From Dyella jiangningensis (GTDB lineage: Bacteria > Pseudomonadota > Gammaproteobacteria > Xanthomonadales > Rhodanobacteraceae), in NCBI RefSeq assembly GCF_003264855.1, contig NZ_NFZS01000001.1, forward strand, positions 1,736,001 to 1,800,000: a DNA stretch of 64,000 bases. Reading direction: 5' to 3'. The notes below the pieces were generated by a model that had not been told where the DNA came from, ran no database searches, and saw only the letters and a list, made by a program, of their open reading frames with translations. Position numbers and translations under genes: made by a program. Positions 1-64,000 of this stretch are shown in pieces (position 1 is the stretch's first letter; every line of letters begins with the position of its first letter).

Positions 1-574
1 GCAAATGTGTGCACGGCGTGATGTTGCGCGGGTCTTCCATCATGTAGGTGAGCAGCTGGCGGAAGTAGCCGGTATAGGCTTCGTCCAGCTCGGCGTCGTC
101 CTTCCATACCTGGTAGGCGTGCTCGGCGTCGCGGTCGCGGTAGGCGACCAGCACGTCGCGCACTTCCTGCGCGGCTAGTTCGGCGAGATAGCCCAGGCCG
201 CTGGTCGGGCTCACCGGCGCCACCATCGACAGCGGAATGGAACGCTTGGCCACGTTGGCGGCGTAGTCGCCGATACGCTCGATATCGGCCGCGATGCGCA
301 GGGCCGCGAACACGTTGCGCAGGTCGCCGGCGATCGGCGCGCGCAGCGCCAGCAGGCGGACCACGTCGTGGCTGATTTCCTGCTCCAGCAGGTCGATGGC
401 GTCGTCGTTGTTGACCACGTGCTGGGCGGCGCGCTCGTCGCGGCGGTCGATCACGTCGATGGCCGCTTCCAGCTGGCTCACCGCAAGCTCGCCCATGCGA
501 ACGATTTCGCCGGTGAGGCGGGTCAGCTCGTCGTCGTAGCTCTTGATGATGTGTTCTTTGCTGCTGCCGCTCAT
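1..574 (-). CDS. phoU: PhoU, phosphate-signalling regulator (partial, 3' end beyond window)
   Basis: Reading leftward from an ATG at 572-574 the protein begins MSGSSKEHIIKSYDDEL and stays open to the window edge (about 191 residues seen; family members are about 230-240). The two visible helical repeats carry PhoU-type signatures such as the stretch RNVFAALRIAADIERIGDYA around residues 80-105. PhoU connects the Pst transporter to the PhoR kinase, keeps the Pho regulon off when phosphate is plentiful, and acts at the inner face of the membrane. It is the last gene of the pst cluster and lies 86 bp after pstB. A C+T-rich/G+A-rich hairpin repeat sits in that gap. An AGGG about nine bases upstream is a plausible ribosome site. 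The identification is secure; the C-terminus is simply not in the window. Confidence 0.93.
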   Translation of the reverse strand, partial: MSGSSKEHIIKSYDDELTRLTGEIVRMGELAVSQLEAAIDVIDRRDERAAQHVVNNDDAIDLLEQEISHDVVRLLALRAPIAGDLRNVFAALRIAADIERIGDYAANVAKRSIPLSMVAPVSPTSGLGYLAELAAQEVRDVLVAYRDRDAEHAYQVWKDDAELDEAYTGYFRQLLTYMMEDPRNITPCTHL

Positions 575-610
575 GGGGTATTCCCTATCAGTGGAGGGTG
601 AGGCGGCGTG

Positions 611-650
611 GCCCCTCACCCCAACCCTCTCCCCGGACGGGAGAGGGAGT
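611..650. repeat. CCCTCACCCC-type hairpin repeat between pstB and phoU
   Basis: A C+T-rich arm (CCCTCTCCCC) is followed two bases later by its G+A-rich complement (GGGAGAGGG type), preceded by CCCCTCACCCCAA. The same element recurs near 16674, 16868, 26578, 55470 and 55590. It may be a dispersed intergenic hairpin that modulates readthrough into phoU; this role is inferred. Confidence 0.7.
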
Positions 651-660
651 GGCGTTCTGG

Positions 661-1476
661 TTAGCCGAAGCGGCCGGTAATGTAGTCTTCCGTCTGCTTC
701 TTGCCCGGCTTGGTGAAGATCTGTTCGGTGCGGTCGAATTCGATCAGCTCGCCCAGGTACATGAAGGCGGTGAGGTCCGAACAGCGGGCCGCCTGCTGCA
801 TGTTGTGGGTGACGATGACGATGGTGTACTCGTTCTTGAGCTCTTCCACCAGTTGCTCGATGCGGCCGGTGGCGATCGGGTCCAGCGCCGAGGTCGGCTC
901 GTCCAGCAGCAGCACTTCGGGTTTCAGTGCGATGCCGCGGGCGATACACAGGCGCTGCTGCTGGCCGCCGGAGAGGCCGAGCGCGCTCTGCTTGAGCTTG
1001 TCCTTCACCTCGTCCCACAGCGCGGCACTGCGCAGCGCCTGCTCGACGCGGATATCCATGTCGGCGCGCGAGAGCTTTTCGTGATGGCGGATGCCGTAGG
1101 CCACGTTCTCGAAGATGGTCATCGGGAACGGCGTCGGCTTCTGGAACACCATGCCGACCTTGCTGCGCAGGCGATTCATGGAATAGCTGGTGTCGAGGAT
1201 GTTCTCGCCGTCCAGCACGATCTCGCCCTTGGCTTCCAGCTTGGGGTAGATCGCATAGATGCGGTTGAAGATGCGCAGCAGGGTGGACTTGCCGCAGCCG
1301 GACGGGCCGATGATGGCCGTCACCTTCTTCTCCGGGATGTCCATGCTGATGCCTTTCAGCGCATGGAAGCCGTTGTAGTAGAAGTGCAGGTCGCGCACCT
1401 TGATCTTGGTGGGCGCGATGGGGGCAGGCGTGGCCGCGGACTGCGGGTGGATGCCGGCGGCGGCGGACTCAGTCAT
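661..1476 (-). CDS. pstB: Phosphate ABC transporter ATP-binding protein PstB
   Basis: This is the ATPase that powers phosphate import with PstC and PstA at the inner membrane. The start MTESAAAG is chosen because its ATG overlaps the pstA stop by 8 bp (ATGACTGA). That gives 271 residues; family members without the low-complexity N-terminus are about 257. Walker A (GPSGCGKST) is at residues 57-65, the Q-loop region lies near residue 100, the ABC signature LSGGQQQR follows, and Walker B ([12 protein letters not shown]) is intact. An in-frame upstream start (1515) would add 13 residues inside pstA and is unlikely. It is cotranscribed with pstSCA and probably phoU. Confidence 0.97.
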
Positions 1477-2344
1477 GGGACACCTTGGAGCGTGAAAGGA
1501 CCAGACGGGAAGCAAGGCTCAGCAGCAGCACGAACATGGTGAGCACGAACGCGCCGGCCCAGGCAATGGCGTGCATCGCTTCGCCCGGGTCGTTGGCGTA
1601 CTGATAGATCACCTGGGGCAGGCTGGACATCTTGTCCATCGGGTTGAAGGTCATGTAGTTGTTGCCGAACGCAGTGAACAGCAGCGGTGCGGTTTCGCCG
1701 CTGATGCGCGCGAGTGCGAGCAGCACGCCGGTGATGATGCCCGAGCGCGCCGAGCGCATCAGGATCTGCGTGGTGAGCTTCCATTGCGGAATGCCCAGCG
1801 ACAACGAGGCTTCGCGCAGCGTGGAAGGCACCAGACGCAGCATTTCATCGGTGGTGCGCACGATCACCGGCAGGGCGATCAGCGCCAGCGCCACGCCGCC
1901 GGCCAGGCCGGAGAAGGTGGTGTTGCCGGAAGTGAGCGCCGTGGTCGGCAGCACGATGATGGTGTAGACGAACAGGCCCAGCACGATCGACGGCGCCGAC
2001 AGCAGGATGTCGTTGAGGAAGCGGATCGATTCGCCCAGGCGCGTGCGGTTGGCGTACTCGGCCAGCCACGCGCCGGCCAGCACGCCGATCGGCGTGGCGA
2101 TGGCGATGCCGATGAAGTTGACGATCAGGCTGCCGACCATGGCGTTGGCCAGGCCGCCGTCCTCTCCATAGGCGGTGATCTTGGTGAACAGCTTCGGCGT
2201 CAGCGCGCCGATGCCCTGGCGCAGCGTTTCCCACAGGATCCACGCCAGGAAGATCAGGCCAAGCACGGTAGCCGCCGTGCTCAGCGTCAGCGCCAACGCG
2301 TTGGTGAAACGGCGGCGCAGGTAAAGGCTGGAGTTGCCGGCCAT
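1469..2344 (-). CDS. pstA: Phosphate ABC transporter permease PstA
   Basis: This is one of the two membrane channel subunits of the high-affinity phosphate importer. It has 291 residues with about six hydrophobic segments. The cytoplasmic permease motif that docks PstB is visible as [20 protein letters not shown] around residues 165-185. The start codon shares one base with the pstC stop (TGATG), and the 3' end overlaps pstB by 8 bp, so the three genes are translationally coupled. Length and order (S-C-A-B-phoU) match canonical pst operons. Confidence 0.96.
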
Positions 2345-3363
2345 CAGCGACCCTCCTTGTGGGCGAGCTGGCGCAGCATCCAGCGCGCGATCAGCAGCAC
2401 GATGAAGGTCACCACGAACAGCAGGAAGGCCAGCGCCATCAGCGTGGACTTCTGCAGGCCCGCGGCTTCGCTGAACTGGTTGGCGATGGTCGAGGCGATC
2501 GACGCGCCCGGATCAAGGATGGACGCGGAGAACTGCATGGCGTTGCCGAGTACGAAGGTCACCGCCATCGTCTCGCCCAGCGCGCGGCCGAGGCCGAGGA
2601 AGATGCCGCCGATCACCGCCGAACGCGTGTAGGGCAGCACGATGTCCCAGGAGACTTCCCAGGTGCTGGAACCCAGCGCATACGCCGACTCCTTCAGGCG
2701 CGTGGGCACGGTCTGGAACACTTCGCGCATCACCGAGGAAATGAACGGGATGATCATCACCGCCAGCACGATGCCCGCGGTGAGCACGCTGGCGCCGAAC
2801 GGATAATCGCTGCCGAACAGCTTGCCGATGAAGGGCACGTGCGCGGCCACCCACGACAGCTTGCCATCGTCGGGCTTGTTGCCCAGGTAGTTGGTGAGCC
2901 AGGGCTTGATGTGGTCGGCGAAGAAGGGCGCGAAGATGAAGAGGCCCCACATGCCGTAGATGATCGAAGGAATGCCGGCGAGCAGTTCGATGGCCGAGGC
3001 CACCGGCGTGCGCAGCCAGGTCGGCGCCACTTCGGAGAGATAGAGCGCCACGCCGAAGCTGATCGGCACGGCGATGATCAGGGCGATCACCGAAGTGGCG
3101 ATGGTGCCGTAGACGGGAACGAGCGCGCCGTAGGTATCCGAACCCGGATCCCACGCCGAACTGAACAGGAAATGCCAGCCGAAGGTGCCGAACGCATGAC
3201 GGCCGCCCCACAGCGTGGCGCCGGCGGCGCCGAGCAGGCTCGCCAGCACGAGCAGGGCGCAACCCTTGAGCAGCCAGGAGAACAGGCGGTCATGTCGCGC
3301 ATCGCGATGCGCGCGTTCCTCCTGGACCATGGTCGAGGCGACGGCGCCTACATTCGCTTGCAT
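2344..3363 (-). CDS. pstC: Phosphate ABC transporter permease PstC
   Basis: This is the second channel subunit of the Pst importer, 339 residues. It has an N-terminal hydrophilic stretch of about 25 residues, a first membrane span (LLKGCALLVLASLLGAAGA) and then the conserved permease core with TRLKESAYALGSSTWEVSWD, the loop that contacts PstB. ATG 3363 is preceded by AGGGA about ten bases upstream. An internal ATG (3327, MVQEERAHRD) is an alternative start. It is separated from pstS by about 186 bp containing stable hairpins, which probably set a lower dose of permease than of the periplasmic binding protein. Confidence 0.95.
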   Translation of the reverse strand: MQANVGAVASTMVQEERAHRDARHDRLFSWLLKGCALLVLASLLGAAGATLWGGRHAFGTFGWHFLFSSAWDPGSDTYGALVPVYGTIATSVIALIIAVPISFGVALYLSEVAPTWLRTPVASAIELLAGIPSIIYGMWGLFIFAPFFADHIKPWLTNYLGNKPDDGKLSWVAAHVPFIGKLFGSDYPFGASVLTAGIVLAVMIIPFISSVMREVFQTVPTRLKESAYALGSSTWEVSWDIVLPYTRSAVIGGIFLGLGRALGETMAVTFVLGNAMQFSASILDPGASIASTIANQFSEAAGLQKSTLMALAFLLFVVTFIVLLIARWMLRQLAHKEGR

Positions 3364-3455
3364 GTGATTGCGATCCCTCTCGTGGCTGTCGGCCGGGCGA
3401 TGCAGGCCCAGCCGATCATTGACGATGCGCCGTTACGGGGCGCCTTTCAACAACA

Positions 3456-3481
3456 GGCCGCCCGAGGTGAGTCGGGCGGCC
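3456..3481 (-). terminator. Intra-operon stem-loop between pstS and pstC
   Basis: Perfect 10-bp stem (GGCCGCCCGA / TCGGGCGGCC) with a 6-base loop. Read in the operon direction it is followed by TGTTGTTG, not a strong U tract. A second 8-bp stem (GTCTCGCC/GGCGAGAC) lies at 3508-3541. Both fit a partial terminator or an RNA-stabilising 3' hairpin for pstS mRNA; the role is inferred. Confidence 0.6.
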
Positions 3482-3549
3482 GTGCCTTGCTTCAAGCCTG
3501 AGGGTAGGTCTCGCCCGTTGCCGTAGCATGACCGGCGAGACGTGACGCC

Positions 3550-4572
3550 TCAGTGCTTGTACTCGGTGCTCCAGTAAGCCTCGATCTTCTTGACCAGGCT
3601 GTCCGGCAGCGCGACGTAGTCGAGCGAAGCGGCGTCCTTCTGGCCGTTCTCGAGCGCCCACTTGAAGAACTCGAAGGCCACCTTGGTGTGCTCGGCGTTC
3701 TTCGGCTTCTTGTACATCACCACCCAGGTGGTCGCGGTGATCGGCCACGCCTGTGCACCCGGGGCGTTGGTCATGATCAGGTTGAAGTCCTTGGCGCTGG
3801 TCCAGTCGGCGGTGGCCGCGGCGGCGGCGAAGGCGTCGGCGCTCGGCGCGATGACCTGGCCGGCGGCGTTCTTCAGGTTCACCCAGCTGATCTTGTTCTT
3901 CACGGCATAGGCGTATTCGACGTAGCCGATCGAACCCTTGATCTGCTTGACGTACTGCGACACGCCTTCGTTGCCCTTGCCGCCCACGCCGGTCGGCCAG
4001 TCAACCGCGGTGCCGAACTTCACCTTGCTCGCCCATTCCGGGCTCACCTTCGAGAGGTAGTTGGTGAAGTTGAACGAAGTGCCCGAACCGTCCGAACGGT
4101 GCACGACGGTGATCTTGCCGGCCGGCAGGGCCAGACCGGCGTTCAGCGCGGCGATCTTGGGGTCGTTCCACTGGGTGATCTTGCCTAGGAAGATGTCGGC
4201 GAGCGTGGCGCCGTCCAGCTTGATCTGGCCGGCTTCGATGCCGTTGATGTTGACCACCGGCACGATGCCGCCGACCACGACCGGGAACTGGCCCAGGCCG
4301 AACTGCGCGAGGTCTTCAGCCTTGACCGGCGCGTCGGTCGCGCCGAAGTCGATGGTGCCTTCCTTGATCTGCGCTACGCCGGCGCCCGAGCCGACGGACT
4401 GGTAGTTGAGCTTGTTGCCGGTCTTTTCGGCATAGCCGGCGGACCACTTCGAGAGCACCGGGTAGACGAAGCTCGAGCCAGCGCCCGTGATGTCGGTGGC
4501 CTGCGCCGCCATGCCGAACATCGAGGCCGCGGCGAACACGGCGGTGGTGAGGTATTTGGTTGAGGTCAACAC
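3550..4572 (-). CDS. pstS: Periplasmic phosphate-binding protein PstS
   Basis: This protein captures phosphate in the periplasm and delivers it to PstCA. I place the start at GTG 4572, because AAAGGAG lies 5-6 bases upstream and the encoded N-terminus is a clean signal peptide (LTSTKYLTTAVFAAASMFGM, cut after AQA before TDITGAG). A TTG one codon on is the alternative. An ATG at 4644 would add 24 charged or proline-rich residues and is rejected. The mature protein shows the phosphate-site motifs TGAGSSFVYP, GSGAGVAQI, FGATDAP and RSDGSGTSFNF. Length is 340 residues, normal for the family. It is the first gene of the operon and a PhoB-box-like element lies about 90 bp upstream. Confidence 0.96.
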   Translation of the reverse strand: MLTSTKYLTTAVFAAASMFGMAAQATDITGAGSSFVYPVLSKWSAGYAEKTGNKLNYQSVGSGAGVAQIKEGTIDFGATDAPVKAEDLAQFGLGQFPVVVGGIVPVVNINGIEAGQIKLDGATLADIFLGKITQWNDPKIAALNAGLALPAGKITVVHRSDGSGTSFNFTNYLSKVSPEWASKVKFGTAVDWPTGVGGKGNEGVSQYVKQIKGSIGYVEYAYAVKNKISWVNLKNAAGQVIAPSADAFAAAAATADWTSAKDFNLIMTNAPGAQAWPITATTWVVMYKKPKNAEHTKVAFEFFKWALENGQKDAASLDYVALPDSLVKKIEAYWSTEYKH

Positions 4573-4659
4573 GGTGGCTCCTTTGAGCGATAAGGGTTCC
4601 GGGGGATTCCCGCCCGCCGCTATTTCATGCGTGCCGTGTTGCAATGAAATGAGTTCAAT

Positions 4660-4696
4660 GTTTCAGCGATATGACAATGCGCAGGTCTTGTCATAT
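4660..4696. promoter_or_regulatory. Candidate PhoB box(es) upstream of pstS, inside an inverted repeat
   Basis: On the minus strand 4677-4660 reads TTGTCATATCGCTGAAAC, which I count as about 13 of 18 matches to the enteric Pho box consensus CTGTCATAWAWCTGTCAY. The TTGTCATAT is mirrored on the plus strand at 4688-4696, making a perfect 9-bp inverted repeat (4669-4677 / 4688-4696, 10-bp spacer). Flanking CAGCG sequences are also mirrored, with a 2-base offset. The position about 90-105 bp upstream of the pstS start is right for PhoB activation. Confidence 0.6.
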
Positions 4697-4758
4697 GGCG
4701 CTGATAAAAAAGGGATTAAACCGGCCGTCCGCAACGGGCGGGTCCGCCGTCCCGATCT

Positions 4759-5418
4759 TTACAGGGACTCAACGCCGATCTGCTCCCGCTCGAACACCTC
4801 GAGCCGGCGCCAGCGGTTGATGATGGTGCAGAACAGCTCGGCCGTGCGCTCGGCGTCATAAATGGCCGAATGCGCCTCGCGCGTATCAAAAGGAATACCG
4901 GCGGCCTGCACGGCCTTGCTGAGCACCGTCTGGCCGAACGCCAGGCCGCTCAGGGTGACCGTGTCGAAGCAGCTGAAAGGATGGAACGGATTGCGCTTGT
5001 GGCCGACGCGGCGCACGGCAGCATTGAGAAAGCCCAGGTCGAAGGCCGCGTTGTGTCCCACCAGGATGGCGCGCTGGCAGTCCATGTCGCGCATGGCGTC
5101 GCGGATGGGCTTGAACACGTGATCGAGCGCCAGCCGCTCGTCGAGCGCGCCGCGCAGCGGGTTGTCCGGATCGATGCCGGTGATTTCCAGCGAGCGCGGA
5201 TCGATATTGGCGCCCGGGAAAGGCTGGACGTGCGCGGATACCGCCGGCGTGGGTTGCAGGTAGCCCTCTGGTGTCATGCGCAGCACCACGGCGGCGATCT
5301 CCAGCAGCGCGTCGCGCTCGGCGTCGAACCCGCCGGTTTCCACATCCACGATTACCGGCAGAAAGCCGCGGAACCGCTCGGCCATGCGGCCGGCCATGCT
5401 GTTGCAGAGGTTTTCCAT
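4759..5418 (-). CDS. rnt: Ribonuclease T (3'-5' exoribonuclease, tRNA end turnover)
   Basis: RNase T trims the 3' ends of tRNA and other stable RNAs and works as a homodimer in the cytoplasm. The DEDDh catalytic set is visible: D25 and E27 in DVETGGFD, D127 in [10 protein letters not shown], and H183 and D188 in HSAIYDAE. Starting at MENLCNSM (ATG 5418) gives 219 residues, matching the usual 205-225. The longer open frame to 5529 adds a low-complexity arginine/proline stretch and crosses the Pho box of the porin, so it is rejected. The ribosome site is weak. The gene lies between pstS and the divergent porin and need not be functionally linked to phosphate. Confidence 0.92.
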
Positions 5419-5522
5419 CGCCAAAGCATAGCAGCCACGGCCGGGTGGACGTCGCTGCGGGCCGCCCGTACGGCGCTCGTTAGGCCGCCGTTGGCGGTCT
5501 CGGCCGGACCGGTGTCTTGGTT

Positions 5523-5540
5523 CTGTCACATAACGTGCAT
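5523..5540 (+). promoter_or_regulatory. Candidate PhoB box upstream of the porin gene
   Basis: The 18-mer CTGTCACATAACGTGCAT matches CTGTCATAWAWCTGTCAY at about 14 of 18 positions by my count, in the orientation reading into the porin, whose ATG lies 108 bp downstream. It is the better of the two Pho-box-like sites in the window. It suggests that the porin is phosphate-starvation induced together with pstS. Confidence 0.55.
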
Positions 5541-5647
5541 GTAACGGTAAAGACGCAGCCGCATCCTGCGCTCCGATCGTGCTTGGACGGCCGGAGATCG
5601 AAAAGGGGGCGGTCCAGGTGGTTCCTACCTACATGCGGAGAATATCC

Positions 5648-7285
5648 ATGCGTTCCAAGTTGCTCGCGGTAGCTGTTGCTGCCGGTTTGGGCGTTACCAG
5701 CTTCCACGTCATGGCCGATCCGGCCCAGGCGAAGTCGACCTCGAAGACCACGCAGTCCTCGCAGTCCGCTGAAATCGAAGCGCTGAAGGCCCAGTTGCAG
5801 GCCCTGCAGGCGAAGGTGGTCGAGCTGGAGCAGCGTACGGACGCCCAGTCTGACATCAACGTGTCCACCGGCCAGGCCGTGGAGCAGGTGCAGAAGCAGG
5901 TTGCCGCGACCGACACGCAGATGAAGAAGTCGGCCGACAAGATCGCCTACAAGGGCGTGAACATCACGCTCGGTGGCTTCCTGGCGGCTGAAACGATCTA
6001 CCGTTCGGCCCAGGAAGGCGCGGACATCGCTTCCAACTACAGTGCGATTCCGTACAAGAACGTGCAGACCCAGCACATGTCCGAGTTCCGCATGAGCGCT
6101 CGCCAGAGCCGCCTGTCGGCCCTCGCGCAGGGTGACGTGAACCCGAACACGCATCTGGCCGGCTACATCGAAATGGATTTCCTGGGCGGCGCCCAGACCG
6201 CGAACTCGAACGAGTCCAACTCGTTCAATCCGCGCATGCGCAACGTCTACATGACGGCCGACTGGGACAACGAAGGCCTGCACCTGCTGGCCGGTCAGAA
6301 CTGGTCGCTGCTGACGCTCAACGCCAAGGGCATCACCCCGCGCACCGAGCTGACCCCGCCGCAGATCGACGCACAGTACCTCCCGGGCTTCACCTGGGCG
6401 CGTCAGGCGCAGATCCGCCTGGTCAAGGATTGGGACAAGAAGTACTGGCTGGGCGTCTCGATCGAGAACCCGCAGACCACGTTCTACTCCAGCCCGAACC
6501 AGGCCAACTCGCCGGTGCAGCAGACGGCTTACAACATCGGTGCGGGCTCGGGCTTCGACTCGGCCAACACGCTGTCGCTGAACCATATCCCCGACGTGAT
6601 CGTGAAGTTTGCCGCCGATCCGGGTTACGGCCATTACGAAGTGTTCGGCCTGGGCCGCGCCTTCTACAACCGCTACGCCGTCAACGGTTCGTACAAGAAT
6701 CATGACACCTACGGCGGTGGCTGGGGCATCGGCGCGATCCTGCCGCTCATCGACAAGACCCTGGATTGGCAGATCTCGGGCATGTCTGGCAAGGGCATCG
6801 GCCGCTACGGCAGCACCCAGCTGCCCGACGTGACCTTCTCGCCCAGCGGCAACCTGGCTCCGATCAAGGAGAACATGATCCTCACCGGTCTGACCTGGCA
6901 CGCCAACCCGGACATCGACGTCTACCTGTTCGGCGGCCGCGAGTCGACCAGCAAGAAGGACTTCATTGCTTCGAACAAGGGCGCCCTCGTGCAGCTCGGT
7001 TACGGCAACCCGGCCTACAACAACAGCGGTTGCGACACCACCGGTGCCGCTGCTGCCACCTGCGTGGGCAATGCCAAGGACATCTGGCAGGGCACCGCCG
7101 GCTTCTGGTGGAAGTTCTACCAGGGCAAGTTCGGCAAGATGCAGTTCGGTGCGCAGTACTCGCATACCGAGAAGGAAGCGTTCGCCGGCCAGGGTTTCGT
7201 CAACGGCGTGCTGACCAACGGTGCCGCTTCGCCGAAGGCCAAGGAAGACATGTTCTTCACCTCCTTCCGCTACTACCCGTTCTAA
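5648..7285 (+). CDS. Outer-membrane porin with N-terminal coiled coil (DcaP/OprP-like), possibly phosphate-regulated
   Basis: A GGAG eight bases before ATG 5648 fixes the start (545 residues). The signal peptide is MRSKLLAVAVAAGLGVTSFH followed by VMA and then DPAQA. Residues about 40-80 form a heptad-rich coiled coil (IEALKAQLQALQAKVVELEQ), then a beta-rich barrel ending in aromatic-terminated FTSFRYYPF, the usual C-terminal beta signal. This layout resembles trimeric DcaP-type porins; several polyphosphate porins near xanthomonad pst genes share the setting. Transport specificity cannot be read from sequence. The neighbouring Pho box and the pst operon make phosphate or polyphosphate the leading guess. 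A strong rho-independent terminator follows. Confidence 0.82.
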   Translation: MRSKLLAVAVAAGLGVTSFHVMADPAQAKSTSKTTQSSQSAEIEALKAQLQALQAKVVELEQRTDAQSDINVSTGQAVEQVQKQVAATDTQMKKSADKIAYKGVNITLGGFLAAETIYRSAQEGADIASNYSAIPYKNVQTQHMSEFRMSARQSRLSALAQGDVNPNTHLAGYIEMDFLGGAQTANSNESNSFNPRMRNVYMTADWDNEGLHLLAGQNWSLLTLNAKGITPRTELTPPQIDAQYLPGFTWARQAQIRLVKDWDKKYWLGVSIENPQTTFYSSPNQANSPVQQTAYNIGAGSGFDSANTLSLNHIPDVIVKFAADPGYGHYEVFGLGRAFYNRYAVNGSYKNHDTYGGGWGIGAILPLIDKTLDWQISGMSGKGIGRYGSTQLPDVTFSPSGNLAPIKENMILTGLTWHANPDIDVYLFGGRESTSKKDFIASNKGALVQLGYGNPAYNNSGCDTTGAAAATCVGNAKDIWQGTAGFWWKFYQGKFGKMQFGAQYSHTEKEAFAGQGFVNGVLTNGAASPKAKEDMFFTSFRYYPF

Positions 7286-7326
7286 GCGCTACGACTATCG
7301 CAAGGGAGTTCGACCCAAGGATGGAG

Positions 7327-7358
7327 AAACGGCGGGCCTTGCCCGCCGTTTCTTTTTC
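7327..7358 (+). terminator. Rho-independent terminator of the porin gene
   Basis: Perfect 11-bp stem AAACGGCGGGC / GCCCGCCGTTT with a CTT loop, followed by TCTTTTTCTT. It starts 42 bases after the porin stop. Confidence 0.9.
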
Positions 7359-7469
7359 TTCCGCGCATGCGATGGATGGCTAAACGTTTCCTGAGTTCGC
7401 GCACGAGATTTGTCATCACGTCATCGCAAACACTTGCGATGCATGACTGCTTTCCGATAGTTTGGACGC

Positions 7470-7820
7470 ATGACCTCGCGTCGCCTCTCGTCCCCTTTTG
7501 CCGCATGGCTGGCCTACGTGTTCAGCGTTTTGCTGCTGATCGGCGTGCCCGTGCGTCCGCTGCCCGCGTCGACGCCGATGCAGGCGGGCGAGAAGAGTGC
7601 GCTCGTCGTCGCGATGGCCGATGACGTGCACGACGATGCCGATTCGTCCGGGCCGTGCTCGCTCGACGACAACACCAGCGGTGGGATGGACGATATTCTC
7701 CATCCGTTCGATACCGCGCATCTTTGGGCTCCCATGCCGGTCGGTCCTCCGCTGGCCGGTGCCCACGACGTGGGGCCGCACGCTCCATCCCGGCTGCTGC
7801 GCCCGCCTGAAGTGGCCTGA
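7470..7820 (+). CDS. Small secreted hypothetical protein, acidic/His-containing
   Basis: 116 residues from ATG 7470. It has an N-terminal hydrophobic signal-type segment (FAAWLAYVFSVLLLIGVPV), then a hydrophilic region rich in Asp, with DDVHDDAD, a single cysteine (SGPCSLDD) and several His. The C-terminus is RLLRPPEVA. I do not recognise a family. Such short Asp/His proteins are often found near metal-handling genes, and the next genes encode a zinc enzyme (carbonic anhydrase) and a transporter, but the link is only positional (206-base gap). The ribosome site is weak (TTTGGA). Confidence 0.55.
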   Translation: MTSRRLSSPFAAWLAYVFSVLLLIGVPVRPLPASTPMQAGEKSALVVAMADDVHDDADSSGPCSLDDNTSGGMDDILHPFDTAHLWAPMPVGPPLAGAHDVGPHAPSRLLRPPEVA

Positions 7821-8025
7821 CCGACGCTGCCGTTCCTGTGACGGACCTGCACGGATCTTCTTCGTGCATGACACATCGGCGTCTTCTTTCCTGAGTCGTT
7901 GATTGCTGCGCGCCGCGTGCGCCTGCGGCTCGTCACGGCCATTCCAACCATCCAAGTCTTTCGGTGCCGCGTCGGCGCATGCCGCGCCGTGGGCATCGCC
8001 ACCGGTTTTTGCCTGGAGTTTTCGC

Positions 8026-8709
8026 ATGAAGCGTTTGATCGAAGGTTTCGAACAGTTCCGCAACGATGTTTTCCCCGCCCAGCGCGAGGTGTTCCGCAAG
8101 CTGGCTGGCGGTCAGAATCCCAGCATGATGTTCATCACCTGCGCCGATTCGCGCGTGATGCCCGAGATGATGTTTTCCACGCAGCCCGGCGAGCTGTTCG
8201 TCTATCGCAACATCGGCAACATCGTGCCGCCGTATGCTCAGCACGTGAGCGGCGTGGTCGCGGCGATCGAGTACGCGGTGAAGGTGCTCAAGGTCAGCCA
8301 TATCGTGATCTGCGGGCATTCCGATTGCGGCGCGATGAAGGCGCTGCAATACCCCGAGCTGGTGCAGGACATGCCATCGGTGGCGGCGTGGATGAAGCAT
8401 GCGGACGTGGCGCGCTACGTCGTCGAACAGAACGGTCCCGATCTGCAGGGGCCTGAAGGCCTGCGCTGCCTCACCGAGGAAAACGTGGTGGGACAGCTCG
8501 AGCACCTGCGTACCTTGCCGGCCGTGGCGGCCGCGCTGGCGAGCGGTCAGCTGAGCATCCATGGCTGGGTGTACGACATCGCGCATGCGGAGCTGAAAGC
8601 ATTCGATGCGCAACGAGGCTGTTTCGTCGCGATCGAGCCCGGCGAGGGCAGGGTGCCCGAGGCCACGCCGCATGCGCGCTTCTCGATGCCCACGGCATCG
8701 GCTGCTTGA
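8026..8709 (+). CDS. Beta-class carbonic anhydrase
   Basis: This enzyme interconverts CO2 and bicarbonate in the cytoplasm. Zinc ligands C39 and D41 (with R43) are in ITCADSR, and H98 and C101 in ICGHSDCGAM, the complete beta-class set. The start is fixed at ATG 8026 by GGAG eight bases upstream and by the N-terminus MKRLIEGFEQFRNDVFPAQR, typical of CynT/Can-type enzymes. It has 227 residues, a normal length. The following SulP gene starts 14-15 bases after the stop, so the two are probably cotranscribed, pairing bicarbonate transport with hydration. Confidence 0.95.
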   Translation: MKRLIEGFEQFRNDVFPAQREVFRKLAGGQNPSMMFITCADSRVMPEMMFSTQPGELFVYRNIGNIVPPYAQHVSGVVAAIEYAVKVLKVSHIVICGHSDCGAMKALQYPELVQDMPSVAAWMKHADVARYVVEQNGPDLQGPEGLRCLTEENVVGQLEHLRTLPAVAAALASGQLSIHGWVYDIAHAELKAFDAQRGCFVAIEPGEGRVPEATPHARFSMPTASAA

Positions 8710-8723
8710 GGAATGCCGTCGTG

Positions 8724-10235
8724 ATGCAGCGCTATTTTTCGCAAGGACTGTTCGGGCGTGATCTGCTCGGTTCGGTCGTGGTGTTCCTGGTGGCGTTGCC
8801 GCTGTGCATGGGCATCGCCATCGCCTCGGGCATGCCGCCCGCCGCCGGTTTGATCACCGGCATCGTGGGCGGCGTGATGGTCGGCGCCATCGCCGGCTCA
8901 CCCTTGCAGGTCAGTGGCCCTGCGGCGGGCCTGGCGGTACTGGTGTTCGAACTGGTGCGTGAGCACGGCGTGGCTGCACTGGGTCCCGTGGTGTTGCTGG
9001 CGGGCCTGATCCAGATCGCGGCAGGCGTGTGCCGCGCCGGCGTGTGGTTTCGCATGTGCTCGCCCGCGGTCGTGGCCGGCATGTTGTCGGGCATCGGCGT
9101 GCTTATCGTGGCTTCGCAGATGCATGTGTTGATGGATGCGGTGCCCAAGGCGCGCGGACTGGAGAACTTCGCCGCCTGGCCGGGGGCGCTGGTCGATGCG
9201 CTGCAAGGCGAGAACGGCAGCGTGGCCGCATTGGGTGTCGGCGTCGGCACCATCGCCATCATGCTTGCTTGGGACAAGCTGCGTCCGGCGAAGCTGCGCT
9301 TCCTGCCCGGTGCCTTGCTGGCGGTGGTGACACTGACCGTCGCGGTGCAGGTGATGAAGCTGTCGGTGAAGACGGTGGACGTGCCGTCCAATCTCATGGC
9401 GGCGGTGGCTGTCCCGAGCTGGAGTGGTCTGGCCGGCTTGCTCGAGCCGTCGTTGTTGATCGCGGCACTCACGTTCGCCTTCATCGCGAGCGCAGAGACC
9501 CTGCTGTCGGCGGCGGCCGTCGATCGCATGCATGACGGCGCGCGTACGCGCTATGACCGTGAACTCACGGCGCAAGGCGTCGGCAACATGCTATGCGGTC
9601 TGCTGGGCGCCTTGCCCATGACAGGCGTGATCGTGCGCAGCGCCGCCAATGTGCAGGCGGGTTCGGCCACGCGCATGGCGACCATCATGCACGGCGCATG
9701 GTTGCTGGTGTTCGCGGCGTTGTTGCCGTGGCTGATGCGCATGACGCCGGTGGCGTGCCTCGCGGGCATCCTCGTCTACACCGGCATCAAGATGGTGAAC
9801 TTCAAGCAGGTGAAGGTGCTGGCGCAATATGGCAAGGGCACGGCGTGGATCTACGTCGCGACCACGCTCGCCATCGTGGCGACGGATCTTCTGGCGGGCG
9901 TGCTGGTGGGTTTCGCGCTCTCGCTGTTCCGTCTCGCGCTGCATTCGTCGCGGCTCAAGGTGAACCTGCACCAGCATGACGAGCCCGGCAATGCCTCGCT
10001 GCGCCTCGAAGGTTCGGCCACCTTCCTGCGCGTGCCGTCAGTGGCGCGCACGCTGGAGCGCGTGCCGCCGAACACGCGATTGCAACTGGTGGTGGATCGT
10101 CTTCATCACGTCGACCAGGCCTGTCTGGAACTGCTGCGCGAATGGGGCCGCAATGCGTCGTCGCGCGGCTGCGAGCTGGTGGTGGACTGGCAGCAGCTCG
10201 ACCAGCGCGTGGAAGGCGTGAGAAGGGCCGCATAG
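8724..10235 (+). CDS. SulP-family anion transporter with C-terminal STAS domain (probable bicarbonate transporter)
   Basis: An inner-membrane protein of about 503 residues. It begins MQRYFSQGLFGRDLLGSVVV and has ten or more hydrophobic segments. The SulP signature region VALPLCMGIAIASGMPPAAG lies near residue 30. A C-terminal STAS-like domain occupies about residues 425-500 (LRLEGSATFLRVPSV...LQLVVDRLHHVD). SulP proteins move sulfate, bicarbonate or dicarboxylates. Being second in an operon with carbonic anhydrase argues for bicarbonate, as in other CA-SulP pairs. A GTG one codon upstream (8721) is an equally possible start; GAGG lies 9-12 bases away. After its stop come two 104-bp repeats instead of a simple terminator. 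Confidence 0.88.
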   Translation: MQRYFSQGLFGRDLLGSVVVFLVALPLCMGIAIASGMPPAAGLITGIVGGVMVGAIAGSPLQVSGPAAGLAVLVFELVREHGVAALGPVVLLAGLIQIAAGVCRAGVWFRMCSPAVVAGMLSGIGVLIVASQMHVLMDAVPKARGLENFAAWPGALVDALQGENGSVAALGVGVGTIAIMLAWDKLRPAKLRFLPGALLAVVTLTVAVQVMKLSVKTVDVPSNLMAAVAVPSWSGLAGLLEPSLLIAALTFAFIASAETLLSAAAVDRMHDGARTRYDRELTAQGVGNMLCGLLGALPMTGVIVRSAANVQAGSATRMATIMHGAWLLVFAALLPWLMRMTPVACLAGILVYTGIKMVNFKQVKVLAQYGKGTAWIYVATTLAIVATDLLAGVLVGFALSLFRLALHSSRLKVNLHQHDEPGNASLRLEGSATFLRVPSVARTLERVPPNTRLQLVVDRLHHVDQACLELLREWGRNASSRGCELVVDWQQLDQRVEGVRRAA

Positions 10236-10252
10236 GACGCGGCTTGGCAAGG

Positions 10253-10356
10253 GAACCTGTTCGCGGCCTCCCCCTCTCCGCGCGCGAACAGGTTCCAGCA
10301 TCCCCGGGCGGGCGCGTCGATGTAGGTTCGGCGCGTCAGTGGGCCCGGGGTGTCAT
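10253..10356. repeat. 104-bp double-hairpin repeat, copy 1
   Basis: Starts GAACCTGTTCGCG and contains its mirror CGCGAACAGGTTC about 13 bases later (hairpin 1). It then has CCCCGGGC...GGCCCGGGG around a 30-base loop (hairpin 2). Copy 2 follows immediately with about 85% identity by eye. It lies between two convergent genes. Confidence 0.85.
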
Positions 10357-10460
10357 GAACCTGTTCGCGGCTTCCCCCTCCCTCCGCATGTGAACGGGTT
10401 CCACGTCCCCGGGCGGGCGTATCGGTGTAGGTCCGATACGTCAGCGGGCCCGGGGTGTGG
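10357..10460. repeat. 104-bp double-hairpin repeat, copy 2, overlapping the end of the outer-membrane factor gene
   Basis: Exactly 104 bp, directly abutting copy 1 and in the same orientation, with both hairpins kept (GAACCTGTTCGCG...GTGAACGGGTTC and CCCCGGGC...GGGCCCGGGG). Its last 20 bases encode the final codons and stop of the outer-membrane factor gene on the minus strand. Confidence 0.85.
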
Positions 10461-11916
10461 CTTCGGAAAGCGCCTTGTCTTCGCTGGCCAGTTGCGACGT
10501 ATCCCAACCACCTCCGAGTGCGCGGATCAAATCGACGCTGGCCTGCAGGCGACGCGTGCGCACCTGTTCGGCGCTGCGCTCGGCCTGCAGCGCGGCCGTC
10601 TGCGCGCTGACGACGTCGAGGTAGTTCACCGCGCCTTCGCGATAGCGATTGGTGGCGATGGTCTGCGAGTCGCGCGCCGAGCTGGCGGCATCGTCCTGTT
10701 CGTGCGCTTCCTTGCCCAGCTGCTGCAGCAGGGTGAGGTTGTCTTCCACCTGCTGGAATGCGTTCAACACCACCTGTCGGTACTGGCCCGCCGCGGCGTC
10801 GAGATTCGCCTGCGCCGCCTGCACGCGCGAATGGCGCAAACCGCCGTCGAACAGGCTCATGGCGAGTTCCGGCCCCAACGCCCAATAGCGATTGCCCGCC
10901 GTCAGCAGCTCGCCTCCGGTGTTCTGCCAGCCGAATACGGCGGACAGGCCGATGCGAGGGAAGAACGCGGCACGCGCCACGCCGATCTCCGCATTCGCGG
11001 CAAACACGCGGCGCTCGGCGGCGGCGATGTCGGGGCGTCTTTGCAGCAAGGTCGACGGTACGCCCAGCGGAATCGCCGGTACCGGCATCGGTGCGTCGGT
11101 GGTGGAGAGCCTGAAGGTGGACGCCGTCTCGCCGACCAGCGTGGCGATCGCGTGCTCGGTGAGTCCGCGTTGCGCTTCCACCTCGGACACCTGGGCCATC
11201 GCATCGGACAGCTGCGTCTTCGCGCGGCTCACGTCCAGGCCCGAAGCAATGCCGCCTTCGAAGCGGCGCTGGGTCATGTCGAGCCCCTGGCGATAGGCGT
11301 CCAGCGTGTCCTTGAGGATGCGGTCCTGCACGTCATAGCCGCGCAGGCGGATGTAGAGATTGGCCAGCTGCGCTTCCAGGCTGAGCTTCGCGGACGCCAG
11401 ATCCGCGGCCGCCGCCGTGGCATCCGCCTTGCCGGCGGCGACCTCGTTGCGCACGCGGCCCCACAGGTCCAGCTCGTAGCCGGCGGAGAAGCCGACCGTG
11501 TCCGCGCTGTACTCGTTGGGCTGGTTGCTGCCGCGCAACGGGCGGTTGTCGGACTGGCGATTGCGCAGGTCGCTGGCACTGACGCCCAGGTGCGGATACA
11601 GATCCGAACGAACTTCGCCGACCACGGCCCGCGCCGCGTCATAGCGCGCCAACGCCACGGAGAGCGAGGGATTGGCGGCATCGAGCTGCTGTTCCAGCCG
11701 ATCCAGTTCGGGGTTGTCGTACACCGACCACCAGGGGCCGCGCGACGCCGTGTCCGCCGGATGCGCGGGCGACCACAGTCCATCCCGGGTCTGGCCGGCG
11801 AACGCTTCCGGCAACTTGCCGACATCAGGCTTCTGGTAGGCCGGTGCGAGCGAGCACGCGGGCAACGCCGCGATCGCCGCAAGGCAGCACAGACGCAACA
11901 GCAAAGCACGGCGCAT
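10441..11916 (-). CDS. RND efflux outer-membrane factor, NodT/OprM-type lipoprotein
   Basis: The outer-membrane exit duct of the tripartite pump encoded just upstream. It has 491 residues. The N-terminus is a lipoprotein signal with lipobox LPAC (Cys21). Two TolC-like repeats are visible, with family motifs such as DLWGRVRNEV near residue 155, the VPS..LQRRPDI segment near residue 290 and LSLFDGG-type text. The gene follows the adaptor gene with a 5-base gap. The last residues (about PRAR) and the stop codon lie within the second 104-bp repeat, so the natural C-terminus may have been altered by repeat insertion. Confidence 0.93.
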   Translation of the reverse strand: MRRALLLRLCCLAAIAALPACSLAPAYQKPDVGKLPEAFAGQTRDGLWSPAHPADTASRGPWWSVYDNPELDRLEQQLDAANPSLSVALARYDAARAVVGEVRSDLYPHLGVSASDLRNRQSDNRPLRGSNQPNEYSADTVGFSAGYELDLWGRVRNEVAAGKADATAAAADLASAKLSLEAQLANLYIRLRGYDVQDRILKDTLDAYRQGLDMTQRRFEGGIASGLDVSRAKTQLSDAMAQVSEVEAQRGLTEHAIATLVGETASTFRLSTTDAPMPVPAIPLGVPSTLLQRRPDIAAAERRVFAANAEIGVARAAFFPRIGLSAVFGWQNTGGELLTAGNRYWALGPELAMSLFDGGLRHSRVQAAQANLDAAAGQYRQVVLNAFQQVEDNLTLLQQLGKEAHEQDDAASSARDSQTIATNRYREGAVNYLDVVSAQTAALQAERSAEQVRTRRLQASVDLIRALGGGWDTSQLASEDKALSEATPRAR

Positions 11917-11921
11917 GGTCG

Positions 11922-13097
11922 TTACCCCTTCTTCGCGCTGGACGCCGCGGTTGCCACCATCACCTGGTCGCCCTGCATCAGCGAATCGGGCGGATGGTCG
12001 ATGATGCGGTCGCCGGGCTTCAAGCCCTGGTCGATCTGCAGGTGATCACCGAGGTCGAGCGCGATGTGCACCTTGCGCAGCTCCGCCTTGTTGCCAGCAC
12101 CCAGCACGGCCACCTGCGGGCCCTGCGCGCGGAACAGCAGTACGGTGGCCGGCACGGTGATGACGTGGCTGCCGTTGCCGGTCGGTAGATGCACTTCGGC
12201 ATACGCGCCCGGCATCAACGCGTTCTTCGTGTTGTCCACTTCGAACTGCGCGAGCACGGTACCGGATGCCTGGTTCACCGCGCCGGCATTGCCGATGAGA
12301 TGGCCGGTGAACTGCTCACCCGGATGATCCGGCACATCGAGCTGCACGCTCATGCCCGGCTTGATCGCGCCCGCATAGCCCTGCGGCACATCCACATAGA
12401 GGCGCATGCGGCTGGTGTCGGAAACGGTGAACAGGGCCGGGCCGCTGTCGTTCGCGCTGATCAGGTCGCCGATGTCGGTATGGCGCGCGGTGACCGTGCC
12501 GGCGAACGGCGCGGTGACATGCTTGAACGCTTCCAGCGCCGCGATGCGGTCCATGTCGGCCTGCGCGGCCTGCACGTTGGCTTGCGCCGCTTCGGCTTCG
12601 CCGGCTTTCTCGTCGGCTTCCTGGCGCGACACCGAGTTGGAGGCGAGCAGGTTCTTCCAGCGCTTGTCGGTCAATGCAGCGAGACGGGCATTGGCTTTCG
12701 CACGTGCGAGATTAGCCTTGGCCTGCTCGAACTGCTGGTCCAGTTCCGGCGTGTCGATGGTAGCCAGCGTCTGGTTGGCGGTGACCTGGCTGCCGATGTC
12801 GTGATCCCAGCTCTTGAGGTAGCCGCCCACGCGCGCATGGATCGGCGCGCTGATCCAGGCGTCCAGATGGCCAGGCAGCGTCATGCCTTCGGCAGCGCCG
12901 CCGACGTCGGGCGCGATCACCTGCACGCTTGGCAGCACCTGCGCGTCGGTCCACTTCACCACGCGGTGGTAGTCGTACGCGCGCACGGAAATGCCCGCGA
13001 TGGTGGCCAGCACGGCCAGGGCAATGCCTGCGCGCAATGCCTTGGACACATTGGGCGGTTGCCGCGGCGTCGTGGCGGCATGGGCATCATGCGGCAT
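11922..13097 (-). CDS. RND efflux periplasmic adaptor (membrane fusion protein)
   Basis: It bridges the RND pump and the outer-membrane factor in the periplasm. Starting at ATG 13097 (MPHDAHAATTPRQPPNVSKA; GGAG nine bases upstream) gives 391 residues. A TTG five codons earlier is less likely. One N-terminal membrane anchor (ALRAGIALAVLATIAGISV) is followed by a lipoyl/barrel-sandwich half (HARVGGYLKSWDHDIGSQV), a long alpha hairpin (ANLARAKANARLAAL...), the second lipoyl half (APFAGTVTARHTDIGDLIS) and beta-barrel domains. The start overlaps the pump stop by 11 bp, so the three genes form an operon in the order pump, adaptor, duct. Confidence 0.93.
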   Translation of the reverse strand: MPHDAHAATTPRQPPNVSKALRAGIALAVLATIAGISVRAYDYHRVVKWTDAQVLPSVQVIAPDVGGAAEGMTLPGHLDAWISAPIHARVGGYLKSWDHDIGSQVTANQTLATIDTPELDQQFEQAKANLARAKANARLAALTDKRWKNLLASNSVSRQEADEKAGEAEAAQANVQAAQADMDRIAALEAFKHVTAPFAGTVTARHTDIGDLISANDSGPALFTVSDTSRMRLYVDVPQGYAGAIKPGMSVQLDVPDHPGEQFTGHLIGNAGAVNQASGTVLAQFEVDNTKNALMPGAYAEVHLPTGNGSHVITVPATVLLFRAQGPQVAVLGAGNKAELRKVHIALDLGDHLQIDQGLKPGDRIIDHPPDSLMQGDQVMVATAASSAKKG

Positions 13098-16000
13098 GAA
13101 CGGTATCTCCAATCAGGGAATCGGGTGACGGCTGCGCCTGCTCGCTGCCATGCACGATGCTGAAGATCACCGGCACGAACAGCAGGGTGGCGAAAGTGGC
13201 GAACAGCAGGCCGCCGATGACGGCGCGGCCCAGCGGCGAGTTCTGTTCCGCGCTCAATGCCATTGGCAACATGCCGATGATCATCGCCAGCGCGGTCATG
13301 CAGACCGGACGGAAGCGGGTGAAGCCGGCTTCGAGCGCGGCCTTCATGGCATCGCCATGTTCGGCCAGGCGTTCGCGGCAGAAGCTCACCACGAGGATCG
13401 AGTTGGCGGTCGCGACGCCCATGCACATGATGGCGCCGGTTAGCGCAGGCACCGACAGCGTGGTGTGCGTGATGAACAGCATCCACACGATGCCGGCGAG
13501 CGCCGCGGGCAGGGCGGTGATGATCACGAACGGATCGAGCCACGACTGGAAGTTCACCACGATCAGCAGGTAGATCAGCACGATCGCGCCGACCAGGCCG
13601 AAGACCAGGCCGCCGAACGCTTCGTTCATCGTGCCGACCTGCCCATGCAACGCCACGACGGTGCCCTTGGGACGCGATGCGGCGAAATGGTCGAGCACCT
13701 TCTGCACGCCGGCAGCCACCGCACCGAGATCGCGATCCTGCACGGTGGCGTAGATGTCGTAGGCCGGCATGATGTTGTAGTGCGAGACCACCGCGGCACT
13801 GGGTTCGCGCGTGAAGGTGGCGAGGCCACCGAGGATCTGGCTCGCGCTCTTGCCGCCGGCCGTCACGGGAAGGCTCGCGAGGTCGGCCATGCTGTCCATG
13901 CGGTATTGCGGCGTCGATGCCACGATCGCGTAGGACACGCCGCTCTTGGGATTCAGCCAGAACGCCGGCGCCACCTGCGAACTGCCGGCGAGCGAGGCCA
14001 CCATGCTGTTGGTGACGTCGCGCTCGGTCACGCCGAGCTGATCGGCGCGCGTGCGGTTCACCTTCACGTTGAGCTGCGGATAGCTGGAACTCTGCTGCAG
14101 GCGCACGTCGGCGATGCCCGGCACCTTGCGCAGCTCCTTCATCATCGCCATCGCGTAGGCCTCGTTCGCTTCGCGATCGCGGCCGGTGATGTTGATGTCC
14201 AGCGGCGCGGGCGCACCGAAGTTGAGGATCTGCGTGCTCATGTCCGACGGCAGGAACGCGAACTGCGTGCCGGGGAATTCGCGTGGCAGCTTGGCGCGCA
14301 GATCGCGCACGAAGTCGGCGCTGGGGCCGTGGCCATCCTTCAGCACGATCTGGATGTCGCCGTCCTGCGGGCCGATGGTGCCGCTGGCGTTGTAGACCAG
14401 GTTGGTGCCGCTGAGCGGCAGGCCGATATTGTCGATCACCGTTTCAAGCTGGTCGGGCGGAATCACCTTGCGAATGGCCGCCTCGATGTGGTCGAACTCC
14501 GCCGCCGTCTCTTCCACGCGCGTGCCCATCGGGGCCCGCACATGGATGGCGATGGAGCCCGCATCGACTTCGGGGAAGAAGTCGCGACCGAGGAACGGCA
14601 CCAGCGCGAACGAGACCAGCACGAAGCCGAGGAAGCCGATGACGAACTTGCGCCGGTGGGCCAGGGCGATAGCCAGCGTCGCGTAGTACAGGTCGCGCAC
14701 GCGCGTGAAGTGATGCTCGAAGCGTTGCTGCATCGACACCAGCCGCACCATCAGGTAGGAGCGACGGCGCTGCGCCGGCTGGTCGCCTTCGTGATGGTTG
14801 ATGTAGGGGTCTTCCGGATGGTCGCCCTTGCCATGCTCGGTGTGGTGTGGCTTGAGCAGGTACATCGCCAGCGTCGGCACCAGCGTGCGCGAGAGCAGGA
14901 ACGAGGACGCCATGGCGAAGATCACCGCCAGCGCCATCGGGCGGAACAGGAAGCCCGCGATGCCGTTGAGCATGAACATCGGCACGAACACGATGCAGAT
15001 GCACAGCAGCGAGACGAACGCCGGCGTCACGATCTGTTTCGCGCCATCCATGATGGCGGTATGCACGTCCTTGCCTTGCTCAAGGTGCCAGTTGATGTTC
15101 TCGATGGTCACCGTGGCGTCGTCCACCAGGATGCCGACCGCGAGCGCGAGGCCGCCCAGGGTCATCACGTTGAGTGTTTGCCCGGACGCGGACAGCAGGG
15201 CAATGGCGGAAAGAATCGACAGTGGAATCGACACGGCGATGATCACCGTGGAGCGCCAGCTGCCCAGAAATACCAGGATCATCACCGAGGTGAGCAGGGC
15301 GGCGATGATGCCTTCGCGCGCCACCGAGCTGATGGCGGACTTCACGAACACCGATTGATCGGCCAGCAGCGAGATCTTCAACGAGGACGGCTGGGTCTCC
15401 TTGATCAGCGGGAGCAGCTTCTTGATGCCGGCGACCACGTCCAGCGTCGACGCGCTGCCGGTCTTCAGCGCGGGCATCAGCACGGCGCGCTTGCCGTCCA
15501 CGCGCACCACGTTGTTCTGCGGCGGCGCGCCGTCGCGCACGTGCGCCACGTCGCCGATGGTGATGGTGGCGCCATTGACGGTCTTCACCGGGAGTGCATT
15601 GATCTCGTCGATCGCCGTCGGGCTGTTGTTGAGCTGCACGTGGTATTCGTAGGTGCCGATCTTCGCCGTGCCGACGGGGATGATCTGGTTCTGCGCGGAA
15701 AGCGCATTGCCCACGTCCTGCGCGGACAGTCCCTTCGCGGCGAGCGCCTGCGGATCGAGATCCAGCGTGATCTGGCGCTGCTTGCCGCCATATGGCGTGG
15801 GGATCGCGACGCCAGGCACGGAGATCAGCGTCGGACGCATGAAGTTCTGGCCGATGTCGCGGATCTTGGATTCGGAAAGTTCGTTGCTCGACAACGCCAT
15901 CTGCAGCACCGGCACGGTCGAGGCGTTGTAGTTGAGGATCAGCGGCGGCGTGATGCCCGGCGGCATCTGTTTCACCACCGTCTGCGAGATCGAGGTGACC

Positions 16001-16326
16001 TGCGCGGTGGCGGTGCGGATGTCCACGCCAGGCTGGAAGAAGATCTTCACGATGCCCACGCCCGGCAGCGACTGCGACTCCATGTGCTCGATGTCGTTCA
16101 CCGAGGTGGTGATCTGGCGCTCGTAGTAGTAGATGACGCGGCCGGACATCTGGTCGGGCGGCAGGCCGTTGTAGGACCACACGACGCTGATCACCGGGAT
16201 GCCGATGTTCGGGAAGATGTCGGTGGGCGTGCGAAAGGCCGCCAGCGGGCCGGCGATGAGAATGACGATCGCCAGCACGATGAAGGTGAGCGGTCGCGAC
16301 AGGGCGATGCGGACTAGACCAACCAT
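13087..16326 (-). CDS. RND multidrug/solute efflux pump, inner-membrane subunit
   Basis: A 1079-residue proton-driven exporter (HAE1/AcrB class). It has twelve predicted spans and two large periplasmic loops, and the TM4 proton-relay pair Asp-Asp is visible in GILVDDATVTIENI near residue 400. The N-terminus MVGLVRIALSRPLTFIVLAI is typical. Its periplasmic domain (SYNGLPPDQMSG) is nearer to the MdtB/uncharacterised HAE group than to AcrB itself, so substrates are unknown. An unusual His- and charge-rich insertion (HHTEHGKGDHPEDPYINHHE) sits in the cytoplasmic loop between TM6 and TM7, about residues 490-515. The gene opens the operon, ahead of the adaptor, which is not the commonest order. A two-component system lies upstream across a repeat-filled 684-base gap. 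Confidence 0.94.
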   Translation of the reverse strand: MVGLVRIALSRPLTFIVLAIVILIAGPLAAFRTPTDIFPNIGIPVISVVWSYNGLPPDQMSGRVIYYYERQITTSVNDIEHMESQSLPGVGIVKIFFQPGVDIRTATAQVTSISQTVVKQMPPGITPPLILNYNASTVPVLQMALSSNELSESKIRDIGQNFMRPTLISVPGVAIPTPYGGKQRQITLDLDPQALAAKGLSAQDVGNALSAQNQIIPVGTAKIGTYEYHVQLNNSPTAIDEINALPVKTVNGATITIGDVAHVRDGAPPQNNVVRVDGKRAVLMPALKTGSASTLDVVAGIKKLLPLIKETQPSSLKISLLADQSVFVKSAISSVAREGIIAALLTSVMILVFLGSWRSTVIIAVSIPLSILSAIALLSASGQTLNVMTLGGLALAVGILVDDATVTIENINWHLEQGKDVHTAIMDGAKQIVTPAFVSLLCICIVFVPMFMLNGIAGFLFRPMALAVIFAMASSFLLSRTLVPTLAMYLLKPHHTEHGKGDHPEDPYINHHEGDQPAQRRRSYLMVRLVSMQQRFEHHFTRVRDLYYATLAIALAHRRKFVIGFLGFVLVSFALVPFLGRDFFPEVDAGSIAIHVRAPMGTRVEETAAEFDHIEAAIRKVIPPDQLETVIDNIGLPLSGTNLVYNASGTIGPQDGDIQIVLKDGHGPSADFVRDLRAKLPREFPGTQFAFLPSDMSTQILNFGAPAPLDINITGRDREANEAYAMAMMKELRKVPGIADVRLQQSSSYPQLNVKVNRTRADQLGVTERDVTNSMVASLAGSSQVAPAFWLNPKSGVSYAIVASTPQYRMDSMADLASLPVTAGGKSASQILGGLATFTREPSAAVVSHYNIMPAYDIYATVQDRDLGAVAAGVQKVLDHFAASRPKGTVVALHGQVGTMNEAFGGLVFGLVGAIVLIYLLIVVNFQSWLDPFVIITALPAALAGIVWMLFITHTTLSVPALTGAIMCMGVATANSILVVSFCRERLAEHGDAMKAALEAGFTRFRPVCMTALAMIIGMLPMALSAEQNSPLGRAVIGGLLFATFATLLFVPVIFSIVHGSEQAQPSPDSLIGDTVHAA

Positions 16327-17010
16327 GGAGATTCCAGCGGAACGTGGCGCGCAGACGGCGCCGGGAAGGCGGTGCCGTTACGGTGGGGTCACGGCGAGGG
16401 CGGCTGGAGGCAGGGTGGTCCGGATGCGGGGGAGCGCGAAAGCAAGGGCATGTCATGGCTCGGTGCAGGCGCAGGGCCCGATGAGTCCATGATCGCAACG
16501 CAATCTTGTGGAAACCTTTTGGGTGGCTGAAGAGGGCTTGGCGGTGCCTGGCGATGATGAGACTGGGTTGCCGTGCCTCAGAGCTCGAACGCAGGAGCCC
16601 TTCTCCCTCCGGGAGAAGGTGCCGGCAGGCGGATGAGGGTTCGGTCGAAGCAGTGACTTGAGGCTAGTCCGTACCCTCACCCCAACCCCTCTCCCGAGGG
16701 GAGAGGGGCTCTATCGTAAGCCCGCGACGGAGTAATCTTTCTCCCCTCGGCGACCCGAAGGTCGTCCCCGTGGGAGAGAAGGTGCCGGTCCCACAGGGAC
16801 TCTCTTCGGTCGCAGGCGGATGAGGGTGCGGGCGGAGCGAAAGGCTGAAGGTTCGGCAAGTCCCGCACCCTCACCCCAACCCCTCTCCCAATGGGAGAGG
16901 GCTATAGCGCAAGCTTGCTGCGAAGAATCCTTCTCGCTCCGAGGAAAAGCTGCCGCTCGCACAGGGACTCTTTTCCGTCGCAGCGGATGGAGGTGTCGCC
17001 GGAACGCCGC
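16327..17010. other. 684-base non-coding stretch filled with hairpin repeats
   Basis: The first ~270 bases should hold the pump promoter (I cannot pick it). The rest contains at least three repeat hairpins: CCTTCTCCC/GGGAGAAGG at 16599-16619, a CCCTCACCCC unit with CCCCTCTCCC/GGGAGAGGGG at 16674-16708, and a CCCTCACCCC unit with CTCTCCC/GGGAGAG at 16868-16901. Intervening text is also repeated: GGACTCT plus TTCGGTCGCAGGCGGATGAG occurs near 16797-16826, and a similar GGACTCTTTTCCGTCGCAG near 16965. No convincing coding sequence was found. Confidence 0.7.
16599..16985. repeat. Cluster of C+T-rich/G+A-rich hairpin repeats
   Basis: Three hairpin units alternate with copies of a CACAGGGACTCT...GTCGCAG(GC)GGATG phrase. 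The cluster ends about 25 bases before the stop codon of the histidine kinase gene, placing it in that operon's 3' flank, where it could act as a transcript stabiliser or terminator. Confidence 0.65.
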
Positions 17011-18417
17011 CTACGCTGCCTCCGACACCATCCGAATCCTCACCAGCAATCCCCTCCCCAGCGGCGACTCCAGCAACTCGACCGAGGCCTCATGCAGCTC
17101 GATCGCTCGCTGCACGATGTTCAACCCCAGCCCGTAGCCACGCGTGGCGCTTTCCTCCTCGCGATGGAAGCGCTGGAACACCGCCTGGCGACGTCCCTCC
17201 GGAATGCCGGGGCCGTTGTCGTAGATGTCGATGATGGCCATGGTGCCGTCGCGATGGATGGCCACCTCGACCTGCCCGCCGGCTTCGGTGTAGCGCAGGG
17301 CGTTCTCGATCAGGTTGCGGAACATGGCGGTGAGTGCCACCTCGTGGCCGCGCACGACGACCGGTTCGTCGTCATTGCTGAGGCTGGCGGTGATGTCCTT
17401 CTCGACGATCATCGGCGCCAGTTCCTCGATGACCTCGGTGGCGATGCGCGCCAGGTCCAGCGCCGTGCGTTGCTGGGAGGCGGCGCCGGCTTCGAGGCGC
17501 GCCATCGCCAGGATCTGTTCCACGCGGCGGCCGAGTCGCGCCATGCTCTGCTGCGCGTTGCGCACTGTGAACTCGACCTCGGTGGGGTCGTCCGAGATCA
17601 TCGCGCTTTCCAGATGGATCATGGTCGCGGCCAGCGGTGTGCGCAGCTCGTGCGCCACGTCGGTGGCGAAGCGGTGCTCGCGTTCCAGCGCGTCTTCCAA
17701 TCGTTCCAGCTGCTGGTTGAGCGCGACGATCAGCGGCTTGATCTCCTGCGGCGCGACGTTGGCGGGCATCGGCTTGCGGCTGCCCGGCGTGCGCCGGTCC
17801 AGCATCTCGGTAAGCACCGCGACAGGACGCAGGCCGCGCTTCACCGCCAGGCTCACCAGCAGTGCCAGCAAGGGCAGGCCGATCAGCAGCGGCAGGGTGT
17901 GTTCGATCACCAGGCCGCGCGCGATGTCCTGGCGATTGTCCGAACGCTCGCCGATGCGGATCACGAGGTTGGCGCGGTTCTGCAGGGTGAAGGTGCGCCA
18001 CAGGCGTCCTTCGTGGCGGATGTCGCGGAAGCCGCGTTCGTCGGCCGAGGGCGGGGGCAGGTCGGAAAGGTTCGACGTCGCGGCGATCAACTCGCCGCTC
18101 GGATCGTAGGCCTGGAAGCCTACTTCCGGTTCGTAGTTGCGCGGATGCACCGACACCACCACGCCGTGATGCCGCGTTTCGCCATCCTGCTTGATACCCG
18201 GCAGCTCGGCATCGCGTTGCGGCAGTTCGCCATGGGCGATGAGCGTGCCCAGCGTGCGACCGGCTTGCGCGAGGCGGCCGTCCAGCAACTCGTTCATCTC
18301 GCGCAGCTCGCGGCGGTAGCTGATCCAGCCGAGTGGGATCAGCACGGCGACCATCACCGCGATGATCAGCCACGTGAGGCGCGTGCGAAGACTGGCGGGA
18401 TGGGCGTCCGTCCTCAT
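17011..18417 (-). CDS. Two-component sensor histidine kinase (QseC/TctE-like class)
   Basis: A membrane sensor of 468 residues. TM1 is at about residues 12-33, a periplasmic domain of about 135 residues follows, and TM2 (LLIGLPLLALLVSLAV) is near residues 175-192. Then come HAMP-like text, the dimerisation/phospho-acceptor box DVAHELRTPL with His256, and an HATPase domain with N, G1 (DNGPGIPEG) and G2 (GYGLGLNIVQRA) boxes. The ATG overlaps the stop of the response-regulator gene by 4 bp (ATGA), so the pair is coupled. The signal cannot be told from the sequence. Its nearest downstream neighbour is the RND pump operon, so pump control is possible but unproven. Confidence 0.93.
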   Translation of the reverse strand: MRTDAHPASLRTRLTWLIIAVMVAVLIPLGWISYRRELREMNELLDGRLAQAGRTLGTLIAHGELPQRDAELPGIKQDGETRHHGVVVSVHPRNYEPEVGFQAYDPSGELIAATSNLSDLPPPSADERGFRDIRHEGRLWRTFTLQNRANLVIRIGERSDNRQDIARGLVIEHTLPLLIGLPLLALLVSLAVKRGLRPVAVLTEMLDRRTPGSRKPMPANVAPQEIKPLIVALNQQLERLEDALEREHRFATDVAHELRTPLAATMIHLESAMISDDPTEVEFTVRNAQQSMARLGRRVEQILAMARLEAGAASQQRTALDLARIATEVIEELAPMIVEKDITASLSNDDEPVVVRGHEVALTAMFRNLIENALRYTEAGGQVEVAIHRDGTMAIIDIYDNGPGIPEGRRQAVFQRFHREEESATRGYGLGLNIVQRAIELHEASVELLESPLGRGLLVRIRMVSEAA

Positions 18418-19079
18418 TTTGGCTCGCGCGGAATCATGTAGCCGATGCCGCGCACCGTATGGATCACCTCGGTGCTGAGCTTGCGGCGCAGCCAGTGCAC
18501 CTGCACTTCGATGGCGTTGCGCTCGACCACGGTGTCCAGGCCGTAGACGGAGTTTTCCAGCGTCTCGCGGCGCACGATGCGGCCGGCGCGTTCCATCAAC
18601 ACGCGGAGCAGGGCGAACTCGCGGCGGGTGAGGCTTACCAGCTCGCCGCGAAATTCCACCTCGGCGGTGGCGAGGTTGAGGCGCAGTCCGCCGACCTCGA
18701 CCAGGTTGTCGGCCAGACCCTGCGTGCGACGGGTCAGCGAGCGGATGCGCGCGGACAGTTCGCCCAGGTGGAAGGGCTTGACCAGGTAGTCGTCGGCGCC
18801 CAGGTCCAGGCCGCGGATGCGCGTTTCCAGCGCATCGCGCGCGGTCATCACCAGCACCGGCGTCTTCACGCCCGCGCGTCGCGCCTGCGCGAGCACCTCC
18901 AGGCCATCCTTGCCGGGCAGCCCAAGGTCCAGCAGCACCAGGTCGACCGGCGTGCCGCGCAGTGCCTCGCTGGCTTCGCGGCCGTCACGCAGCCAGGTGA
19001 TGGCGTACGACTGGTGCTCCAGCGCATGCTTGATGGCGCCGCCCAGCTCGGCATCGTCCTCGACCAACAGAATATGCAT
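18414..19079 (-). CDS. OmpR-family response regulator
   Basis: A 221-residue DNA-binding regulator, partner of the kinase downstream. The receiver domain begins MHILLVEDDAELG, with the acidic pocket at D8-D9, phospho-acceptor D51 in LVLLDLGLPG and a Lys in DYLVKPFHLGEL. The C-terminal winged helix (LTRREFALLRVLMERAGRIV) is typical of QseB/TctD/OmpR proteins. The start at ATG 19079 is chosen because the receiver core begins there; an upstream in-frame extension encodes no domain. It is the first gene of the two-gene operon. Confidence 0.94.
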   Translation of the reverse strand: MHILLVEDDAELGGAIKHALEHQSYAITWLRDGREASEALRGTPVDLVLLDLGLPGKDGLEVLAQARRAGVKTPVLVMTARDALETRIRGLDLGADDYLVKPFHLGELSARIRSLTRRTQGLADNLVEVGGLRLNLATAEVEFRGELVSLTRREFALLRVLMERAGRIVRRETLENSVYGLDTVVERNAIEVQVHWLRRKLSTEVIHTVRGIGYMIPREPK

Positions 19080-19233
19080 GCGCAGGCACCCGTATCGGCA
19101 TCGGGAAAACGTGGCCCATGCCACCGTCCGCCGTCATGATCCCCAGACTTCCTTTTGTGGATCTTTTGCCGCCGGCAGTCGACACGTTGGCCGCTGGGAT
19201 GCGCGCCGTCAATCGATTCGGGTGTTCATAGTG

Positions 19234-19263
19234 CCTGACGGCGGGCCTTCGCCCGCCGTCAGG
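19234..19263. terminator. Strong hairpin between the small secreted protein gene and the response regulator
   Basis: Perfect 13-bp stem CCTGACGGCGGGC / GCCCGCCGTCAGG with a CTTC tetraloop, 41 bases past the stop of the minus-strand gene at 19305. No U-run follows in either direction, so it may be a stabilising 3' hairpin or weak terminator. Confidence 0.65.
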
Positions 19264-19304
19264 TTCCCTGCGATGGCGTCCAAGGGGCGCCGGAGAACCG
19301 CGGT

Positions 19305-19610
19305 TCAGGGCCTCTTCGCCAGCGCTGCGGCGACGATGGCCTGCTTGAGTTGCGCCTCGCTCAGGGCGGCGCCTTCGGACTGGTCGATGGCCACGGCCTT
19401 GATGGTCTGGGGCTTGAGCATCAGGTGGCGTTCGCGCTCCCAACCCTGGGCTTGCTGCTGGGCCCGAGCGAAATCTTCGGGACTGTGTCCGACGAAACCA
19501 ATGACGGCATAGCCATTGAGGTCGACGGTGTAGGTTTCAACGGCGGCGCTGGCGGTACCAGTGAAGACAAGTCCTAGCGCGATGACGGCGGGGAGAATCA
19601 AGCGCTTCAT
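19305..19610 (-). CDS. Small secreted hypothetical protein
   Basis: 101 residues with a clear signal peptide (MKRLILPAVIALGLVFTGTA, cut near ASA|AVETY). The mature part is about 78 residues with no cysteines: VDLNGYAVIGFVGHSPEDFA, then charged helical text (ARAQQQAQGWERERHLMLKP). I do not recognise a family. A purine-rich GGAGG lies upstream (GTCAGGAGGCCATC), supporting translation. It stands alone between the response regulator and nth, with a strong hairpin downstream. Confidence 0.65.
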   Translation of the reverse strand: MKRLILPAVIALGLVFTGTASAAVETYTVDLNGYAVIGFVGHSPEDFARAQQQAQGWERERHLMLKPQTIKAVAIDQSEGAALSEAQLKQAIVAAALAKRP

Positions 19611-19751
19611 GATGGCCTCCTGACGGGATTCGAGGTTCCGGGGGAGGCTTCAACATAGGCTCGCGCCGCTCGGCAAGCTTGATGGAGTTGCGCGAAACGC
19701 TGATGAAAACATGAGGCTTGGGCGCGCAAAACGCGTGCTATATGCCACTCG

Positions 19752-20399
19752 TCATGCTTTTTCGGCGTCGACGGTCTTGTGCTTGTAACGACACAGGTCG
19801 CGAATGACACAGCGCGGACAGTCGGGCTTGCGCGCCTTGCATACGTAACGGCCGTGCAGGATCAGCCAGTGGTGAGCGTCTTGCTTGAACTGCGGAGGCA
19901 CGACCTTCTCGAGCTTGTCTTCCACCGCTCGCACGTCTTTGCCCGGCGCGAGACCAGTGCGGTTGGCGACACGGAAGATATGCGTGTCCACCGCGATGGT
20001 CGGGTGGCCAAACGCGGTGTTGAGCACGACGTTGGCGGTCTTGCGTCCCACGCCCGGCAGAGCCTCCAGCGCCTCGCGCGTGTCGGGCACTTCGCCGCCA
20101 TATTGCTCGACCAGGATGCGACACAGCGCGATCACGTTCTTGGCCTTGGCGTTGAACAGGCCGATGGTGCTGATGTACGGCTTGAGCTTCTCCTCGCCGA
20201 GATCGAGGATGGCCTGCGCGGTGTTAGCAACCGGGTAAAGTTTTTTTGTCGCCTTGTTCACGCCCACGTCGGTGGCCTGCGCCGACAGCACCACCGCCAC
20301 CAGCAGCTCGAACGGCGTGGTGTAGTTGAGTTCCGTGGTGGGATGCGGATCGAGTTCGCGCAGGCGGGTAAACAGCTCGACGACGTCGGCTTTCTTCAC
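19752..20399 (-). CDS. nth: Endonuclease III (DNA base-excision repair glycosylase/AP lyase)
   Basis: It removes oxidised pyrimidines and nicks abasic sites. All landmarks are present: helix-hairpin-helix [13 protein letters not shown] (residues 114-126) with catalytic Lys120, catalytic Asp138 in VDTH, and the C-terminal [4Fe-4S] ligands C-X6-C-X2-C-X5-C in [17 protein letters not shown]. It has 215 residues, close to the E. coli length. The start is a GTG at 20399 overlapping the rnfB stop (GTGA), so the two genes are coupled. Adjacency of rnfB and nth recalls the end of the enterobacterial rnf operon. Confidence 0.97.
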
Positions 20400-20998
20400 G
20401 AGGGCTTTCCTTGTTTCGCGCGGGCACGCGCAAGCGCGGCGAGTACCGGGTTGGTTTGCGTGGCGGTACCCACCTCGGCCTTGCGCGCCGCCAGTTCGGC
20501 CTCGCGCCGAGACTGCTCGCGCGCAAGCCGTGCCTCGCGGCGCTGGAAGTGGGCGCGCGCGTTATCGGCGTGGATGGGATCCTCCACCTGCGTGAGCGGC
20601 ATCGGCTCGAGCACGATGCAATCCACCGGACAGGCGGGAACGCACAACTCGCAGCCGGTGCAGTCGTCGGCGATCACCGTATGCATCAACTTCGCCGCGC
20701 CGACGATCGCATCGACCGGGCAGGCCTGGATGCACTTCGTGCAGCCGATGCAGTCCGCCTCCACGATGCGCGCCAGCGCGCGCGGCTTCTCGACGCCGTG
20801 TTCCGGATCGAGCGGCAATACGGGCGTGCCCAGCAGCTCGGCGAGACGCGCGATACCCGCGGCGCCACCCGGCGGACATCGATTGATGGGCGCTTCGCCC
20901 CGCGCCATCGCCTCCGCGTAGGGGCGGCAGCCATGGAAGCCGCATTGTTCGCACTGCGTCTGTGGCAGCAGGGCGTCGATGCGATCGGCGAGCATCAT
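20396..20998 (-). CDS. rnfB: RnfB-like ferredoxin, stand-alone electron-transfer subunit
   Basis: An iron-sulfur protein of about 200 residues. It has an N-terminal four-cysteine domain (C16, C19, C24, C41 in [12 protein letters not shown]...NRC) and two 4Fe-4S ferredoxin motifs ([12 protein letters not shown] at 83-94, [12 protein letters not shown] at 113-124). It ends in a charged Ala/Arg/Glu helix. Full Rnf/Rsx complexes need A, C, D, G and E, and none is present here. The usual hydrophobic N-terminal anchor is also missing, so this version is probably soluble. The start is ATG 20998, four bases after the metG stop (a second ATG follows directly); an upstream open extension overlaps metG and is rejected. 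Confidence 0.88.
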
Positions 20999-21002
20999 GG
21001 GG

Positions 21003-23105
21003 TCAGCGGACGGTCGCGCCCGGCTTCGCTCCCTGGTCGGCGTCCAGCAGGAACAGATCGCTGCCGCCATCACCGGCGGAGAGGATCATGCCTTCGGAGA
21101 GGCCGAAACGCATCTTGCGGGGTGCCAGGTTGGCGATGAACACCACGTTGCGGCCGACCAGCTTTTCCGGCTCGCCATAGGCGGCGCGGATGCCGGAGAA
21201 GATCTGGCGCGTACCCAGCGGGCCGGCATCGAGTTCGAAACGCAGCAGCTTGTCCGAGCCGTCCACGAATTCGCACGCGGTGACCTTGCCCACGCGCAGG
21301 TCGAGCTTGGCGAAGTCGTCGATACCGATCACGGCGGGGCCGTCGGTGGTGGCGGTCGGAGTGGTGCTGGCTTCGCTCATGGGCTTGCTGGTGTCCTTGG
21401 CTTTCTTCGGCGTGGGCTTCGGCTTGTCGGCGGGCGCGAGGGAGTCCTTGGACATCTCCACCATCGCCACGACGTGCTTGGGGTCGATACGTCCGAGCAG
21501 CGGCTCGAACACGTTCACGGTGTGGTTGTGCAGCTCGGCGCGCGCATCGTCGAAATCGTTGATCGGCGCGGCGAGGAAACGCTCGGCCGCCTCGACGGTG
21601 CCCGGCAACACGGGCTTGAGCAGGCCGGCCAGCAGGCGGAACGCGGCCAGCGCGAACGAGCACACCTGGTGCAGTTCGTCGCGGCGCGATTCGTCCTTGG
21701 CGATCGCCCATGGCGCCTTGGCGGCGATGTAGCCGTTGACCATGTCGGCCATGGTGACGAAGCGGCGCGTCACTTCGGCGAACTCGCCGCCGTTGTACAG
21801 CGTGGGCACGTCGCCGTAGAGCGACAGCAGCTCTCGCCACAGCTCCTGTTCTTCATGGCTGAAGGCCGGCGCGAGGCGACCCTCGAAATACTTCTGTACG
21901 AAGCCTGCGGTGCGGCTGGCGATGTTCACCCACTTGCCGACGAGATGCGAATTGACGCGCTCCTCGAAGGCCTTGAGGTCCAGGTCCACGTCCACCGGCG
22001 TATCGCTCAGCATGCTGGCGAAGTAGTAGCGCAGGAATTCCGGATGCAGCCCCGCATCGAGATAGGTACGCGCCTGGATGAAGGTGCCGCGCGACTTGGA
22101 CATCTTTGCGCCGTTCACCGTCAGGTAGCCGTTGACGTGCAATGCGGTCGGCGTGCGGAAGTTCGCGCCGTGCAGCATCGCCGGCCAGAACAGGCCGTGG
22201 AAATTGATGATGTCCTTGCCGATGAAGTGGTGCAGTTCGGCATGGCTGTCGGACGCGAGGAAGTCTTCGAACTTCAGGTCGGTGCGGTCACACAGCGCCT
22301 TGAAGCTGGCGAGGTAACCCACCGGCGCGTCCAGCCACACGTAGAAGAACTTGCCGGGCGCATCGGGGATCGGGAAGCCGAAATAAGGCGCATCGCGCGA
22401 GATGTCCCAATCCTTGAGGCCACTATCGAGCCATTCGCGCAGCTTCGCCACCACGCCGCTGTTGGCGACGGGTTGTCCATCGGTGAGCTTGCCCCCGAAC
22501 CAGTCGCGCAGCAGCGGCTCGAACTTGCCCAGTTCGAAGAAGTAATGCTCCGAATCGCGCAGCACCGGCGTGGCGCCCGACATCACCGAATACGGGTTGA
22601 GCAGGTCGGTGGGCGCGTAGGTCGCGCCGCAGTTCTCGCAGTTGTCGCCGTACTGGTCGGCCGTGCCGCAATTGGGGCAGGTGCCCTTGATGTAACGGTC
22701 CGGCAGGAACATCTGCTTTTCGGGGTCGAACAACTGCTGGATGTCGCGGCGTGCGATGTAGCCGCCTTCGCGCAGCCGCGTGTAGATCAGCGAGGCCAGC
22801 GCGCGGTTCTCTTCCGAATGGGTCGTGTGATAGTGGTCGAACGCCACGTTGAAGGCGGCGAAATCCGCCTCGTGGCCGACGCGGATGCCTTCGATGTATG
22901 TCTCTGGCGACAGGCCCGCCTTCTCGGCGGCCAGCATGATCGGCGTGCCGTGCGCGTCATCGGCACAGACGTAGACCGCCTCGTTGCCCTGCATCCGTTG
23001 CGCCCGCACCCAGATATCGGCCTGAATGTAGCCCAGCAGATGGCCCAGATGCAGCGGACCATTGGCATAGGGCAGGGCGTTGGTGACGAGTAGGCGACGG
23101 CTCAT
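21003..23105 (-). CDS. metG: Methionyl-tRNA synthetase
   Basis: It charges tRNA-Met. It has 700 residues, the long dimeric form. The N-terminus contains the HIGH-type motif ([15 protein letters not shown], residues 12-26). The zinc knuckle [18 protein letters not shown] lies near residue 145, KMSKS is near residue 333, and the C-terminal tRNA-binding OB domain ([20 protein letters not shown]) covers about the last 105 residues. The low-complexity linker before the OB domain is rich in Lys, Pro, Ser and Thr. ATG 23105 opens directly with [16 protein letters not shown]. It is the first gene of the metG-rnfB-nth run. Confidence 0.98.
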
Positions 23106-23185
23106 GGATGGAAGCGGCTAAGAAGGGGTTGTGCATTATGGCATGGCGTCCCCGGGAAACCGCGCGATCGGCGCTGCGGAGCCGA

Positions 23186-23716
23186 TCACGCCCGTTTGGA
23201 CGTCCGCCGCCACGCCACGATGCACGCCGCGACGATGGCCGTCGGCAGCCACACCCAACCGAACTCCGACGCCATCACATGCCAGCCCCGCTCGCTGAAG
23301 AAGCGAGCACCGATCGGCGACACCGCGATAGGGTGAAACGGCGCAAACCAGCGCGTATCGCTGAAGGGCCACCAGAGCGCCACGCCGAGGCCGCCATCGG
23401 TGCAGGCATCGAGCAACGGATGCGAGAGTGCGGCCAGTCCTACGAAAGCGGCGCTACGCCATGGCGTGCTCTCCCATCGCCGGTGCCCGATGAAGGCAGC
23501 GAGCCCAAGCAGGCCTGCAAAGGCGATCGAATGTGTCGCGCCACGATGGCCGAAGCTGTCGGCGTAGGCGACATGCAGCTTGAACGCGAGGACATCGGCA
23601 TCAGGCAGCATCGCCGCGATGGCGCCGGCGGCCATCAATCGGCGACTGATGACGCGACGACCTGCTGCGCCGCCGATCATCAACGGGACAACGGCATGGG
23701 TGAAGATGGTGGGCAT
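23186..23716 (-). CDS. YdjM-like inner-membrane metal-dependent hydrolase family protein
   Basis: 176 residues from ATG 23716 (GGAG eight bases upstream). It has several hydrophobic spans. Conserved polar residues typical of the YdjM/LexA-regulated membrane hydrolase family are visible: Asp39/Asp41 in LPDADVL, His57 and His62 in GHRGATHS, and His99 and Asp103 in SHPLLDACTDGG. These probably bind metal near the membrane surface. The substrate is unknown. It is divergent from the MFS operon and 80 bases upstream of metG on the same strand. Confidence 0.8.
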   Translation of the reverse strand: MPTIFTHAVVPLMIGGAAGRRVISRRLMAAGAIAAMLPDADVLAFKLHVAYADSFGHRGATHSIAFAGLLGLAAFIGHRRWESTPWRSAAFVGLAALSHPLLDACTDGGLGVALWWPFSDTRWFAPFHPIAVSPIGARFFSERGWHVMASEFGWVWLPTAIVAACIVAWRRTSKRA

Positions 23717-23814
23717 TCCGCGCTCCTTGCTTGGCCTGACCGCGAGCATGGTTGCCAGATCGGGCAGCGGCAAGGCATGAAACGGGCAGCAGTCGGTGCA
23801 TGATTGTCACGGTA

Positions 23815-23843
23815 TTGCACGTTTTTGCACGATTGTGTACTGT
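23815..23843 (+). promoter_or_regulatory. Candidate promoter/operator of the MFS-HAD-DeoR operon
   Basis: TTGCAC at 23815-23820 and TACTGT at 23838-23843 are separated by 17 bases, a plausible -35/-10 pair 32 bases before the GTG start. TTGCACG is repeated exactly 10 bp later (23825-23831), one helical turn, overlapping the spacer. That is a possible operator for the DeoR protein of the same operon. Confidence 0.45.
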
Positions 23844-23874
23844 TGCTCGCGTTCTCTCCCTCCAAGAGTCCGCA

Positions 23875-25047
23875 GTGAAAGCGATTCCCGATCCTGTCCA
23901 AGGCCTTCCCGAGGCCCGTTCGCTGGGCGCCGCGCGGCGAGCCACGCGCGTGATCTTCCTTGTGTCCGGGATCGGCATGTCGGCGTGGGCGCCCATGGTT
24001 CCCTACGCCAAGGCTCGGCTCGGCCTGGATGATGCGCAATTGGGTCTGGCGTTGCTGGTATTCGGCGGCGGCTCGATGTTGTCGATGCCGTTCGTGGGCT
24101 GGCTCGCGCACAAGCTGGGCAACCGCGCGCTCATCGTCGTTTCGGGCCTGTTGATGTGCCTCGCGCTGCCTGCGCTGGCCATGGCGTCGAGCATCGCGAT
24201 GCTGGTCGCGGCGCTGTTCTATTTCGGCGTGATGCTCGGCGCGGTCGACGTGGCGATGAACGCGCATGCCGTCGATGTGGAACGGCTGGACGGCGGTCGT
24301 CTGATGTCGGGTTTCCATGGTCTTTTCAGCGTCGGTGGCCTCACGGGCGCTGCCGTGGTGAGTGGCCTGCTGGCCATGGGGTTGTCGCTGCCGATCGCGG
24401 CGACGGCCGTTGCCGTGGTGTTGCTGTCGCTGGTGCTATGGCTGCGCCGTGACCTGCTCGACGATGCGCCGGTGGCGACGGAAACGGAAAAGAGCACGTT
24501 CGGCATGCCGCACGCGCTGGCGTGGCTGCTTGGCCTGATGTGCTTCGCCAGTTTTCTCGCCGAAGGCGCGATGCTCGACTGGAGCGCGGTATTCCTGCGC
24601 GATTTCCGTGGGTTCGCGGCGGCTTCCGCCGGCTTCGGCTATGCGTGTTTCTCGGTGGCGATGGCGCTGGGCCGCCTCACCGGTGATCGCCTGATCGCGC
24701 GCTTCGGGCCCGTCTGGGCCGTGCGCACCGGCGCCGCGCTGGCGGTTGCAGGATTCCTGATGGTGGCGTTGGCGCCCGGCGCATTCGCTGCGCTCGGGGG
24801 CTTCGTGCTGATCGGCCTGGGCGCTTCCAACATCGTGCCGGTGATGTTCAGCGCGGCTGGCCGCCTGCCGGGCACGCCACCCGCGATCGCGATCGCCACG
24901 GCCACCACGCTGGGTTACGCGGGGTTGCTGAGCGGTCCGGCCTTGATCGGTTTTGTAGCGCATGCGAGCAGCCTGCCGGCGGCGTTTGCTGCGGTGGCCG
25001 GGTTGTTGGTGCTGGTAGGACTTTCGGCAAGGATCGTGCAGCGATGA
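23875..25047 (+). CDS. MFS transporter (YbjJ-like)
   Basis: A major-facilitator protein of about 390 residues with twelve predicted spans. I place the start at GTG 23875 (VKAIPDPVQGLPEARSLG), preceded by AAGAG; the longer frame back to 23752 encodes a poor N-terminus and crosses the promoter. The family hallmark GALVDVAMN-type text appears as GAVDVAMNAHAVDVERLDGG near residue 120, as in YbjJ/FucP-related carriers. The substrate is not known. It overlaps the HAD gene by 4 bp (ATGA) and shares an operon with a sugar-phosphate-type phosphatase and a DeoR regulator, suggesting a sugar or nucleoside-derived substrate. Confidence 0.85.
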   Translation: MKAIPDPVQGLPEARSLGAARRATRVIFLVSGIGMSAWAPMVPYAKARLGLDDAQLGLALLVFGGGSMLSMPFVGWLAHKLGNRALIVVSGLLMCLALPALAMASSIAMLVAALFYFGVMLGAVDVAMNAHAVDVERLDGGRLMSGFHGLFSVGGLTGAAVVSGLLAMGLSLPIAATAVAVVLLSLVLWLRRDLLDDAPVATETEKSTFGMPHALAWLLGLMCFASFLAEGAMLDWSAVFLRDFRGFAAASAGFGYACFSVAMALGRLTGDRLIARFGPVWAVRTGAALAVAGFLMVALAPGAFAALGGFVLIGLGASNIVPVMFSAAGRLPGTPPAIAIATATTLGYAGLLSGPALIGFVAHASSLPAAFAAVAGLLVLVGLSARIVQR

Positions 25048-25679
25048 GCAAGCCTGTCGACACTGTTATTTTCGATCTCGGCAACGTGTTGATTGCCTGG
25101 GACCCGCGCCGCCTCTATCGACAATTGATCGATGATGAGGAACGCATGGAATGGTTCCTGCGCGAAGTCTGCAACAGCGCATGGAACGAGCAGCAGGACG
25201 CGGGTCGCCCATGGTCCGAGGCGACGGCCTTGCTGCGCGGTCGCTATCCCGAGCATGCGGAGCTGATCGACGCTTATCACCGGCGCTGGGAAGAAACCCT
25301 GGTCGGACCCATCGACGGAACCGTGGCATTGCTGGCCGAACTCAAGGCACGCGGTGTGCGTCTCCTGGCGCTCACCAACTGGTCACAGGAGACGTTTCCC
25401 ATCGCCCGGCAGCGCTATCCGTTCCTGCAGTGGTTCGAAGGCATCGTGGTGTCGGGTGAAGAGCGACTGATCAAGCCCGATCCGCGCATCTACCAGTGTC
25501 TGCTCGATCGCTACGCGGTGGATCCGGCACGCGCGCTCTACATCGACGACTCCCGGCGCAACGTGGACGCCGCCGAGGCGCTGGGCATGCAGGGCTGGTG
25601 GTTCAGTGAGCCCGATGGCTTGCGTACGCGACTCATCGAACTTGGCCTGCTCGTCGGCGAAGAAGTGCGCCATGGCTAA
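25044..25679 (+). CDS. HAD-superfamily hydrolase (YihX-like sugar-phosphate phosphatase)
   Basis: A 211-residue cytosolic phosphatase. HAD motif I is FDLGNVL (nucleophile Asp11, with Asn where many members have a second Asp), motif II is LLALTNWS, the motif III Lys lies in RLIKPDPRIY and motif IV is YIDDSRRNV. The GNVL form of motif I is characteristic of the YihX (alpha-glucose-1-phosphate phosphatase) group. It is coupled by ATGA to the transporter and by an 8-bp overlap to deoR. In E. coli the MFS gene ybjJ also neighbours a HAD phosphatase gene (ybjI), so this association may be functional. Confidence 0.88.
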   Translation: MSKPVDTVIFDLGNVLIAWDPRRLYRQLIDDEERMEWFLREVCNSAWNEQQDAGRPWSEATALLRGRYPEHAELIDAYHRRWEETLVGPIDGTVALLAELKARGVRLLALTNWSQETFPIARQRYPFLQWFEGIVVSGEERLIKPDPRIYQCLLDRYAVDPARALYIDDSRRNVDAAEALGMQGWWFSEPDGLRTRLIELGLLVGEEVRHG

Positions 25680-26463
25680 GCCCGCACCGGACAGCGGCGC
25701 GCTGCCCCAGGAGCGGCAGCAGCGCATCCTGGCGAAACTGCGTAACGACGGGCGCGTGGTGGCGGCGGAACTCGCTGCCATCTTCGACGTGTCGGAAGAT
25801 TCCATTCGACGCGACCTGCGCGAACTGGCGGCGATGGGTTTATGCAAGCGTGTCTATGGCGGCGCGCTGCTGCCCACGGCCACGCCGTCGCCGCTCAAGC
25901 AGCGTCGAAGCGAGCATTCGGCGCGCAAGCAGGCATTGGCGCGCAAGGCGGCGGAGCTGGTGCGACCCGGCCAGACCCTGCTGATCGATACCGGCACCAC
26001 CAACGTCGCGATTGCCTCGGTGTTGCCCACCGGGGCGCGGCTCACCGTCATCACCAATGCGCCGCATATCGCGCAGTTGCTGCTGGACCGGGAAGGCTTC
26101 GACGTGCTGCTGATCGGTGGTCGCGTCGATGCCAGCATCGGCGGCACCATCGGCGCGCAGGCAGTGGAGCAGGTGCGTCGCGTGCGTGCGGACCTGTGTT
26201 TTCCGGGCGCGTGCGCGATCGATGCGGCGCATGGCCTGTGGGGTTTCGACAGCGAAGAAGCGCTGTTCAAGCGCGCGATGATCGAAGCCAGCGACGAGAC
26301 CGTGGTGGTCGCCACCGATGACAAGCTCGGCGCCGTCGCTACGCATCAGGTGGCGGAGCTGTCACGCGTGCAGCATCTGGTGGTGGAGCATTCGGCGGAT
26401 CGGGCGGCGCGCACGGCGTTTACGGCGCGTGGCGTGGCGGTGCACCGGGCGGATTCGGCCTGA
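25672..26463 (+). CDS. DeoR-family transcriptional regulator
   Basis: 263 residues from ATG 25672, overlapping the HAD stop by 8 bp (ATGGCTAA). The N-terminal DeoR helix-turn-helix is clear (RQQRILAKLRNDGRVVAAEL then IFDVSEDSIRRDLRELAAMG). The C-terminal sugar-phosphate sensor domain shows LIDTGTTNVAIASVLP and GGTIGAQAVEQ. Such repressors usually respond to a phosphorylated sugar made or removed by operon enzymes. It probably autoregulates the three-gene operon through the TTGCACG repeats upstream. Confidence 0.92.
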   Translation: MAKPAPDSGALPQERQQRILAKLRNDGRVVAAELAAIFDVSEDSIRRDLRELAAMGLCKRVYGGALLPTATPSPLKQRRSEHSARKQALARKAAELVRPGQTLLIDTGTTNVAIASVLPTGARLTVITNAPHIAQLLLDREGFDVLLIGGRVDASIGGTIGAQAVEQVRRVRADLCFPGACAIDAAHGLWGFDSEEALFKRAMIEASDETVVVATDDKLGAVATHQVAELSRVQHLVVEHSADRAARTAFTARGVAVHRADSA

Positions 26464-26473
26464 GCGAAGCCTG

Positions 26474-26557
26474 TTGTAGGAGCGCACCCAGTGCGCGACC
26501 GCGGCGTTTGGCGTTTCCGCTCCGTAGGCTTTTCGCGCACTGGGTGCGCTCCTACAA
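26474..26557. repeat. REP-like palindrome after the DeoR operon
   Basis: Arms of 25 bp are perfectly complementary (TTGTAGGAGCGCACCCAGTG... at 26474-26498 against 26533-26557), with a 34-base middle. The same element occurs at 51104, 52261, 57373 and 62773, and as half copies at 30148 and 62161. Confidence 0.92.
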
Positions 26558-26577
26558 AAGGGGATCGCAAGATCGGC

Positions 26578-26614
26578 CCCTCACCCCAGCCCTCTCCCCG
26601 GAGGGGAGAGGGAG
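26578..26614. repeat. CCCTCACCCC-type hairpin repeat
   Basis: CCCCTCACCCCAG followed by CCCTCTCCCC and, two bases later, GGGGAGAGGG. It is 10 bases beyond the stop of the minus-strand DUF2147 gene, between convergent genes. Confidence 0.75.
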
Positions 26615-26624
26615 TCAAAGCGGG

Positions 26625-27071
26625 TTACTCCTGCCGCTGCCACTCCTGGCTGCGGCCCAGCAGCGAGAAGCCGATATAGCCGCGCACGGTGAGCTTGCTG
26701 CCGTCGGCGCTGGGCTGCAGCTTCACCTTGTAGACCTTGCCGGTCTTGGGGTCGAGGATCTTGCCGCCGTCCCACACGTCGCCGTCCTTATGGACGCCCC
26801 ACATGATGTTCATGCCTTCGATCGGCTTGTCCTTGCGCTCGCCATCGCAGTTCTTGCAGATGGGGTGCGGGCCGTCGTCGGACTGCAGCACTTCCACCAC
26901 GGTCGCCTTGAGCTCGCCGGCGTCGTCCGTGATTTTCACGATGGACTTGGGCTTGCCGGTCTCATCGTCGATGGTCTTCCAGGTACCGACCGGGGTCGAC
27001 TCGGCCGCAAACACCGACCCGGCGCCTAACAGCAAGGCGGCAACGACGGCAGCGCGAAGCAATGACTTCAT
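26625..27071 (-). CDS. Secreted DUF2147-family protein
   Basis: 148 residues from ATG 27071, with GGAGG seven bases upstream. A signal peptide (MKSLLRAAVVAALLLGAGSV, then FAAES) is followed by the DUF2147 core: GTWKTIDDETGKPKSIVKI near the mature N-terminus, a CKNC pair (PICKNCDGERKD), and GGKILDPKTGKVYKVKL with a final LGRSQEW. Known DUF2147 proteins are periplasmic or outer-membrane-associated, and their function is unknown. It is divergent from mrp. Confidence 0.88.
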   Translation of the reverse strand: MKSLLRAAVVAALLLGAGSVFAAESTPVGTWKTIDDETGKPKSIVKITDDAGELKATVVEVLQSDDGPHPICKNCDGERKDKPIEGMNIMWGVHKDGDVWDGGKILDPKTGKVYKVKLQPSADGSKLTVRGYIGFSLLGRSQEWQRQE

Positions 27072-27218
27072 GGGTGATCCTCCCGTACGAAAGCGTATGT
27101 TTGGAGCCTGACCGAGGTCAGGCGGGAGCGTCAAGTTGCATTGCGAAAGCGTCGCGGCCGGCCGGGCAGGGGCCGCGGCTGGCATAATGGGCAATCCCCA
27201 TGACAGTCCACGATTGAT

Positions 27219-28303
<1,085 letters not shown>

Positions 28304-28307
<4 letters not shown>

Positions 28308-28873
28308 GCCCGGATGCCGGACGGGAGACCCCGTTGCGTGTGCTGTGCCTGTCCGGCAGCCTGCGTCGCCGCTCCGGCAACACGGCGTTGCTGCATGCCG
28401 CAGCGCGACTCGCGCCTGCGGGACTTCACCTGAGCGTCTACGACGGACTGGCGAGCCTGCCGCTGTTCAACCCCGACGATGAAATGGAGGCGCTGCCAGC
28501 CGGCGCCGCCGCCCTGCGACAGCTCGTCGGCGACAGCGATGCCCTGCTGATCGCCTGCCCGGAATACGCTCACGGCGTCCCCGGTCCCTTCAAGAACCTG
28601 CTGGACTGGCTGGTAGGCAGCCTGGAGTTTCCAGGCAAGCCGGTGGTGCTCTGGAACGCCTCGGCGCGCGGTTCGCACCATGCGCAGGACGCCCTGCGTG
28701 AAATCCTGCGCACCATGTCCGCCCGCCTGCTGGCGTCGCCATCGGTGACGATTCCCTTGCCGGGCGCGGGCTGCGAGGAGGGCGACGTGCTCGCCGACCC
28801 GTCGCAGGTCGCGCTGGTACGCGGTTCCCTCGACGCGCTGGCCTGCGAACTGGCGCGGGCGACTGGCGGGTGA
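28304..28873 (+). CDS. NAD(P)H-dependent FMN reductase family flavoprotein
   Basis: A 189-residue flavodoxin-like reductase. It has the N-terminal FMN phosphate loop [16 protein letters not shown] (about residues 16-31), the family motif [19 protein letters not shown] near residue 86, and [12 protein letters not shown] further on. The start is a GTG that shares 4 bp with the mrp stop (GTGA). It probably reduces quinones, chromate or azo compounds, or supplies reduced FMN; the true substrate cannot be read. The link with mrp may be no more than cotranscription. Confidence 0.88.
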
Positions 28874-28943
28874 ACCCGGGTTTCCGCTATTTTCCCGGTC
28901 TTTGCGCCCGATGGCGCGACCGACAACCCCTTCGGGAGTCCGA

Positions 28944-29510
28944 GTGAGCATCAAATCCGACAAGTGGATCCGCCGCATGGCCGAACAGCACGGCATGATC
29001 GAGCCGTTCGAGCCGGGCCAGATCAAGACGCGCGACAACGCCAGGCTGGTGTCGTACGGCACGTCGAGCTACGGCTACGACGTGCGCTGCGCACGCGAGT
29101 TCAAGATCTTCACCAACATCAACTCGACCATTGTCGATCCGAAGGCGTTCGATCCGACCAGCTTCGTCGATGTCGAAGCGGACGTGTGCATCATCCCGCC
29201 CAATTCCTTTGCGCTGGCGCGCACGGTCGAGTACTTCCGCATTCCGCGCAACGTGCTGACCATCTGCCTGGGCAAGAGCACCTACGCGCGCTGCGGCATC
29301 ATCGTCAACGTGACCCCGCTCGAGCCCGAGTGGGAAGGCCACGTGACGCTGGAGTTCTCCAACACCACGCCGCTGCCCGCCAAGATCTACGCCAACGAGG
29401 GTGTCGCACAGATGCTGTTCCTCGAATCCGATGAGGAATGCGAGACCAGCTACAAGGACCGCGGCGGCAAGTACCAGGGCCAGCAGGGCGTGACCCTGCC
29501 GCGCACCTGA
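28944..29510 (+). CDS. dcd: dCTP deaminase
   Basis: It converts dCTP to dUTP for dTMP synthesis. Starting at GTG 28944 (GGGAG six or seven bases upstream) gives [20 protein letters not shown] and 188 residues, the family length. The upstream ATG at 28902 is rejected. It has the conserved [23 protein letters not shown] and [18 protein letters not shown], with catalytic Glu137, and the C-terminal YQGQ...VTLPRT that closes the active site in the trimer. Confidence 0.96.
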
Positions 29511-29617
29511 GACGGGCCCGAGGCGCACCTGAACGGCTGCCGGGCCAGTCCGGTGCGGCGGCCCGGTGCGGCGCTACACTTTCGACGTTCACACCGATGC
29601 ATTGCAGGAGATTCCGC

Positions 29618-30076
29618 ATGACCCGTTTTCCCACGCTGCTGACCCGCGCGGCCGCAGCCATCCTGCTGGGCAGCATGCTGGTGCTGGCCGGCTGCCATCG
29701 TGGCGGCACCAAGGACGAAGTGCGTACGGCGGACATGAAGAGCCAGTTCGACGCAACGATCCAGGCCTATAAGAACGGCCAGTTCATCGTGGACGGCGCC
29801 GTGCTGTCGGCGCTGGATACCGGCAGCCATTTCGCCTACCTCAAGGACCAGGGCAAGCTGCCCAAGACGGTGCTGGTCGAACCCAGCGACGACTCCAAGG
29901 TCCGCAAGCAGCACCTGCAGTACATGGCGCGCCTGCAGCTCGACTATGGTTTCACCGTGTACTACGACGATGGTGGCACGCTGAAGAAGATCAGCGTGGT
30001 CGACACCAAGGCACGCGACCTCGAAGACTACAAGGCACCGGTGAAGGCCGCGGAACCGCCGCCGCAGCAGCATTGA
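29618..30076 (+). CDS. Putative lipoprotein of unknown function
   Basis: 152 residues from ATG 29618 (GCAGGAG upstream). It has a lipoprotein signal (LLGSMLVLAGC, lipid on Cys after LAG), then a mixed domain: SQFDATIQAYKNGQFIVDGA, SHFAYLKDQGKLPKTVLVEP and LQLDYGFTVYYDDGGTLKKI. It ends in a Pro-rich tail. I do not recognise a family. A TACACT at 29575-29580 could be its -10. A strong terminator follows, so it is probably its own transcription unit or the end of the mrp-dcd run. Confidence 0.7.
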   Translation: MTRFPTLLTRAAAAILLGSMLVLAGCHRGGTKDEVRTADMKSQFDATIQAYKNGQFIVDGAVLSALDTGSHFAYLKDQGKLPKTVLVEPSDDSKVRKQHLQYMARLQLDYGFTVYYDDGGTLKKISVVDTKARDLEDYKAPVKAAEPPPQQH

Positions 30077-30094
30077 TCCAGTGGTCGGTTGAAG

Positions 30095-30128
30095 AAAAAA
30101 GAGCCCGCGACGTTTCGCGGGCTTTTTT
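30095..30128 (+). terminator. Rho-independent terminator (bidirectional)
   Basis: AAAAAAGAGCCCGCG, a 6-base loop, then CGCGGGCTTTTTT. The A-run before and T-run after make it usable from both strands, so it can also stop the HIT gene arriving from the right. Confidence 0.93.
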
Positions 30129-30147
30129 GTGGGGTGTCGCGAAGGGC

Positions 30148-30174
30148 GGTCGCGCACTGGGTGAGCTCCTACAG
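30148..30174. repeat. Half copy of the REP-like palindrome (degenerate)
   Basis: GGTCGCGCACTGGGTGAGCT then CCTACAG: one arm only, with a single change (GTGAGC instead of GTGCGC). It lies between convergent genes. Confidence 0.7.
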
Positions 30175-30211
30175 AAGCGCGGGATTGCCTGCCCTTTTGC
30201 GCGACTAACGC

Positions 30212-30622
30212 TCAGCGCGCCAACGCCGCGCGCAGCTTTTCCGTCACCGCTGCCAGCGCATTTTGCTCGTACGGCTCCGCTCGTCCGCTGCCCCATACCG
30301 GTCCCGGCCATGCGGCATCGCCTTCGCGGCGGCCGACGACATGCACATGCAGCTGCCGCACGACGTTGCCGAGCGCACCGAGGTTGAGCTTGTCGAAGGG
30401 CGACAGCGTGCGCAGCGCCTGCGCGGCGAGATTCACTTCCTGCCACAACGCGACCTGTGCCGCGGGAGGAAGATCGCAGATTTCGACAAGGCCGCTCTGG
30501 CGAGGCACGAGCACCAGCCAGGGAAAGCGTGCGTCGTTCATCAGCAGCACGTCGCACAGGGCGAGCGATGCGACGGGCCGCGTGTCGTTGGCCAGGCGCG
30601 GATCCAGCGCGAATTCGCTCAT
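30212..30622 (-). CDS. HIT-family (histidine-triad) nucleotide-binding protein
   Basis: 136 residues. The core motif is RQLHVHVVGRR (H92, H94). Compared with the canonical H-x-H-x-H-x-x triad, the first His is Gln here (Q-L-H-V-H-V-V), a variation seen in some proteobacterial HIT proteins. The N-terminus includes LVLVPRQSGLVEICDLP. HIT proteins hydrolyse or transfer nucleotide phosphates; no specific substrate can be assigned. The start overlaps the stop of the upstream dienelactone-hydrolase-like gene by 4 bp. Confidence 0.85.
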   Translation of the reverse strand: MSEFALDPRLANDTRPVASLALCDVLLMNDARFPWLVLVPRQSGLVEICDLPPAAQVALWQEVNLAAQALRTLSPFDKLNLGALGNVVRQLHVHVVGRREGDAAWPGPVWGSGRAEPYEQNALAAVTEKLRAALAR

Positions 30623-31290
30623 GCGCCTTGCGCCAGATGCTTGTCGAAGAAGCCGAGCGTGCGCGCATAGGCCAGCTTTGCGCTGGCTTCGTCGTATTGC
30701 GGTCCCACGTTGCGATTGAAGGCGTGGTCGGCGGGGTAGGTGAATACTTCCATCTGCGGAAGCATGTCGCGGTGCTTCTGCACCATCTCCGCCGGAATGC
30801 TCTTGTCCTTCTCGCCGAAGTGGAACATCACCGGCGCCCTGGGCTTTTCGCCGAGGAACGGCACATTGCGCGCGCCGTAGTAGCTCACCGATGGCAGACC
30901 CAGGCGCATGGCCGCGAGCATCGCCACCGTGCCGCCCCAGCAGTAGCCGACCGTGCCGATGCGTCCTGCGGATGAGATGGCTTCGGCGGCGCTTGCAACG
31001 TCTTCCACGGCGCGGTCCAGGCCGAGTTCGGTCACCAGCGCCTTGCCGCGCGCATAGCCTTCCTCGCTGTAGCCCAGTTCCACGCCGCTCTCCAGGTGAT
31101 CGAAGAAGCAGGGCGCGATGGCCGTATAGCCTTCCTGGGCGAACCTATCGGCCACGTGGCGGATGTGTTCGTTGACGCCGAAGATCTCCTGGATCACCAC
31201 GATGCCGCCCTTGGACTTGCCCGGCGGTTTGGCGAGGTAGGCGCCGATGCACTGCATGCGGGTGGTGTTGAGGTTGATGTTCTGGCCCAT
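30619..31290 (-). CDS. Dienelactone hydrolase family protein (alpha/beta hydrolase)
   Basis: A 223-residue cytosolic hydrolase starting at [10 protein letters not shown] (ATG 31290; GGGAG seven bases upstream). The catalytic triad is readable: Cys117 in GYCWGG, Asp162 in GEKDKSIP and His189 in YPADHAFN. It is the usual Cys-type triad of the dienelactone hydrolase family. No ring-cleavage genes are nearby, so a role in aromatic degradation is not supported; a general carboxylesterase is more likely. Coupled to the HIT gene. Confidence 0.9.
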
Positions 31291-31354
31291 GGCGACGCTC
31301 CCTCGATGGCAAGGCAGGCATTGTAGTCGTTCATGGAAACGCACCGACCTGGGC

Positions 31355-31360
31355 TATAAT
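31355..31360 (+). promoter_or_regulatory. Perfect -10 element (TATAAT) of rimO
   Basis: TATAAT within GGGCTATAATGG, 34 bases before the rimO ATG. No good -35 lies 16-18 bases upstream (TTCATG at 31330 is a 19-base option). Confidence 0.6.
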
Positions 31361-31394
31361 GGTCCGTTTTCCGCATAGTTACGGTTGCTCTTCC

Positions 31395-32714
31395 ATGTCG
31401 CAGGCCTCGCCCAAAGTCGGTTTCGTCAGCCTCGGTTGCCCCAAGGCGCTGGTCGATTCCGAACGTATCCTCACCCAGCTGAAGGTCGAGGGTTACGAGA
31501 TCGTGCCCAGCTACGGCGCGGCCGACGCCGTGGTCGTCAACACCTGCGGCTTCATCGATGCGGCCGTGCAGGAATCGCTGGATGCGATCGGCGAAGCGCT
31601 GCACGAGAACGGCAAGGTGATCGTCACCGGCTGCCTGGGCAAGCGCTCGGAGCTGATCCGCGAGGCGTATCCCGATGTGCTCGCGATCACCGGTCCGCAG
31701 GACTACGCCAGCGTGATGACCGCCGTGCATTCGGCGCTGCCACCGCAGCGCAATCCGCTGCTGGACATCATCCCGGACACCGGCATCAAGCTGACGCCGA
31801 AGCATTACGCGTATCTCAAGATTTCCGAAGGCTGCAACCACCGCTGCAGCTTCTGCATCATCCCGTCGATGCGCGGCGACCTCGTCTCGCGTCCGGTCGA
31901 TGAAGTGCTGGTGGAAGCCGAGCGCCTGGTGAAGGGCGGCGTAAAGGAACTGCTGGTGATCTCGCAGGACACCAGCGCCTACGGCGTGGATGTGAAGTAC
32001 GCCGAGCGCCAGTGGCGCGAGAAGAGCTACCGCACGCGCATGACCGAGCTGTGCGAAGGCCTCTCCGAACTCGGCGTGTGGACGCGCCTGCATTACGTCT
32101 ACCCGTATCCGCACGTGGACGAAGTGATGCCATTGATGGCGGAGGGCAAGATCCTTCCGTACCTCGACATCCCGTTCCAGCACGCCAGCCCGCGCATCCT
32201 CAAGCTGATGAAGCGCCCCGGCAACATCGACAAGACGCTGGAGCGCATCCGCAACTGGCGCAAGGTGGTGCCCGACCTCACCATCCGCAGCACCTTCATC
32301 GTCGGCTTCCCCGGCGAGACGGATGCGGAGTTCGAAGAGCTGCTCGATTTCCTGCGCGAGGCGGAGCTCGATCGCGTCGGTGCGTTCGCCTACTCGCCGG
32401 TGGACGGCGCCAAGGCCAACGAGCTGCCGGGTGCGGTGTCCGAAGAGCTGAAGGAAGATCGCCTCGAACAGTTCATGGCCGTGCAGGCGGAAATCTCCGC
32501 CGCCAAGCTGCAGCGCAAGATCGGCCGCACGCTGAAGGTGCTGGTCGATGAGGCGGGCGCGAACGGTGCCGTTGCGCGTTCCGCGTCCGATGCGCCGGAA
32601 ATCGATGGCGTCGTGCATATCGCCAACGGGCAGCTGCTGAAGCCGGGCCAGTTCGTCGATGTCGTGGTGGAGGACGCCGACGAACACGATCTGCACGCTC
32701 GTCTCGCGGGCTGA
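31395..32714 (+). CDS. rimO: Ribosomal protein S12 (uS12) methylthiotransferase RimO
   Basis: A radical-SAM enzyme that methylthiolates an aspartate of uS12. It has 439 residues from ATG 31395. The auxiliary-cluster cysteines are C15 ([13 protein letters not shown]), C51 (NTCGF) and C80 (VTGCLGKR). The radical-SAM motif CNHRCSFC is at C147, C151 and C154, followed by [12 protein letters not shown], the RimO-type signature. A C-terminal TRAM domain carries the [11 protein letters not shown] text. A perfect TATAAT precedes the start. Confidence 0.97.
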
Positions 32715-32732
32715 TCGCGGCGGGGTGGCGCC

Positions 32733-33536
32733 ATGCGTTATCTGGCGCCCGCCCGCGGCACGATCGTTCCCGAGGTATTCCTTCGCCCGCCGTTGAGCGA
32801 ATGGCAGGCGCATGCATCGTGGTTGCGCGGAGACGCGTGGCCGGGCATCGATGCCTTGAATGCGGCGCGACCAGCGACGATGCGCGAGCGTTTCGTCGCG
32901 CAGACGCCGGCCTTGCTCCATGACGGCCTGCACTACGAACAGCGCATCGCCGAACACGGCGACATCGCCACGCGTGATGCCAACTGGCACGACCTGTTCA
33001 ATGCGATGGTCTGGTTGCGCTACCCGGACATCAAGCGTGCGCTCAACCTGCAGCAGGTGATCGACATCGGGCGCATGGGCAGCAAGCAGCGTTCGCGCGC
33101 GCAATATGCGATGACGCATTTCGACGAGGCGGGCGTCATCGTCGCGTTGCGCGACCATCGCCTGCTGGATGCATGGGACGCGCACGACTGGCACGAATTG
33201 TTCTGGCGTGAGCGTTCGGCCTGGCAGGATGGCCGCATCACCATCGATCTCTTCGGCCATGCCTTGCTGGAGCACGCGCTGACGCCCGGCAAGCTGTTGG
33301 TGGGCAAGGCACTCGTGTTCTTCGCGGACGACATGCAGGACAGCGCTGTCAGCGCATGTGCGGAAGGCGTTAGGCACGGCCGGTTATTGCGCGATCCACT
33401 CGACCTGAGGCCGCTGCCGCTATCGGGTATCCCTGGCTGGCGCCCGGAAAACGGCCAGGAGAACTTCCATCGAAATGCGCCCTGCTATCAGCCGCGCCGC
33501 GAAGGGCGGCGCTATCCCATGCCCCTGGCGATCTGA
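32733..33536 (+). CDS. DUF3025-family protein
   Basis: 267 residues. It begins MRYLAPARGTIVPEVFLRPP and has the DUF3025 core: ANWHDLFNAMVWLRYPDIKR near residue 85, then MTHFDEAGVIVA, WHELFWRER and FGHALLEHALTPGKLLVGKA. The His/Asp pattern is consistent with a hydrolase but none has been demonstrated to my knowledge. It lies 18 bases after rimO and may be cotranscribed. A 7-bp inverted repeat follows at 33565-33583. Confidence 0.88.
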   Translation: MRYLAPARGTIVPEVFLRPPLSEWQAHASWLRGDAWPGIDALNAARPATMRERFVAQTPALLHDGLHYEQRIAEHGDIATRDANWHDLFNAMVWLRYPDIKRALNLQQVIDIGRMGSKQRSRAQYAMTHFDEAGVIVALRDHRLLDAWDAHDWHELFWRERSAWQDGRITIDLFGHALLEHALTPGKLLVGKALVFFADDMQDSAVSACAEGVRHGRLLRDPLDLRPLPLSGIPGWRPENGQENFHRNAPCYQPRREGRRYPMPLAI

Positions 33537-33564
33537 TCCACGCGTACGCCTTTCCTATTTTCAA

Positions 33565-33583
33565 ATTGCGGTAGTCCCGCAAT
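33565..33583. promoter_or_regulatory. Inverted repeat ahead of the PhnD-like gene
   Basis: ATTGCGG-TAGTC-CCGCAAT, a perfect 7-bp dyad. It could be an operator for the binding-protein gene at 33624 or a weak terminator for the preceding gene; no U-run follows. Confidence 0.4.
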
Positions 33584-33623
33584 CGCGCTAAAAGGCTAGG
33601 TAGCAGGGCGCTGGGAAACGAGC

Positions 33624-34670
33624 ATGGAAAAGGCCGGTCAGACGCGCTTTGGGGAGAGACTGCGGCAGCTGTTTGCCGCCGTCATGCTGCTCTGTCTGGC
33701 GGTTTGCGCCCATCCTTCCCGGGCCGACGATGCGGTCGGGATGAAGCAGCCCGCAGCCGCGATCCATTTCGGCATCCTGCCGATCGGCAGCGCCTCGGAA
33801 TCGCGAGAGCAATGGCAGCCGTTGCTGGACGACCTGGAAAAGAAGCTGGGGCATTCGGTGGATATCGTGTCCGTCAGCAGCTACGCCGGCCTGTCGGGCG
33901 CCATTGCCGACAAACGCGTGGACATCGCCTTCCTGTCGGGACGTCTCGCCACCGAAGCCGTGCAGCGCCAGCACATGCGGGTGGTCGCGCAGTTCGTGCG
34001 CAGCGATGGCGCCAAGGGCAACGTGGCCATGCTGATCGTGCGTGCCGACAGCCCCATCCATGACCTGAAGGACTTGTTCTCCAAGCCCGGTCATTGGCGT
34101 TACGGACGCGGCGAACCGCTGTCGGTGACCGGCTATGTCGCGCCGGAGGCCCAGGTGTTCGCGTCGCGCGGGCTCAATTCGGATACGTTCTTCGCCAGCG
34201 TGCGCGTCGCCAACCACCAGAACAATGCGTTGGCCGTGGCCAATGGCGAAGTCGACGTCGCCACCTGCAACAATCCCGATCTCGACCTGTTCCGCCAGAA
34301 TTTTCCCAACGAGGCATCGCAGATCCGCGTGATCTGGCGATCGAGCCTGATCCCTTCGGGCGTGCTGGTAGTGCGCGAGGGTATGGCCGAACCGTTGCGC
34401 ACGCAGCTGATCGCCTTCATGCGCGACTACGGCCACGCTCCTGGCGCGGCCGGGGAGCGCGAGCGGGCCAACCTCGCGCGCATCCCGGACCTCGCCGGTT
34501 TCGACGCGGCCGACGAAAGCGTGCTGCGGCCCTTCGTCGACATGGAGTTCCAGCTGATCAGGGAGCAGGCGCGACATGGCCGCTGGGTCAGCGAGCAGGC
34601 CCGCAACGCGCGCCTGAAGCAGATCGATGCGGACTACCAGGTGGCGATGCGCCAGCTGCTTCGGCACTGA
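33624..34670 (+). CDS. PhnD-like periplasmic phosphonate/phosphate-type binding protein, orphan
   Basis: 348 residues with a hydrophobic signal segment (FAAVMLLCLAVCAHPSRADD). The mature protein shows the PhnD/TauA-like fold text HFGILPIGSASESREQWQPL near residue 48, VDIVSVSSYAGLSGAIADKR near 80 and VANGEVDVATCNNPD near 205. PhnD proteins feed phosphonate or phosphite ABC importers. Here no permease or ATPase gene is adjacent and I find no Pho-box-like site upstream, so it may serve a distant transporter or act as a sensor input. The start ATG 33624 has no strong ribosome site nearby (GGGAAACGAGC). Confidence 0.82.
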   Translation: MEKAGQTRFGERLRQLFAAVMLLCLAVCAHPSRADDAVGMKQPAAAIHFGILPIGSASESREQWQPLLDDLEKKLGHSVDIVSVSSYAGLSGAIADKRVDIAFLSGRLATEAVQRQHMRVVAQFVRSDGAKGNVAMLIVRADSPIHDLKDLFSKPGHWRYGRGEPLSVTGYVAPEAQVFASRGLNSDTFFASVRVANHQNNALAVANGEVDVATCNNPDLDLFRQNFPNEASQIRVIWRSSLIPSGVLVVREGMAEPLRTQLIAFMRDYGHAPGAAGERERANLARIPDLAGFDAADESVLRPFVDMEFQLIREQARHGRWVSEQARNARLKQIDADYQVAMRQLLRH

Positions 34671-34742
34671 GCGATCGTTCAAGCGCCGGATGCTAGGGTA
34701 GTGTTTTCGCCGGCGTCGCCGGTGGCTTCGACGGAGATCTCC

Positions 34743-35234
34743 ATGCCTGCCTTTAACCGTGTCCTGCAGCTGTGCCGCGTGGGCGTGCTGACCTTGCTGT
34801 TTGCCATCGCGCCGCTGGCGCATGCGCAGCTCGTGCCTTCGGGCTTGCCGGACGCCGACAAGCAGCAGATCAAGAACTACACGCTCAACGACGACGTATT
34901 CAATCGCCTGGCCGCGGCCACGCGCGAGGCGCACGCCGCCGGGATCCCGCCGCAGGCGGCGCCCGATGCCACCAGGGTGCACAGTCTCGACGACCTGGCG
35001 GCGCAGGCGATGGCCAGCGACCAGCGCATCCCCGCGCTGGTGAAGAAGCACGGCTTCACGCCACGCGAGTTCATGGTGGCCAACATCGCGTTGATGAATG
35101 CCGTGATGGCGGTGCAGGCACGCAACGATCCTGCCTTGGCGAACAACCTCAACCAGGTATGGGTCAACCCGGACAACCTGCGCTTCGTCGATTCGCATCG
35201 CGCGCAGATCTCCGCGCTGCTGCAGGGCCAGTGA
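34743..35234 (+). CDS. Secreted hypothetical protein, alpha-helical
   Basis: 163 residues from ATG 34743 (GACGGAGATCTCC upstream). It has a signal peptide ending AHA|QLVPSG and a mature part of about 130 residues that is mostly helical (DDVFNRLAAATREAHAAGIP, DDLAAQAMASDQRIPALVKK). It has no cysteines and I recognise no family. It may be cotranscribed with the PhnD-like gene (72-base gap). Confidence 0.65.
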   Translation: MPAFNRVLQLCRVGVLTLLFAIAPLAHAQLVPSGLPDADKQQIKNYTLNDDVFNRLAAATREAHAAGIPPQAAPDATRVHSLDDLAAQAMASDQRIPALVKKHGFTPREFMVANIALMNAVMAVQARNDPALANNLNQVWVNPDNLRFVDSHRAQISALLQGQ

Positions 35235-35247
35235 GCGTCGTGCTGCC

Positions 35248-35745
35248 TCAGTAGTTCACGGCCACGATCGCGAAGCGCACCTGTCCGCCGGGCAGTTCCG
35301 CCTCGAATTCGTCGTCGAGGCGCTTCTTCAGCACGGCCCGCGCGAGCGGTGAGTCGACGCTGATCCATCCCAGGCGTGCGTCTGTTTCGTCGGGCCCGAC
35401 GATGCGGTAGACGACGCTCTCGCCGGACTCGACGTTCTCCAGCTCGATGGTGGCGCCGAAGAACACCACCTCGCGATCCGCGGGCGCTCCCTCGGCCACT
35501 TTCAGCGAAGGAATGCGCTTGCTCAGGTAACGGACGCGCCGGTCGATCTCGCCGAGCTGCTTCTTGCGATAGGTGTATTCCGCGTTTTCCGAGCGGTCGC
35601 CCTCGGCCGCCGCGGCGGCCAGTGCCTTCACCACTTCCGGTCGCAAGGTGTGCCAGAGATGGTCGAGTTCGGCCTTGAGCTTCTCGAAACCCTCGCGGGT
35701 GATGATGGCGGTGGAATGGGGGGCAGGCGGTCGCCAGCGGCTCAT
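35248..35745 (-). CDS. greB: Transcription elongation factor GreB
   Basis: It rescues backtracked RNA polymerase by stimulating transcript cleavage through the secondary channel. It has 165 residues from ATG 35745 ([20 protein letters not shown]). The N-terminal coiled coil carries the acidic tip D50-R-S-E53-N-A-E in [17 protein letters not shown]. GreB-type (not GreA-type) features are [20 protein letters not shown] and a C-terminal FKBP-like domain with [12 protein letters not shown]. The longer frame to 35838 is rejected because the extra residues show no homology-like features. Confidence 0.93.
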
Positions 35746-35880
35746 CGTGTTGCATCCGTCGTGCGTGTTCGAAGTCGATTCTATCGGCAGCCGGGTGCAA
35801 GGCGTACCGCGCGCTGGCGAGCCCGGCGCAAGCCGCATGGACGGCGGGTCGTGGCACCGCCGTCCGTCATGAGGGCAGCG

Positions 35881-37143
35881 TCAGGCTGGCCGGGGTTGCG
35901 ATTCCTGCAGGCGCTGCGCGAGCGTGTCGATGTCCTTGCGCAGTGGATGGTCCGGCCACGCGGCGGCGAGCTTGCCCAGCAGCACGACCGCTTCCGCGCG
36001 TTGGTCCAGCTCCTCGCCGAGCAGGCGTGCGGCCAGCAGGCCCATGCGCGGCGCGTCCGGCGAGCGTGGCCAATGCGAGAGGTAGCCACGACCAAGCTTG
36101 AGGGCCAGTCGCGTCATGCCCGAGCGCGCGGCGAGTTCGGCGAGCGTGCTCGCGTGCTCGGGCGCATCGGGCATGAAGGCCGGTTCGATCTCCATGCATT
36201 CCTGCACCAGGCCCAGCGTGCGTCGCGATTCGTTGTTCGCCAGCAGCATCGCGATCCAGATCTGCCCGTGCTCGAGCAACCCCTCGCGCAGGCCTTCCTG
36301 CCTCAGCAGATCGCGATAGGCCTGATGCAGCGGCGCGGGCGCGCTGCGACCCTGCATGCGTGTCACCAGCATGCCGATGGCGGCGCGGCGGTCGGTGGTG
36401 GCGACGGCTTTCACCTGTTCCAGCAGATGCGCGTCATCGTCATAGCCGGCTTCGCGCACCAGCTTTTCTGCCTCGGGCTCGATGTCGAAGCTCTCGTGGC
36501 GCTGGTGGATCATCGCGCCCATCAGATGCAGGTTGAGGATGATCAGGTAGGTATAGGCGAAGGCAAACAGCGGCAGGGAGATCAGCCTGGGCAGGAACGC
36601 GGTCGCCACCGAGGCGAGCACGATCAGTACACCGGTGGCGAGATTGAGCCCCACCGGAATCAGGTAGGCCCAGCCGAAACGGCGCATGACCTCCCACCAG
36701 TTCACCGGACTCATGGCCAGCTCCATGCTGCCGTCGAAGGCGAGGGACATGTCGATGGCGGGCAGGGTGAGCGCAAACAGCAGCACGAGCGGCCACATCG
36801 CCGGCGGATAGAACACGCTGCTCACGAAGCAGAGCGCCACGGCGAACAGATGGATGGCGGTCAGGCCATTGCCGGCGGCTGGGTTCTCGTCGATGCCGAT
36901 GTCCGGCGGATCGGCAAATCCGTTGGCGGTGTGCAGCAGGCAGGTGGCTGCGTAGCGCCAGGTGGCGCCCCACAGCGCGAACGCGGCAAAGACGCCGATA
37001 TAGCTCGGGAGGATCGCCAGGTAATGGGCGAAGGCGAGCACGACGCAGGTGGCAAGGCCGCCTCCGCGCAGCGGATAGCTCAAGCCCGTAGTGAAGCGCT
37101 CGCTGAAGGGCGTATCGGCCGAAACGGTGGCGATGCGAGGCAT
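35881..37143 (-). CDS. Membrane protein with C-terminal helical (TPR-like) domain, unknown function
   Basis: 420 residues. The N-terminal ~230 residues contain about six or seven hydrophobic spans (GGLATCVVLAFAHYLAILPS, LFAVALCFVSSVFYPP, WPLVLLFALTLPAIDMSLAF, LNLATGVLIVLASVATAFLP). The rest is soluble and helical (AIGMLVTRMQGR, LALKLGRGYLSHWPRSPDAP, LAAAWPDHPLRKDIDTLAQR), resembling tetratricopeptide-type repeats. The N-terminal half recalls DUF4013-like membrane proteins but I am not sure. It lies 54 bases after the YjgR-type ATPase gene on the same strand and may be cotranscribed. Confidence 0.7.
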   Translation of the reverse strand: MPRIATVSADTPFSERFTTGLSYPLRGGGLATCVVLAFAHYLAILPSYIGVFAAFALWGATWRYAATCLLHTANGFADPPDIGIDENPAAGNGLTAIHLFAVALCFVSSVFYPPAMWPLVLLFALTLPAIDMSLAFDGSMELAMSPVNWWEVMRRFGWAYLIPVGLNLATGVLIVLASVATAFLPRLISLPLFAFAYTYLIILNLHLMGAMIHQRHESFDIEPEAEKLVREAGYDDDAHLLEQVKAVATTDRRAAIGMLVTRMQGRSAPAPLHQAYRDLLRQEGLREGLLEHGQIWIAMLLANNESRRTLGLVQECMEIEPAFMPDAPEHASTLAELAARSGMTRLALKLGRGYLSHWPRSPDAPRMGLLAARLLGEELDQRAEAVVLLGKLAAAWPDHPLRKDIDTLAQRLQESQPRPA

Positions 37144-37197
37144 CGTGGATCCCCAGTGTCCGCGTGTCGTCGAATCAGCGCGAAGCGTTGCGATGCT

Positions 37198-38706
37198 TCA
37201 ACGCTTGCCACCAAAGATGCCACCCAGCACGCCGCGCACGATCTGCTGCCCGAGCTTCGAGCCGACCGCGCGGCTCGCGGATTTCGCCATCGCCTCGATC
37301 ATGCCCTGGCGACGGCTCGTGCCAAGCAGTGCGTCCTTCACGGCGTCGGTCCAGTCCGGACCCTGCTTCGTGGCGGGCGCATCGGTCGCGCCTTGCCTGG
37401 CGGTGACCTGCGGATCGGCGGCCTTGTCGCTGGCTCGCCTGGCGAGCATCTCCGCAGCGGATTCGCGATTGACCGCCGTGTCGTATTTGCCGCCTACGGG
37501 TGAGCGCTGACGCACGGTGCCGCGCTCGGCATCGGTGATCGCGCCGATGCGCGCGGTGGGTGAAGTCACCAGTACGCGTTCGACAGGGGAAGGCACGCCC
37601 CCGTCGCGCAACGTGGATGCCAGCGCTTCGCCGACCGCCAGCTGCGTGATCGCCTCCGCGACATCGATCTTTGGATTGGCCACGAAGGTTTCGGCGGCGG
37701 CCTTCACGGCCTTCTGGTCGCGCGGCGTGAACGCACGCAGTGCATGCTGCACGCGATTGCCGAGCTGGCCGAGGATGTTGCCCGGCACGTCGTCGGGATT
37801 CTGCGAGCAGAAATACACGCCGACGCCCTTGGAGCGGATCAGGCGCACCACCTGTTCCACGCGCTGCAGCAGCGCAGGCGGCGCGTCGTCGAACAACAGG
37901 TGCGCTTCGTCAAAGAAGAACACGAGTTTCGGCTGGTCGAGATCGCCCACCTCGGGCAACTGTTCGAACAATTCCGACAACAGCCACAGCAGGAAGGTGG
38001 AGTACAGCCGCGGCTTGAGGATCAGCTGGTCGGCCGCGAGGATGTTGATCACGCCGCGCCCGCTCATGTCCTGGCGCATCAGGTCGGCAAGCTCCAGCGC
38101 CGGCTCGCCGAAAAACTGGTCGGCGCCGTCCTGCTCCAGCTTGAGCACGGCGCGCTGGATCGCCGCGATGCTCTGCGTGCTGATCAGGCCGTAATGGCTG
38201 GAGATGTCCTTCGCGTTCTCACTGGCGAAGCCGAGCAGGGCGCGCAGGTCGGCCAGATCCAGCAACAGCCAGCCCTGGTCGTCGGCCACCTTGAAGATCA
38301 CTTCGAGCACGCCTTCCTGCGTGTCGTTGAGTTCGAGCACGCGACCCAGCAGCGTGGGACCCATCTCGCTGATGGTGGCGCGCACGGGATGACCGAGCTT
38401 GCCGTAGATGTCCCAGAAGATCACCGGATTGGCCTGTGGCTTCCAGTCGGTGAGCTGCAGCTGGGCCAGTCGCGTCTTCAGCTTGTCGCCCGGTTCGCCC
38501 GCAGGCATCGACAGGCCGGCGAGGTCGCCCTTGGCATCGGCCAGGAAGCAGGGCACGCCGAGCCTGGAAAAGCCTTCGGCCAGCACCATCAGCGACACCG
38601 ATTTGCCGGTGCCGGTGGCGCCCGCGATCATGCCGTGACGATTGCCGTAGTGCGGATCCAGGCACACGCTGGTGCTGTCGTTGCGGCCGATCAGGATGTC
38701 AGTCAT
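37198..38706 (-). CDS. YjgR/DUF853-family HerA-like ATPase
   Basis: 502 residues from ATG 38706 (MTDILIGRND). Walker A is GATGTGKS (residues 29-36). Walker B is KLVFFFDEAHLLFDD, followed by SKGVGVYFCSQNPDDVPGNI and the arginine-finger-like NRVQHALRAFTPRD. The family resembles the HerA-FtsK translocases but is usually solitary. The C-terminal ~100 residues are a low-complexity linker ending in a Gly-rich GQQIVRGVLGGIFGG tail. Function is unknown; a DNA or protein translocating role is possible. Confidence 0.9.
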   Translation of the reverse strand: MTDILIGRNDSTSVCLDPHYGNRHGMIAGATGTGKSVSLMVLAEGFSRLGVPCFLADAKGDLAGLSMPAGEPGDKLKTRLAQLQLTDWKPQANPVIFWDIYGKLGHPVRATISEMGPTLLGRVLELNDTQEGVLEVIFKVADDQGWLLLDLADLRALLGFASENAKDISSHYGLISTQSIAAIQRAVLKLEQDGADQFFGEPALELADLMRQDMSGRGVINILAADQLILKPRLYSTFLLWLLSELFEQLPEVGDLDQPKLVFFFDEAHLLFDDAPPALLQRVEQVVRLIRSKGVGVYFCSQNPDDVPGNILGQLGNRVQHALRAFTPRDQKAVKAAAETFVANPKIDVAEAITQLAVGEALASTLRDGGVPSPVERVLVTSPTARIGAITDAERGTVRQRSPVGGKYDTAVNRESAAEMLARRASDKAADPQVTARQGATDAPATKQGPDWTDAVKDALLGTSRRQGMIEAMAKSASRAVGSKLGQQIVRGVLGGIFGGKR

Positions 38707-38868
38707 GGGTTCCGTCCTCAGGTGTCTGCTCGATTGTATCCATGCGAACAACACCTGGACACGCGCGCGCCGAGGCATGCGCCTTCATGGTGAAGTGGGT
38801 CGGATCGGTTGAGTCGCCGGGGTGATGCGCAGTAAGGTCCGTCCATCGATCCGACAGCGAAGTCGTCC

Positions 38869-40371
38869 ATGGTTTTCCCCGCATTTCGTCGCTCCCTGCG
38901 CCTGGCTCCCCTCGCCGGCGCAACCTTGCTGCTTGCCGCATGTGCGAGCAGTGGCGGCGGCACCAAGCCGTCGGCCGAGGCCAACCAGCTCTATGCGCAA
39001 CTCGACCAGGCCAGTCGCGGCTACGAGAATGCCGTGAGCCAGGCGCGCGCCGGCAACACGCAGGCCGCGCAACAGACACTCAATGCATCGCTGGACCAGT
39101 TGAAGAGCGCTGCCGCGCATTGCCCGAGCACGCCGGGCTGCGATTCGCAGCGCTTCTTCTCCGCGTTCGATCGCCTGCTGCGGCTGAAGGATGGCAATTT
39201 CTCGCTGGGCGATGACCTGGGCGCGATGGGCGATGAGGTGCCGGAAGGCAGCGAGAGCGGCAAGACCGGCGCAGCCAGCCTGCCCGAAGCGCAGCGCAGC
39301 GTGACCCTGCTGCGCGGCCAGCAGCTCTCGCAGCTGATCGCGATGAATGGCCCGGTGAAGGCGGCGCTGGAGATGTGGCTGACGCAATGGCGCGGCAACC
39401 TCATGGATGCCTACATCAACTACCAGTTCCTGCGTTACCAGATGTGGCCCGAATACCAGAAGGCCGATCTGCCGGAGGCGCTGCTGTTCGGCATCCTGGC
39501 CAAGGAGTCGGGCGGCAAGGTGCATGCCGTGTCGCGCTCGGGCGCGGCGGGCCCGCTGCAGTTCATGTACGCCACCGGCCTGCGCTTCGGCCTCACCACC
39601 GAAGACGGCTTCGATTCGCGCTTCGATCCCGCGGCATCCGCGCGCGCGAATGCGGAGTACATGGACGAACAGCTGCGCGCCTTCAACAACAACCTCGAGC
39701 TGACCCTGGCGGCCTACAACGGCGGTGAAGGGCGCATGCGCCGCATGGTGGGCGACAACACCTCGGTGAGCCTGTACGACCCGACCATCTACAACCAGCT
39801 CTCGCAGGAAACCCGCGACTACGTACCCTCCGTGCTGGCGGCGGCATGGTTGTTCCTGCACCCGGAGAGTTACAACCTGCGCTTCCCGCGGGTGGATGGC
39901 GCGCCGGGCAGCATCGCGCTCAAGCGTCCCGCATCGCTGACCGAGCTGACCGTGTGCCTGGGCTCGGCCGCCGGCATGAGCGACGGCTGGTTCCGTACCT
40001 TGCGCAATCTCAACCCGCGACTCGATCCCCAGGTCAGCCAGCCCGCCGGCGTGCGCGTGATGGTGCCGAAGGTGCTGGAGAAGCCCTACGAGGCACGCTG
40101 CACCGACGGGCCGTGGCCGATCCTCGCCAACGACCTGCATACCGCGGTGCTGCCGGTCGTTCCCCCTTCGCCCCCGCCGCCGGCATCCTCGCCGTCGCGC
40201 TCGTCCAACAGCGGCAAGACCCGCAGCTACGTGGTGCGCCGCGGCGATACCCTCACCAGCATCGTCAACAAGTTGGGCTGCACTTCGGTGCAGGAAGTGG
40301 CCGAGATGAATGGCCTCAACCACCAGCACATCAAGCCGGGGCAGTCGTTGAAAGTACCGGCCTGCCGCTGA
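38869..40371 (+). CDS. mltD: MltD-like membrane-bound lytic transglycosylase with LysM domain
   Basis: A lipoprotein-type enzyme that cleaves peptidoglycan in the periplasm. It has 500 residues with a signal and lipobox LLAAC (LAPLAGATLLLAACASSGGG). After a ~170-residue N-terminal region comes the SLT catalytic domain, with Glu213 in ILAKESGGKVHAVSRSG and GPLQFMYATG, then AAYNGGEGRM. A Pro/Ser linker leads to a single C-terminal LysM (YVVRRGDTLTSIVNKLGCTS, about residues 453-499). E. coli MltD has two LysM repeats, so this version is shorter at the end. Confidence 0.9.
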   Translation: MVFPAFRRSLRLAPLAGATLLLAACASSGGGTKPSAEANQLYAQLDQASRGYENAVSQARAGNTQAAQQTLNASLDQLKSAAAHCPSTPGCDSQRFFSAFDRLLRLKDGNFSLGDDLGAMGDEVPEGSESGKTGAASLPEAQRSVTLLRGQQLSQLIAMNGPVKAALEMWLTQWRGNLMDAYINYQFLRYQMWPEYQKADLPEALLFGILAKESGGKVHAVSRSGAAGPLQFMYATGLRFGLTTEDGFDSRFDPAASARANAEYMDEQLRAFNNNLELTLAAYNGGEGRMRRMVGDNTSVSLYDPTIYNQLSQETRDYVPSVLAAAWLFLHPESYNLRFPRVDGAPGSIALKRPASLTELTVCLGSAAGMSDGWFRTLRNLNPRLDPQVSQPAGVRVMVPKVLEKPYEARCTDGPWPILANDLHTAVLPVVPPSPPPPASSPSRSSNSGKTRSYVVRRGDTLTSIVNKLGCTSVQEVAEMNGLNHQHIKPGQSLKVPACR

Positions 40372-40393
40372 GGGTAGCCCGGCCGGTTCCGGA

Positions 40394-40427
40394 AAAAGAA
40401 ACGCCACCCCGAAGGGTGGCGTTCCTC
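40394..40427. terminator. Bidirectional terminator between mltD and the convergent small gene
   Basis: Stem AACGCCACCC / GGGTGGCGTT with a CGAA loop. On the minus strand it is followed by TCTTTTTCC, a good U-tract for the 40446 gene; on the plus strand only CCTCCTT follows. Confidence 0.85.
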
Positions 40428-40445
40428 CTTCCACGGGCGGTTTGA

Positions 40446-40880
40446 TCAGGCGGCAGCGGTGGCCTGCATCCAGCTTTGCGGCGAATCGGTACGGTGCGCT
40501 TCCTTCAGCTCGCGCAGCAGGCGCATCAGGTCGCGATGCTGCGGGCGCAGGTTGGCGTGCGGGGTGTCCTTGGTTTCGTGGTAGGCCACGGCCAGCCACA
40601 AGGCGATGCCGCGCATGGCGATTTCGGGGTTGTCCGAGCGCGCGCGGGCAAAGCCGATGTCGGTGCCCTGACCCCAGGGCAGGTAACGCTCTTCCGGGGC
40701 GGTGCCATAAAGGTGGGGAAATTCCGAGCGCGAGGCCTGCCCGATTTCACGCAGGGCCATGGTGCCGAGCCGGGCGCGGGTGCGCTTGGGCAGGGCATGG
40801 ACGCTGCGATCGATCTCGCGGAACTGGCGCGCCAGCTGGCGAGCGCGGTTCATGGCGATGAGGCGGGTGACGATGCGCAT
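40446..40880 (-). CDS. Conserved-looking hypothetical cytoplasmic protein
   Basis: 144 residues from ATG 40880 (GGAG five bases upstream). No signal peptide or membrane segment is seen. The text MRIVTRLIAMNRARQLARQF is Arg-rich, followed by YGTAPEERYLPWGQGTDIGF, then MRGIALWLAVAYHETKDTPH with a His/Glu pattern, and PQHRDLMRLLRELKEAHR. I do not recognise a family. It is convergent with mltD and shares its terminator. A 16-bp palindrome (40999-41014) lies upstream. Confidence 0.68.
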   Translation of the reverse strand: MRIVTRLIAMNRARQLARQFREIDRSVHALPKRTRARLGTMALREIGQASRSEFPHLYGTAPEERYLPWGQGTDIGFARARSDNPEIAMRGIALWLAVAYHETKDTPHANLRPQHRDLMRLLRELKEAHRTDSPQSWMQATAAA

Positions 40881-40998
40881 GGAGGCTCCTCGGGCTGGCC
40901 GGACATCCGCTCGCTGCGGTGCCGGCAGCGAGCTTAGCCGTCCCTCAGGAGGCGTTGCGCCAAAATCGTCACAAAACGACAAAACGCGTCACTCGTGT

Positions 40999-41014
40999 CG
41001 TCAATAATTTGACG
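40999..41014. promoter_or_regulatory. 16-bp palindrome upstream of the 40446-40880 gene
   Basis: CGTCAA-TAAT-TTGACG, perfectly symmetric arms. Three further CGTCA/TGACG-like pieces lie within 40 bp. It is located 119 bases upstream of that gene's start and 10 bases beyond the psd stop, so it is a possible operator. Confidence 0.4.
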
Positions 41015-41023
41015 CTGCGTGCT

Positions 41024-41869
41024 TCAGCTCCTGGGTTGCATGCCCATGCGCTGCCCCACCTTCACTGCCTGCTGGGAAGGCAGCGCATCGAGTTCGGCCG
41101 CCCCTTCGGGGAACAGCAGGATCACCGTGGAGCCCATATTGAAGCGGGCCATCTCGGCGAAGCGCTCCAGCGTGATGTTCTGTCCCGAGAACGACTTGCG
41201 ACGGATCGAGGAGGCATAGGGCGGAATCACCAGGCCGTCCCACACGGTGGCCACGCTGGACACCAGGATGGCACCGACCATCACCACCACGAACGGGCCG
41301 TGCTCGCCTTCGAAATGGCAGACCAAACGCTCGTTGCGTGCGAACAGCCGCGGGATGGCTTCGACCGCGAACGGCGCCACGCTGAAGATGCGGCCGGGCA
41401 CGTGCACGGTTTCCTTGAGCGTGCCCTTCAGGGGCATGTGCACGCGGTGATAGTCGCGCGGCGACAGGTAGATGGTGGCGAAGCTGCCGTTGCGATACGG
41501 CGCCGCGCTGGCCTCGTCGCCGAGCAGTTCGGCGGCAGTGTACTCCTGGCCCTTGGCCTGGAAGATGCGTCCGTCGACGATGCGGCCCATCTGGCTGATC
41601 TTGCCGTCGGCCGGCGAGAGCAGGGCCGCGGGATCGGCATCGGCCTGCCGCGCGTCCGGCCGCAGCTTGCGCGTGAAGAACGCATTGAAGTGCTGGTAGG
41701 CCAGCGGATCAGGCTGCGCCGCCTCGGCCATGTTGACCTGGTAGTTGCGCACGATGGTGCCGATCAGGAAATCCTTCCACGGCTTGAAGGTCCAGCGCGT
41801 GGCCCAGTAGACCACCCGCGACAGGGCGCGGTGGGGAAGGATGTATTGGAGGAGTACGTTGAAGGTCAT
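41024..41869 (-). CDS. psd: Phosphatidylserine decarboxylase (proenzyme)
   Basis: It makes phosphatidylethanolamine and self-cleaves to form a pyruvoyl group. It has 281 residues. His141 and His144 in SPRDYHRVHMP and Asp88 in LLSPADGKIS fit the self-cleavage machinery. The cleavage motif reads FNMGSTVI with Gly246-Ser247, that is M-G-S-T where the usual text is L-G-S-T. The Gly-Ser pair is intact, so activity is expected. The start MTFNVLLQYILPHRALSR is typical. Monocistronic, divergent from prmB. Confidence 0.95.
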   Translation of the reverse strand: MTFNVLLQYILPHRALSRVVYWATRWTFKPWKDFLIGTIVRNYQVNMAEAAQPDPLAYQHFNAFFTRKLRPDARQADADPAALLSPADGKISQMGRIVDGRIFQAKGQEYTAAELLGDEASAAPYRNGSFATIYLSPRDYHRVHMPLKGTLKETVHVPGRIFSVAPFAVEAIPRLFARNERLVCHFEGEHGPFVVVMVGAILVSSVATVWDGLVIPPYASSIRRKSFSGQNITLERFAEMARFNMGSTVILLFPEGAAELDALPSQQAVKVGQRMGMQPRS

Positions 41870-41963
41870 CCGGCAAGTATGAACGATGCGCGCGCTGATT
41901 ACGCCTGGGTGACAGCCCGGCTCCGGCTATACTTTGCGGCCCCCTGACGCCTGACAAGCCGCC

Positions 41964-42890
41964 GTGACCCACGAACTCGCCTCCATCATCGACTTCATCC
42001 GTTACGGCGCGAGCCGCTTTTCCGCGGCGGGGCTCACCTTCGGGCACAGCCACGACAATCCGATCGACGAGGCCACCCACCTGGTGCTGGCCAGCCTGCA
42101 CCTGCCGCCGGACATTCCGCCGGCTTACGGTGCCGGTCGCCTGACCAGCGAGGAGCGCGAGCGCGTGCTGGCGCTGATCGAGCGCCGCGTCAACGAGCGC
42201 CTGCCGGTGGCCTACCTGGTGGGCGAAACCTGGTTTGCCGGGCTGAAGTTCAAGAGCGACCGCCGCGCCCTGGTGCCGCGGTCGCCGATCGCCGAGCTGA
42301 TCGAGTCGGGCTTCACGCCGTGGCTCGACCATCGCCACGTGGAACGCGCGCTGGACCTGTGCACGGGGTCGGGCTGCATCGGCATCGCCATGGCCGAGTA
42401 CAACCCCCACTGGCAGGTCGACATCGTCGACATCAGCGACGAAGCGCTGTCGCTGGCGCGCGAGAACATCGTGTTCCAGCACGTCGAGGGTCGTGTCGAG
42501 GCGGTCAAGTCCGATCTGTTCAGCGGCCTCAAGGGCCGTCGTTACGACCTGATCGTGTCGAACCCGCCTTATGTCACCGAGGACGAATACGCCGCGCTGC
42601 CGGGCGAGTACAGCCATGAGCCGAAGCTCGGCCTGACCTCGGGCGAGGACGGCCTGGACATCTGCATCCGCATGCTCGACGAAGCGGCGGATTACCTCAC
42701 CGAAGACGGCCTGCTGATCGTCGAAGTGGGCGAGAGCGAGCGTGCGCTGGTCGAAGTGCTGCCCGGGGTGCCCTTCGTATGGATCGAGTTCAAGGTCGGT
42801 GCGATGGGCGTGTTTGCGCTGGAGCGTCGCGATCTCATCGAGCACGCCGAGGCCATCCGCGCCGAAGCGCAGGCGCGCCAGGGGCGTTGA
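41964..42890 (+). CDS. prmB: Ribosomal protein L3 (uL3) N5-glutamine methyltransferase PrmB
   Basis: It methylates a glutamine of uL3. It has 308 residues from GTG 41964. The SAM-binding motif is ALDLCTGSGCIGIAMA (residues 129-144) and the substrate motif is NPPY at 200-203, as in all HemK/PrmB enzymes. PrmB-type rather than PrmC-type features include RSPIAELIESGFTPWL. A TATACT at 41928-41933 may be its -10. It precedes aroC with one gene between, echoing the prmB-aroC pair of other gammaproteobacteria. Confidence 0.95.
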   Translation: MTHELASIIDFIRYGASRFSAAGLTFGHSHDNPIDEATHLVLASLHLPPDIPPAYGAGRLTSEERERVLALIERRVNERLPVAYLVGETWFAGLKFKSDRRALVPRSPIAELIESGFTPWLDHRHVERALDLCTGSGCIGIAMAEYNPHWQVDIVDISDEALSLARENIVFQHVEGRVEAVKSDLFSGLKGRRYDLIVSNPPYVTEDEYAALPGEYSHEPKLGLTSGEDGLDICIRMLDEAADYLTEDGLLIVEVGESERALVEVLPGVPFVWIEFKVGAMGVFALERRDLIEHAEAIRAEAQARQGR

Positions 42891-42896
42891 TCGACC

Positions 42897-43436
42897 GTGG
42901 AGCTGGAGACCGCACGACTCCGGCTCGACGCTTTGCAACCGGCGGATGCGGAGGCGCTGTTTCGCTACCGATCCGACCCGGACGTGGCGCGATACCAGGG
43001 CTGGCAGCCCGAAACGCTGGTGGATGCGGGTCGTTTCATCGGTAAGCAATCGGCAACGCCAGCGCCTGGAGCCTGGTTCCAGCGCGCGATCCGGCTGCAC
43101 CGTGGCGAGCTGATCGGTGACCTGGGTTTTTGCCTGTCGGACGATGGGCAGGCCGAATTCGGCATCACCATGGCGCCGGCGCACCAGGGCAACGGCTTTG
43201 CGCGCGAGGCGGTGCAGGCGTTGCTTGACGAACTGTTCGGCCGGCTGGACGTCCGTCGCGTGCACGCCTCGGTCGATCCGCGCAACACACCCAGCATGGC
43301 GCTGATGCGCTCCCTGGGCCTGCGCCAGGAAGCTCATTTCCGCGAGAGCCTGCGCTTTCGCGGCGATTGGGTGGACGACGTGGTTTTCGCGATGCTTGCG
43401 CGCGAGTGGCCGGGATCGGCGCAAAGAACGCAGTGA
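42897..43436 (+). CDS. GNAT-family N-acetyltransferase
   Basis: 179 residues from GTG 42897, starting MELETARLRLDALQPADAEA as RimJ/RimL-type acetyltransferases do. The acetyl-CoA loop appears as QGNGFAREAVQALLDELF near residue 98, then NTPSMALMRSLGLRQEAHFR. The acceptor (a protein N-terminus or a small molecule such as an antibiotic) is not evident. It lies six bases after prmB and 51 before aroC, so an operon is likely. Confidence 0.88.
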   Translation: MELETARLRLDALQPADAEALFRYRSDPDVARYQGWQPETLVDAGRFIGKQSATPAPGAWFQRAIRLHRGELIGDLGFCLSDDGQAEFGITMAPAHQGNGFAREAVQALLDELFGRLDVRRVHASVDPRNTPSMALMRSLGLRQEAHFRESLRFRGDWVDDVVFAMLAREWPGSAQRTQ

Positions 43437-43487
43437 TGCCCGCATCGCGCTAAGCTGTGCGGGTTTCCCCGCAGACGACCGAGCCTC

Positions 43488-44576
43488 GTGTCCAGCAATT
43501 CCTTCGGCAAACTCTTCACCGTCACCACCTTCGGCGAAAGCCACGGCCCGGCCATCGGCTGCGTGATCGACGGTTGTCCGCCGGGCCTGCCGCTGGCGGT
43601 GGAAGAGTTCCGGGCCGACCTGGACCGCCGTGCCACCGGCAAGACCCGTCACACGTCGCAGCGGCGTGAGGCCGACGAGGTGGAAATCCTCTCCGGCGTA
43701 TACGAAGGCAAAACCACCGGTACCCCGATCGCGCTGCTGATCCGCAATACCGACCAGCGCAGCAAGGATTACGGCGACATCGCGCAGACGTTCCGCCCGG
43801 GGCATGCCGACTACACGTATTGGCAGAAGTACGGCATCCGCGATCCGCGCGGCGGCGGTCGCTCCTCCGCTCGCGAAACGACCATGCGCGTGGCGGCTGG
43901 CGTCGTCGCCAAGAAATGGCTGGCCGAGCGCCATGGCGTGCGCGTGCGTGGCCACATGGCGCAGATCGGCGAGATCACGCCCGGCTCGTTTGACTGGAGC
44001 GTGGTGGAGCAGAACCCTTTCTTCTGGCCCGATGCGCATGAGGTGTCGGTGCTGGAGTCGTACATGGATGCGCTGCGCAAGTCCGGCGATTCCGTCGGTG
44101 CGCGCGTCAACGTGGTGGCCGACGGCGTACCGCCGGGTTGGGGCGAGCCGATCTACGGCAAGCTCGATGCCGATATCGCCGCGGCGCTCATGTCGATCAA
44201 TGCGGTGAAGGGCGTGGAGATTGGCGACGGTTTCGACGCCGTCACGCAGCATGGCAGCCAGCACCGCGACGAGATGACGATGGACGGCTTTACGTCCAAT
44301 CACGCCGGCGGCATCCTCGGCGGCATCAGCACGGGGCAGGCCATCGTGGCGTCGATGGTGCTCAAGCCCACATCGAGCATCCTGATTCCCGGTCGAAGTG
44401 TGAACCTTGCCGGCGAGGCGACCGACGTGGTCACCAAAGGACGTCATGATCCCTGCGTAGGCATCCGCGCGACGCCGATTGCCGAGGCCATGGTCGCGCT
44501 GGTGCTGATGGATCACGCCTTGCGCCATCGTGCCCAGTGCGGCGATGTCGGTGACATCAGCCCCCGCATTCCCTAG
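43488..44576 (+). CDS. aroC: Chorismate synthase
   Basis: Last step of the shikimate pathway, FMN-dependent. It has 362 residues from GTG 43488 ([20 protein letters not shown]). Family signatures are present: [18 protein letters not shown], the [18 protein letters not shown] region near residue 125, and [15 protein letters not shown] near residue 265. It supplies chorismate for the trp genes further along. Confidence 0.98.
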
Positions 44577-44625
44577 TTCCGGCGCGACGCTTGCGCCAAC
44601 CGGTGTTGAACAGACCTATAAGCCG

Positions 44626-45645
44626 ATGACTGCCAAACCGAAAGTCTGGGTGTCGCGCCCGCTGTTCCCCGATGTGCTTGCGCGCCTGTCCGAACACTTC
44701 GACGTCGAGGCCGAGGCCGTCGAGCATCGCCATACCCCTGATGAGCTGAAGCGGAAGCTGGCGGGCGTGGATGCGGCCGTGGTCGGCCTGGCTGATCGCG
44801 TGGACGCAGCCGTGCTGGAAGGCAATCACCGTCTCAAGGTGGTCGCCAACCTCGGCGTCGGTTTCAACAACCTGGATGTGGACGCGCTGACGCGTGCCGG
44901 CATCCTGGCCAGCAATACCCCCGAGGTGCTCACCGAAAGCGTCGCCGACTTCGCCTGGGCCCTGATGCTGGCCGCCGGTCGCCGCGTGAACGCGGCAGAG
45001 CGCTGGTTGCGGGCGGGGCATTGGCCGGGCAGCCATATGCGCTTCGATGATTGGCTGGGTGGGGACATCCACGGCCGCACCCTGGGCATCCTCGGCATGG
45101 GCCGCATCGGGCAGGGCATCGCCCGGCGTGCGTTCGGTTTCGACATGCGCGTGCTGTATCACAACCGGTCGCGACTGCCGGAGACGGTGGAACGCGAGTG
45201 CCACGCCACCCTGGTCAGCAAGGACGAACTGCTGCGCCAGGCCGATTTCCTGGTGCTGGTGCTGCCGTTCACGCCCGAGAACCGGCACGTCATCGGCGCG
45301 CCGGAACTGGCGCGGATGAAGCGTTCGGCCGTGCTGGTGAATGTTGCACGAGGCGGCATCGTCGACGATGCTGCCTTGGCGGTCGCCCTTCGCGAAGGTC
45401 ATCTGGCCGCCGCGGGCCTGGATGTCTTCGAAGGCGAACCTTCCGTGCATCCGGACCTGATGTCGTTGGAGAATGTGGTGCTGAGCCCGCATATCGCCAG
45501 CGCCAGCGAAGAAACGCGTCGCGCCATGGCCGATCTGGCCATCGACAATGTGATCGCGGCGATGGGTTTTGGCGAGTCGGCCGGAAAACCGCCGACGCCG
45601 CTGAATCCGGCGGTGATGAACCGCTGGGCGGCATCCAAAGCGTGA
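44626..45645 (+). CDS. D-2-hydroxyacid dehydrogenase (glyoxylate/hydroxypyruvate reductase-like)
   Basis: An NAD(P)-dependent oxidoreductase of 339 residues from ATG 44626. The longer frame back to 44530 overlaps aroC and is rejected. The nucleotide-binding loop is LGILGMGRIGQGIARR. The catalytic Arg lies in VNVARGGIVDD, the Glu in DVFEGEPSVHP and the His in SPHIASASEETR. It resembles glyoxylate or hydroxypyruvate reductases, but 4-phosphoerythronate, phosphoglycerate or other substrates cannot be excluded. It lies 49 bases after aroC. Confidence 0.9.
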   Translation: MTAKPKVWVSRPLFPDVLARLSEHFDVEAEAVEHRHTPDELKRKLAGVDAAVVGLADRVDAAVLEGNHRLKVVANLGVGFNNLDVDALTRAGILASNTPEVLTESVADFAWALMLAAGRRVNAAERWLRAGHWPGSHMRFDDWLGGDIHGRTLGILGMGRIGQGIARRAFGFDMRVLYHNRSRLPETVERECHATLVSKDELLRQADFLVLVLPFTPENRHVIGAPELARMKRSAVLVNVARGGIVDDAALAVALREGHLAAAGLDVFEGEPSVHPDLMSLENVVLSPHIASASEETRRAMADLAIDNVIAAMGFGESAGKPPTPLNPAVMNRWAASKA

Positions 45646-45766
45646 TGACTTTCACGCCCATGGGTGTCGCAGGTTGTTTTGTGCGCTGCCCCGGCTAGAT
45701 TTCCGCGCATAGCGGAGATCGGTGCCGCGAGGCGATTTTCCGATTCCTCCTACCTGATAACGGGAC

Positions 45767-46795
45767 ATGAGCAAGAAGAGCAGCTACAAGGTGGCAATGG
45801 TCGGCGCGACAGGCGCCGTGGGCGAAACCCTGCTGGCCATCCTGGCCGAGCGCGAATTTCCGATCAGCGAGCTGGTGCCGCTGGCCAGCGAGCGTTCGGC
45901 GGGCGAAAAAATCACCTTTGGCGGTAAACAGGTCACCGTTAAAAACCTGGCCGACTACGATTTCGACGGCGTGGACATCGCCTTCTTCTCGGCCGGCGGT
46001 TCGGTGAGCCGCGAGCATGCCCCGCGTGCGGCGGCGGCGGGCGCGGTGGTGATCGACAACACGTCGGAATACCGCTACCAGGACGACATCCCGCTGGTGG
46101 TCAGCGAAGTGAACCCGCACGCGATCGCCGAGTACACCACGCGCGGGATCATCGCCAACCCGAACTGCTCGACCATGCAGATGCTGGTGGCGCTGGCGCC
46201 GATCCATCGCGCGGCGGGCATCGAGCGCATCAACGTGGCCACCTACCAGTCCGTCTCCGGCGCCGGCCGCAGCGGCCTGGAAGAACTCGGCCAGCAGACC
46301 GCCGCGATGCTGAGCTTCCAGGATGTGGAGCCGAAGAAGTTCTCCAAGCAGATCGCGTTCAACGTCATCCCGCACATCGACGACTTCCAGCCTAACGGCT
46401 ACACCAAGGAAGAAATGAAGATGGTGTGGGAGACGCGCAAGATCCTCGAGGACGACACCATCCAGGTGAACCCGACGGCCGTACGCGTGCCGGTGTTCTA
46501 CGGCCACGCCGAGGCGGTGCACATCGAAACGCGCGACAAGATCACCGCCGAGCAGGCACGCGAATTGCTGGAGAACGCCGAGGGCGTGGTGGTGATGGAT
46601 GAACGCAAGGCCGGGGGCTATCCGACGCCGGTGGGCGACGCCGCGGGCAAGGATCCGGTGTTTGTCGGGCGCATTCGCGAGGACATCTCGCACGAGCGTG
46701 GCCTCGATCTCTGGGTCGTTGCCGACAACATCCGCAAGGGCGCTGCACTGAACGCCGTGCAGGTCGCCGAGCTGCTCATCAAGGATTACCTGTAA
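45767..46795 (+). CDS. asd: Aspartate-semialdehyde dehydrogenase
   Basis: Makes aspartate semialdehyde for lysine/DAP, threonine and methionine. It has 342 residues, beginning MSKKSSYKVAMVGATGAVGE, with the NADP loop and active-site Cys134 in NPNCSTMQM. His and Arg residues in the NVIPHIDDFQ and VPVFYGHAE regions fit. Position just before fimV and truA matches the pseudomonad and xanthomonad order. Its stop overlaps the start of the next small gene (TAATG). Confidence 0.97.
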   Translation: MSKKSSYKVAMVGATGAVGETLLAILAEREFPISELVPLASERSAGEKITFGGKQVTVKNLADYDFDGVDIAFFSAGGSVSREHAPRAAAAGAVVIDNTSEYRYQDDIPLVVSEVNPHAIAEYTTRGIIANPNCSTMQMLVALAPIHRAAGIERINVATYQSVSGAGRSGLEELGQQTAAMLSFQDVEPKKFSKQIAFNVIPHIDDFQPNGYTKEEMKMVWETRKILEDDTIQVNPTAVRVPVFYGHAEAVHIETRDKITAEQARELLENAEGVVVMDERKAGGYPTPVGDAAGKDPVFVGRIREDISHERGLDLWVVADNIRKGAALNAVQVAELLIKDYL

Positions 46796-47091
46796 TGAAC
46801 GTCGTGCTGTCCAGGCTGGTGTGGTGTGGGCTGGTGCTTGCGGTACCGGCCTGGGCAGCGCAAAAAACCGCCGCGTCGGAAAGCCAGGCTCCCGCCCAGC
46901 AAAAGCAGCTGGAGCAGGCCATTTCCACGCAACAGGGAGAGGTGAAGCGGTTGCAGGGCGACGTCCAGAAGGAAGAAAGCCGGACGCACCAGGCGGACGA
47001 GAAACTGAAGCAGCAGGATCAGCAGATCGCCGACCTGCAGCGGCAGCTCAAAGCCCTTCAGACCACGCAGCAGGGAACCGGTCATCCCTGA
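46795..47091 (+). CDS. Small secreted coiled-coil protein between asd and fimV
   Basis: 98 residues. A signal-type N-terminus (MNVVLSRLVWCGLVLAVPAW, then AAQK) is followed by a continuous heptad-like helix (QLEQAISTQQGEVKRLQGDV, RTHQADEKLKQQDQQIADLQ). The ATG shares a base with the asd stop (TAATG), so translation is likely coupled. I recognise no named family. It may partner with the adjacent FimV, which also has a coiled coil, but this is inferred from position alone. Confidence 0.65.
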   Translation: MNVVLSRLVWCGLVLAVPAWAAQKTAASESQAPAQQKQLEQAISTQQGEVKRLQGDVQKEESRTHQADEKLKQQDQQIADLQRQLKALQTTQQGTGHP

Positions 47092-47166
47092 GCAGGTCCG
47101 CGCCGAAGGGATGCGGACGGACAAGAACAAACTGCAGCAAGATGTTGTAAATACTGGCCGGTACTA

Positions 47167-47195
47167 TTGTTGATTGGCTTGTACCTAACTAAAGT
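47167..47195 (+). promoter_or_regulatory. Candidate fimV promoter
   Basis: TTGTTG (47167-47172) and TAAAGT (47190-47195) with a 17-base spacer, in the only AT-leaning stretch of the 176-base gap before fimV. The -10 is a weak match (4 of 6). Confidence 0.35.
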
Positions 47196-47267
47196 GACCC
47201 CCGTTGCGGATGCCACCGTTTTGCGGTGAGCCAATAAAAACGTCGGGGTCGTTCGGGGGAATACACG

Positions 47268-49619
47268 ATGAATCGTTCGTTGAAGCTGTCGATGCTGCTG
47301 GCGCTTGCCCTGGGCAGCAGCCAGGCAGCAGCGCTGGAACTGGGCCAGATCCAGGTGAAATCCGCCCTGGGACAGCCGTTGCTGGCCGAAATCCCGGTCA
47401 ATCCCGACAGCCCGGCCGAGCTGCAGAACCTCACCGCGCGCCTGGCTTCCGCCGAGGATGCCGCCCAGGCGGGCGTCGCTGCCGGCCCTGCGGTTCCCCT
47501 GCAGTTCGCCGTGGTCGATGGCGCCAACGGCAAGAAGGTCATCCGCATCACCAGTTCCGCACCGGTGAACGACCCCTATCTCGATCTCCTGGTCGAAGTG
47601 AACAACGCGGCGGGCAAGAGCCTGCGCGAGTTCACCATCCTGCTCGATCCGCCGAGCAGCGTGGCCAACAACGTGCCGGCGACCAGCGCCCCGACGCAGG
47701 CCGCCGCCAAGCCTTCGCGTCGTGCTGCCAGCGCGGCACCGGCCGCCAGCACCAGCCAGGCCGCCGCTCCGGCGCCGGCCCCCGAAGCCAAGCCCGCCAA
47801 GCCGGCGGCGGCGCCGCGTGCTGCGACGGGCGACACGTTCGGCCCGGTCGAGCGTGGCCAGACGCTGTCGGCCATTGCGCATCAGACGGCGCCTGAAGGC
47901 GTCGACATCAACCAGATGCTGCTGGCGCTCAAGCAGGCCAATCCGGATGCGTTCTATCGCGACAACATCAACGCGCTGAAGACCGGTGCCGTGCTGCGCG
48001 TACCATCTAAGGCCGATGCGCAGGCGACGGCCGTCGCCGCGGCAGCTGCCGAAGTGATGCGCCAGAACGGTGACTGGCGTTCCGGCGCCGCGCGCACGCC
48101 CACCACGGTGGCCGATGCCGGCACCCGTGCGAATGCTTCGTCTGCGCCCACCACGACGGCGCCGGCCGGTGATCGCCTGTCCCTGGTTCCCGCCAAGGAA
48201 GGTGCCGACAACGCCGCCGGCAAGGGTGGCAAGGGCGGCGACAAGGCGGCGGAGAAGGGCATGGCCGCCCTTCACCAGGATCTGCTGCGCAGCCAGGAGG
48301 CGCTCACCACCCTGCAGCAGCAGGGCAATGAGCTGAAGTCGCGCCTGAAGGACCTGGAAGACATCAACGGAAAGAACGAGCGTCTGCTGTCCCTGAAGGA
48401 CAGCGAGATCGCCGACCTGCAGCGCCAGCTGGCGGAGGCCCGCAAGGCTGCCGGCCAGCCGGCTCCGGCTCCGGTTGCGGCGCCGGCCAAGGTCGCAGCC
48501 GCGGCACCGGAAGCGGGCAAGCCGGAGGCTGCGAAGCCCTCCGAAGACACCGTGGTCAAGGCGAACGAGCCGGCCCCGGCGGCCACCGCTCCGTCTGCGG
48601 CGACCCAGGCGCCGGCCAGCGAGCCGGCGCACGCCAGCACCACCGCCGCTGCCAAGCCGGTCATCGCGAAGCCCGCCGCCAAGCCCGCCGCACCGGCGCC
48701 GACGCCGGTGGCCGAGGAAGAACCCTGGTACATGCAGACGTGGGCCTGGGGCGCGGGTGCTGGCGCGGCCGTGCTGTTGCTCCTGCTCGCGCTGCGTGGC
48801 CGCAACCGCAAGCCGGCTGCCACCGCTGCCGCTGCCTCGACCGGTTCGCTGGCTGACCGGTTCGGTACCGAGCCGACCCTCGGCCTGGGCAGTGCGGATC
48901 CCGATCAGGACGAGCTGCTCGACCAGCTGGCCGAGCACCCGGATGACATCGGCCTGCACCTGGAACTGGTCAGCCTCTACTACAGCCGCCGCGACGTGGA
49001 GCACTTCGAGGCCGCCGCCGAAGCGATGCATGCGCACATCGCCGATCCGCAGCAGGCCGAATGGCAGGACGTGGTGCACATGGGCGAAGACCTCGTGCCG
49101 GAGCACCCGTTGTTCTCCCACGGCGCGCCGGTGCCGCCGCGCAGCGAAGACGAGCACGACGCGCTCGACCACTTCGACCTGGACCGCTATGCCAGCGACT
49201 CGGACGATCTTGAGCCGCCTCCGCTTCCGCAGCAGCCCTCGGCGCCCAACAAGAAGGTCAGCGAATACCATTTCGATTTCGACCTGACGCCGCGCCACGC
49301 ACACAACCAGGCCAGCGCGCCCGCAGCTGCGCCGGCGACGGCCGTCGAAAACCACGTCGAGGAAGAGCTGGAAACTGGCAGCACCAGCTGGGCGTTCGCG
49401 GAGCCGGCCGAAGACCTTCCGGCGCATGCGCTGGAGCCGCTGGACCACGAGATCGGGCAGTTCAGCGACGATCCGGTGGACACCAAGCTCGATCTCGCGC
49501 GTGCCTACCTCGACATGGGCGACCCCGATGGCGCCCAGGCGATGCTCGAGGAAGTCATGCACGAAGGTACCCAGATGCAGAAGGACGTGGCCAGGCGCCT
49601 GCTCGACAGCATCCACTGA
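47268..49619 (+). CDS. fimV: FimV, peptidoglycan-binding hub for type IV pili and twitching motility
   Basis: An inner-membrane protein linking cell wall and pilus machinery. It has 783 residues. Signal peptide (MNRSLKLSMLLALALGSSQA), conserved N-terminal domain ELGQIQVKSALGQPLLAEIP, LysM-like segment near residues 190-248 (VERGQTLSAIAHQTAPEGVD), coiled coil about 330-395, one span near 487-512 (WYMQTWAWGAGAGAAVLLLL), and the cytoplasmic FimV C-terminal TPR-type motif DTKLDLARAYLDMGDPDGAQ at the end. Long Ala/Pro/Lys-rich linkers join the domains. It is shorter than the Pseudomonas protein (about 900). A strong hairpin follows. Confidence 0.92.
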   Translation: MNRSLKLSMLLALALGSSQAAALELGQIQVKSALGQPLLAEIPVNPDSPAELQNLTARLASAEDAAQAGVAAGPAVPLQFAVVDGANGKKVIRITSSAPVNDPYLDLLVEVNNAAGKSLREFTILLDPPSSVANNVPATSAPTQAAAKPSRRAASAAPAASTSQAAAPAPAPEAKPAKPAAAPRAATGDTFGPVERGQTLSAIAHQTAPEGVDINQMLLALKQANPDAFYRDNINALKTGAVLRVPSKADAQATAVAAAAAEVMRQNGDWRSGAARTPTTVADAGTRANASSAPTTTAPAGDRLSLVPAKEGADNAAGKGGKGGDKAAEKGMAALHQDLLRSQEALTTLQQQGNELKSRLKDLEDINGKNERLLSLKDSEIADLQRQLAEARKAAGQPAPAPVAAPAKVAAAAPEAGKPEAAKPSEDTVVKANEPAPAATAPSAATQAPASEPAHASTTAAAKPVIAKPAAKPAAPAPTPVAEEEPWYMQTWAWGAGAGAAVLLLLLALRGRNRKPAATAAAASTGSLADRFGTEPTLGLGSADPDQDELLDQLAEHPDDIGLHLELVSLYYSRRDVEHFEAAAEAMHAHIADPQQAEWQDVVHMGEDLVPEHPLFSHGAPVPPRSEDEHDALDHFDLDRYASDSDDLEPPPLPQQPSAPNKKVSEYHFDFDLTPRHAHNQASAPAAAPATAVENHVEEELETGSTSWAFAEPAEDLPAHALEPLDHEIGQFSDDPVDTKLDLARAYLDMGDPDGAQAMLEEVMHEGTQMQKDVARRLLDSIH

Positions 49620-49646
49620 CGCGCGGTTCCATCGCTGCACATCCCG

Positions 49647-49680
49647 CTCGGGCCGGCCTTTGCCGGCCCGAGTCCGTTTG
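49647..49680 (+). terminator. Hairpin terminator after fimV
   Basis: Perfect 11-bp stem CTCGGGCCGGC / GCCGGCCCGAG with a CTTT loop, then TCCGTTTGG. The U-tract is weak, so some readthrough into truA is likely. Confidence 0.75.
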
Positions 49681-49724
49681 GGGCCTGTTACCCTTGTCGT
49701 TCCTGCAGATGGCGTTTTTCCTTC

Positions 49725-50492
49725 ATGCGACTTGCCCTGGGCATCGAATACGACGGCACCGAGTTCTCCGGCTGGCAGCGACTGAGCCACGGCGACACGG
49801 TGCAGGGCGCGCTGGAGAAGGCGCTTTCGTTCGTGGCGGCCCACCCCGTGGAAGTGACCTGCGCGGGGCGCACCGATGCCGGCGTGCACGGGCGTTGCCA
49901 GGTGGTGCACTTCGATACCGACGTGCAGCGCGACATGCGCGGCTGGGTGCTCGGCACCTGCTCGAACCTGCCGACCAGCGTTGCCGTGCTGTGGGCACAG
50001 CCGGTGAATGAGTCGTTCCATGCGCGCTTCTCCGCGCGCAGCCGGCGCTATCGCTATCGCATCCTCAATCGCCCCGTGCGCGCCGCGCTGGATGCACGCT
50101 ACGTGACATGGGAACGGTTGCCGCTGGACGCCGCGCGCATGCACGAGGCCGCGCAGGTGCTGATCGGCGAGCACGACTTCACCGCGTTTCGTGCGGTGTC
50201 CTGCCAGGCTGCTCACGCCCGTCGCGACGTGCTGGCAGTGAGCGTGCGTCGCGAGGACGAGCAGGTGGTGATCGAGATCGAGGCGAACGCGTTCCTGCAC
50301 CACATGGTGCGCAACATCGTCGGTTCGCTGCTGCCGATCGGGCGCGGCGAGCAACCGGTGTCCTGGATGGGTGAACTGCTCGACGGACGCAACCGCGCCG
50401 TGGCCGGCCCCACGGCGCTGGCGTCGGGGCTGACCTTTCTCGGTCCGCGCTACGAGGCACACTGGGGCCTGCCTGCGGAGGTGAGCCAATGA
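49725..50492 (+). CDS. truA: tRNA pseudouridine(38-40) synthase TruA
   Basis: Modifies positions 38-40 of the tRNA anticodon arm. It has 255 residues from ATG 49725 ([20 protein letters not shown]). The catalytic Asp51 is in [11 protein letters not shown]. Downstream family text [16 protein letters not shown] and [16 protein letters not shown] is present. It overlaps trpF by 4 bp (ATGA). Confidence 0.97.
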
Positions 50493-51109
50493 CACGCATC
50501 AAGTGCTGCGGCATGACCCGCGTCGAAGACGCCGTGCTGGCGGCGCGGCTCGGCGCGGATGCGATCGGCCTGGTCTTCACCGCGCGCAGCAAGCGACGCG
50601 TCACGCTTGAGCAGGCACGGGCCATCGTGGGCGCGTTGCCTCCGTTCGTCGGCACCGTCGCGCTGTTCATGGATGACGACGCCGAACTCGTGCAGGAAGT
50701 GATCGAGGCCGTGCAACCGGATCTGCTGCAGTTCCACGGCGAAGAACCGGACAACTGGTGCGCGCAGTTCGGCCGGCGTTTCCTCAAGGCCATCGCCATG
50801 GGCGACGGCAAGGTGGCGTTGCACAAGCTGCGGCGTTACCCGTCGGTGGCCGGCTTGCTGCTCGACGGTCATGGCCTCGGCGAAGCCGGCGGCAGTGGCA
50901 AGGCGTTCGATTGGTCGTTGATGCCGACGGAACTGGAACAGCCGCTGATCCTGGCGGGCGGCCTCACGCCGGCAAACGTCGCCGAAGCGATCCGCATCGC
51001 GCGGCCGTGGGCGGTCGACGTCGCCAGCGGCGTCGAGTCGGCGCCGGGCATCAAGGACCCGCAGAAGCTCGCCGATTTCATCGAGGCCGTCCGCAACGCT
51101 TCATTGTAG
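50489..51109 (+). CDS. trpF: Phosphoribosylanthranilate isomerase
   Basis: Third step from anthranilate in tryptophan synthesis. It has 206 residues and starts [20 protein letters not shown], with the catalytic Cys7. Other family text includes [39 protein letters not shown] and [15 protein letters not shown]. The stop codon TAG lies inside the first bases of a REP-like repeat (TTGTAG, where TTG is the last codon), so the C-terminal residue and stop come from the mobile-looking element. The truA-trpF pair is followed by the repeat, not by trpB. Confidence 0.96.
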
Positions 51110-51185
51110 GAGCGCACCCAGTGCGCGACCGCAGAGGCTGGCTGTCCCGCTCCGTTGGTCATCGCGCACTGGGTGCGCTCCTACA
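51104..51185. repeat. REP-like palindrome, supplying the trpF stop codon
   Basis: Arms TGTAGGAGCGCACCCAGTGC... (24 bp, 51105-51128) and the exact complement at 51162-51185. The TAG of TTGTAGG is the trpF stop. Confidence 0.92.
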
Positions 51186-51244
51186 GGGAAACCGAGGTGC
51201 GCTGCTAGCATGGCTGGTCAGCCGCGATGCAGCCCGGGTACCGC

Positions 51245-52249
51245 ATGTCCGCACCGATCGAAGAGTTTCGTTTTGACGGCCAGCCCGAGGCGCTGGATGC
51301 GCTCGTCGCCGATGCGCGCCCCAGGATCATTCGGGGGCTGGTGAAGCACTGGCCGCTGGTGGCGATGGCGCGGCAATCCGACCGGGCATTCGCATCGCAC
51401 CTCATCGCGCACGACAACGGCACGACCGTCGATGCGCTGGTGATGCCGCCCGAGGCCGATGGCGTGGTGGGTTATCGCGGCGACGTGGAGGCGTTCAACT
51501 TCAGCCACTACAAGGTGACCGTGACGCAGGTGCTGCAACGCCTGCTGGCATCCATCGATCAGGACCAGGCGCCGGGCATTGCCTTGCAAAGCGCCACCAT
51601 CGCCGGTTGCCTGCCGAAGCTGCTTGCCGAGCATGCGGTGCCCATGCTCGACCCTGCGATTCCGCCGCGGCTGTGGATCGGCAACCGGGTCACGACGCCC
51701 GCGCATTTCGACGAATACCAGAACATCGCCTGCGTGGTATGCGGCGTTCGGCGATTCACGCTGTTTCCGCCGGAGCAGGTGCGTAACCTCTATGTCGGCC
51801 CGCTGGATTTCGCGCCGACCGGCGCGGCGATAAGCATCGCGCGCCTCGATCGCCCGGACGACCCCCGCTTCCCGCGATTGAAGCTCGCGCTGGAGCATGC
51901 GTTGGTGGCCGAGCTGGAGCCTGGCGATGCGGTCTATATCCCGCCGATGTGGTGGCACCACGTCGCTTCGCTCGGCAAGCTCAATGCATTGGTGAACTAC
52001 TGGTGGAAGCCTCCGCAAGGCAAGGGCCTGGTGCCCAATACGCGCCTTGGCGGCCTTCTGCACGCCATCCTGTTGTTCAAGTCGTTGCCGCCGGCGGAAC
52101 GTGCGGCGTGGCGCGAACTGCTCGATTACTACGTGTTCGGCGACGATGATCCTGCCGCACATCTTCCCGAGGGAAAACGTGGCTGGCTGGGTGAGCTCGA
52201 CGCTGAGCAGTCGATGAAGTTGCTGGAGCGCATTCGCCACTACCTCTAG
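51245..52249 (+). CDS. Cupin-like (JmjC-type) 2-oxoglutarate-dependent oxygenase candidate
   Basis: About 334 residues. A double-stranded beta-helix enzyme by its motifs: metal ligands H-x-D in TPAHFDEYQN near residue 156 and a distal His in MWWHHVASL near residue 238, with IIRGLVKHWPLV near the N-terminus. These mark the cupin_8/JmjC group, many of which hydroxylate proteins. The target is unknown. ATG 51227 would add six residues; ribosome sites are weak for both. The gene is flanked on both sides by REP-like palindromes. Confidence 0.85.
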   Translation: MSAPIEEFRFDGQPEALDALVADARPRIIRGLVKHWPLVAMARQSDRAFASHLIAHDNGTTVDALVMPPEADGVVGYRGDVEAFNFSHYKVTVTQVLQRLLASIDQDQAPGIALQSATIAGCLPKLLAEHAVPMLDPAIPPRLWIGNRVTTPAHFDEYQNIACVVCGVRRFTLFPPEQVRNLYVGPLDFAPTGAAISIARLDRPDDPRFPRLKLALEHALVAELEPGDAVYIPPMWWHHVASLGKLNALVNYWWKPPQGKGLVPNTRLGGLLHAILLFKSLPPAERAAWRELLDYYVFGDDDPAAHLPEGKRGWLGELDAEQSMKLLERIRHYL

Positions 52250-52260
52250 CGCGATATCTC

Positions 52261-52338
52261 CTGTAGGAGCGCACCCAGTGCGCGACCACGAGCGGAGCGC
52301 CTCAGCTCCGCGGTCGCGCACTGGGTGCGCTCCTACAG
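52261..52338. repeat. REP-like palindrome, downstream of the cupin gene
   Basis: 27-bp perfect arms (CTGTAGGAGCGCACCCAGTG... at 52261-52287 and its complement at 52312-52338), with an inner GAGCGGAG/CTCCGC hairpin. It sits between convergent genes and 17 bases before a DnaA-box triad unit. Confidence 0.93.
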
Positions 52339-52355
52339 TGATAGGGAGCGGCGCG

Positions 52356-52461
52356 TTTTCCACAGCCCATGTGGATGCACACGGGAAAAGCCTGTGGATA
52401 GGTGTGCTATCTGCTTGATGGCAAAAGCGCGGCGACGCGATGCTGCGCAAATGCGCAATCG
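52356..52461. repeat. DnaA-box-like triad unit, isolated copy (copy A)
   Basis: Boxes TTTTCCACA (52356), TGTGGATGC (52370) and TGTGGATAG (52393) at offsets 0, +14 and +37, then GATAG-GTGTG-CTATC and a tail ending GCAAATGCGCAATCG. The same layout recurs five times at 56.6-57.3 kb. It ends just before the stop codon of the divergently oriented LysR gene. Confidence 0.85.
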
Positions 52462-52463
52462 TT

Positions 52464-53360
52464 CTACTCGGCGTGGCGGTTGAATTCCGTCTTCAACCAG
52501 CGGGCCAGGGCCTCCGACCGTTCGGCCGGCATGCGTGACGGCGTAGCGAGCACCCATTGCGCGGAAGAGTCCACGAAACCCCAGGGTGCGACCAATCGCC
52601 CCGATGCCAGGTCGTCGGCCACCAGCGGCTCAGGCGCCATGGCGAGGCCACGCCCGGCGACGGCAGCTTCGATCAGGTGGTAGAGGTGCGGATAGCCCTG
52701 CGCCATGGACAGTTGCGCAGGCACCATGCCGATGGCCTGTGCCCAACTGCTCCACACGCGGGGTCTCGATTGCGTATGCAGCAGCGGCAGCTCGAGGATC
52801 ACCTCGGGTGGTCTCCCGATCAGCCGGCGGGCTTTCGCAAACTCGGGGCTGACCACCGGGCCGATGCGTTCGCGCAGCAGGGGACGCACATGCCACGACG
52901 CCGGCCAGGGCGCTTCCCCGGCAAGCACGGCGGCGTCGAGGCCACCGAGGGCATCATCGAACGGTGCCTCCTGCGGGCGCAGGTGCAGGTCGAGGTCAGG
53001 CAGGTCGGCCATCAGGCGTTCGAGGCGGGGAATCATCCAGCGTGCGAGCAGGCTGACCGGACAGCCCAGCACGAAAGGCGTGTGGCCGGCTTCGGGCCGC
53101 AGCGACTCCACCGTGTCGCGCAACTGGGCAAACGCCGCCGTGCTGGTGTCGCGCAGGCGCTGCCCGGCCGGCGTGAGCGCCAGACCGCGTCCCTGGCGCT
53201 GGAACAAGGCCAGGCCGAGCTCTTCCTCCAGTGAGCGGATGTGTCGGCTCACGGCCCCGTGGGTGACGTGCAGCTCGACCGCTGCCTTGCTCACGCTTCC
53301 CAGTCGGGCAGCGGCTTCGAAGGCGAGCAGGGCATTCAATGAGGGCAATGGCCGGGGCAT
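52464..53360 (-). CDS. trpI: LysR-family regulator, TrpI-like activator of trpBA
   Basis: 298 residues from ATG 53360. The longer frame to 53465 crosses the divergent promoter and is rejected. The N-terminal winged helix is LSLNALLAFEAAARLGSVSK-type text (LPSLNALLAFEAAARLGSVS), then ELHVTHGAVSRHIRSLEEEL, typical of the GcvA/TrpI branch. In pseudomonads and xanthomonads TrpI is divergent from trpBA and activates it in response to indole-glycerol phosphate. That arrangement is exact here (104 bases apart), with a T-N11-A dyad between them. Identity as TrpI rests on context. Confidence 0.82.
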   Translation of the reverse strand: MPRPLPSLNALLAFEAAARLGSVSKAAVELHVTHGAVSRHIRSLEEELGLALFQRQGRGLALTPAGQRLRDTSTAAFAQLRDTVESLRPEAGHTPFVLGCPVSLLARWMIPRLERLMADLPDLDLHLRPQEAPFDDALGGLDAAVLAGEAPWPASWHVRPLLRERIGPVVSPEFAKARRLIGRPPEVILELPLLHTQSRPRVWSSWAQAIGMVPAQLSMAQGYPHLYHLIEAAVAGRGLAMAPEPLVADDLASGRLVAPWGFVDSSAQWVLATPSRMPAERSEALARWLKTEFNRHAE

Positions 53361-53362
53361 GG

Positions 53363-53387
53363 CATCTGTGAGTTTATTTGACAGATG
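53363..53387. promoter_or_regulatory. LysR-type operator (T-N11-A dyad) between trpI and trpB
   Basis: CATCTGT (53363-53369), 11 bases, ACAGATG (53381-53387): a perfect 7-bp inverted repeat with the T-N11-A spacing of LysR regulators. It begins three bases upstream of the regulator's own ATG, so it fits autorepression plus trpBA activation. Confidence 0.6.
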
Positions 53388-53463
53388 ACGGCGATCATAT
53401 CGCTTTTGGGGAACCAGCCGCTGGGGTAGGGTGTCGAGCGCATCCCCGCTTGCGAGTGTCCCC

Positions 53464-54672
53464 ATGACGAAGATCGACTTCAGCGCCTATCCCGACGAGC
53501 ACGGCCGGTTCGGCGCCTACGGCGGCAGCTATGTCGCCGAAACCCTGATGGCTCCGTTGGCCGAGCTGACCGAGGCCTACCTGCGCCTGCGCGAGGATCC
53601 CGCGTTCCTGGCCGAACTGGACCGTGACCTGAAGTACTACGTGGGCCGTCCCAGCCCGATCTATTACGCCGAGCGGCTGTCGCAGCAGGTGGGCGGCGCG
53701 CGCATCCTGCTCAAGCGCGAAGACCTCAACCACACCGGCGCGCACAAGATCAACAACACCATCGGCCAGGCCCTGGTGGCCAAACGCATGGGCAAGCCGC
53801 GCATCATCGCGGAGACCGGCGCGGGCCAGCATGGTGTGGCCAGTGCCACGGTCGCTGCACGTTTCGGCCTCAAGTGCGTGGTGTACATGGGCGCGGTCGA
53901 CATCGAGCGGCAGAAGATCAACGTCTACCGCATGAAGCTGCTCGGCGCGGAAGTGGTGCCGGTGACCTCGGGCTCCAAGACGCTGAAGGATGCGCTCAAC
54001 GAAGCGATGCGTGACTGGGTCACCAACGTGGCCGACACCTTCTACATCATCGGTACCGTTGCCGGTCCGCATCCGTACCCGCTGATGGTGCGCGACTTCA
54101 ACAGCATCGTCGGCCGCGAGGCGCGCGTGCAGGTGCAGGAACAGTTCGGCCGCCTGCCGGACGTGATCACTGCCTGCGTGGGTGGTGGTTCCAATGCGAT
54201 CGGCCTGTTCCACGCGTTCCTCAACGACGAGAAGGTACGCATCGTTGGCGCCGAGGCGGCGGGCGAAGGCATTGCCACGGGCCATCACGCCGCTTCGCTG
54301 GCGGCAGGGCGGCCCGGCGTGCTGCACGGCAATCGCACCTACGTGCTGTGCGACGACAACGGACAGATCACCGAAACGCATTCGGTCTCGGCCGGTCTCG
54401 ATTATCCGGGTGTCGGCCCCGAGCACGCGTTCCTGAAGGACGCAGGGCGCGCCGAATACGTCGGCGTCACCGATGACGAGGCGCTCGAAGCGTTCCACTT
54501 GCTGGCGCGCACGGAAGGCATTCTTGCCGCTTTGGAATCGAGCCATGCCGTGGCGCAGGCGATCAAGCTGGCGCGTGAATACCCGAAGGATGGCCTCGTG
54601 CTGTGCAACCTTTCCGGCCGCGGTGACAAGGACGTGCACACGATTGCTGCACGTGAAGGAGTGCAGGTATGA
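53464..54672 (+). CDS. trpB: Tryptophan synthase beta chain
   Basis: Condenses indole and serine using PLP. It has 402 residues from ATG 53464 ([20 protein letters not shown]); the frame back to 53431 is not used because the family starts here. The PLP lysine is Lys95 in [14 protein letters not shown]. The phosphate-binding loop [10 protein letters not shown] and the C-terminal [17 protein letters not shown] are intact. It is coupled to trpA by ATGA. Confidence 0.98.
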
Positions 54673-55466
54673 GCCGCATCGACCGTCGTTTCGATCAGTT
54701 GAAATCCGCCGGACGCACCGGGCTCATTCCCTTCGTCACCGCGGGCGATCCGTCGCCGCCGAATGCCGTGGCGCTGATGCATGCGCTGGTGGACGCCGGT
54801 GCCGACCTGATCGAACTGGGCGTGCCGTTTTCCGATCCCATGGCGGATGGCCCGGTGATCCAGCATGCCAGCGAGCGTGCGATCGCCAAGGGCGTGGGTC
54901 TTGCCGATGTGCTGGGTTGGGTCACGCAGTTCCGCCAGCGCGACGCGGATACCCCGATCGTGCTGATGGGCTATCTCAACCCCATCGAAATCCATGGTTA
55001 TGCCCGCTTCGCCAAGGAGGCGGTGCAGGCGGGCGTGGACGGCGTGCTGATCGTCGATTGCCCCCTGGAAGAGGCGGCGGTGCTCAAGCCGCTGAAGGAT
55101 GCCGGCCTGCAGCAGATCCTGCTGGCGGCGCCTACGACCGCACCCTCGCGTATGGTGCAGTTGTGCGGGTCGGCCGAGGGTTTCCTGTACTATGTCTCGT
55201 TCGCCGGCATCACGGGCGCGGCACGATTGAGCACCGATGACATCGCGGCTCGCGTGGCCGATATCCGTGCGAAGTCCAAGGCGCCGGTGGCCGTGGGTTT
55301 CGGCGTGCGCGATGCGCAGTCGGCCAGGGCCATCGCCGGCTTCGCGGATGCCGTGGTGATTGGCAGTGCGCTGGTGGAGCGCCTGGCGGGTGCGGAGGAC
55401 GTCGATGACGTCGTCGCGCGCGCCAAGGGGTTTCTCGCGCCGATACGGCAAGCGCTGGACGCCTGA
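54669..55466 (+). CDS. trpA: Tryptophan synthase alpha chain
   Basis: Cleaves indole-glycerol phosphate. It has 265 residues. Catalytic Glu49 and Asp60 are in [18 protein letters not shown]. The phosphate-binding text [14 protein letters not shown]-type ([13 protein letters not shown]) is present near residue 215. The start overlaps the trpB stop (ATGA). The gap to accD holds two hairpin repeats in opposite orientation. Confidence 0.97.
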
Positions 55467-55469
55467 CGC

Positions 55470-55625
55470 TTAGCTCCTTCTCCCTTTCGGGGAGAGGGCT
55501 GGGGTGAGGGGCGGGGCTTGCGGTAGCAGTGGAATGAGCGAGCTTTGAACGCATAACAGGGTTCAAAGCCGGACTGAGGCAAGATTGACCCCTCACCTCG
55601 ACCCTCTCCCCTGAGGGGAGAGGGC
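55470..55625. repeat. Two CCCTCACCCC-type hairpins, inverted, between trpA and accD
   Basis: The first reads TCTCCCTTTCGGGGAGAGGG then CTGGGGTGAGGGG (reverse orientation). The second reads CCCCTCACCTCGA then CCCTCTCCCC and GGGGAGAGGG. About 65 bases of unique text separate them. Together they form a long dyad that ends about 24 bases before the accD ATG. Confidence 0.75.
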
Positions 55626-55648
55626 AAAAGCGTTTGAGGTTTGATGAG

Positions 55649-56521
55649 ATGAATTGGCTCCAGAAAATCATGACGCCGCGCGCCCGCACCGAAGCCACCG
55701 GCACCGGTGGCAAGGGCAAGGTGCCGGAAGGCGTGTGGGAGAAGTGCGGCGGCTGCGGCACGGTGCTGTACCGGCCCGAGCTGGAACGCAACCTGATGGT
55801 GTGCCCCAAGTGCGGCCACCACCACACCATCGATGCGCGCGCGCGCCTGGATTCGTTCCTCGATCCGGGTTCGGCGCAGGAACTGTGGGCCAGCATGGAG
55901 CCGAGCGACCCGCTCAAGTTCCGTGACTCCAAGAAGTACCGCGACCGCATCATCGCGGCGCAGAAGTCCACCGGCGAGAAGGACGCGCTGCTGGCGATGA
56001 GCGGCCGTCTCAAGGGCCGCCCGCTGATGGCCGTCGCCTTCGAGTTCTCCTACATGGGCGGCTCGATGGGCTCGGTGGTGGGCGAGAAGTTCACCCGTGC
56101 CGCCGAGCGCGCGCTGGCCGATCGCAGCGCGCTCGTGTGCTTCTCCGCCACGGGCGGCGCGCGCATGCAGGAATCGCTGTTCTCGCTGATGCAGATGGCA
56201 AAGACCTCGGCCGCACTTGCGCGCATGCGTGACGCGGGCGTGCCGTACATCAGCGTGCTCACGCATCCGACCACCGGTGGCGTGTCGGCGAGCCTCGGCA
56301 TGCTGGGCGACATCAACGTCGGTGAGCCGAAGGCGCTGATCGGTTTCGCCGGCCCGCGCGTGATCGAGCAGACCGTGCGCGAGACCTTGCCCGAAGGCTT
56401 CCAGCGTTCGGAGTTCCTGGTCGAGCACGGCGCGATCGACCTGATCATCGATCGCCGCGAAATGCGCGACAAGCTGGCCGACCTGCTTGGCATCCTGCAG
56501 AAGGCACCGCGCGTGGCGTAA
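55649..56521 (+). CDS. accD: Acetyl-CoA carboxylase carboxyltransferase subunit beta
   Basis: Part of the first committed step of fatty-acid synthesis, in the alpha2beta2 carboxyltransferase. It has 290 residues from ATG 55649 ([10 protein letters not shown]). The zinc ribbon C33-x2-C36 ... C52-x2-C55 is in [17 protein letters not shown] and VCPKCGHH, as in E. coli. The crotonase-like core follows ([51 protein letters not shown]). A strong terminator follows. The trpBA-accD order is common in proteobacteria. Confidence 0.97.
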
Positions 56522-56547
56522 TTCGCGCCCTGCATGTCGCATCAGAG

Positions 56548-56575
56548 ACAGCGCCCTTGTGGCGCTGTTTTTTTT
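56548..56575 (+). terminator. Rho-independent terminator of accD
   Basis: ACAGCGCC / GGCGCTGT stem with a CTTGT loop, then eight T's. It ends six bases before the first DnaA-box unit. Confidence 0.93.
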
Positions 56576-56581
56576 GCGCTG

Positions 56582-57354
56582 TTGTCCACAGCTCGTGTGG
56601 ATGTGCGCGGTGACAGCCTGTGGATAGGTGGGCTATCTGCTTGATGGCAAAGCGGTGGTGACGCGGTGGTGTTTGATTGATCAGCCGTGGGGCTTGTCCC
56701 GTGTCGCGCACAGGGTGCGCTCCCACAGCGACGCCTTAGAATTTCAAGCCGATGCCCGCGAGGCCCAAAGGGTTTTCCACAGCGAATGTGGATACGCCTC
56801 ACGACAGCCTGTGGATAGTTGCGCTATCTCGTTGATGGGGAATGCATCGCTACGCATTGATGCGAATTTGAGCAATCGAGTCGTGCGCTTTTGTGGGAGC
56901 GCACCCTATGCGCGACTGCGATACGCGATGGTTTTCCACAGCCAATGTGGATACGCGCTGCAGAAGCCTGTGGATAGTTTCGCTATCTCGTTGACGCGGA
57001 ACACATCGCTACGCATTGCTGCGAATTTGAGCAATCGAGTCGTTCGCTTTTGTGGGAGCGCACCCTGTGCGCGACTGCGGTACGCGTTGGTTTTCCACAG
57101 CCAATGTGGATACGCCTCGCGATAGCCTGTGGATAGGTGGTCTATCCCGTTGATGCCAAACGCGTCGCGACGTGGTGGCGCGCAAATGCACAGCGATGGT
57201 CGTGATTCGGTCAGACGTTCGAGGACCAACAGGTGCTCGCCGCCCAGACGCGGTTTTCCACAGCCAATGTGGATGCGTGCGGGCAAAGCCTGTGGATAGG
57301 TGCGCTATCTATCTGAGCGCAAAGCGCGTGCGACGCAGTGGTGGAGAAATGTGC
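56582..57354. repeat. Array of five DnaA-box-like triad units (copies B-F)
   Basis: Each unit has three nonamers at fixed offsets 0/+14/+37. Copy B: TTGTCCACA 56582, TGTGGATGT 56596, TGTGGATAG 56619. C: TTTTCCACA 56773, TGTGGATAC 56787, TGTGGATAG 56810. D: 56932, 56946, 56969. E: 57091, 57105, 57128. F: 57254, 57268, 57291. First boxes in C-F match the DnaA consensus TTWTNCACA exactly; the other boxes, read on the reverse strand (GTATCCACA, CTATCCACA), differ from TTATCCACA at one position. After each third box is GATAG-N5-CTATC. C-D and D-E spacing is 159 bp each. Units C and D also contain a variant REP half. Confidence 0.85.
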
Positions 57355-57372
57355 AGGGTGGCGTCAGGTTTG

Positions 57373-57438
57373 ATCGCGCACTGGGTGCGCTCCTACAAGA
57401 ACCATGATGCCCTTGTAGGAGCGCACCCAGTGCGCGAT
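57373..57438. repeat. REP-like pair, reversed (tail-to-tail) orientation
   Basis: Arms ATCGCGCACTGGGTGCGCTC...(57373-57399) and the complement at 57412-57438 are perfect over 27 bp with a 12-base loop. Here the GTCGCGCAC ends point outward, the reverse of the other full copies. It lies just after the triad array and 12 bases beyond the stop of the PAP2 gene (minus strand). Confidence 0.9.
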
Positions 57439-57449
57439 TCACGCTGGCC

Positions 57450-58022
57450 TCATCCCACCAACGCTCGCAACGGCAACAACCACAGCGACAATGCACCCAG
57501 TGCACCACCGATCGCCGTCGCGGCCATCACGTCGCTCGGATAATGCAGGCCCAGGATCACGCGCGACGCGCCCACCAGCGTGGTGAAGGTGAGCAGCAGC
57601 GGTGCCAGCAGCGGATACCAGGCCAGCGCGACGACGGTGAAGCTCACCGCCTGCAGCGTGTGTCCCGAGGGAAAACTGAATTCATCGAGTGGCGGCACGT
57701 GCGCGATCACGCCAGGACAGGCGCGAAAAGGACGCGGCCGCCGCGTCCAGCGCTTGAGCAGGCGATACAGGAACAAGGCAGTGAGGCCGGTCACCGCCAT
57801 CTGCGTAGCGGCGAGCAGGCCGCGGCGCCCGTCGATCAGGGCGAGTACCGCCATCAGCGAATACCAGAACACACCATCGCCGAGCCGGCTGATGATGCCG
57901 AAGAAGACGCCGACGGCGCGGCGCGTACCCCAGCGGTTGGCGGCCACGCACATGCGGCGGTCGATGGCCAGGCGAGGGCCGACGGGAAGATCAGGCGTGT
58001 GCAGCGGTGGCATGGTGCTCAT
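57450..58022 (-). CDS. PAP2-family membrane phosphatase
   Basis: 190 residues from ATG 58022 (GGAG seven bases upstream). The three PAP2 motifs are complete: KRWTRRPRP (residues 90-98), PSGH (118-121) and SRVILGLHYPSD (153-164). The active-site His121 and His160 and Asp164 are present. Several hydrophobic spans place it in the inner membrane with a periplasmic active site, acting on lipid phosphates such as undecaprenyl or phosphatidate-type phosphates. The start lies within the last 32 bases of the glycosyltransferase gene, so the two are coupled and likely work on a common glycolipid. Confidence 0.9.
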   Translation of the reverse strand: MSTMPPLHTPDLPVGPRLAIDRRMCVAANRWGTRRAVGVFFGIISRLGDGVFWYSLMAVLALIDGRRGLLAATQMAVTGLTALFLYRLLKRWTRRPRPFRACPGVIAHVPPLDEFSFPSGHTLQAVSFTVVALAWYPLLAPLLLTFTTLVGASRVILGLHYPSDVMAATAIGGALGALSLWLLPLRALVG

Positions 58023-59151
58023 GCACGTTCTCCTGGGCCAGTTCACGCAAGAGGGTTTCGAATTCGCGAATCACGGCGTCGGGCGAAAGATTGGCGATGC
58101 TGGCGTGAGCCGCGCGTCCCATGTGGCGGATCAGGCTGGCGTTGGCGGCAAGCGTCACGGCCGACTCGATGAAGGTTTTCTCGTCACCGGCGTCGATGCG
58201 ATAGCCGTTCTGGCCATGCAGCAGGTGTTCGCGCGCGGCGCCTTCCTCGTAGGCGACCACGGGCAGGCCCGCAGCCAGCGCTTCCAGGATCACGTTGCCG
58301 AAGGTTTCGCTGAGGCTGGGGAAGGGGAACAGATCCGCACTCGCGTAATGACGCGCCAGCGCTTCGCCGCGCTGCATGCCGACAAAGATGAAATCCGGAT
58401 TGGCGGCCTGCAGCGCCGCGCGGGCCGGGCCATCGCCCACCCATACATAGCGGGCCTTGGACACCTGCTGCTGGATGGCGCGGAACGTGCGCACCGCGAG
58501 ATCGAGGTTCTTCTCGGGCGCGATGCGTCCGACATAGAGCACCACCGGCGTATTGCCGTCGACGCCCCAGGTCTCGCGCAGCTCCGCGCTGCGATGGCGC
58601 GGATGAAACAACTGGGTATCCACCGCACGACGCAGCAGGCGCGCCGTATCGACGCCCAGCGCAGCAAGTTCATTGGCCAGCGCATCGGTGGGCACCAGCG
58701 TGGCGGCGGCACGACGATGGAAGCGGCGCAGGTAGCCACGTACGACCGGCGTGAGGAAACCTACGCCGTAGTGATCGGCGTAAGCGTCGAAACGGGTGTG
58801 GAAGCCTGTGGCCGCCGGTATGCCCAGTCGCTTGGCGGTGCGGATGGCCGACCAGCCCAGCGGGCCTTCGGTGGCGACGTAGATCGCGTCGGGGCGCAAC
58901 CGTGTCCAGCGTTCACGCAACGCGCCACCCGCCGGCCAGCCGAAGCGCAGTCCCGGGTAGCGCGGCAGCGATGCACCGGGCACCTCCAGCGCGACGATGC
59001 CGGGTTCGTCCTGGAACGATTTTTCCTGGCGGGGACGAATGAGGTCGACCGTGTGCCCCTGTGCCGCGAGTCCGGCGGCGAGGCTGTGCACGGTCAGTGC
59101 CACGCCGTTGATTTCGGGTGGATAGGTCTCGCTGACAATGCCGATGCGCAT
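57991..59151 (-). CDS. Glycosyltransferase family 4 (GT-B) protein
   Basis: 386 residues starting MRIGIVSETYPPEINGVALT, typical of GT4 enzymes that take GDP-mannose or UDP sugars. Features are the Gly-rich N-terminal loop EINGVALTVHSLAAGLAAQG, the nucleotide-binding PVVLYVGRIAPEKNLD near residue 205, and the E-x7-E motif SLSETFGNVILEALAAGLPV near residue 285. It is a member of the MgtA-type/alpha-mannosyltransferase group. The acceptor is not evident; coupling to a PAP2 phosphatase points to a membrane glycolipid. The C-terminus is His/Ala-rich. Confidence 0.9.
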   Translation of the reverse strand: MRIGIVSETYPPEINGVALTVHSLAAGLAAQGHTVDLIRPRQEKSFQDEPGIVALEVPGASLPRYPGLRFGWPAGGALRERWTRLRPDAIYVATEGPLGWSAIRTAKRLGIPAATGFHTRFDAYADHYGVGFLTPVVRGYLRRFHRRAAATLVPTDALANELAALGVDTARLLRRAVDTQLFHPRHRSAELRETWGVDGNTPVVLYVGRIAPEKNLDLAVRTFRAIQQQVSKARYVWVGDGPARAALQAANPDFIFVGMQRGEALARHYASADLFPFPSLSETFGNVILEALAAGLPVVAYEEGAAREHLLHGQNGYRIDAGDEKTFIESAVTLAANASLIRHMGRAAHASIANLSPDAVIREFETLLRELAQENVHEHHATAAHA

Positions 59152-59318
59152 TGTGGTCTACCGTTGGCTGGCCCGGTGCAGGTTCCTCTCTGGGCGTTGC
59201 GGCGGCATGGCGTGTGTATGACGCATGCATGACGAAGGTCATGCATCGATCGTCATGAACACCCTCAACACTGTTTCGTGGTTACACTCCGAAGACTTGT
59301 CACCGTGGAGACACGTCG

Positions 59319-59753
59319 ATGAAACGCATGCTGCTCGCACTCGCGCTTACCGTCGCCGCCGGGGGCGTATTCGCCGCCGATGCGCCCGGGGTGCCTGTCA
59401 CGAAGGCTCCCTCGGGTGCCGAGCTTTACATCATCTCGCCGAAGGACGGCGCCGTCGTCGGCACCGACGTCACGGTGCAGTTCGGCCTCAAGGGCATGGG
59501 TGTGGCGCCAGCGGGCGTGAAGAAGGAAGGCACCGGCCACCATCACCTGCTGGTGGACGTGAAGGACATGCCGGCTGCCGGCCAGCCGATTCCCAAGGAC
59601 GAACATCACCTGCATTTCGGCAACGGACAGACCGAAACCAGCCTGAAGCTCGCCCCGGGCAAGCACACCTTGCAGCTGGAGCTGGCGGACGAGAACCATG
59701 TGCCGTTCGACCCGCCGATCGTCTCCAGGCAGGTCACCATTACGGTGAAGTGA
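59319..59753 (+). CDS. Secreted DUF4399-family protein
   Basis: 144 residues. A signal peptide (MKRMLLALALTVAAGGVFAA, then DAPGV) precedes the DUF4399 core: VQFGLKGMGVAPAGVKKEGT, then HHHLLVDVKDMPAAGQPIP and DEHHLHFGNGQTETSLKLAP. The His-rich loop GHHHLL and the HHLHFG motif suggest metal binding. Function is unknown. It is convergent with the next gene (25-base gap) and has no strong terminator. Confidence 0.88.
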   Translation: MKRMLLALALTVAAGGVFAADAPGVPVTKAPSGAELYIISPKDGAVVGTDVTVQFGLKGMGVAPAGVKKEGTGHHHLLVDVKDMPAAGQPIPKDEHHLHFGNGQTETSLKLAPGKHTLQLELADENHVPFDPPIVSRQVTITVK

Positions 59754-59778
59754 AGATCGGCGCGGGCCCGATGGCGGG

Positions 59779-60582
59779 CTAGCGACCCAGGAATACCGAC
59801 ACGCCCAGGCTGACCATCCACTGCTGGGCGTGTCCGGCGATGCGTCCCCGCAGGCCGCCATCGAGCTGCACGCGTCGGTTCACCAGCCAGGCGACGCCCG
59901 CGCCCGCCTCGGTACCGTTGCCCACGCCGGTCTCGTGCAGCTCGGCGAGTTCCACGTAGCCGACCACCGCCTTGCCGAGCAGATGACTCTCGTTGAGCGC
60001 CGTGGTGGTGCGGTAGTCATGATCGTTGCGGGTGCGTTCCAGATAACCGCCGACACCGTCGTATTCGCTGAGCTGCCAGTTCACATCGGCGCCGAGCAGC
60101 GTGGTCTTGTGGTCGTTGCGCACGGCCGGCGAGCCGTCCGTGAGTTCCACGCTGCCGAGCAGGCCCCAGGTCAGCGCTGCATCGGCCTTGCACGGGGCGA
60201 ACTTCAGGGCGAGCACGGTATCGCCACGGCCATGGCTCCAGCTGTCGACGCCGGGGCCTGTGGCGTGCTCGGCATTGAAGGGTGACGTGCCCAGCTGTGC
60301 TTCGAACGGACCACCGATGCCCAGCCGCAACAGGCTGTCGGTGGTGTACTGCGATTGCACCGAGCCCTTGTCCTGGTCCCGCGTCCAGGTGGGCAGGCCC
60401 TGTTCGAGGGTGATGTCGCCTGCGCTGAGGACGACCGGGGTAAAGCCGAGGCCCGGGCGGTCGTAGCCGGGGTTGTCGGCCCAGGCCGGTGACGTGCCGA
60501 ACAGGCCCGCCAGTGCCGGGCCGAGCAGGGCGGCGGTGGGGAATCGTCGGTTCCTGCATCGGTATCGGCTAAAATCGTCCAC
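59779..60582 (-). CDS. Outer-membrane transporter-like beta-barrel protein (phenol-degradation MetA-like)
   Basis: About 267 residues with a signal peptide ([20 protein letters not shown], cut near [11 protein letters not shown]) and a beta-rich domain: [40 protein letters not shown], a final [13 protein letters not shown] with Phe near the end. It resembles the 'putative MetA-pathway of phenol degradation' family, which are outer-membrane barrels. The in-frame start is GTG 60582, only 26 bases from the gltX ATG. The only nearby ATG (60559) is in another frame. The ribosome site is weak, so the start is uncertain. Confidence 0.78.
60570..60575 (+). promoter_or_regulatory. Candidate -10 (TAAAAT) of gltX
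   Basis: TAAAAT in GGCTAAAATCG, 33 bases upstream of the gltX ATG. A -35 would fall near 60547-60552 (TCGGTT), a weak match. It overlaps the 5' coding end of the divergent barrel gene. Confidence 0.5.
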
Positions 60583-60608
60583 TTCTCTCGCGTCCCCTGC
60601 TGGATCCC

Positions 60609-62009
60609 ATGACCGTTCGCACCCGCTTCGCCCCCAGTCCCACCGGTTTCCTGCATATCGGCGGCGCCCGCACGGCGCTGTACTGTTGGCTGGAAGCGCG
60701 CCGCCGCGGCGGCCAGTTCGTGCTGCGCATCGAGGATACCGACCGCGAGCGCTCCACCGAAGCAGCCGTGCAGGCCATCCTGGATGGCATGAACTGGCTG
60801 GGCCTTCATCACGACGAAGGTCCGGTCTACCAGACTGCACGCCTGGAACGCTACAAGCAGGTGGCCGATGAACTGCTGAAGGCTGGCAAGGCCTACTACG
60901 CCTACGAGAGCAAGGACGAGATCGAGGCCATGCGCAACGAGGCGATGGCCAAGGGCGAGAAGCCCCGTTACAACGGCTATTACCGCGACCGCAACGAGCC
61001 GTATCGCGACGATCTGAACCGCGTGATCCGCTTCAAGAACCCGCTGGAAGGCTCGGTGGTGTTCGACGACAAGGTCAAGGGCCGCGTGGAGTGGAGCAAC
61101 GCCGAACTCGATGACCTGGTGATCTTCCGCTCCGACGGCTGGCCCACCTACAACTTTGCCGTGGTGGTCGACGACATCGACATGGGCATCACCGAGGTGA
61201 TCCGCGGCGACGACCACGTGAACAACACGCCGCGCCAGATCAACATCTACAAGGCACTCGACGCGCCGGTGCCGGAATTCGCCCACCTGCCGATGATCCT
61301 CGGCCCCGACGGCCAGAAGCTCAGCAAGCGCCACGGCGCGGTGAGCGTGATGCAGTACCGCGACGACGGCTTCCTGCCGCACGCGCTGCTCAACTACCTC
61401 ATGCGCCTGGGCTGGTCGCATGGTGATCAGGAAATCTTCTCCGAAGAGGAGATGGTCCGCCTGTTCGACATCAGCGACGTCAATAAGGCCGCCTCGCGTT
61501 TCGACGTCACCAAGTTGTCATGGCTCAACCAGTATTACCTGAAGACCGAAGAGCCGGGCGCCATCGCGCCGGAATTCGAGTGGCATCTGACGCAGGCCGG
61601 CATCGATTTCAGCACGTGGCCGAAGCCGGCCGACGTGATCGTCGCGTTGCGCGATCGCGTGCAGACGCTGAAGGAAATGGCCGAGCGCGCGAAGATCTGG
61701 TACGGCCCGATCGTCGAGTGGGACGAGAAGGCGGTGGCCAAGCACCTGAAGAACGACAGCGCCGTTGCCGTGCTGGAAGCAGCCAAGGGTCTGCTGGCGG
61801 ACGTGGAGTGGAAGCCCGAGCCGATCCACGGCGTGATCGAGCAGGTGGCAGCGAAGCTGGAATTGGGCATGGGCAAGATCGCCCAGCCGCTGCGCGTGGC
61901 GATGACGGGCACGCAGGTGTCGCCGTCGATCGATCATACGATCTATCTGGCGGGGCGCGAGGTGGCGCTCAAGCGCATCGATGACGCGATCGCCCTGGCG
62001 AAGGGTTGA
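60609..62009 (+). CDS. gltX: Glutamyl-tRNA synthetase
   Basis: Charges tRNA-Glu. It has 466 residues. The HIGH-type motif is [17 protein letters not shown] (residues 8-24). The KMSKS-type motif is [11 protein letters not shown] at residues 237-247, and [16 protein letters not shown] lies near residue 40. The length is that of the bacterial GluRS1 type. The zinc-binding cysteines of the E. coli enzyme are not seen. A long RNA hairpin follows the stop. Confidence 0.97.
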
Positions 62010-62015
62010 TTGAGC

Positions 62016-62055
62016 GGTTGTGTGCATGCGCCTGTAATGGCGCATGCGTACAACC
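62016..62055 (+). terminator. Terminator-like RNA hairpin after gltX
   Basis: GGTTGTGTGCATGCGCC / GGCGCATGCGTACAACC: a 17-bp stem (two internal pairs are G.U in RNA) with a TGTAAT loop. It begins six bases after the gltX stop (62009). No U-run follows. Confidence 0.65.
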
Positions 62056-62160
62056 TCGTCCAGGTGTCGTTCGACGCGTGGGCGCATTCGTATATGTTCC
62101 GCGCATCGCGAACGGCCTCACCTGAGTCGGGAACCAGAGCCAATAGCGACCTCGTTTCCC

Positions 62161-62190
62161 CTGTAGGAGCGCACCCTGTGCGCGATCGCC
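62161..62190. repeat. REP-like half repeat (variant)
   Basis: CTGTAGGAGCGCACCCTGTG then CGCGATCGCC: one arm, with CCCTGTG instead of CCCAGTG. Confidence 0.75.
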
Positions 62191-62397
62191 TTTCGCCCCG
62201 GTCGTCATTGCTCGTCATCCCGGTGAAGGCTGGACAAGCGTGCAGTGCTCAGAACGCGCGTAGGGCGGTCCCGAAGGGGCGGGCGTGTCGAGTCATCCAG
62301 TGATTTTCGGTCTTTCCGGCGTTGTCGCGACCTGGCTCGCCTGCGACCGAAGGAAGTCCCCGTGGGACGGCGGGCTTCCGCTGCCCTGCCGGGCAGC

Positions 62398-62547
62398 GGG
62401 TCACTTCTCTTTGCGTGGCCACGCACGCGCAGGAGCGCGTGCGAACGGCGAAGCCGGCCCGTACGCGGAGAGGCGCCATGGATGGCGCCGGCTTTGAGGA
62501 GCGAGGAAGGGCGAAGGGCAGGATGCCCGGAGTCAAGAGAAGTAACC
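62398..62547. repeat. GC-rich element with inverted AAGAGAAGT arms
   Basis: GGGTCACTTCTCTTTG at 62398-62413 pairs with CAAGAGAAGTAACC at 62534-62547 around about 120 bases. Similar AAGAGAAAGG follows near 62569. It resembles the dyad at 63073-63108, suggesting a dispersed family. Confidence 0.6.
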
Positions 62548-62772
62548 ACCGTAAAGGTGGCAATGCCAAGAGAAAGGCCACCCCGATGCCGCGCCTTCCG
62601 GGCTGACGCCCGGAAGGTTCGCGGGCGGGTTACGGGGTTTGTCGACAGGCCTCCTGCCCTGACGACAAACTGGCCGGCGTCCTGCCGGCCACCCTTCGGG
62701 CTAATCCTCCACCCGCCCGCCGCGGCCTAGGGGAGGGAGATCAAGAGCCAAAGCAGAAGGCGGATTGCTTCC

Positions 62773-62849
62773 TTGTAGGAGCGCACCCAGTGCGCGACCG
62801 CGGCGCGGGGCATGACCTCTGCGGTCGCGCACTGGGTGCGCTCCTACAA
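62773..62849. repeat. REP-like palindrome (29-bp arms)
   Basis: TTGTAGGAGCGCACCCAGTG... (62773-62801) and its exact complement (62821-62849), the longest perfect arm pair in the window, with a 19-base loop. Confidence 0.93.
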
Positions 62850-63072
62850 CGAAGAGATGGCCTCCTTCTCGCATCTCGCGACGTGCCGCGCAGCGGCACG
62901 GGCCGTCACAGGTCCCCTGTGTGCCGGTGAGGGGTGGACGATCAGGCCCCGCAGGGGGGGCGACAGGACGTCGGGCACTTTGCGCCCGGGCAGGAGCCCG
63001 ATCGAAAAGCCCGGCCGCCCCTCACGGACTGGTCGGGCGCAGCCCGGCCAGCGCCACGCGGGGTGCTCTTTC

Positions 63073-63108
63073 GGTTACTTTTCTTTGAGCACGCAAAGAA
63101 AAGTGACC
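63073..63108. repeat. AAAGAAAAGT inverted repeat
   Basis: GGTTACTTTTCTTTG (63073-63087), AGCACG loop, CAAAGAAAAGTGACC (63094-63108): one mismatch in 15 bp. Same family as the element at 62398-62547. Confidence 0.7.
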
Positions 63109-63197
63109 CGGGTTGCGGCAGCGGTCCGGACGCCCGCGGCAGGCGAGCCCGATCGCGATATCGAGGAGAACACCCATGGAGGATTGCCCGAAAGCGA

Positions 63198-64000
63198 TCA
63201 CCCAGACTTCTTCGATCCTGAAGAACCCTGCCACCCACCCCCCAACGCCTGAATCAACGCCGCCGTATCACTGAGCCGCGCTGCTTGTGCCTGCACCCGC
63301 GAAATACGCGCCTGCTCATACGCCTGCTGCGCGTTGATCAATGCCAGCGAGTTGACGTAACCCAGCTGCTGCTGCTTCTGCGTGAGAGCAAGCGTGCGTT
63401 GCGCCGCCTTCTCGGCGTCGTCGGCGGCAGCAAGTGCGCGTGCATCGCTGTCGATGGCATACAAGGCATCGGCCACATTCTGGAATGCGCCGAGCACCAC
63501 GCCGCGATATTGCGCTGCCGATTGCTGCAGCGCCGCCTCGGCAGCGCGCTGCTTGTGCTTCAGCGCGCCGACATCGAACACGGTCTGGCTGATGCTGCCG
63601 GCCAGCGTCCAGAAGATGTTGTCGTCGGTGAACATGCGTGTGAACGACGTGGCGCTGCCACCGTAGGCGGCGGACAGGGTGAACTGCGGCAGTCGATTGG
63701 CGAGGGCGACACCCACCTGCGCACTCGCGTCGTGCACGCTCTCCTCGGCAGCGCGTACATCGGGACGTTGCGTCACCAGTTGCGAGGGTACGGCTCGCGG
63801 AAGCACTACCGGTAACGTCAGGTGTCCCAGCTCGAACTCCGGCGCACCGGCCTGATCGGGTGTATCACCGCATAGCACGGCGAGCAGATCGCGGTTCTGC
63901 TGCAGCTGCTTCTGCAGGCCGGGAAGCGCCTGGCGGGCCTGTGCAAGGGCACTCTCTTGCGCAGCCACGTCGAGCGCGGAGGCGTAACCCAGCCGGGCCT
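63198..64000 (-). CDS. NodT/OprM-type outer-membrane efflux factor (partial, 5' end beyond window)
   Basis: The C-terminal 267 residues or so of a TolC-family efflux duct; the frame continues past the right edge with RLGYASALDVAAQESALA. Visible family features are the RPDVRAAEESVHDASAQVGV helix, LAGSISQTVFDVGALKHKQR, QSAAQYRGVVLGAFQNVADA, the QKQQQLGYVNSLALINAQQA segment and a C-terminal TAALIQALGGGW. The true start and any lipobox lie outside the window. It is a second, unlinked efflux duct; its pump partners would be to the right. Confidence 0.92.
   Translation of the reverse strand, partial: ARLGYASALDVAAQESALAQARQALPGLQKQLQQNRDLLAVLCGDTPDQAGAPEFELGHLTLPVVLPRAVPSQLVTQRPDVRAAEESVHDASAQVGVALANRLPQFTLSAAYGGSATSFTRMFTDDNIFWTLAGSISQTVFDVGALKHKQRAAEAALQQSAAQYRGVVLGAFQNVADALYAIDSDARALAAADDAEKAAQRTLALTQKQQQLGYVNSLALINAQQAYEQARISRVQAQAARLSDTAALIQALGGGWQGSSGSKKSG

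Follow-up and report, generated by a model that had tools for sequence, protein, structure and literature searches.

The intergenic region between accD and a PAP2-superfamily gene of Dyella jiangningensis contains a tandem array of candidate DnaA-binding control elements. Their architecture is that of DARS, the DnaA-reactivating sequence of E. coli, and we put the probability that the array consists of tandem DARS-like units reloading ADP-DnaA at slightly above one half (about 0.55).

One unit occurs six times in the window, that is, the whole stretch of 64,000 nucleotides analysed. Five copies form the array at 56582-57309, and the sixth, unit 0, starts at 52356. Each unit consists of box I, TTNTCCACA, on the plus strand, a spacer of five nucleotides, box II, TGTGGAT.., on the minus strand, and box III, TGTGGATAG, also on the minus strand. 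The boxes start at exactly 0/+14/+37 and are followed by the inverted repeat GATAG-N5-CTATC. The full pattern, TTNTCCACA-N5-TGTGGAT-N16-TGTGGATAG-N5-CTATC, is matched with no mismatches at 56582, 56773, 56932, 57091 and 57254, exactly as described in the first-pass annotation. Chance does not account for this geometry, as six matches in the window compare with none in 100 dinucleotide shuffles, and the reversed control pattern had no match in 147 genomes of the family. The earlier count of five units was correct for the array and incomplete for the window, as unit 0 was not included.

Unit 0 (52356-52411, plus strand) has box I at 52356-52364 (+), box II at 52370-52378 (-), box III at 52393-52401 (-), and GATAG-N5-CTATC at 52397-52411. 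In unit 1 (56582-56637, plus strand) the same features are at 56582-56590 (+), 56596-56604 (-), 56619-56627 (-), and 56623-56637. Boxes I, II and III are at 56773-56781 (+), 56787-56795 (-) and 56810-56818 (-) in unit 2 (56773-56828, plus strand), at 56932-56940 (+), 56946-56954 (-) and 56969-56977 (-) in unit 3 (56932-56987, plus strand), at 57091-57099 (+), 57105-57113 (-) and 57128-57136 (-) in unit 4 (57091-57146, plus strand), and at 57254-57262 (+), 57268-57276 (-) and 57291-57299 (-) in unit 5 (57254-57309, plus strand). The start-to-start steps within the array are 191, 159, 159 and 163. The two steps of exactly 159 bp, also seen earlier, arise because units 2 and 3 sit in a 159-bp tandem duplication with 89% identity; thus the array grew by duplication.

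The first-pass description of three DnaA-box-like nonamers per unit holds well for boxes I and III, which in the window units fit TTWTNCACA at 8 or 9 of 9 positions. Box II, which is TGTGGATGC, TGTGGATAC or TGTGGATGT, is a poorer match. The repeat GATAG-N5-CTATC, reported to follow the triad, is present in all six window units and occupies +41 to +55 in Dyella-type units; it was not seen in the listed units of Xanthomonas and Stenotrophomonas.

The array lies between two convergent genes that both point at it, accD on the left (55634-56521, plus strand; PF01039, PF17848; the true start may be slightly downstream) and the PAP2-superfamily gene on the right (57450-58046, minus strand; PF01569). 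Unit 0 lies between convergent cupin-type and lysR-type genes, as identified by Pfam. Outside the window, the genome contains one exact triad (G000:C4:1114421) and one with a single mismatch (C4:1114307), both between convergent genes for a DUF4124 protein and a short-chain dehydrogenase (SDR). The proteins adjoining the units are 86-97% identical to their counterparts in D. solisilvae (L046) and D. jiangningensis (L101).

Given the convergent neighbours, one could suggest that these are RNA hairpins, bidirectional terminators or an ordinary dispersed repeat of intergenic DNA. The inverted repeats TCCACA-N5-TGTGGA and GATAG-N5-CTATC agree with this, as do the REP-like elements interleaved with the units. 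One such element lies between units 1 and 2 (56703-56727, minus strand) and is a dispersed repeat separate from the unit; others are at 56892-56916 and 57050-57075, as an inverted pair near 57374-57437, and at 52258-52340. These GTGGGAGCGCACCC elements interleave the array spacers and have many further matches across the genome. A search of the genome with an 821-base array query reported 138 matches, one place often being counted on both strands, and the listed matches beyond the array and unit 0 all fall on the REP-like spacers. The unit itself does not scatter. The first-pass annotation had proposed that hundreds of scattered copies would make it a dispersed repeat, and the genome-wide check found seven exact triads, six of them in the window. 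Identity of the unit with a REP or other dispersed repeat was rejected on this count, whereas the REP-like spacer does scatter widely; unlike a REP element, the unit occurs at few conserved junctions. No promoter-like or terminator-like sites (0 terminators) were found in 56480-57480. The Rfam search of 52000-58500 gave 11 matches at a loose threshold and none at gathering score, so an RNA element was rejected; nine of the 11 belong to microRNA families, and seven of these nine fall on two REP-like hairpins. Overall, the hairpin or repeat explanation is most improbable.

The absence of dnaA from the vicinity and the improbability of the region being oriC, both suggested earlier, were borne out. 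The dnaA gene (G000:C1:1-1362) lies 1.79 Mb from the array on the same contig, contig 1, which begins at dnaA. It is followed by dnaN at G000:C1:1618, with DnaA boxes between the two genes. The assignment of the array as oriC was rejected, as dnaA and dnaN are located elsewhere. The probable oriC (G000:C1:1415-1553) lies in the dnaA-dnaN gap; it contains a TTATCCACG box and a pair of perfect TTATCCACA boxes on opposite strands.

In E. coli DARS1 the boxes TTATCCACT, TGTGGATAA and TGTGTATTA lie at 0/+14/+26, and box I is opposed (TTATCCACT-ATTCC-TGTGGATAA). The DARS2 region matches this layout at L022:9136 and, less well, at 9452, where box I has three mismatches and box III is also poor. By its better fit, we read the triad at L022:9136 as the probable published DARS2 core. 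The box II-III pairs of DARS1 and DARS2 given in a ChIP-seq table (PMC11317965) agree with the triads identified here, and DARS1 and DARS2 are described as having the same spacing, with box I opposed to boxes II and III (PMC5742627). The head-to-head pair is held responsible for ADP release at E. coli DARS (PMC5742627, PMC8682772), and DARS has been described as conserved in species close to E. coli (PMC4245941, PMC5742627).

The window units share with DARS1 and DARS2 the three DnaA boxes, the opposed box I and the I-II distance of 14 (6/6 units), as well as the intergenic location away from oriC. The opposed 0/+14 pair, being common to DARS1 and DARS2, supports a DARS-like reading. On the other hand, box III of the array units is at +37 instead of +26, that is, 11 bp or about one helical turn farther out. 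The +26 spacing was looked for and is not the one used, and thus the array is classed as a DARS-like variant, not as DARS. It also differs in comprising several units (up to 14 exact ones per genome), whereas in the E. coli literature available to us each DARS is described as a single site. A BLAST search of E. coli with one unit gave no match.

The D. jiangningensis genome also contains a core with the canonical 0/+14/+26 layout, upstream of priA (G000:C4:1121552-1121586; L019:13553-13587, minus strand). It reads TTATCCACA-N5-TGTGGATAA-N3-TGTGGATCG, with perfect boxes I and II. When the gap before the third box was allowed to vary from 2 to 32 bases, the 147 family genomes yielded 453 matches, of which 292 are at +37, 132 at +26, and 29 at the other 29 gaps. 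The +26 form occurs in 130 of these genomes and is single-copy in all but two; a PriA match was found beside it in 28 of 30 fetched family loci. With at most three mismatches, the +26 core was found in 303 of 369 genomes of the class, although so loose a pattern may take in other DnaA-box clusters; the reversed control gave 0 among the rows listed. Among the class-wide loci with this core (e.g. L220, L222, L223, L239 and L242), 30 were fetched; eleven of these contain a PriA match, and none of the 30 matches E. coli UvrB, BioD, MutH or RppH.

Sites outside the searched pattern were analysed in nonredundant samples, in which 64-66 of 118-122 units and 25 of 31 priA elements were used. The thinned samples retain some relatedness and the shuffles ignore kinship, so the shuffle maxima below overstate significance. 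The 27 wider-scan loci not titled Xanthomonadales or kin were left out of these counts; L150, titled Proteobacteria, was kept.

A degenerate DnaA box, oriented like boxes II and III, occupies +25 to +33 between them and has a mean of 4.62 of 8 informative matches in 65 units (shuffle maximum 2.65). The base preferences in 66 units of the order are A at +33 (65 units), A at +32 (52), A at +30 (42) and G at +28 (45). The gaps from this box to boxes II and III are 2 and 3 bp, and E. coli DnaA prefers pairs of boxes 2 and 3 bp apart (PMC11317965). The +25 box would thus create head-to-tail boxes as in the double DnaA boxes of E. coli described there, but with an additional opposed box I and a degenerate middle box. 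DARS1 and DARS2 differ from the array form, which has this extra box across the order. The window units match the +25 box poorly, at 3-6 of 9 positions in the six units (4 of 9 in unit 1, at 56607-56615 on the minus strand, and the same offset in the other units). This counts against the DARS-like reading, as boxes II and III are then effectively 14 bp apart.

Downstream of the boxes there is an AT-rich palindrome (e.g. GGTCAAAAAATGACC). Its start falls at +84 to +88 in 53 of 64 array units, where no shuffle exceeded a count of 8, and at +86 to +90 in all 25 priA elements, for which the highest shuffle count was 5. Fewer elements fit the full Fis consensus (PMC8682772), namely 21 of 64 array units (+85 to +89) and 6 of 25 priA elements (+86 to +90); the shuffle maximum was 3 in both cases. 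A possible counterpart is the Fis-like site downstream in DARS2, where the consensus match is at +145 instead of about +85. The site is clear in the order and half kept in D. jiangningensis (56857-56873 in unit 2, +84 to +100, and the same offset in the other units); that the window units keep only part of the Fis-like consensus counts against the DARS-like reading.

The priA elements have an IHF match at +120 to +124 in 14 of 25 cases (shuffle maximum 2). In the array units, an IHF match was found at one place in only 4 of 64 (shuffle maximum 2), in which respect they differ from DARS2. Several window units have TTGATG after box III, which had pointed to an IHF site in each unit; this idea was rejected on the same count. 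Apart from the IHF-like match, the priA-side core differs from the array units in being single-copy and in having box III at +26. The two occur in the same genomes and share the opposed pair and a palindrome whose distance from box I is almost identical. This sharing, despite the different third box, is the best evidence that both element types are versions of one thing. A further inverted repeat, CTTG-N5-CAAG, was observed at +58 to +70 in 21 of 64 array units (at least 7 of 8 positions; shuffle maximum 3), for instance in L066, L069 and L143. We know of no protein for this repeat or for GATAG-N5-CTATC.

The same comparison bears on the possibility that the array binds another protein, a regulator or nucleoid protein with a motif resembling the DnaA box. 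A dimeric regulator could use the palindrome TCCACA-N5-TGTGGA, and box II is off consensus. Against this, the nonamer recurs at the third site in one orientation, the fit of boxes I and III to the DnaA-box consensus is close, and the same AT-rich palindrome stands beside the TTATCCACA triad at priA. We therefore consider this explanation improbable.

The +37 form occurs in 82 of the 147 family genomes, in at least two copies in 73 of them; the remaining 65 have no exact +37 triad, which counts against the DARS-like reading. Among +37 loci fetched from 29 family genomes, 22 are at accD and/or the PAP2-superfamily gene, four at the DUF4124/SDR junction, two at the cupin/lysR junction, and one (L160) at none of these. 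Thus 28 of 29 are at one of three junctions; a conserved intergenic position is what would be expected of DARS, location being judged here by distance from dnaA. The accD/PAP2 junction is also found in named Rhodanobacter and Dyella loci, with both neighbours present in L049, L057, L059, L091, L105 and L128. Both neighbours were identified in 25 family loci. They converge on the intervening units in every case, and this speaks against promoter control at those loci. The convergence is not general, as the neighbours are co-directional in two inspected loci of Xanthomonadaceae, L070 and L112 (Luteibacter). L070 is flanked by a phoH-type gene and by one encoding UPF0004, radical SAM and TRAM domains; the right neighbour in L066 is likewise of the phoH type. 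The Xanthomonas and Stenotrophomonas loci of the wider scan are at other junctions. In one genome (G098:C3:318738-319235), four units have the third box at +38, one base beyond the usual place; they account for four of the 29 matches at other gaps.

In the class, the exact +37 pattern was found in 5 of 369 genomes, which are the five genomes of this order in the sample. Among the 119 loci listed in the wider scan, 22 have at least two units, and all of these are inside the order. Another 27 are outside the order with one unit each, and this counts against the DARS-like reading. Five of these 27 loci (L043, L077, L088, L110 and L114) also match DnaA, so that their single exact 14/37 triads are possibly parts of replication origins.

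The distances of the accD array and the priA element from dnaA are, respectively, 1.97-1.98 and 0.90 Mb in G102 (4.83 Mb), 2.01-2.02 and 0.86 Mb in G113 (5.4 Mb, rounded), 1.97 and 0.74 Mb in G135 (4.8 Mb, rounded), 1.43 and 0.45 Mb in G045 (4.2 Mb, rounded), and 2.01 and 0.72 Mb in G051 (4.3 Mb, rounded, in four contigs, all these sites being on contig 4). Thus in these five relatives the accD array is about two thirds or more of the way toward the antipode, and the priA element about one fifth to two fifths.

The main rival explanation is titration, also proposed in the first-pass annotation, which by sequence would look similar. The units would only hold DnaA, with no nucleotide exchange, and free DnaA would stay low until the locus has been replicated and filled with new DnaA. 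Three or four boxes per unit in up to 14 exact units per genome could hold tens of molecules. However, a sink requires neither invariant box spacing nor an opposed pair nor a palindrome at a fixed distance. The enriched region described for E. coli is near oriC (PMC12371093), whereas 1.4-2.0 Mb separate the accD array from dnaA in the five relatives. Finally, there is no genome-wide excess of DnaA boxes in D. jiangningensis, with 54 TGTGGAWAR sites against 69 for the reversed pattern; the boxes are clustered only locally, nine in 1 kb compared with at most three in 5000 uniform random placements. Titration is thus rather unlikely, though it deserves to be kept in mind.

The analogy with E. coli datA drawn in the first-pass annotation did not hold up. 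Both are non-coding clusters of DnaA boxes outside oriC. However, the datA boxes lack the 0/+14/+37 layout, whereas DARS1 and DARS2 share the opposed 0/+14 pair, and the IHF site between the datA boxes has no counterpart found in the array units. A datA-like inactivation locus, where IHF-bent DNA would gather ATP-DnaA and promote ATP hydrolysis, would agree with a box cluster away from oriC and with the HU/IHF-type genes of the genome. The scarcity of IHF-like matches speaks against it, as does the position of the accD arrays far from dnaA, datA being described as always close to oriC in the E. coli strains treated in PMC4585315. This possibility is quite improbable.

The DnaA of D. jiangningensis has the N-terminal, AAA+ and DNA-binding domains. 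It is identical to the E. coli protein at R399, which contacts the box, and at T435, R285, R227, L290, D269 and the HTTVLHACR motif; L290 and D269 are residues used at DARS. In the recognition helix (434-451), 12 of 18 positions are identical. E21, F46, V211 and R245 of E. coli DnaA are replaced by D, Y, I and T, which counts against the DARS-like reading. The genome encodes a Hda homologue (PF22688), a Fis homologue with 39% identity to E. coli Fis over 82 residues, and four proteins matching the HU/IHF family. The conserved DnaA residues and the presence of the Fis, Hda and HU/IHF-type genes support the DARS-like reading. So do the dominance of +37 and +26 among third-box gaps, the +25 box and the shared palindrome.

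The suggestion of a DnaA-binding locus involved in replication timing, made in the first-pass annotation, thus appears well supported at the level of sequence by the fixed geometry at conserved junctions, the canonical DARS-type core and the E. coli-like DnaA. Geometry, conservation, location, and the genes for DnaA, Hda, Fis and HU/IHF-type proteins were observed directly; DnaA binding to the units is very likely, and we infer nucleotide exchange rather than titration, as well as Fis binding and dosage tuning by unit number.

The DARS-like units may act as follows. The opposed boxes I and II, separated by 5 bp at their inner ends, would each be occupied by one DnaA molecule, and the two molecules would face each other. 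A third would bind box III and, in most relatives, a fourth would occupy the degenerate box between boxes II and III, in head-to-tail orientation. Through the Fis-like site at about +85 to +100, Fis would influence the form of the complex; in the priA copy this site is followed by an IHF-like one. By analogy with DARS1 and DARS2, the head-to-head contact would make ADP-DnaA release ADP, and apo-DnaA would be reloaded with ATP for the next initiation at oriC. Since the head-to-head pair is held responsible for ADP release in E. coli, the units would reload DnaA and their copy number would set the capacity. Tandem copies would multiply it, unit number being the dosage setting.

We regard the array as a new DARS-like variant with +37 spacing. 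A literature search outside subscription journals and preprints found no report of the priA-side DARS or of tandem arrays, and no literature on DARS in Xanthomonas. Tentatively, we propose that Xanthomonadales may have, along with a canonical single-copy DARS at priA, a second, order-specific class, in which the third box has moved outward by one helical turn, a low-affinity box bridges the gap and a Fis-type site is built in. It would be tandem-amplified at a few fixed loci, and through the number of units, from 1 to 14, evolution might set DnaA reactivation and the timing of replication. The genomes form a natural series with 0 to 14 exact units at fixed junctions, which allows one to ask how DARS dosage relates to initiation mass, and whether the positions of box III and the Fis and IHF sites are interchangeable.
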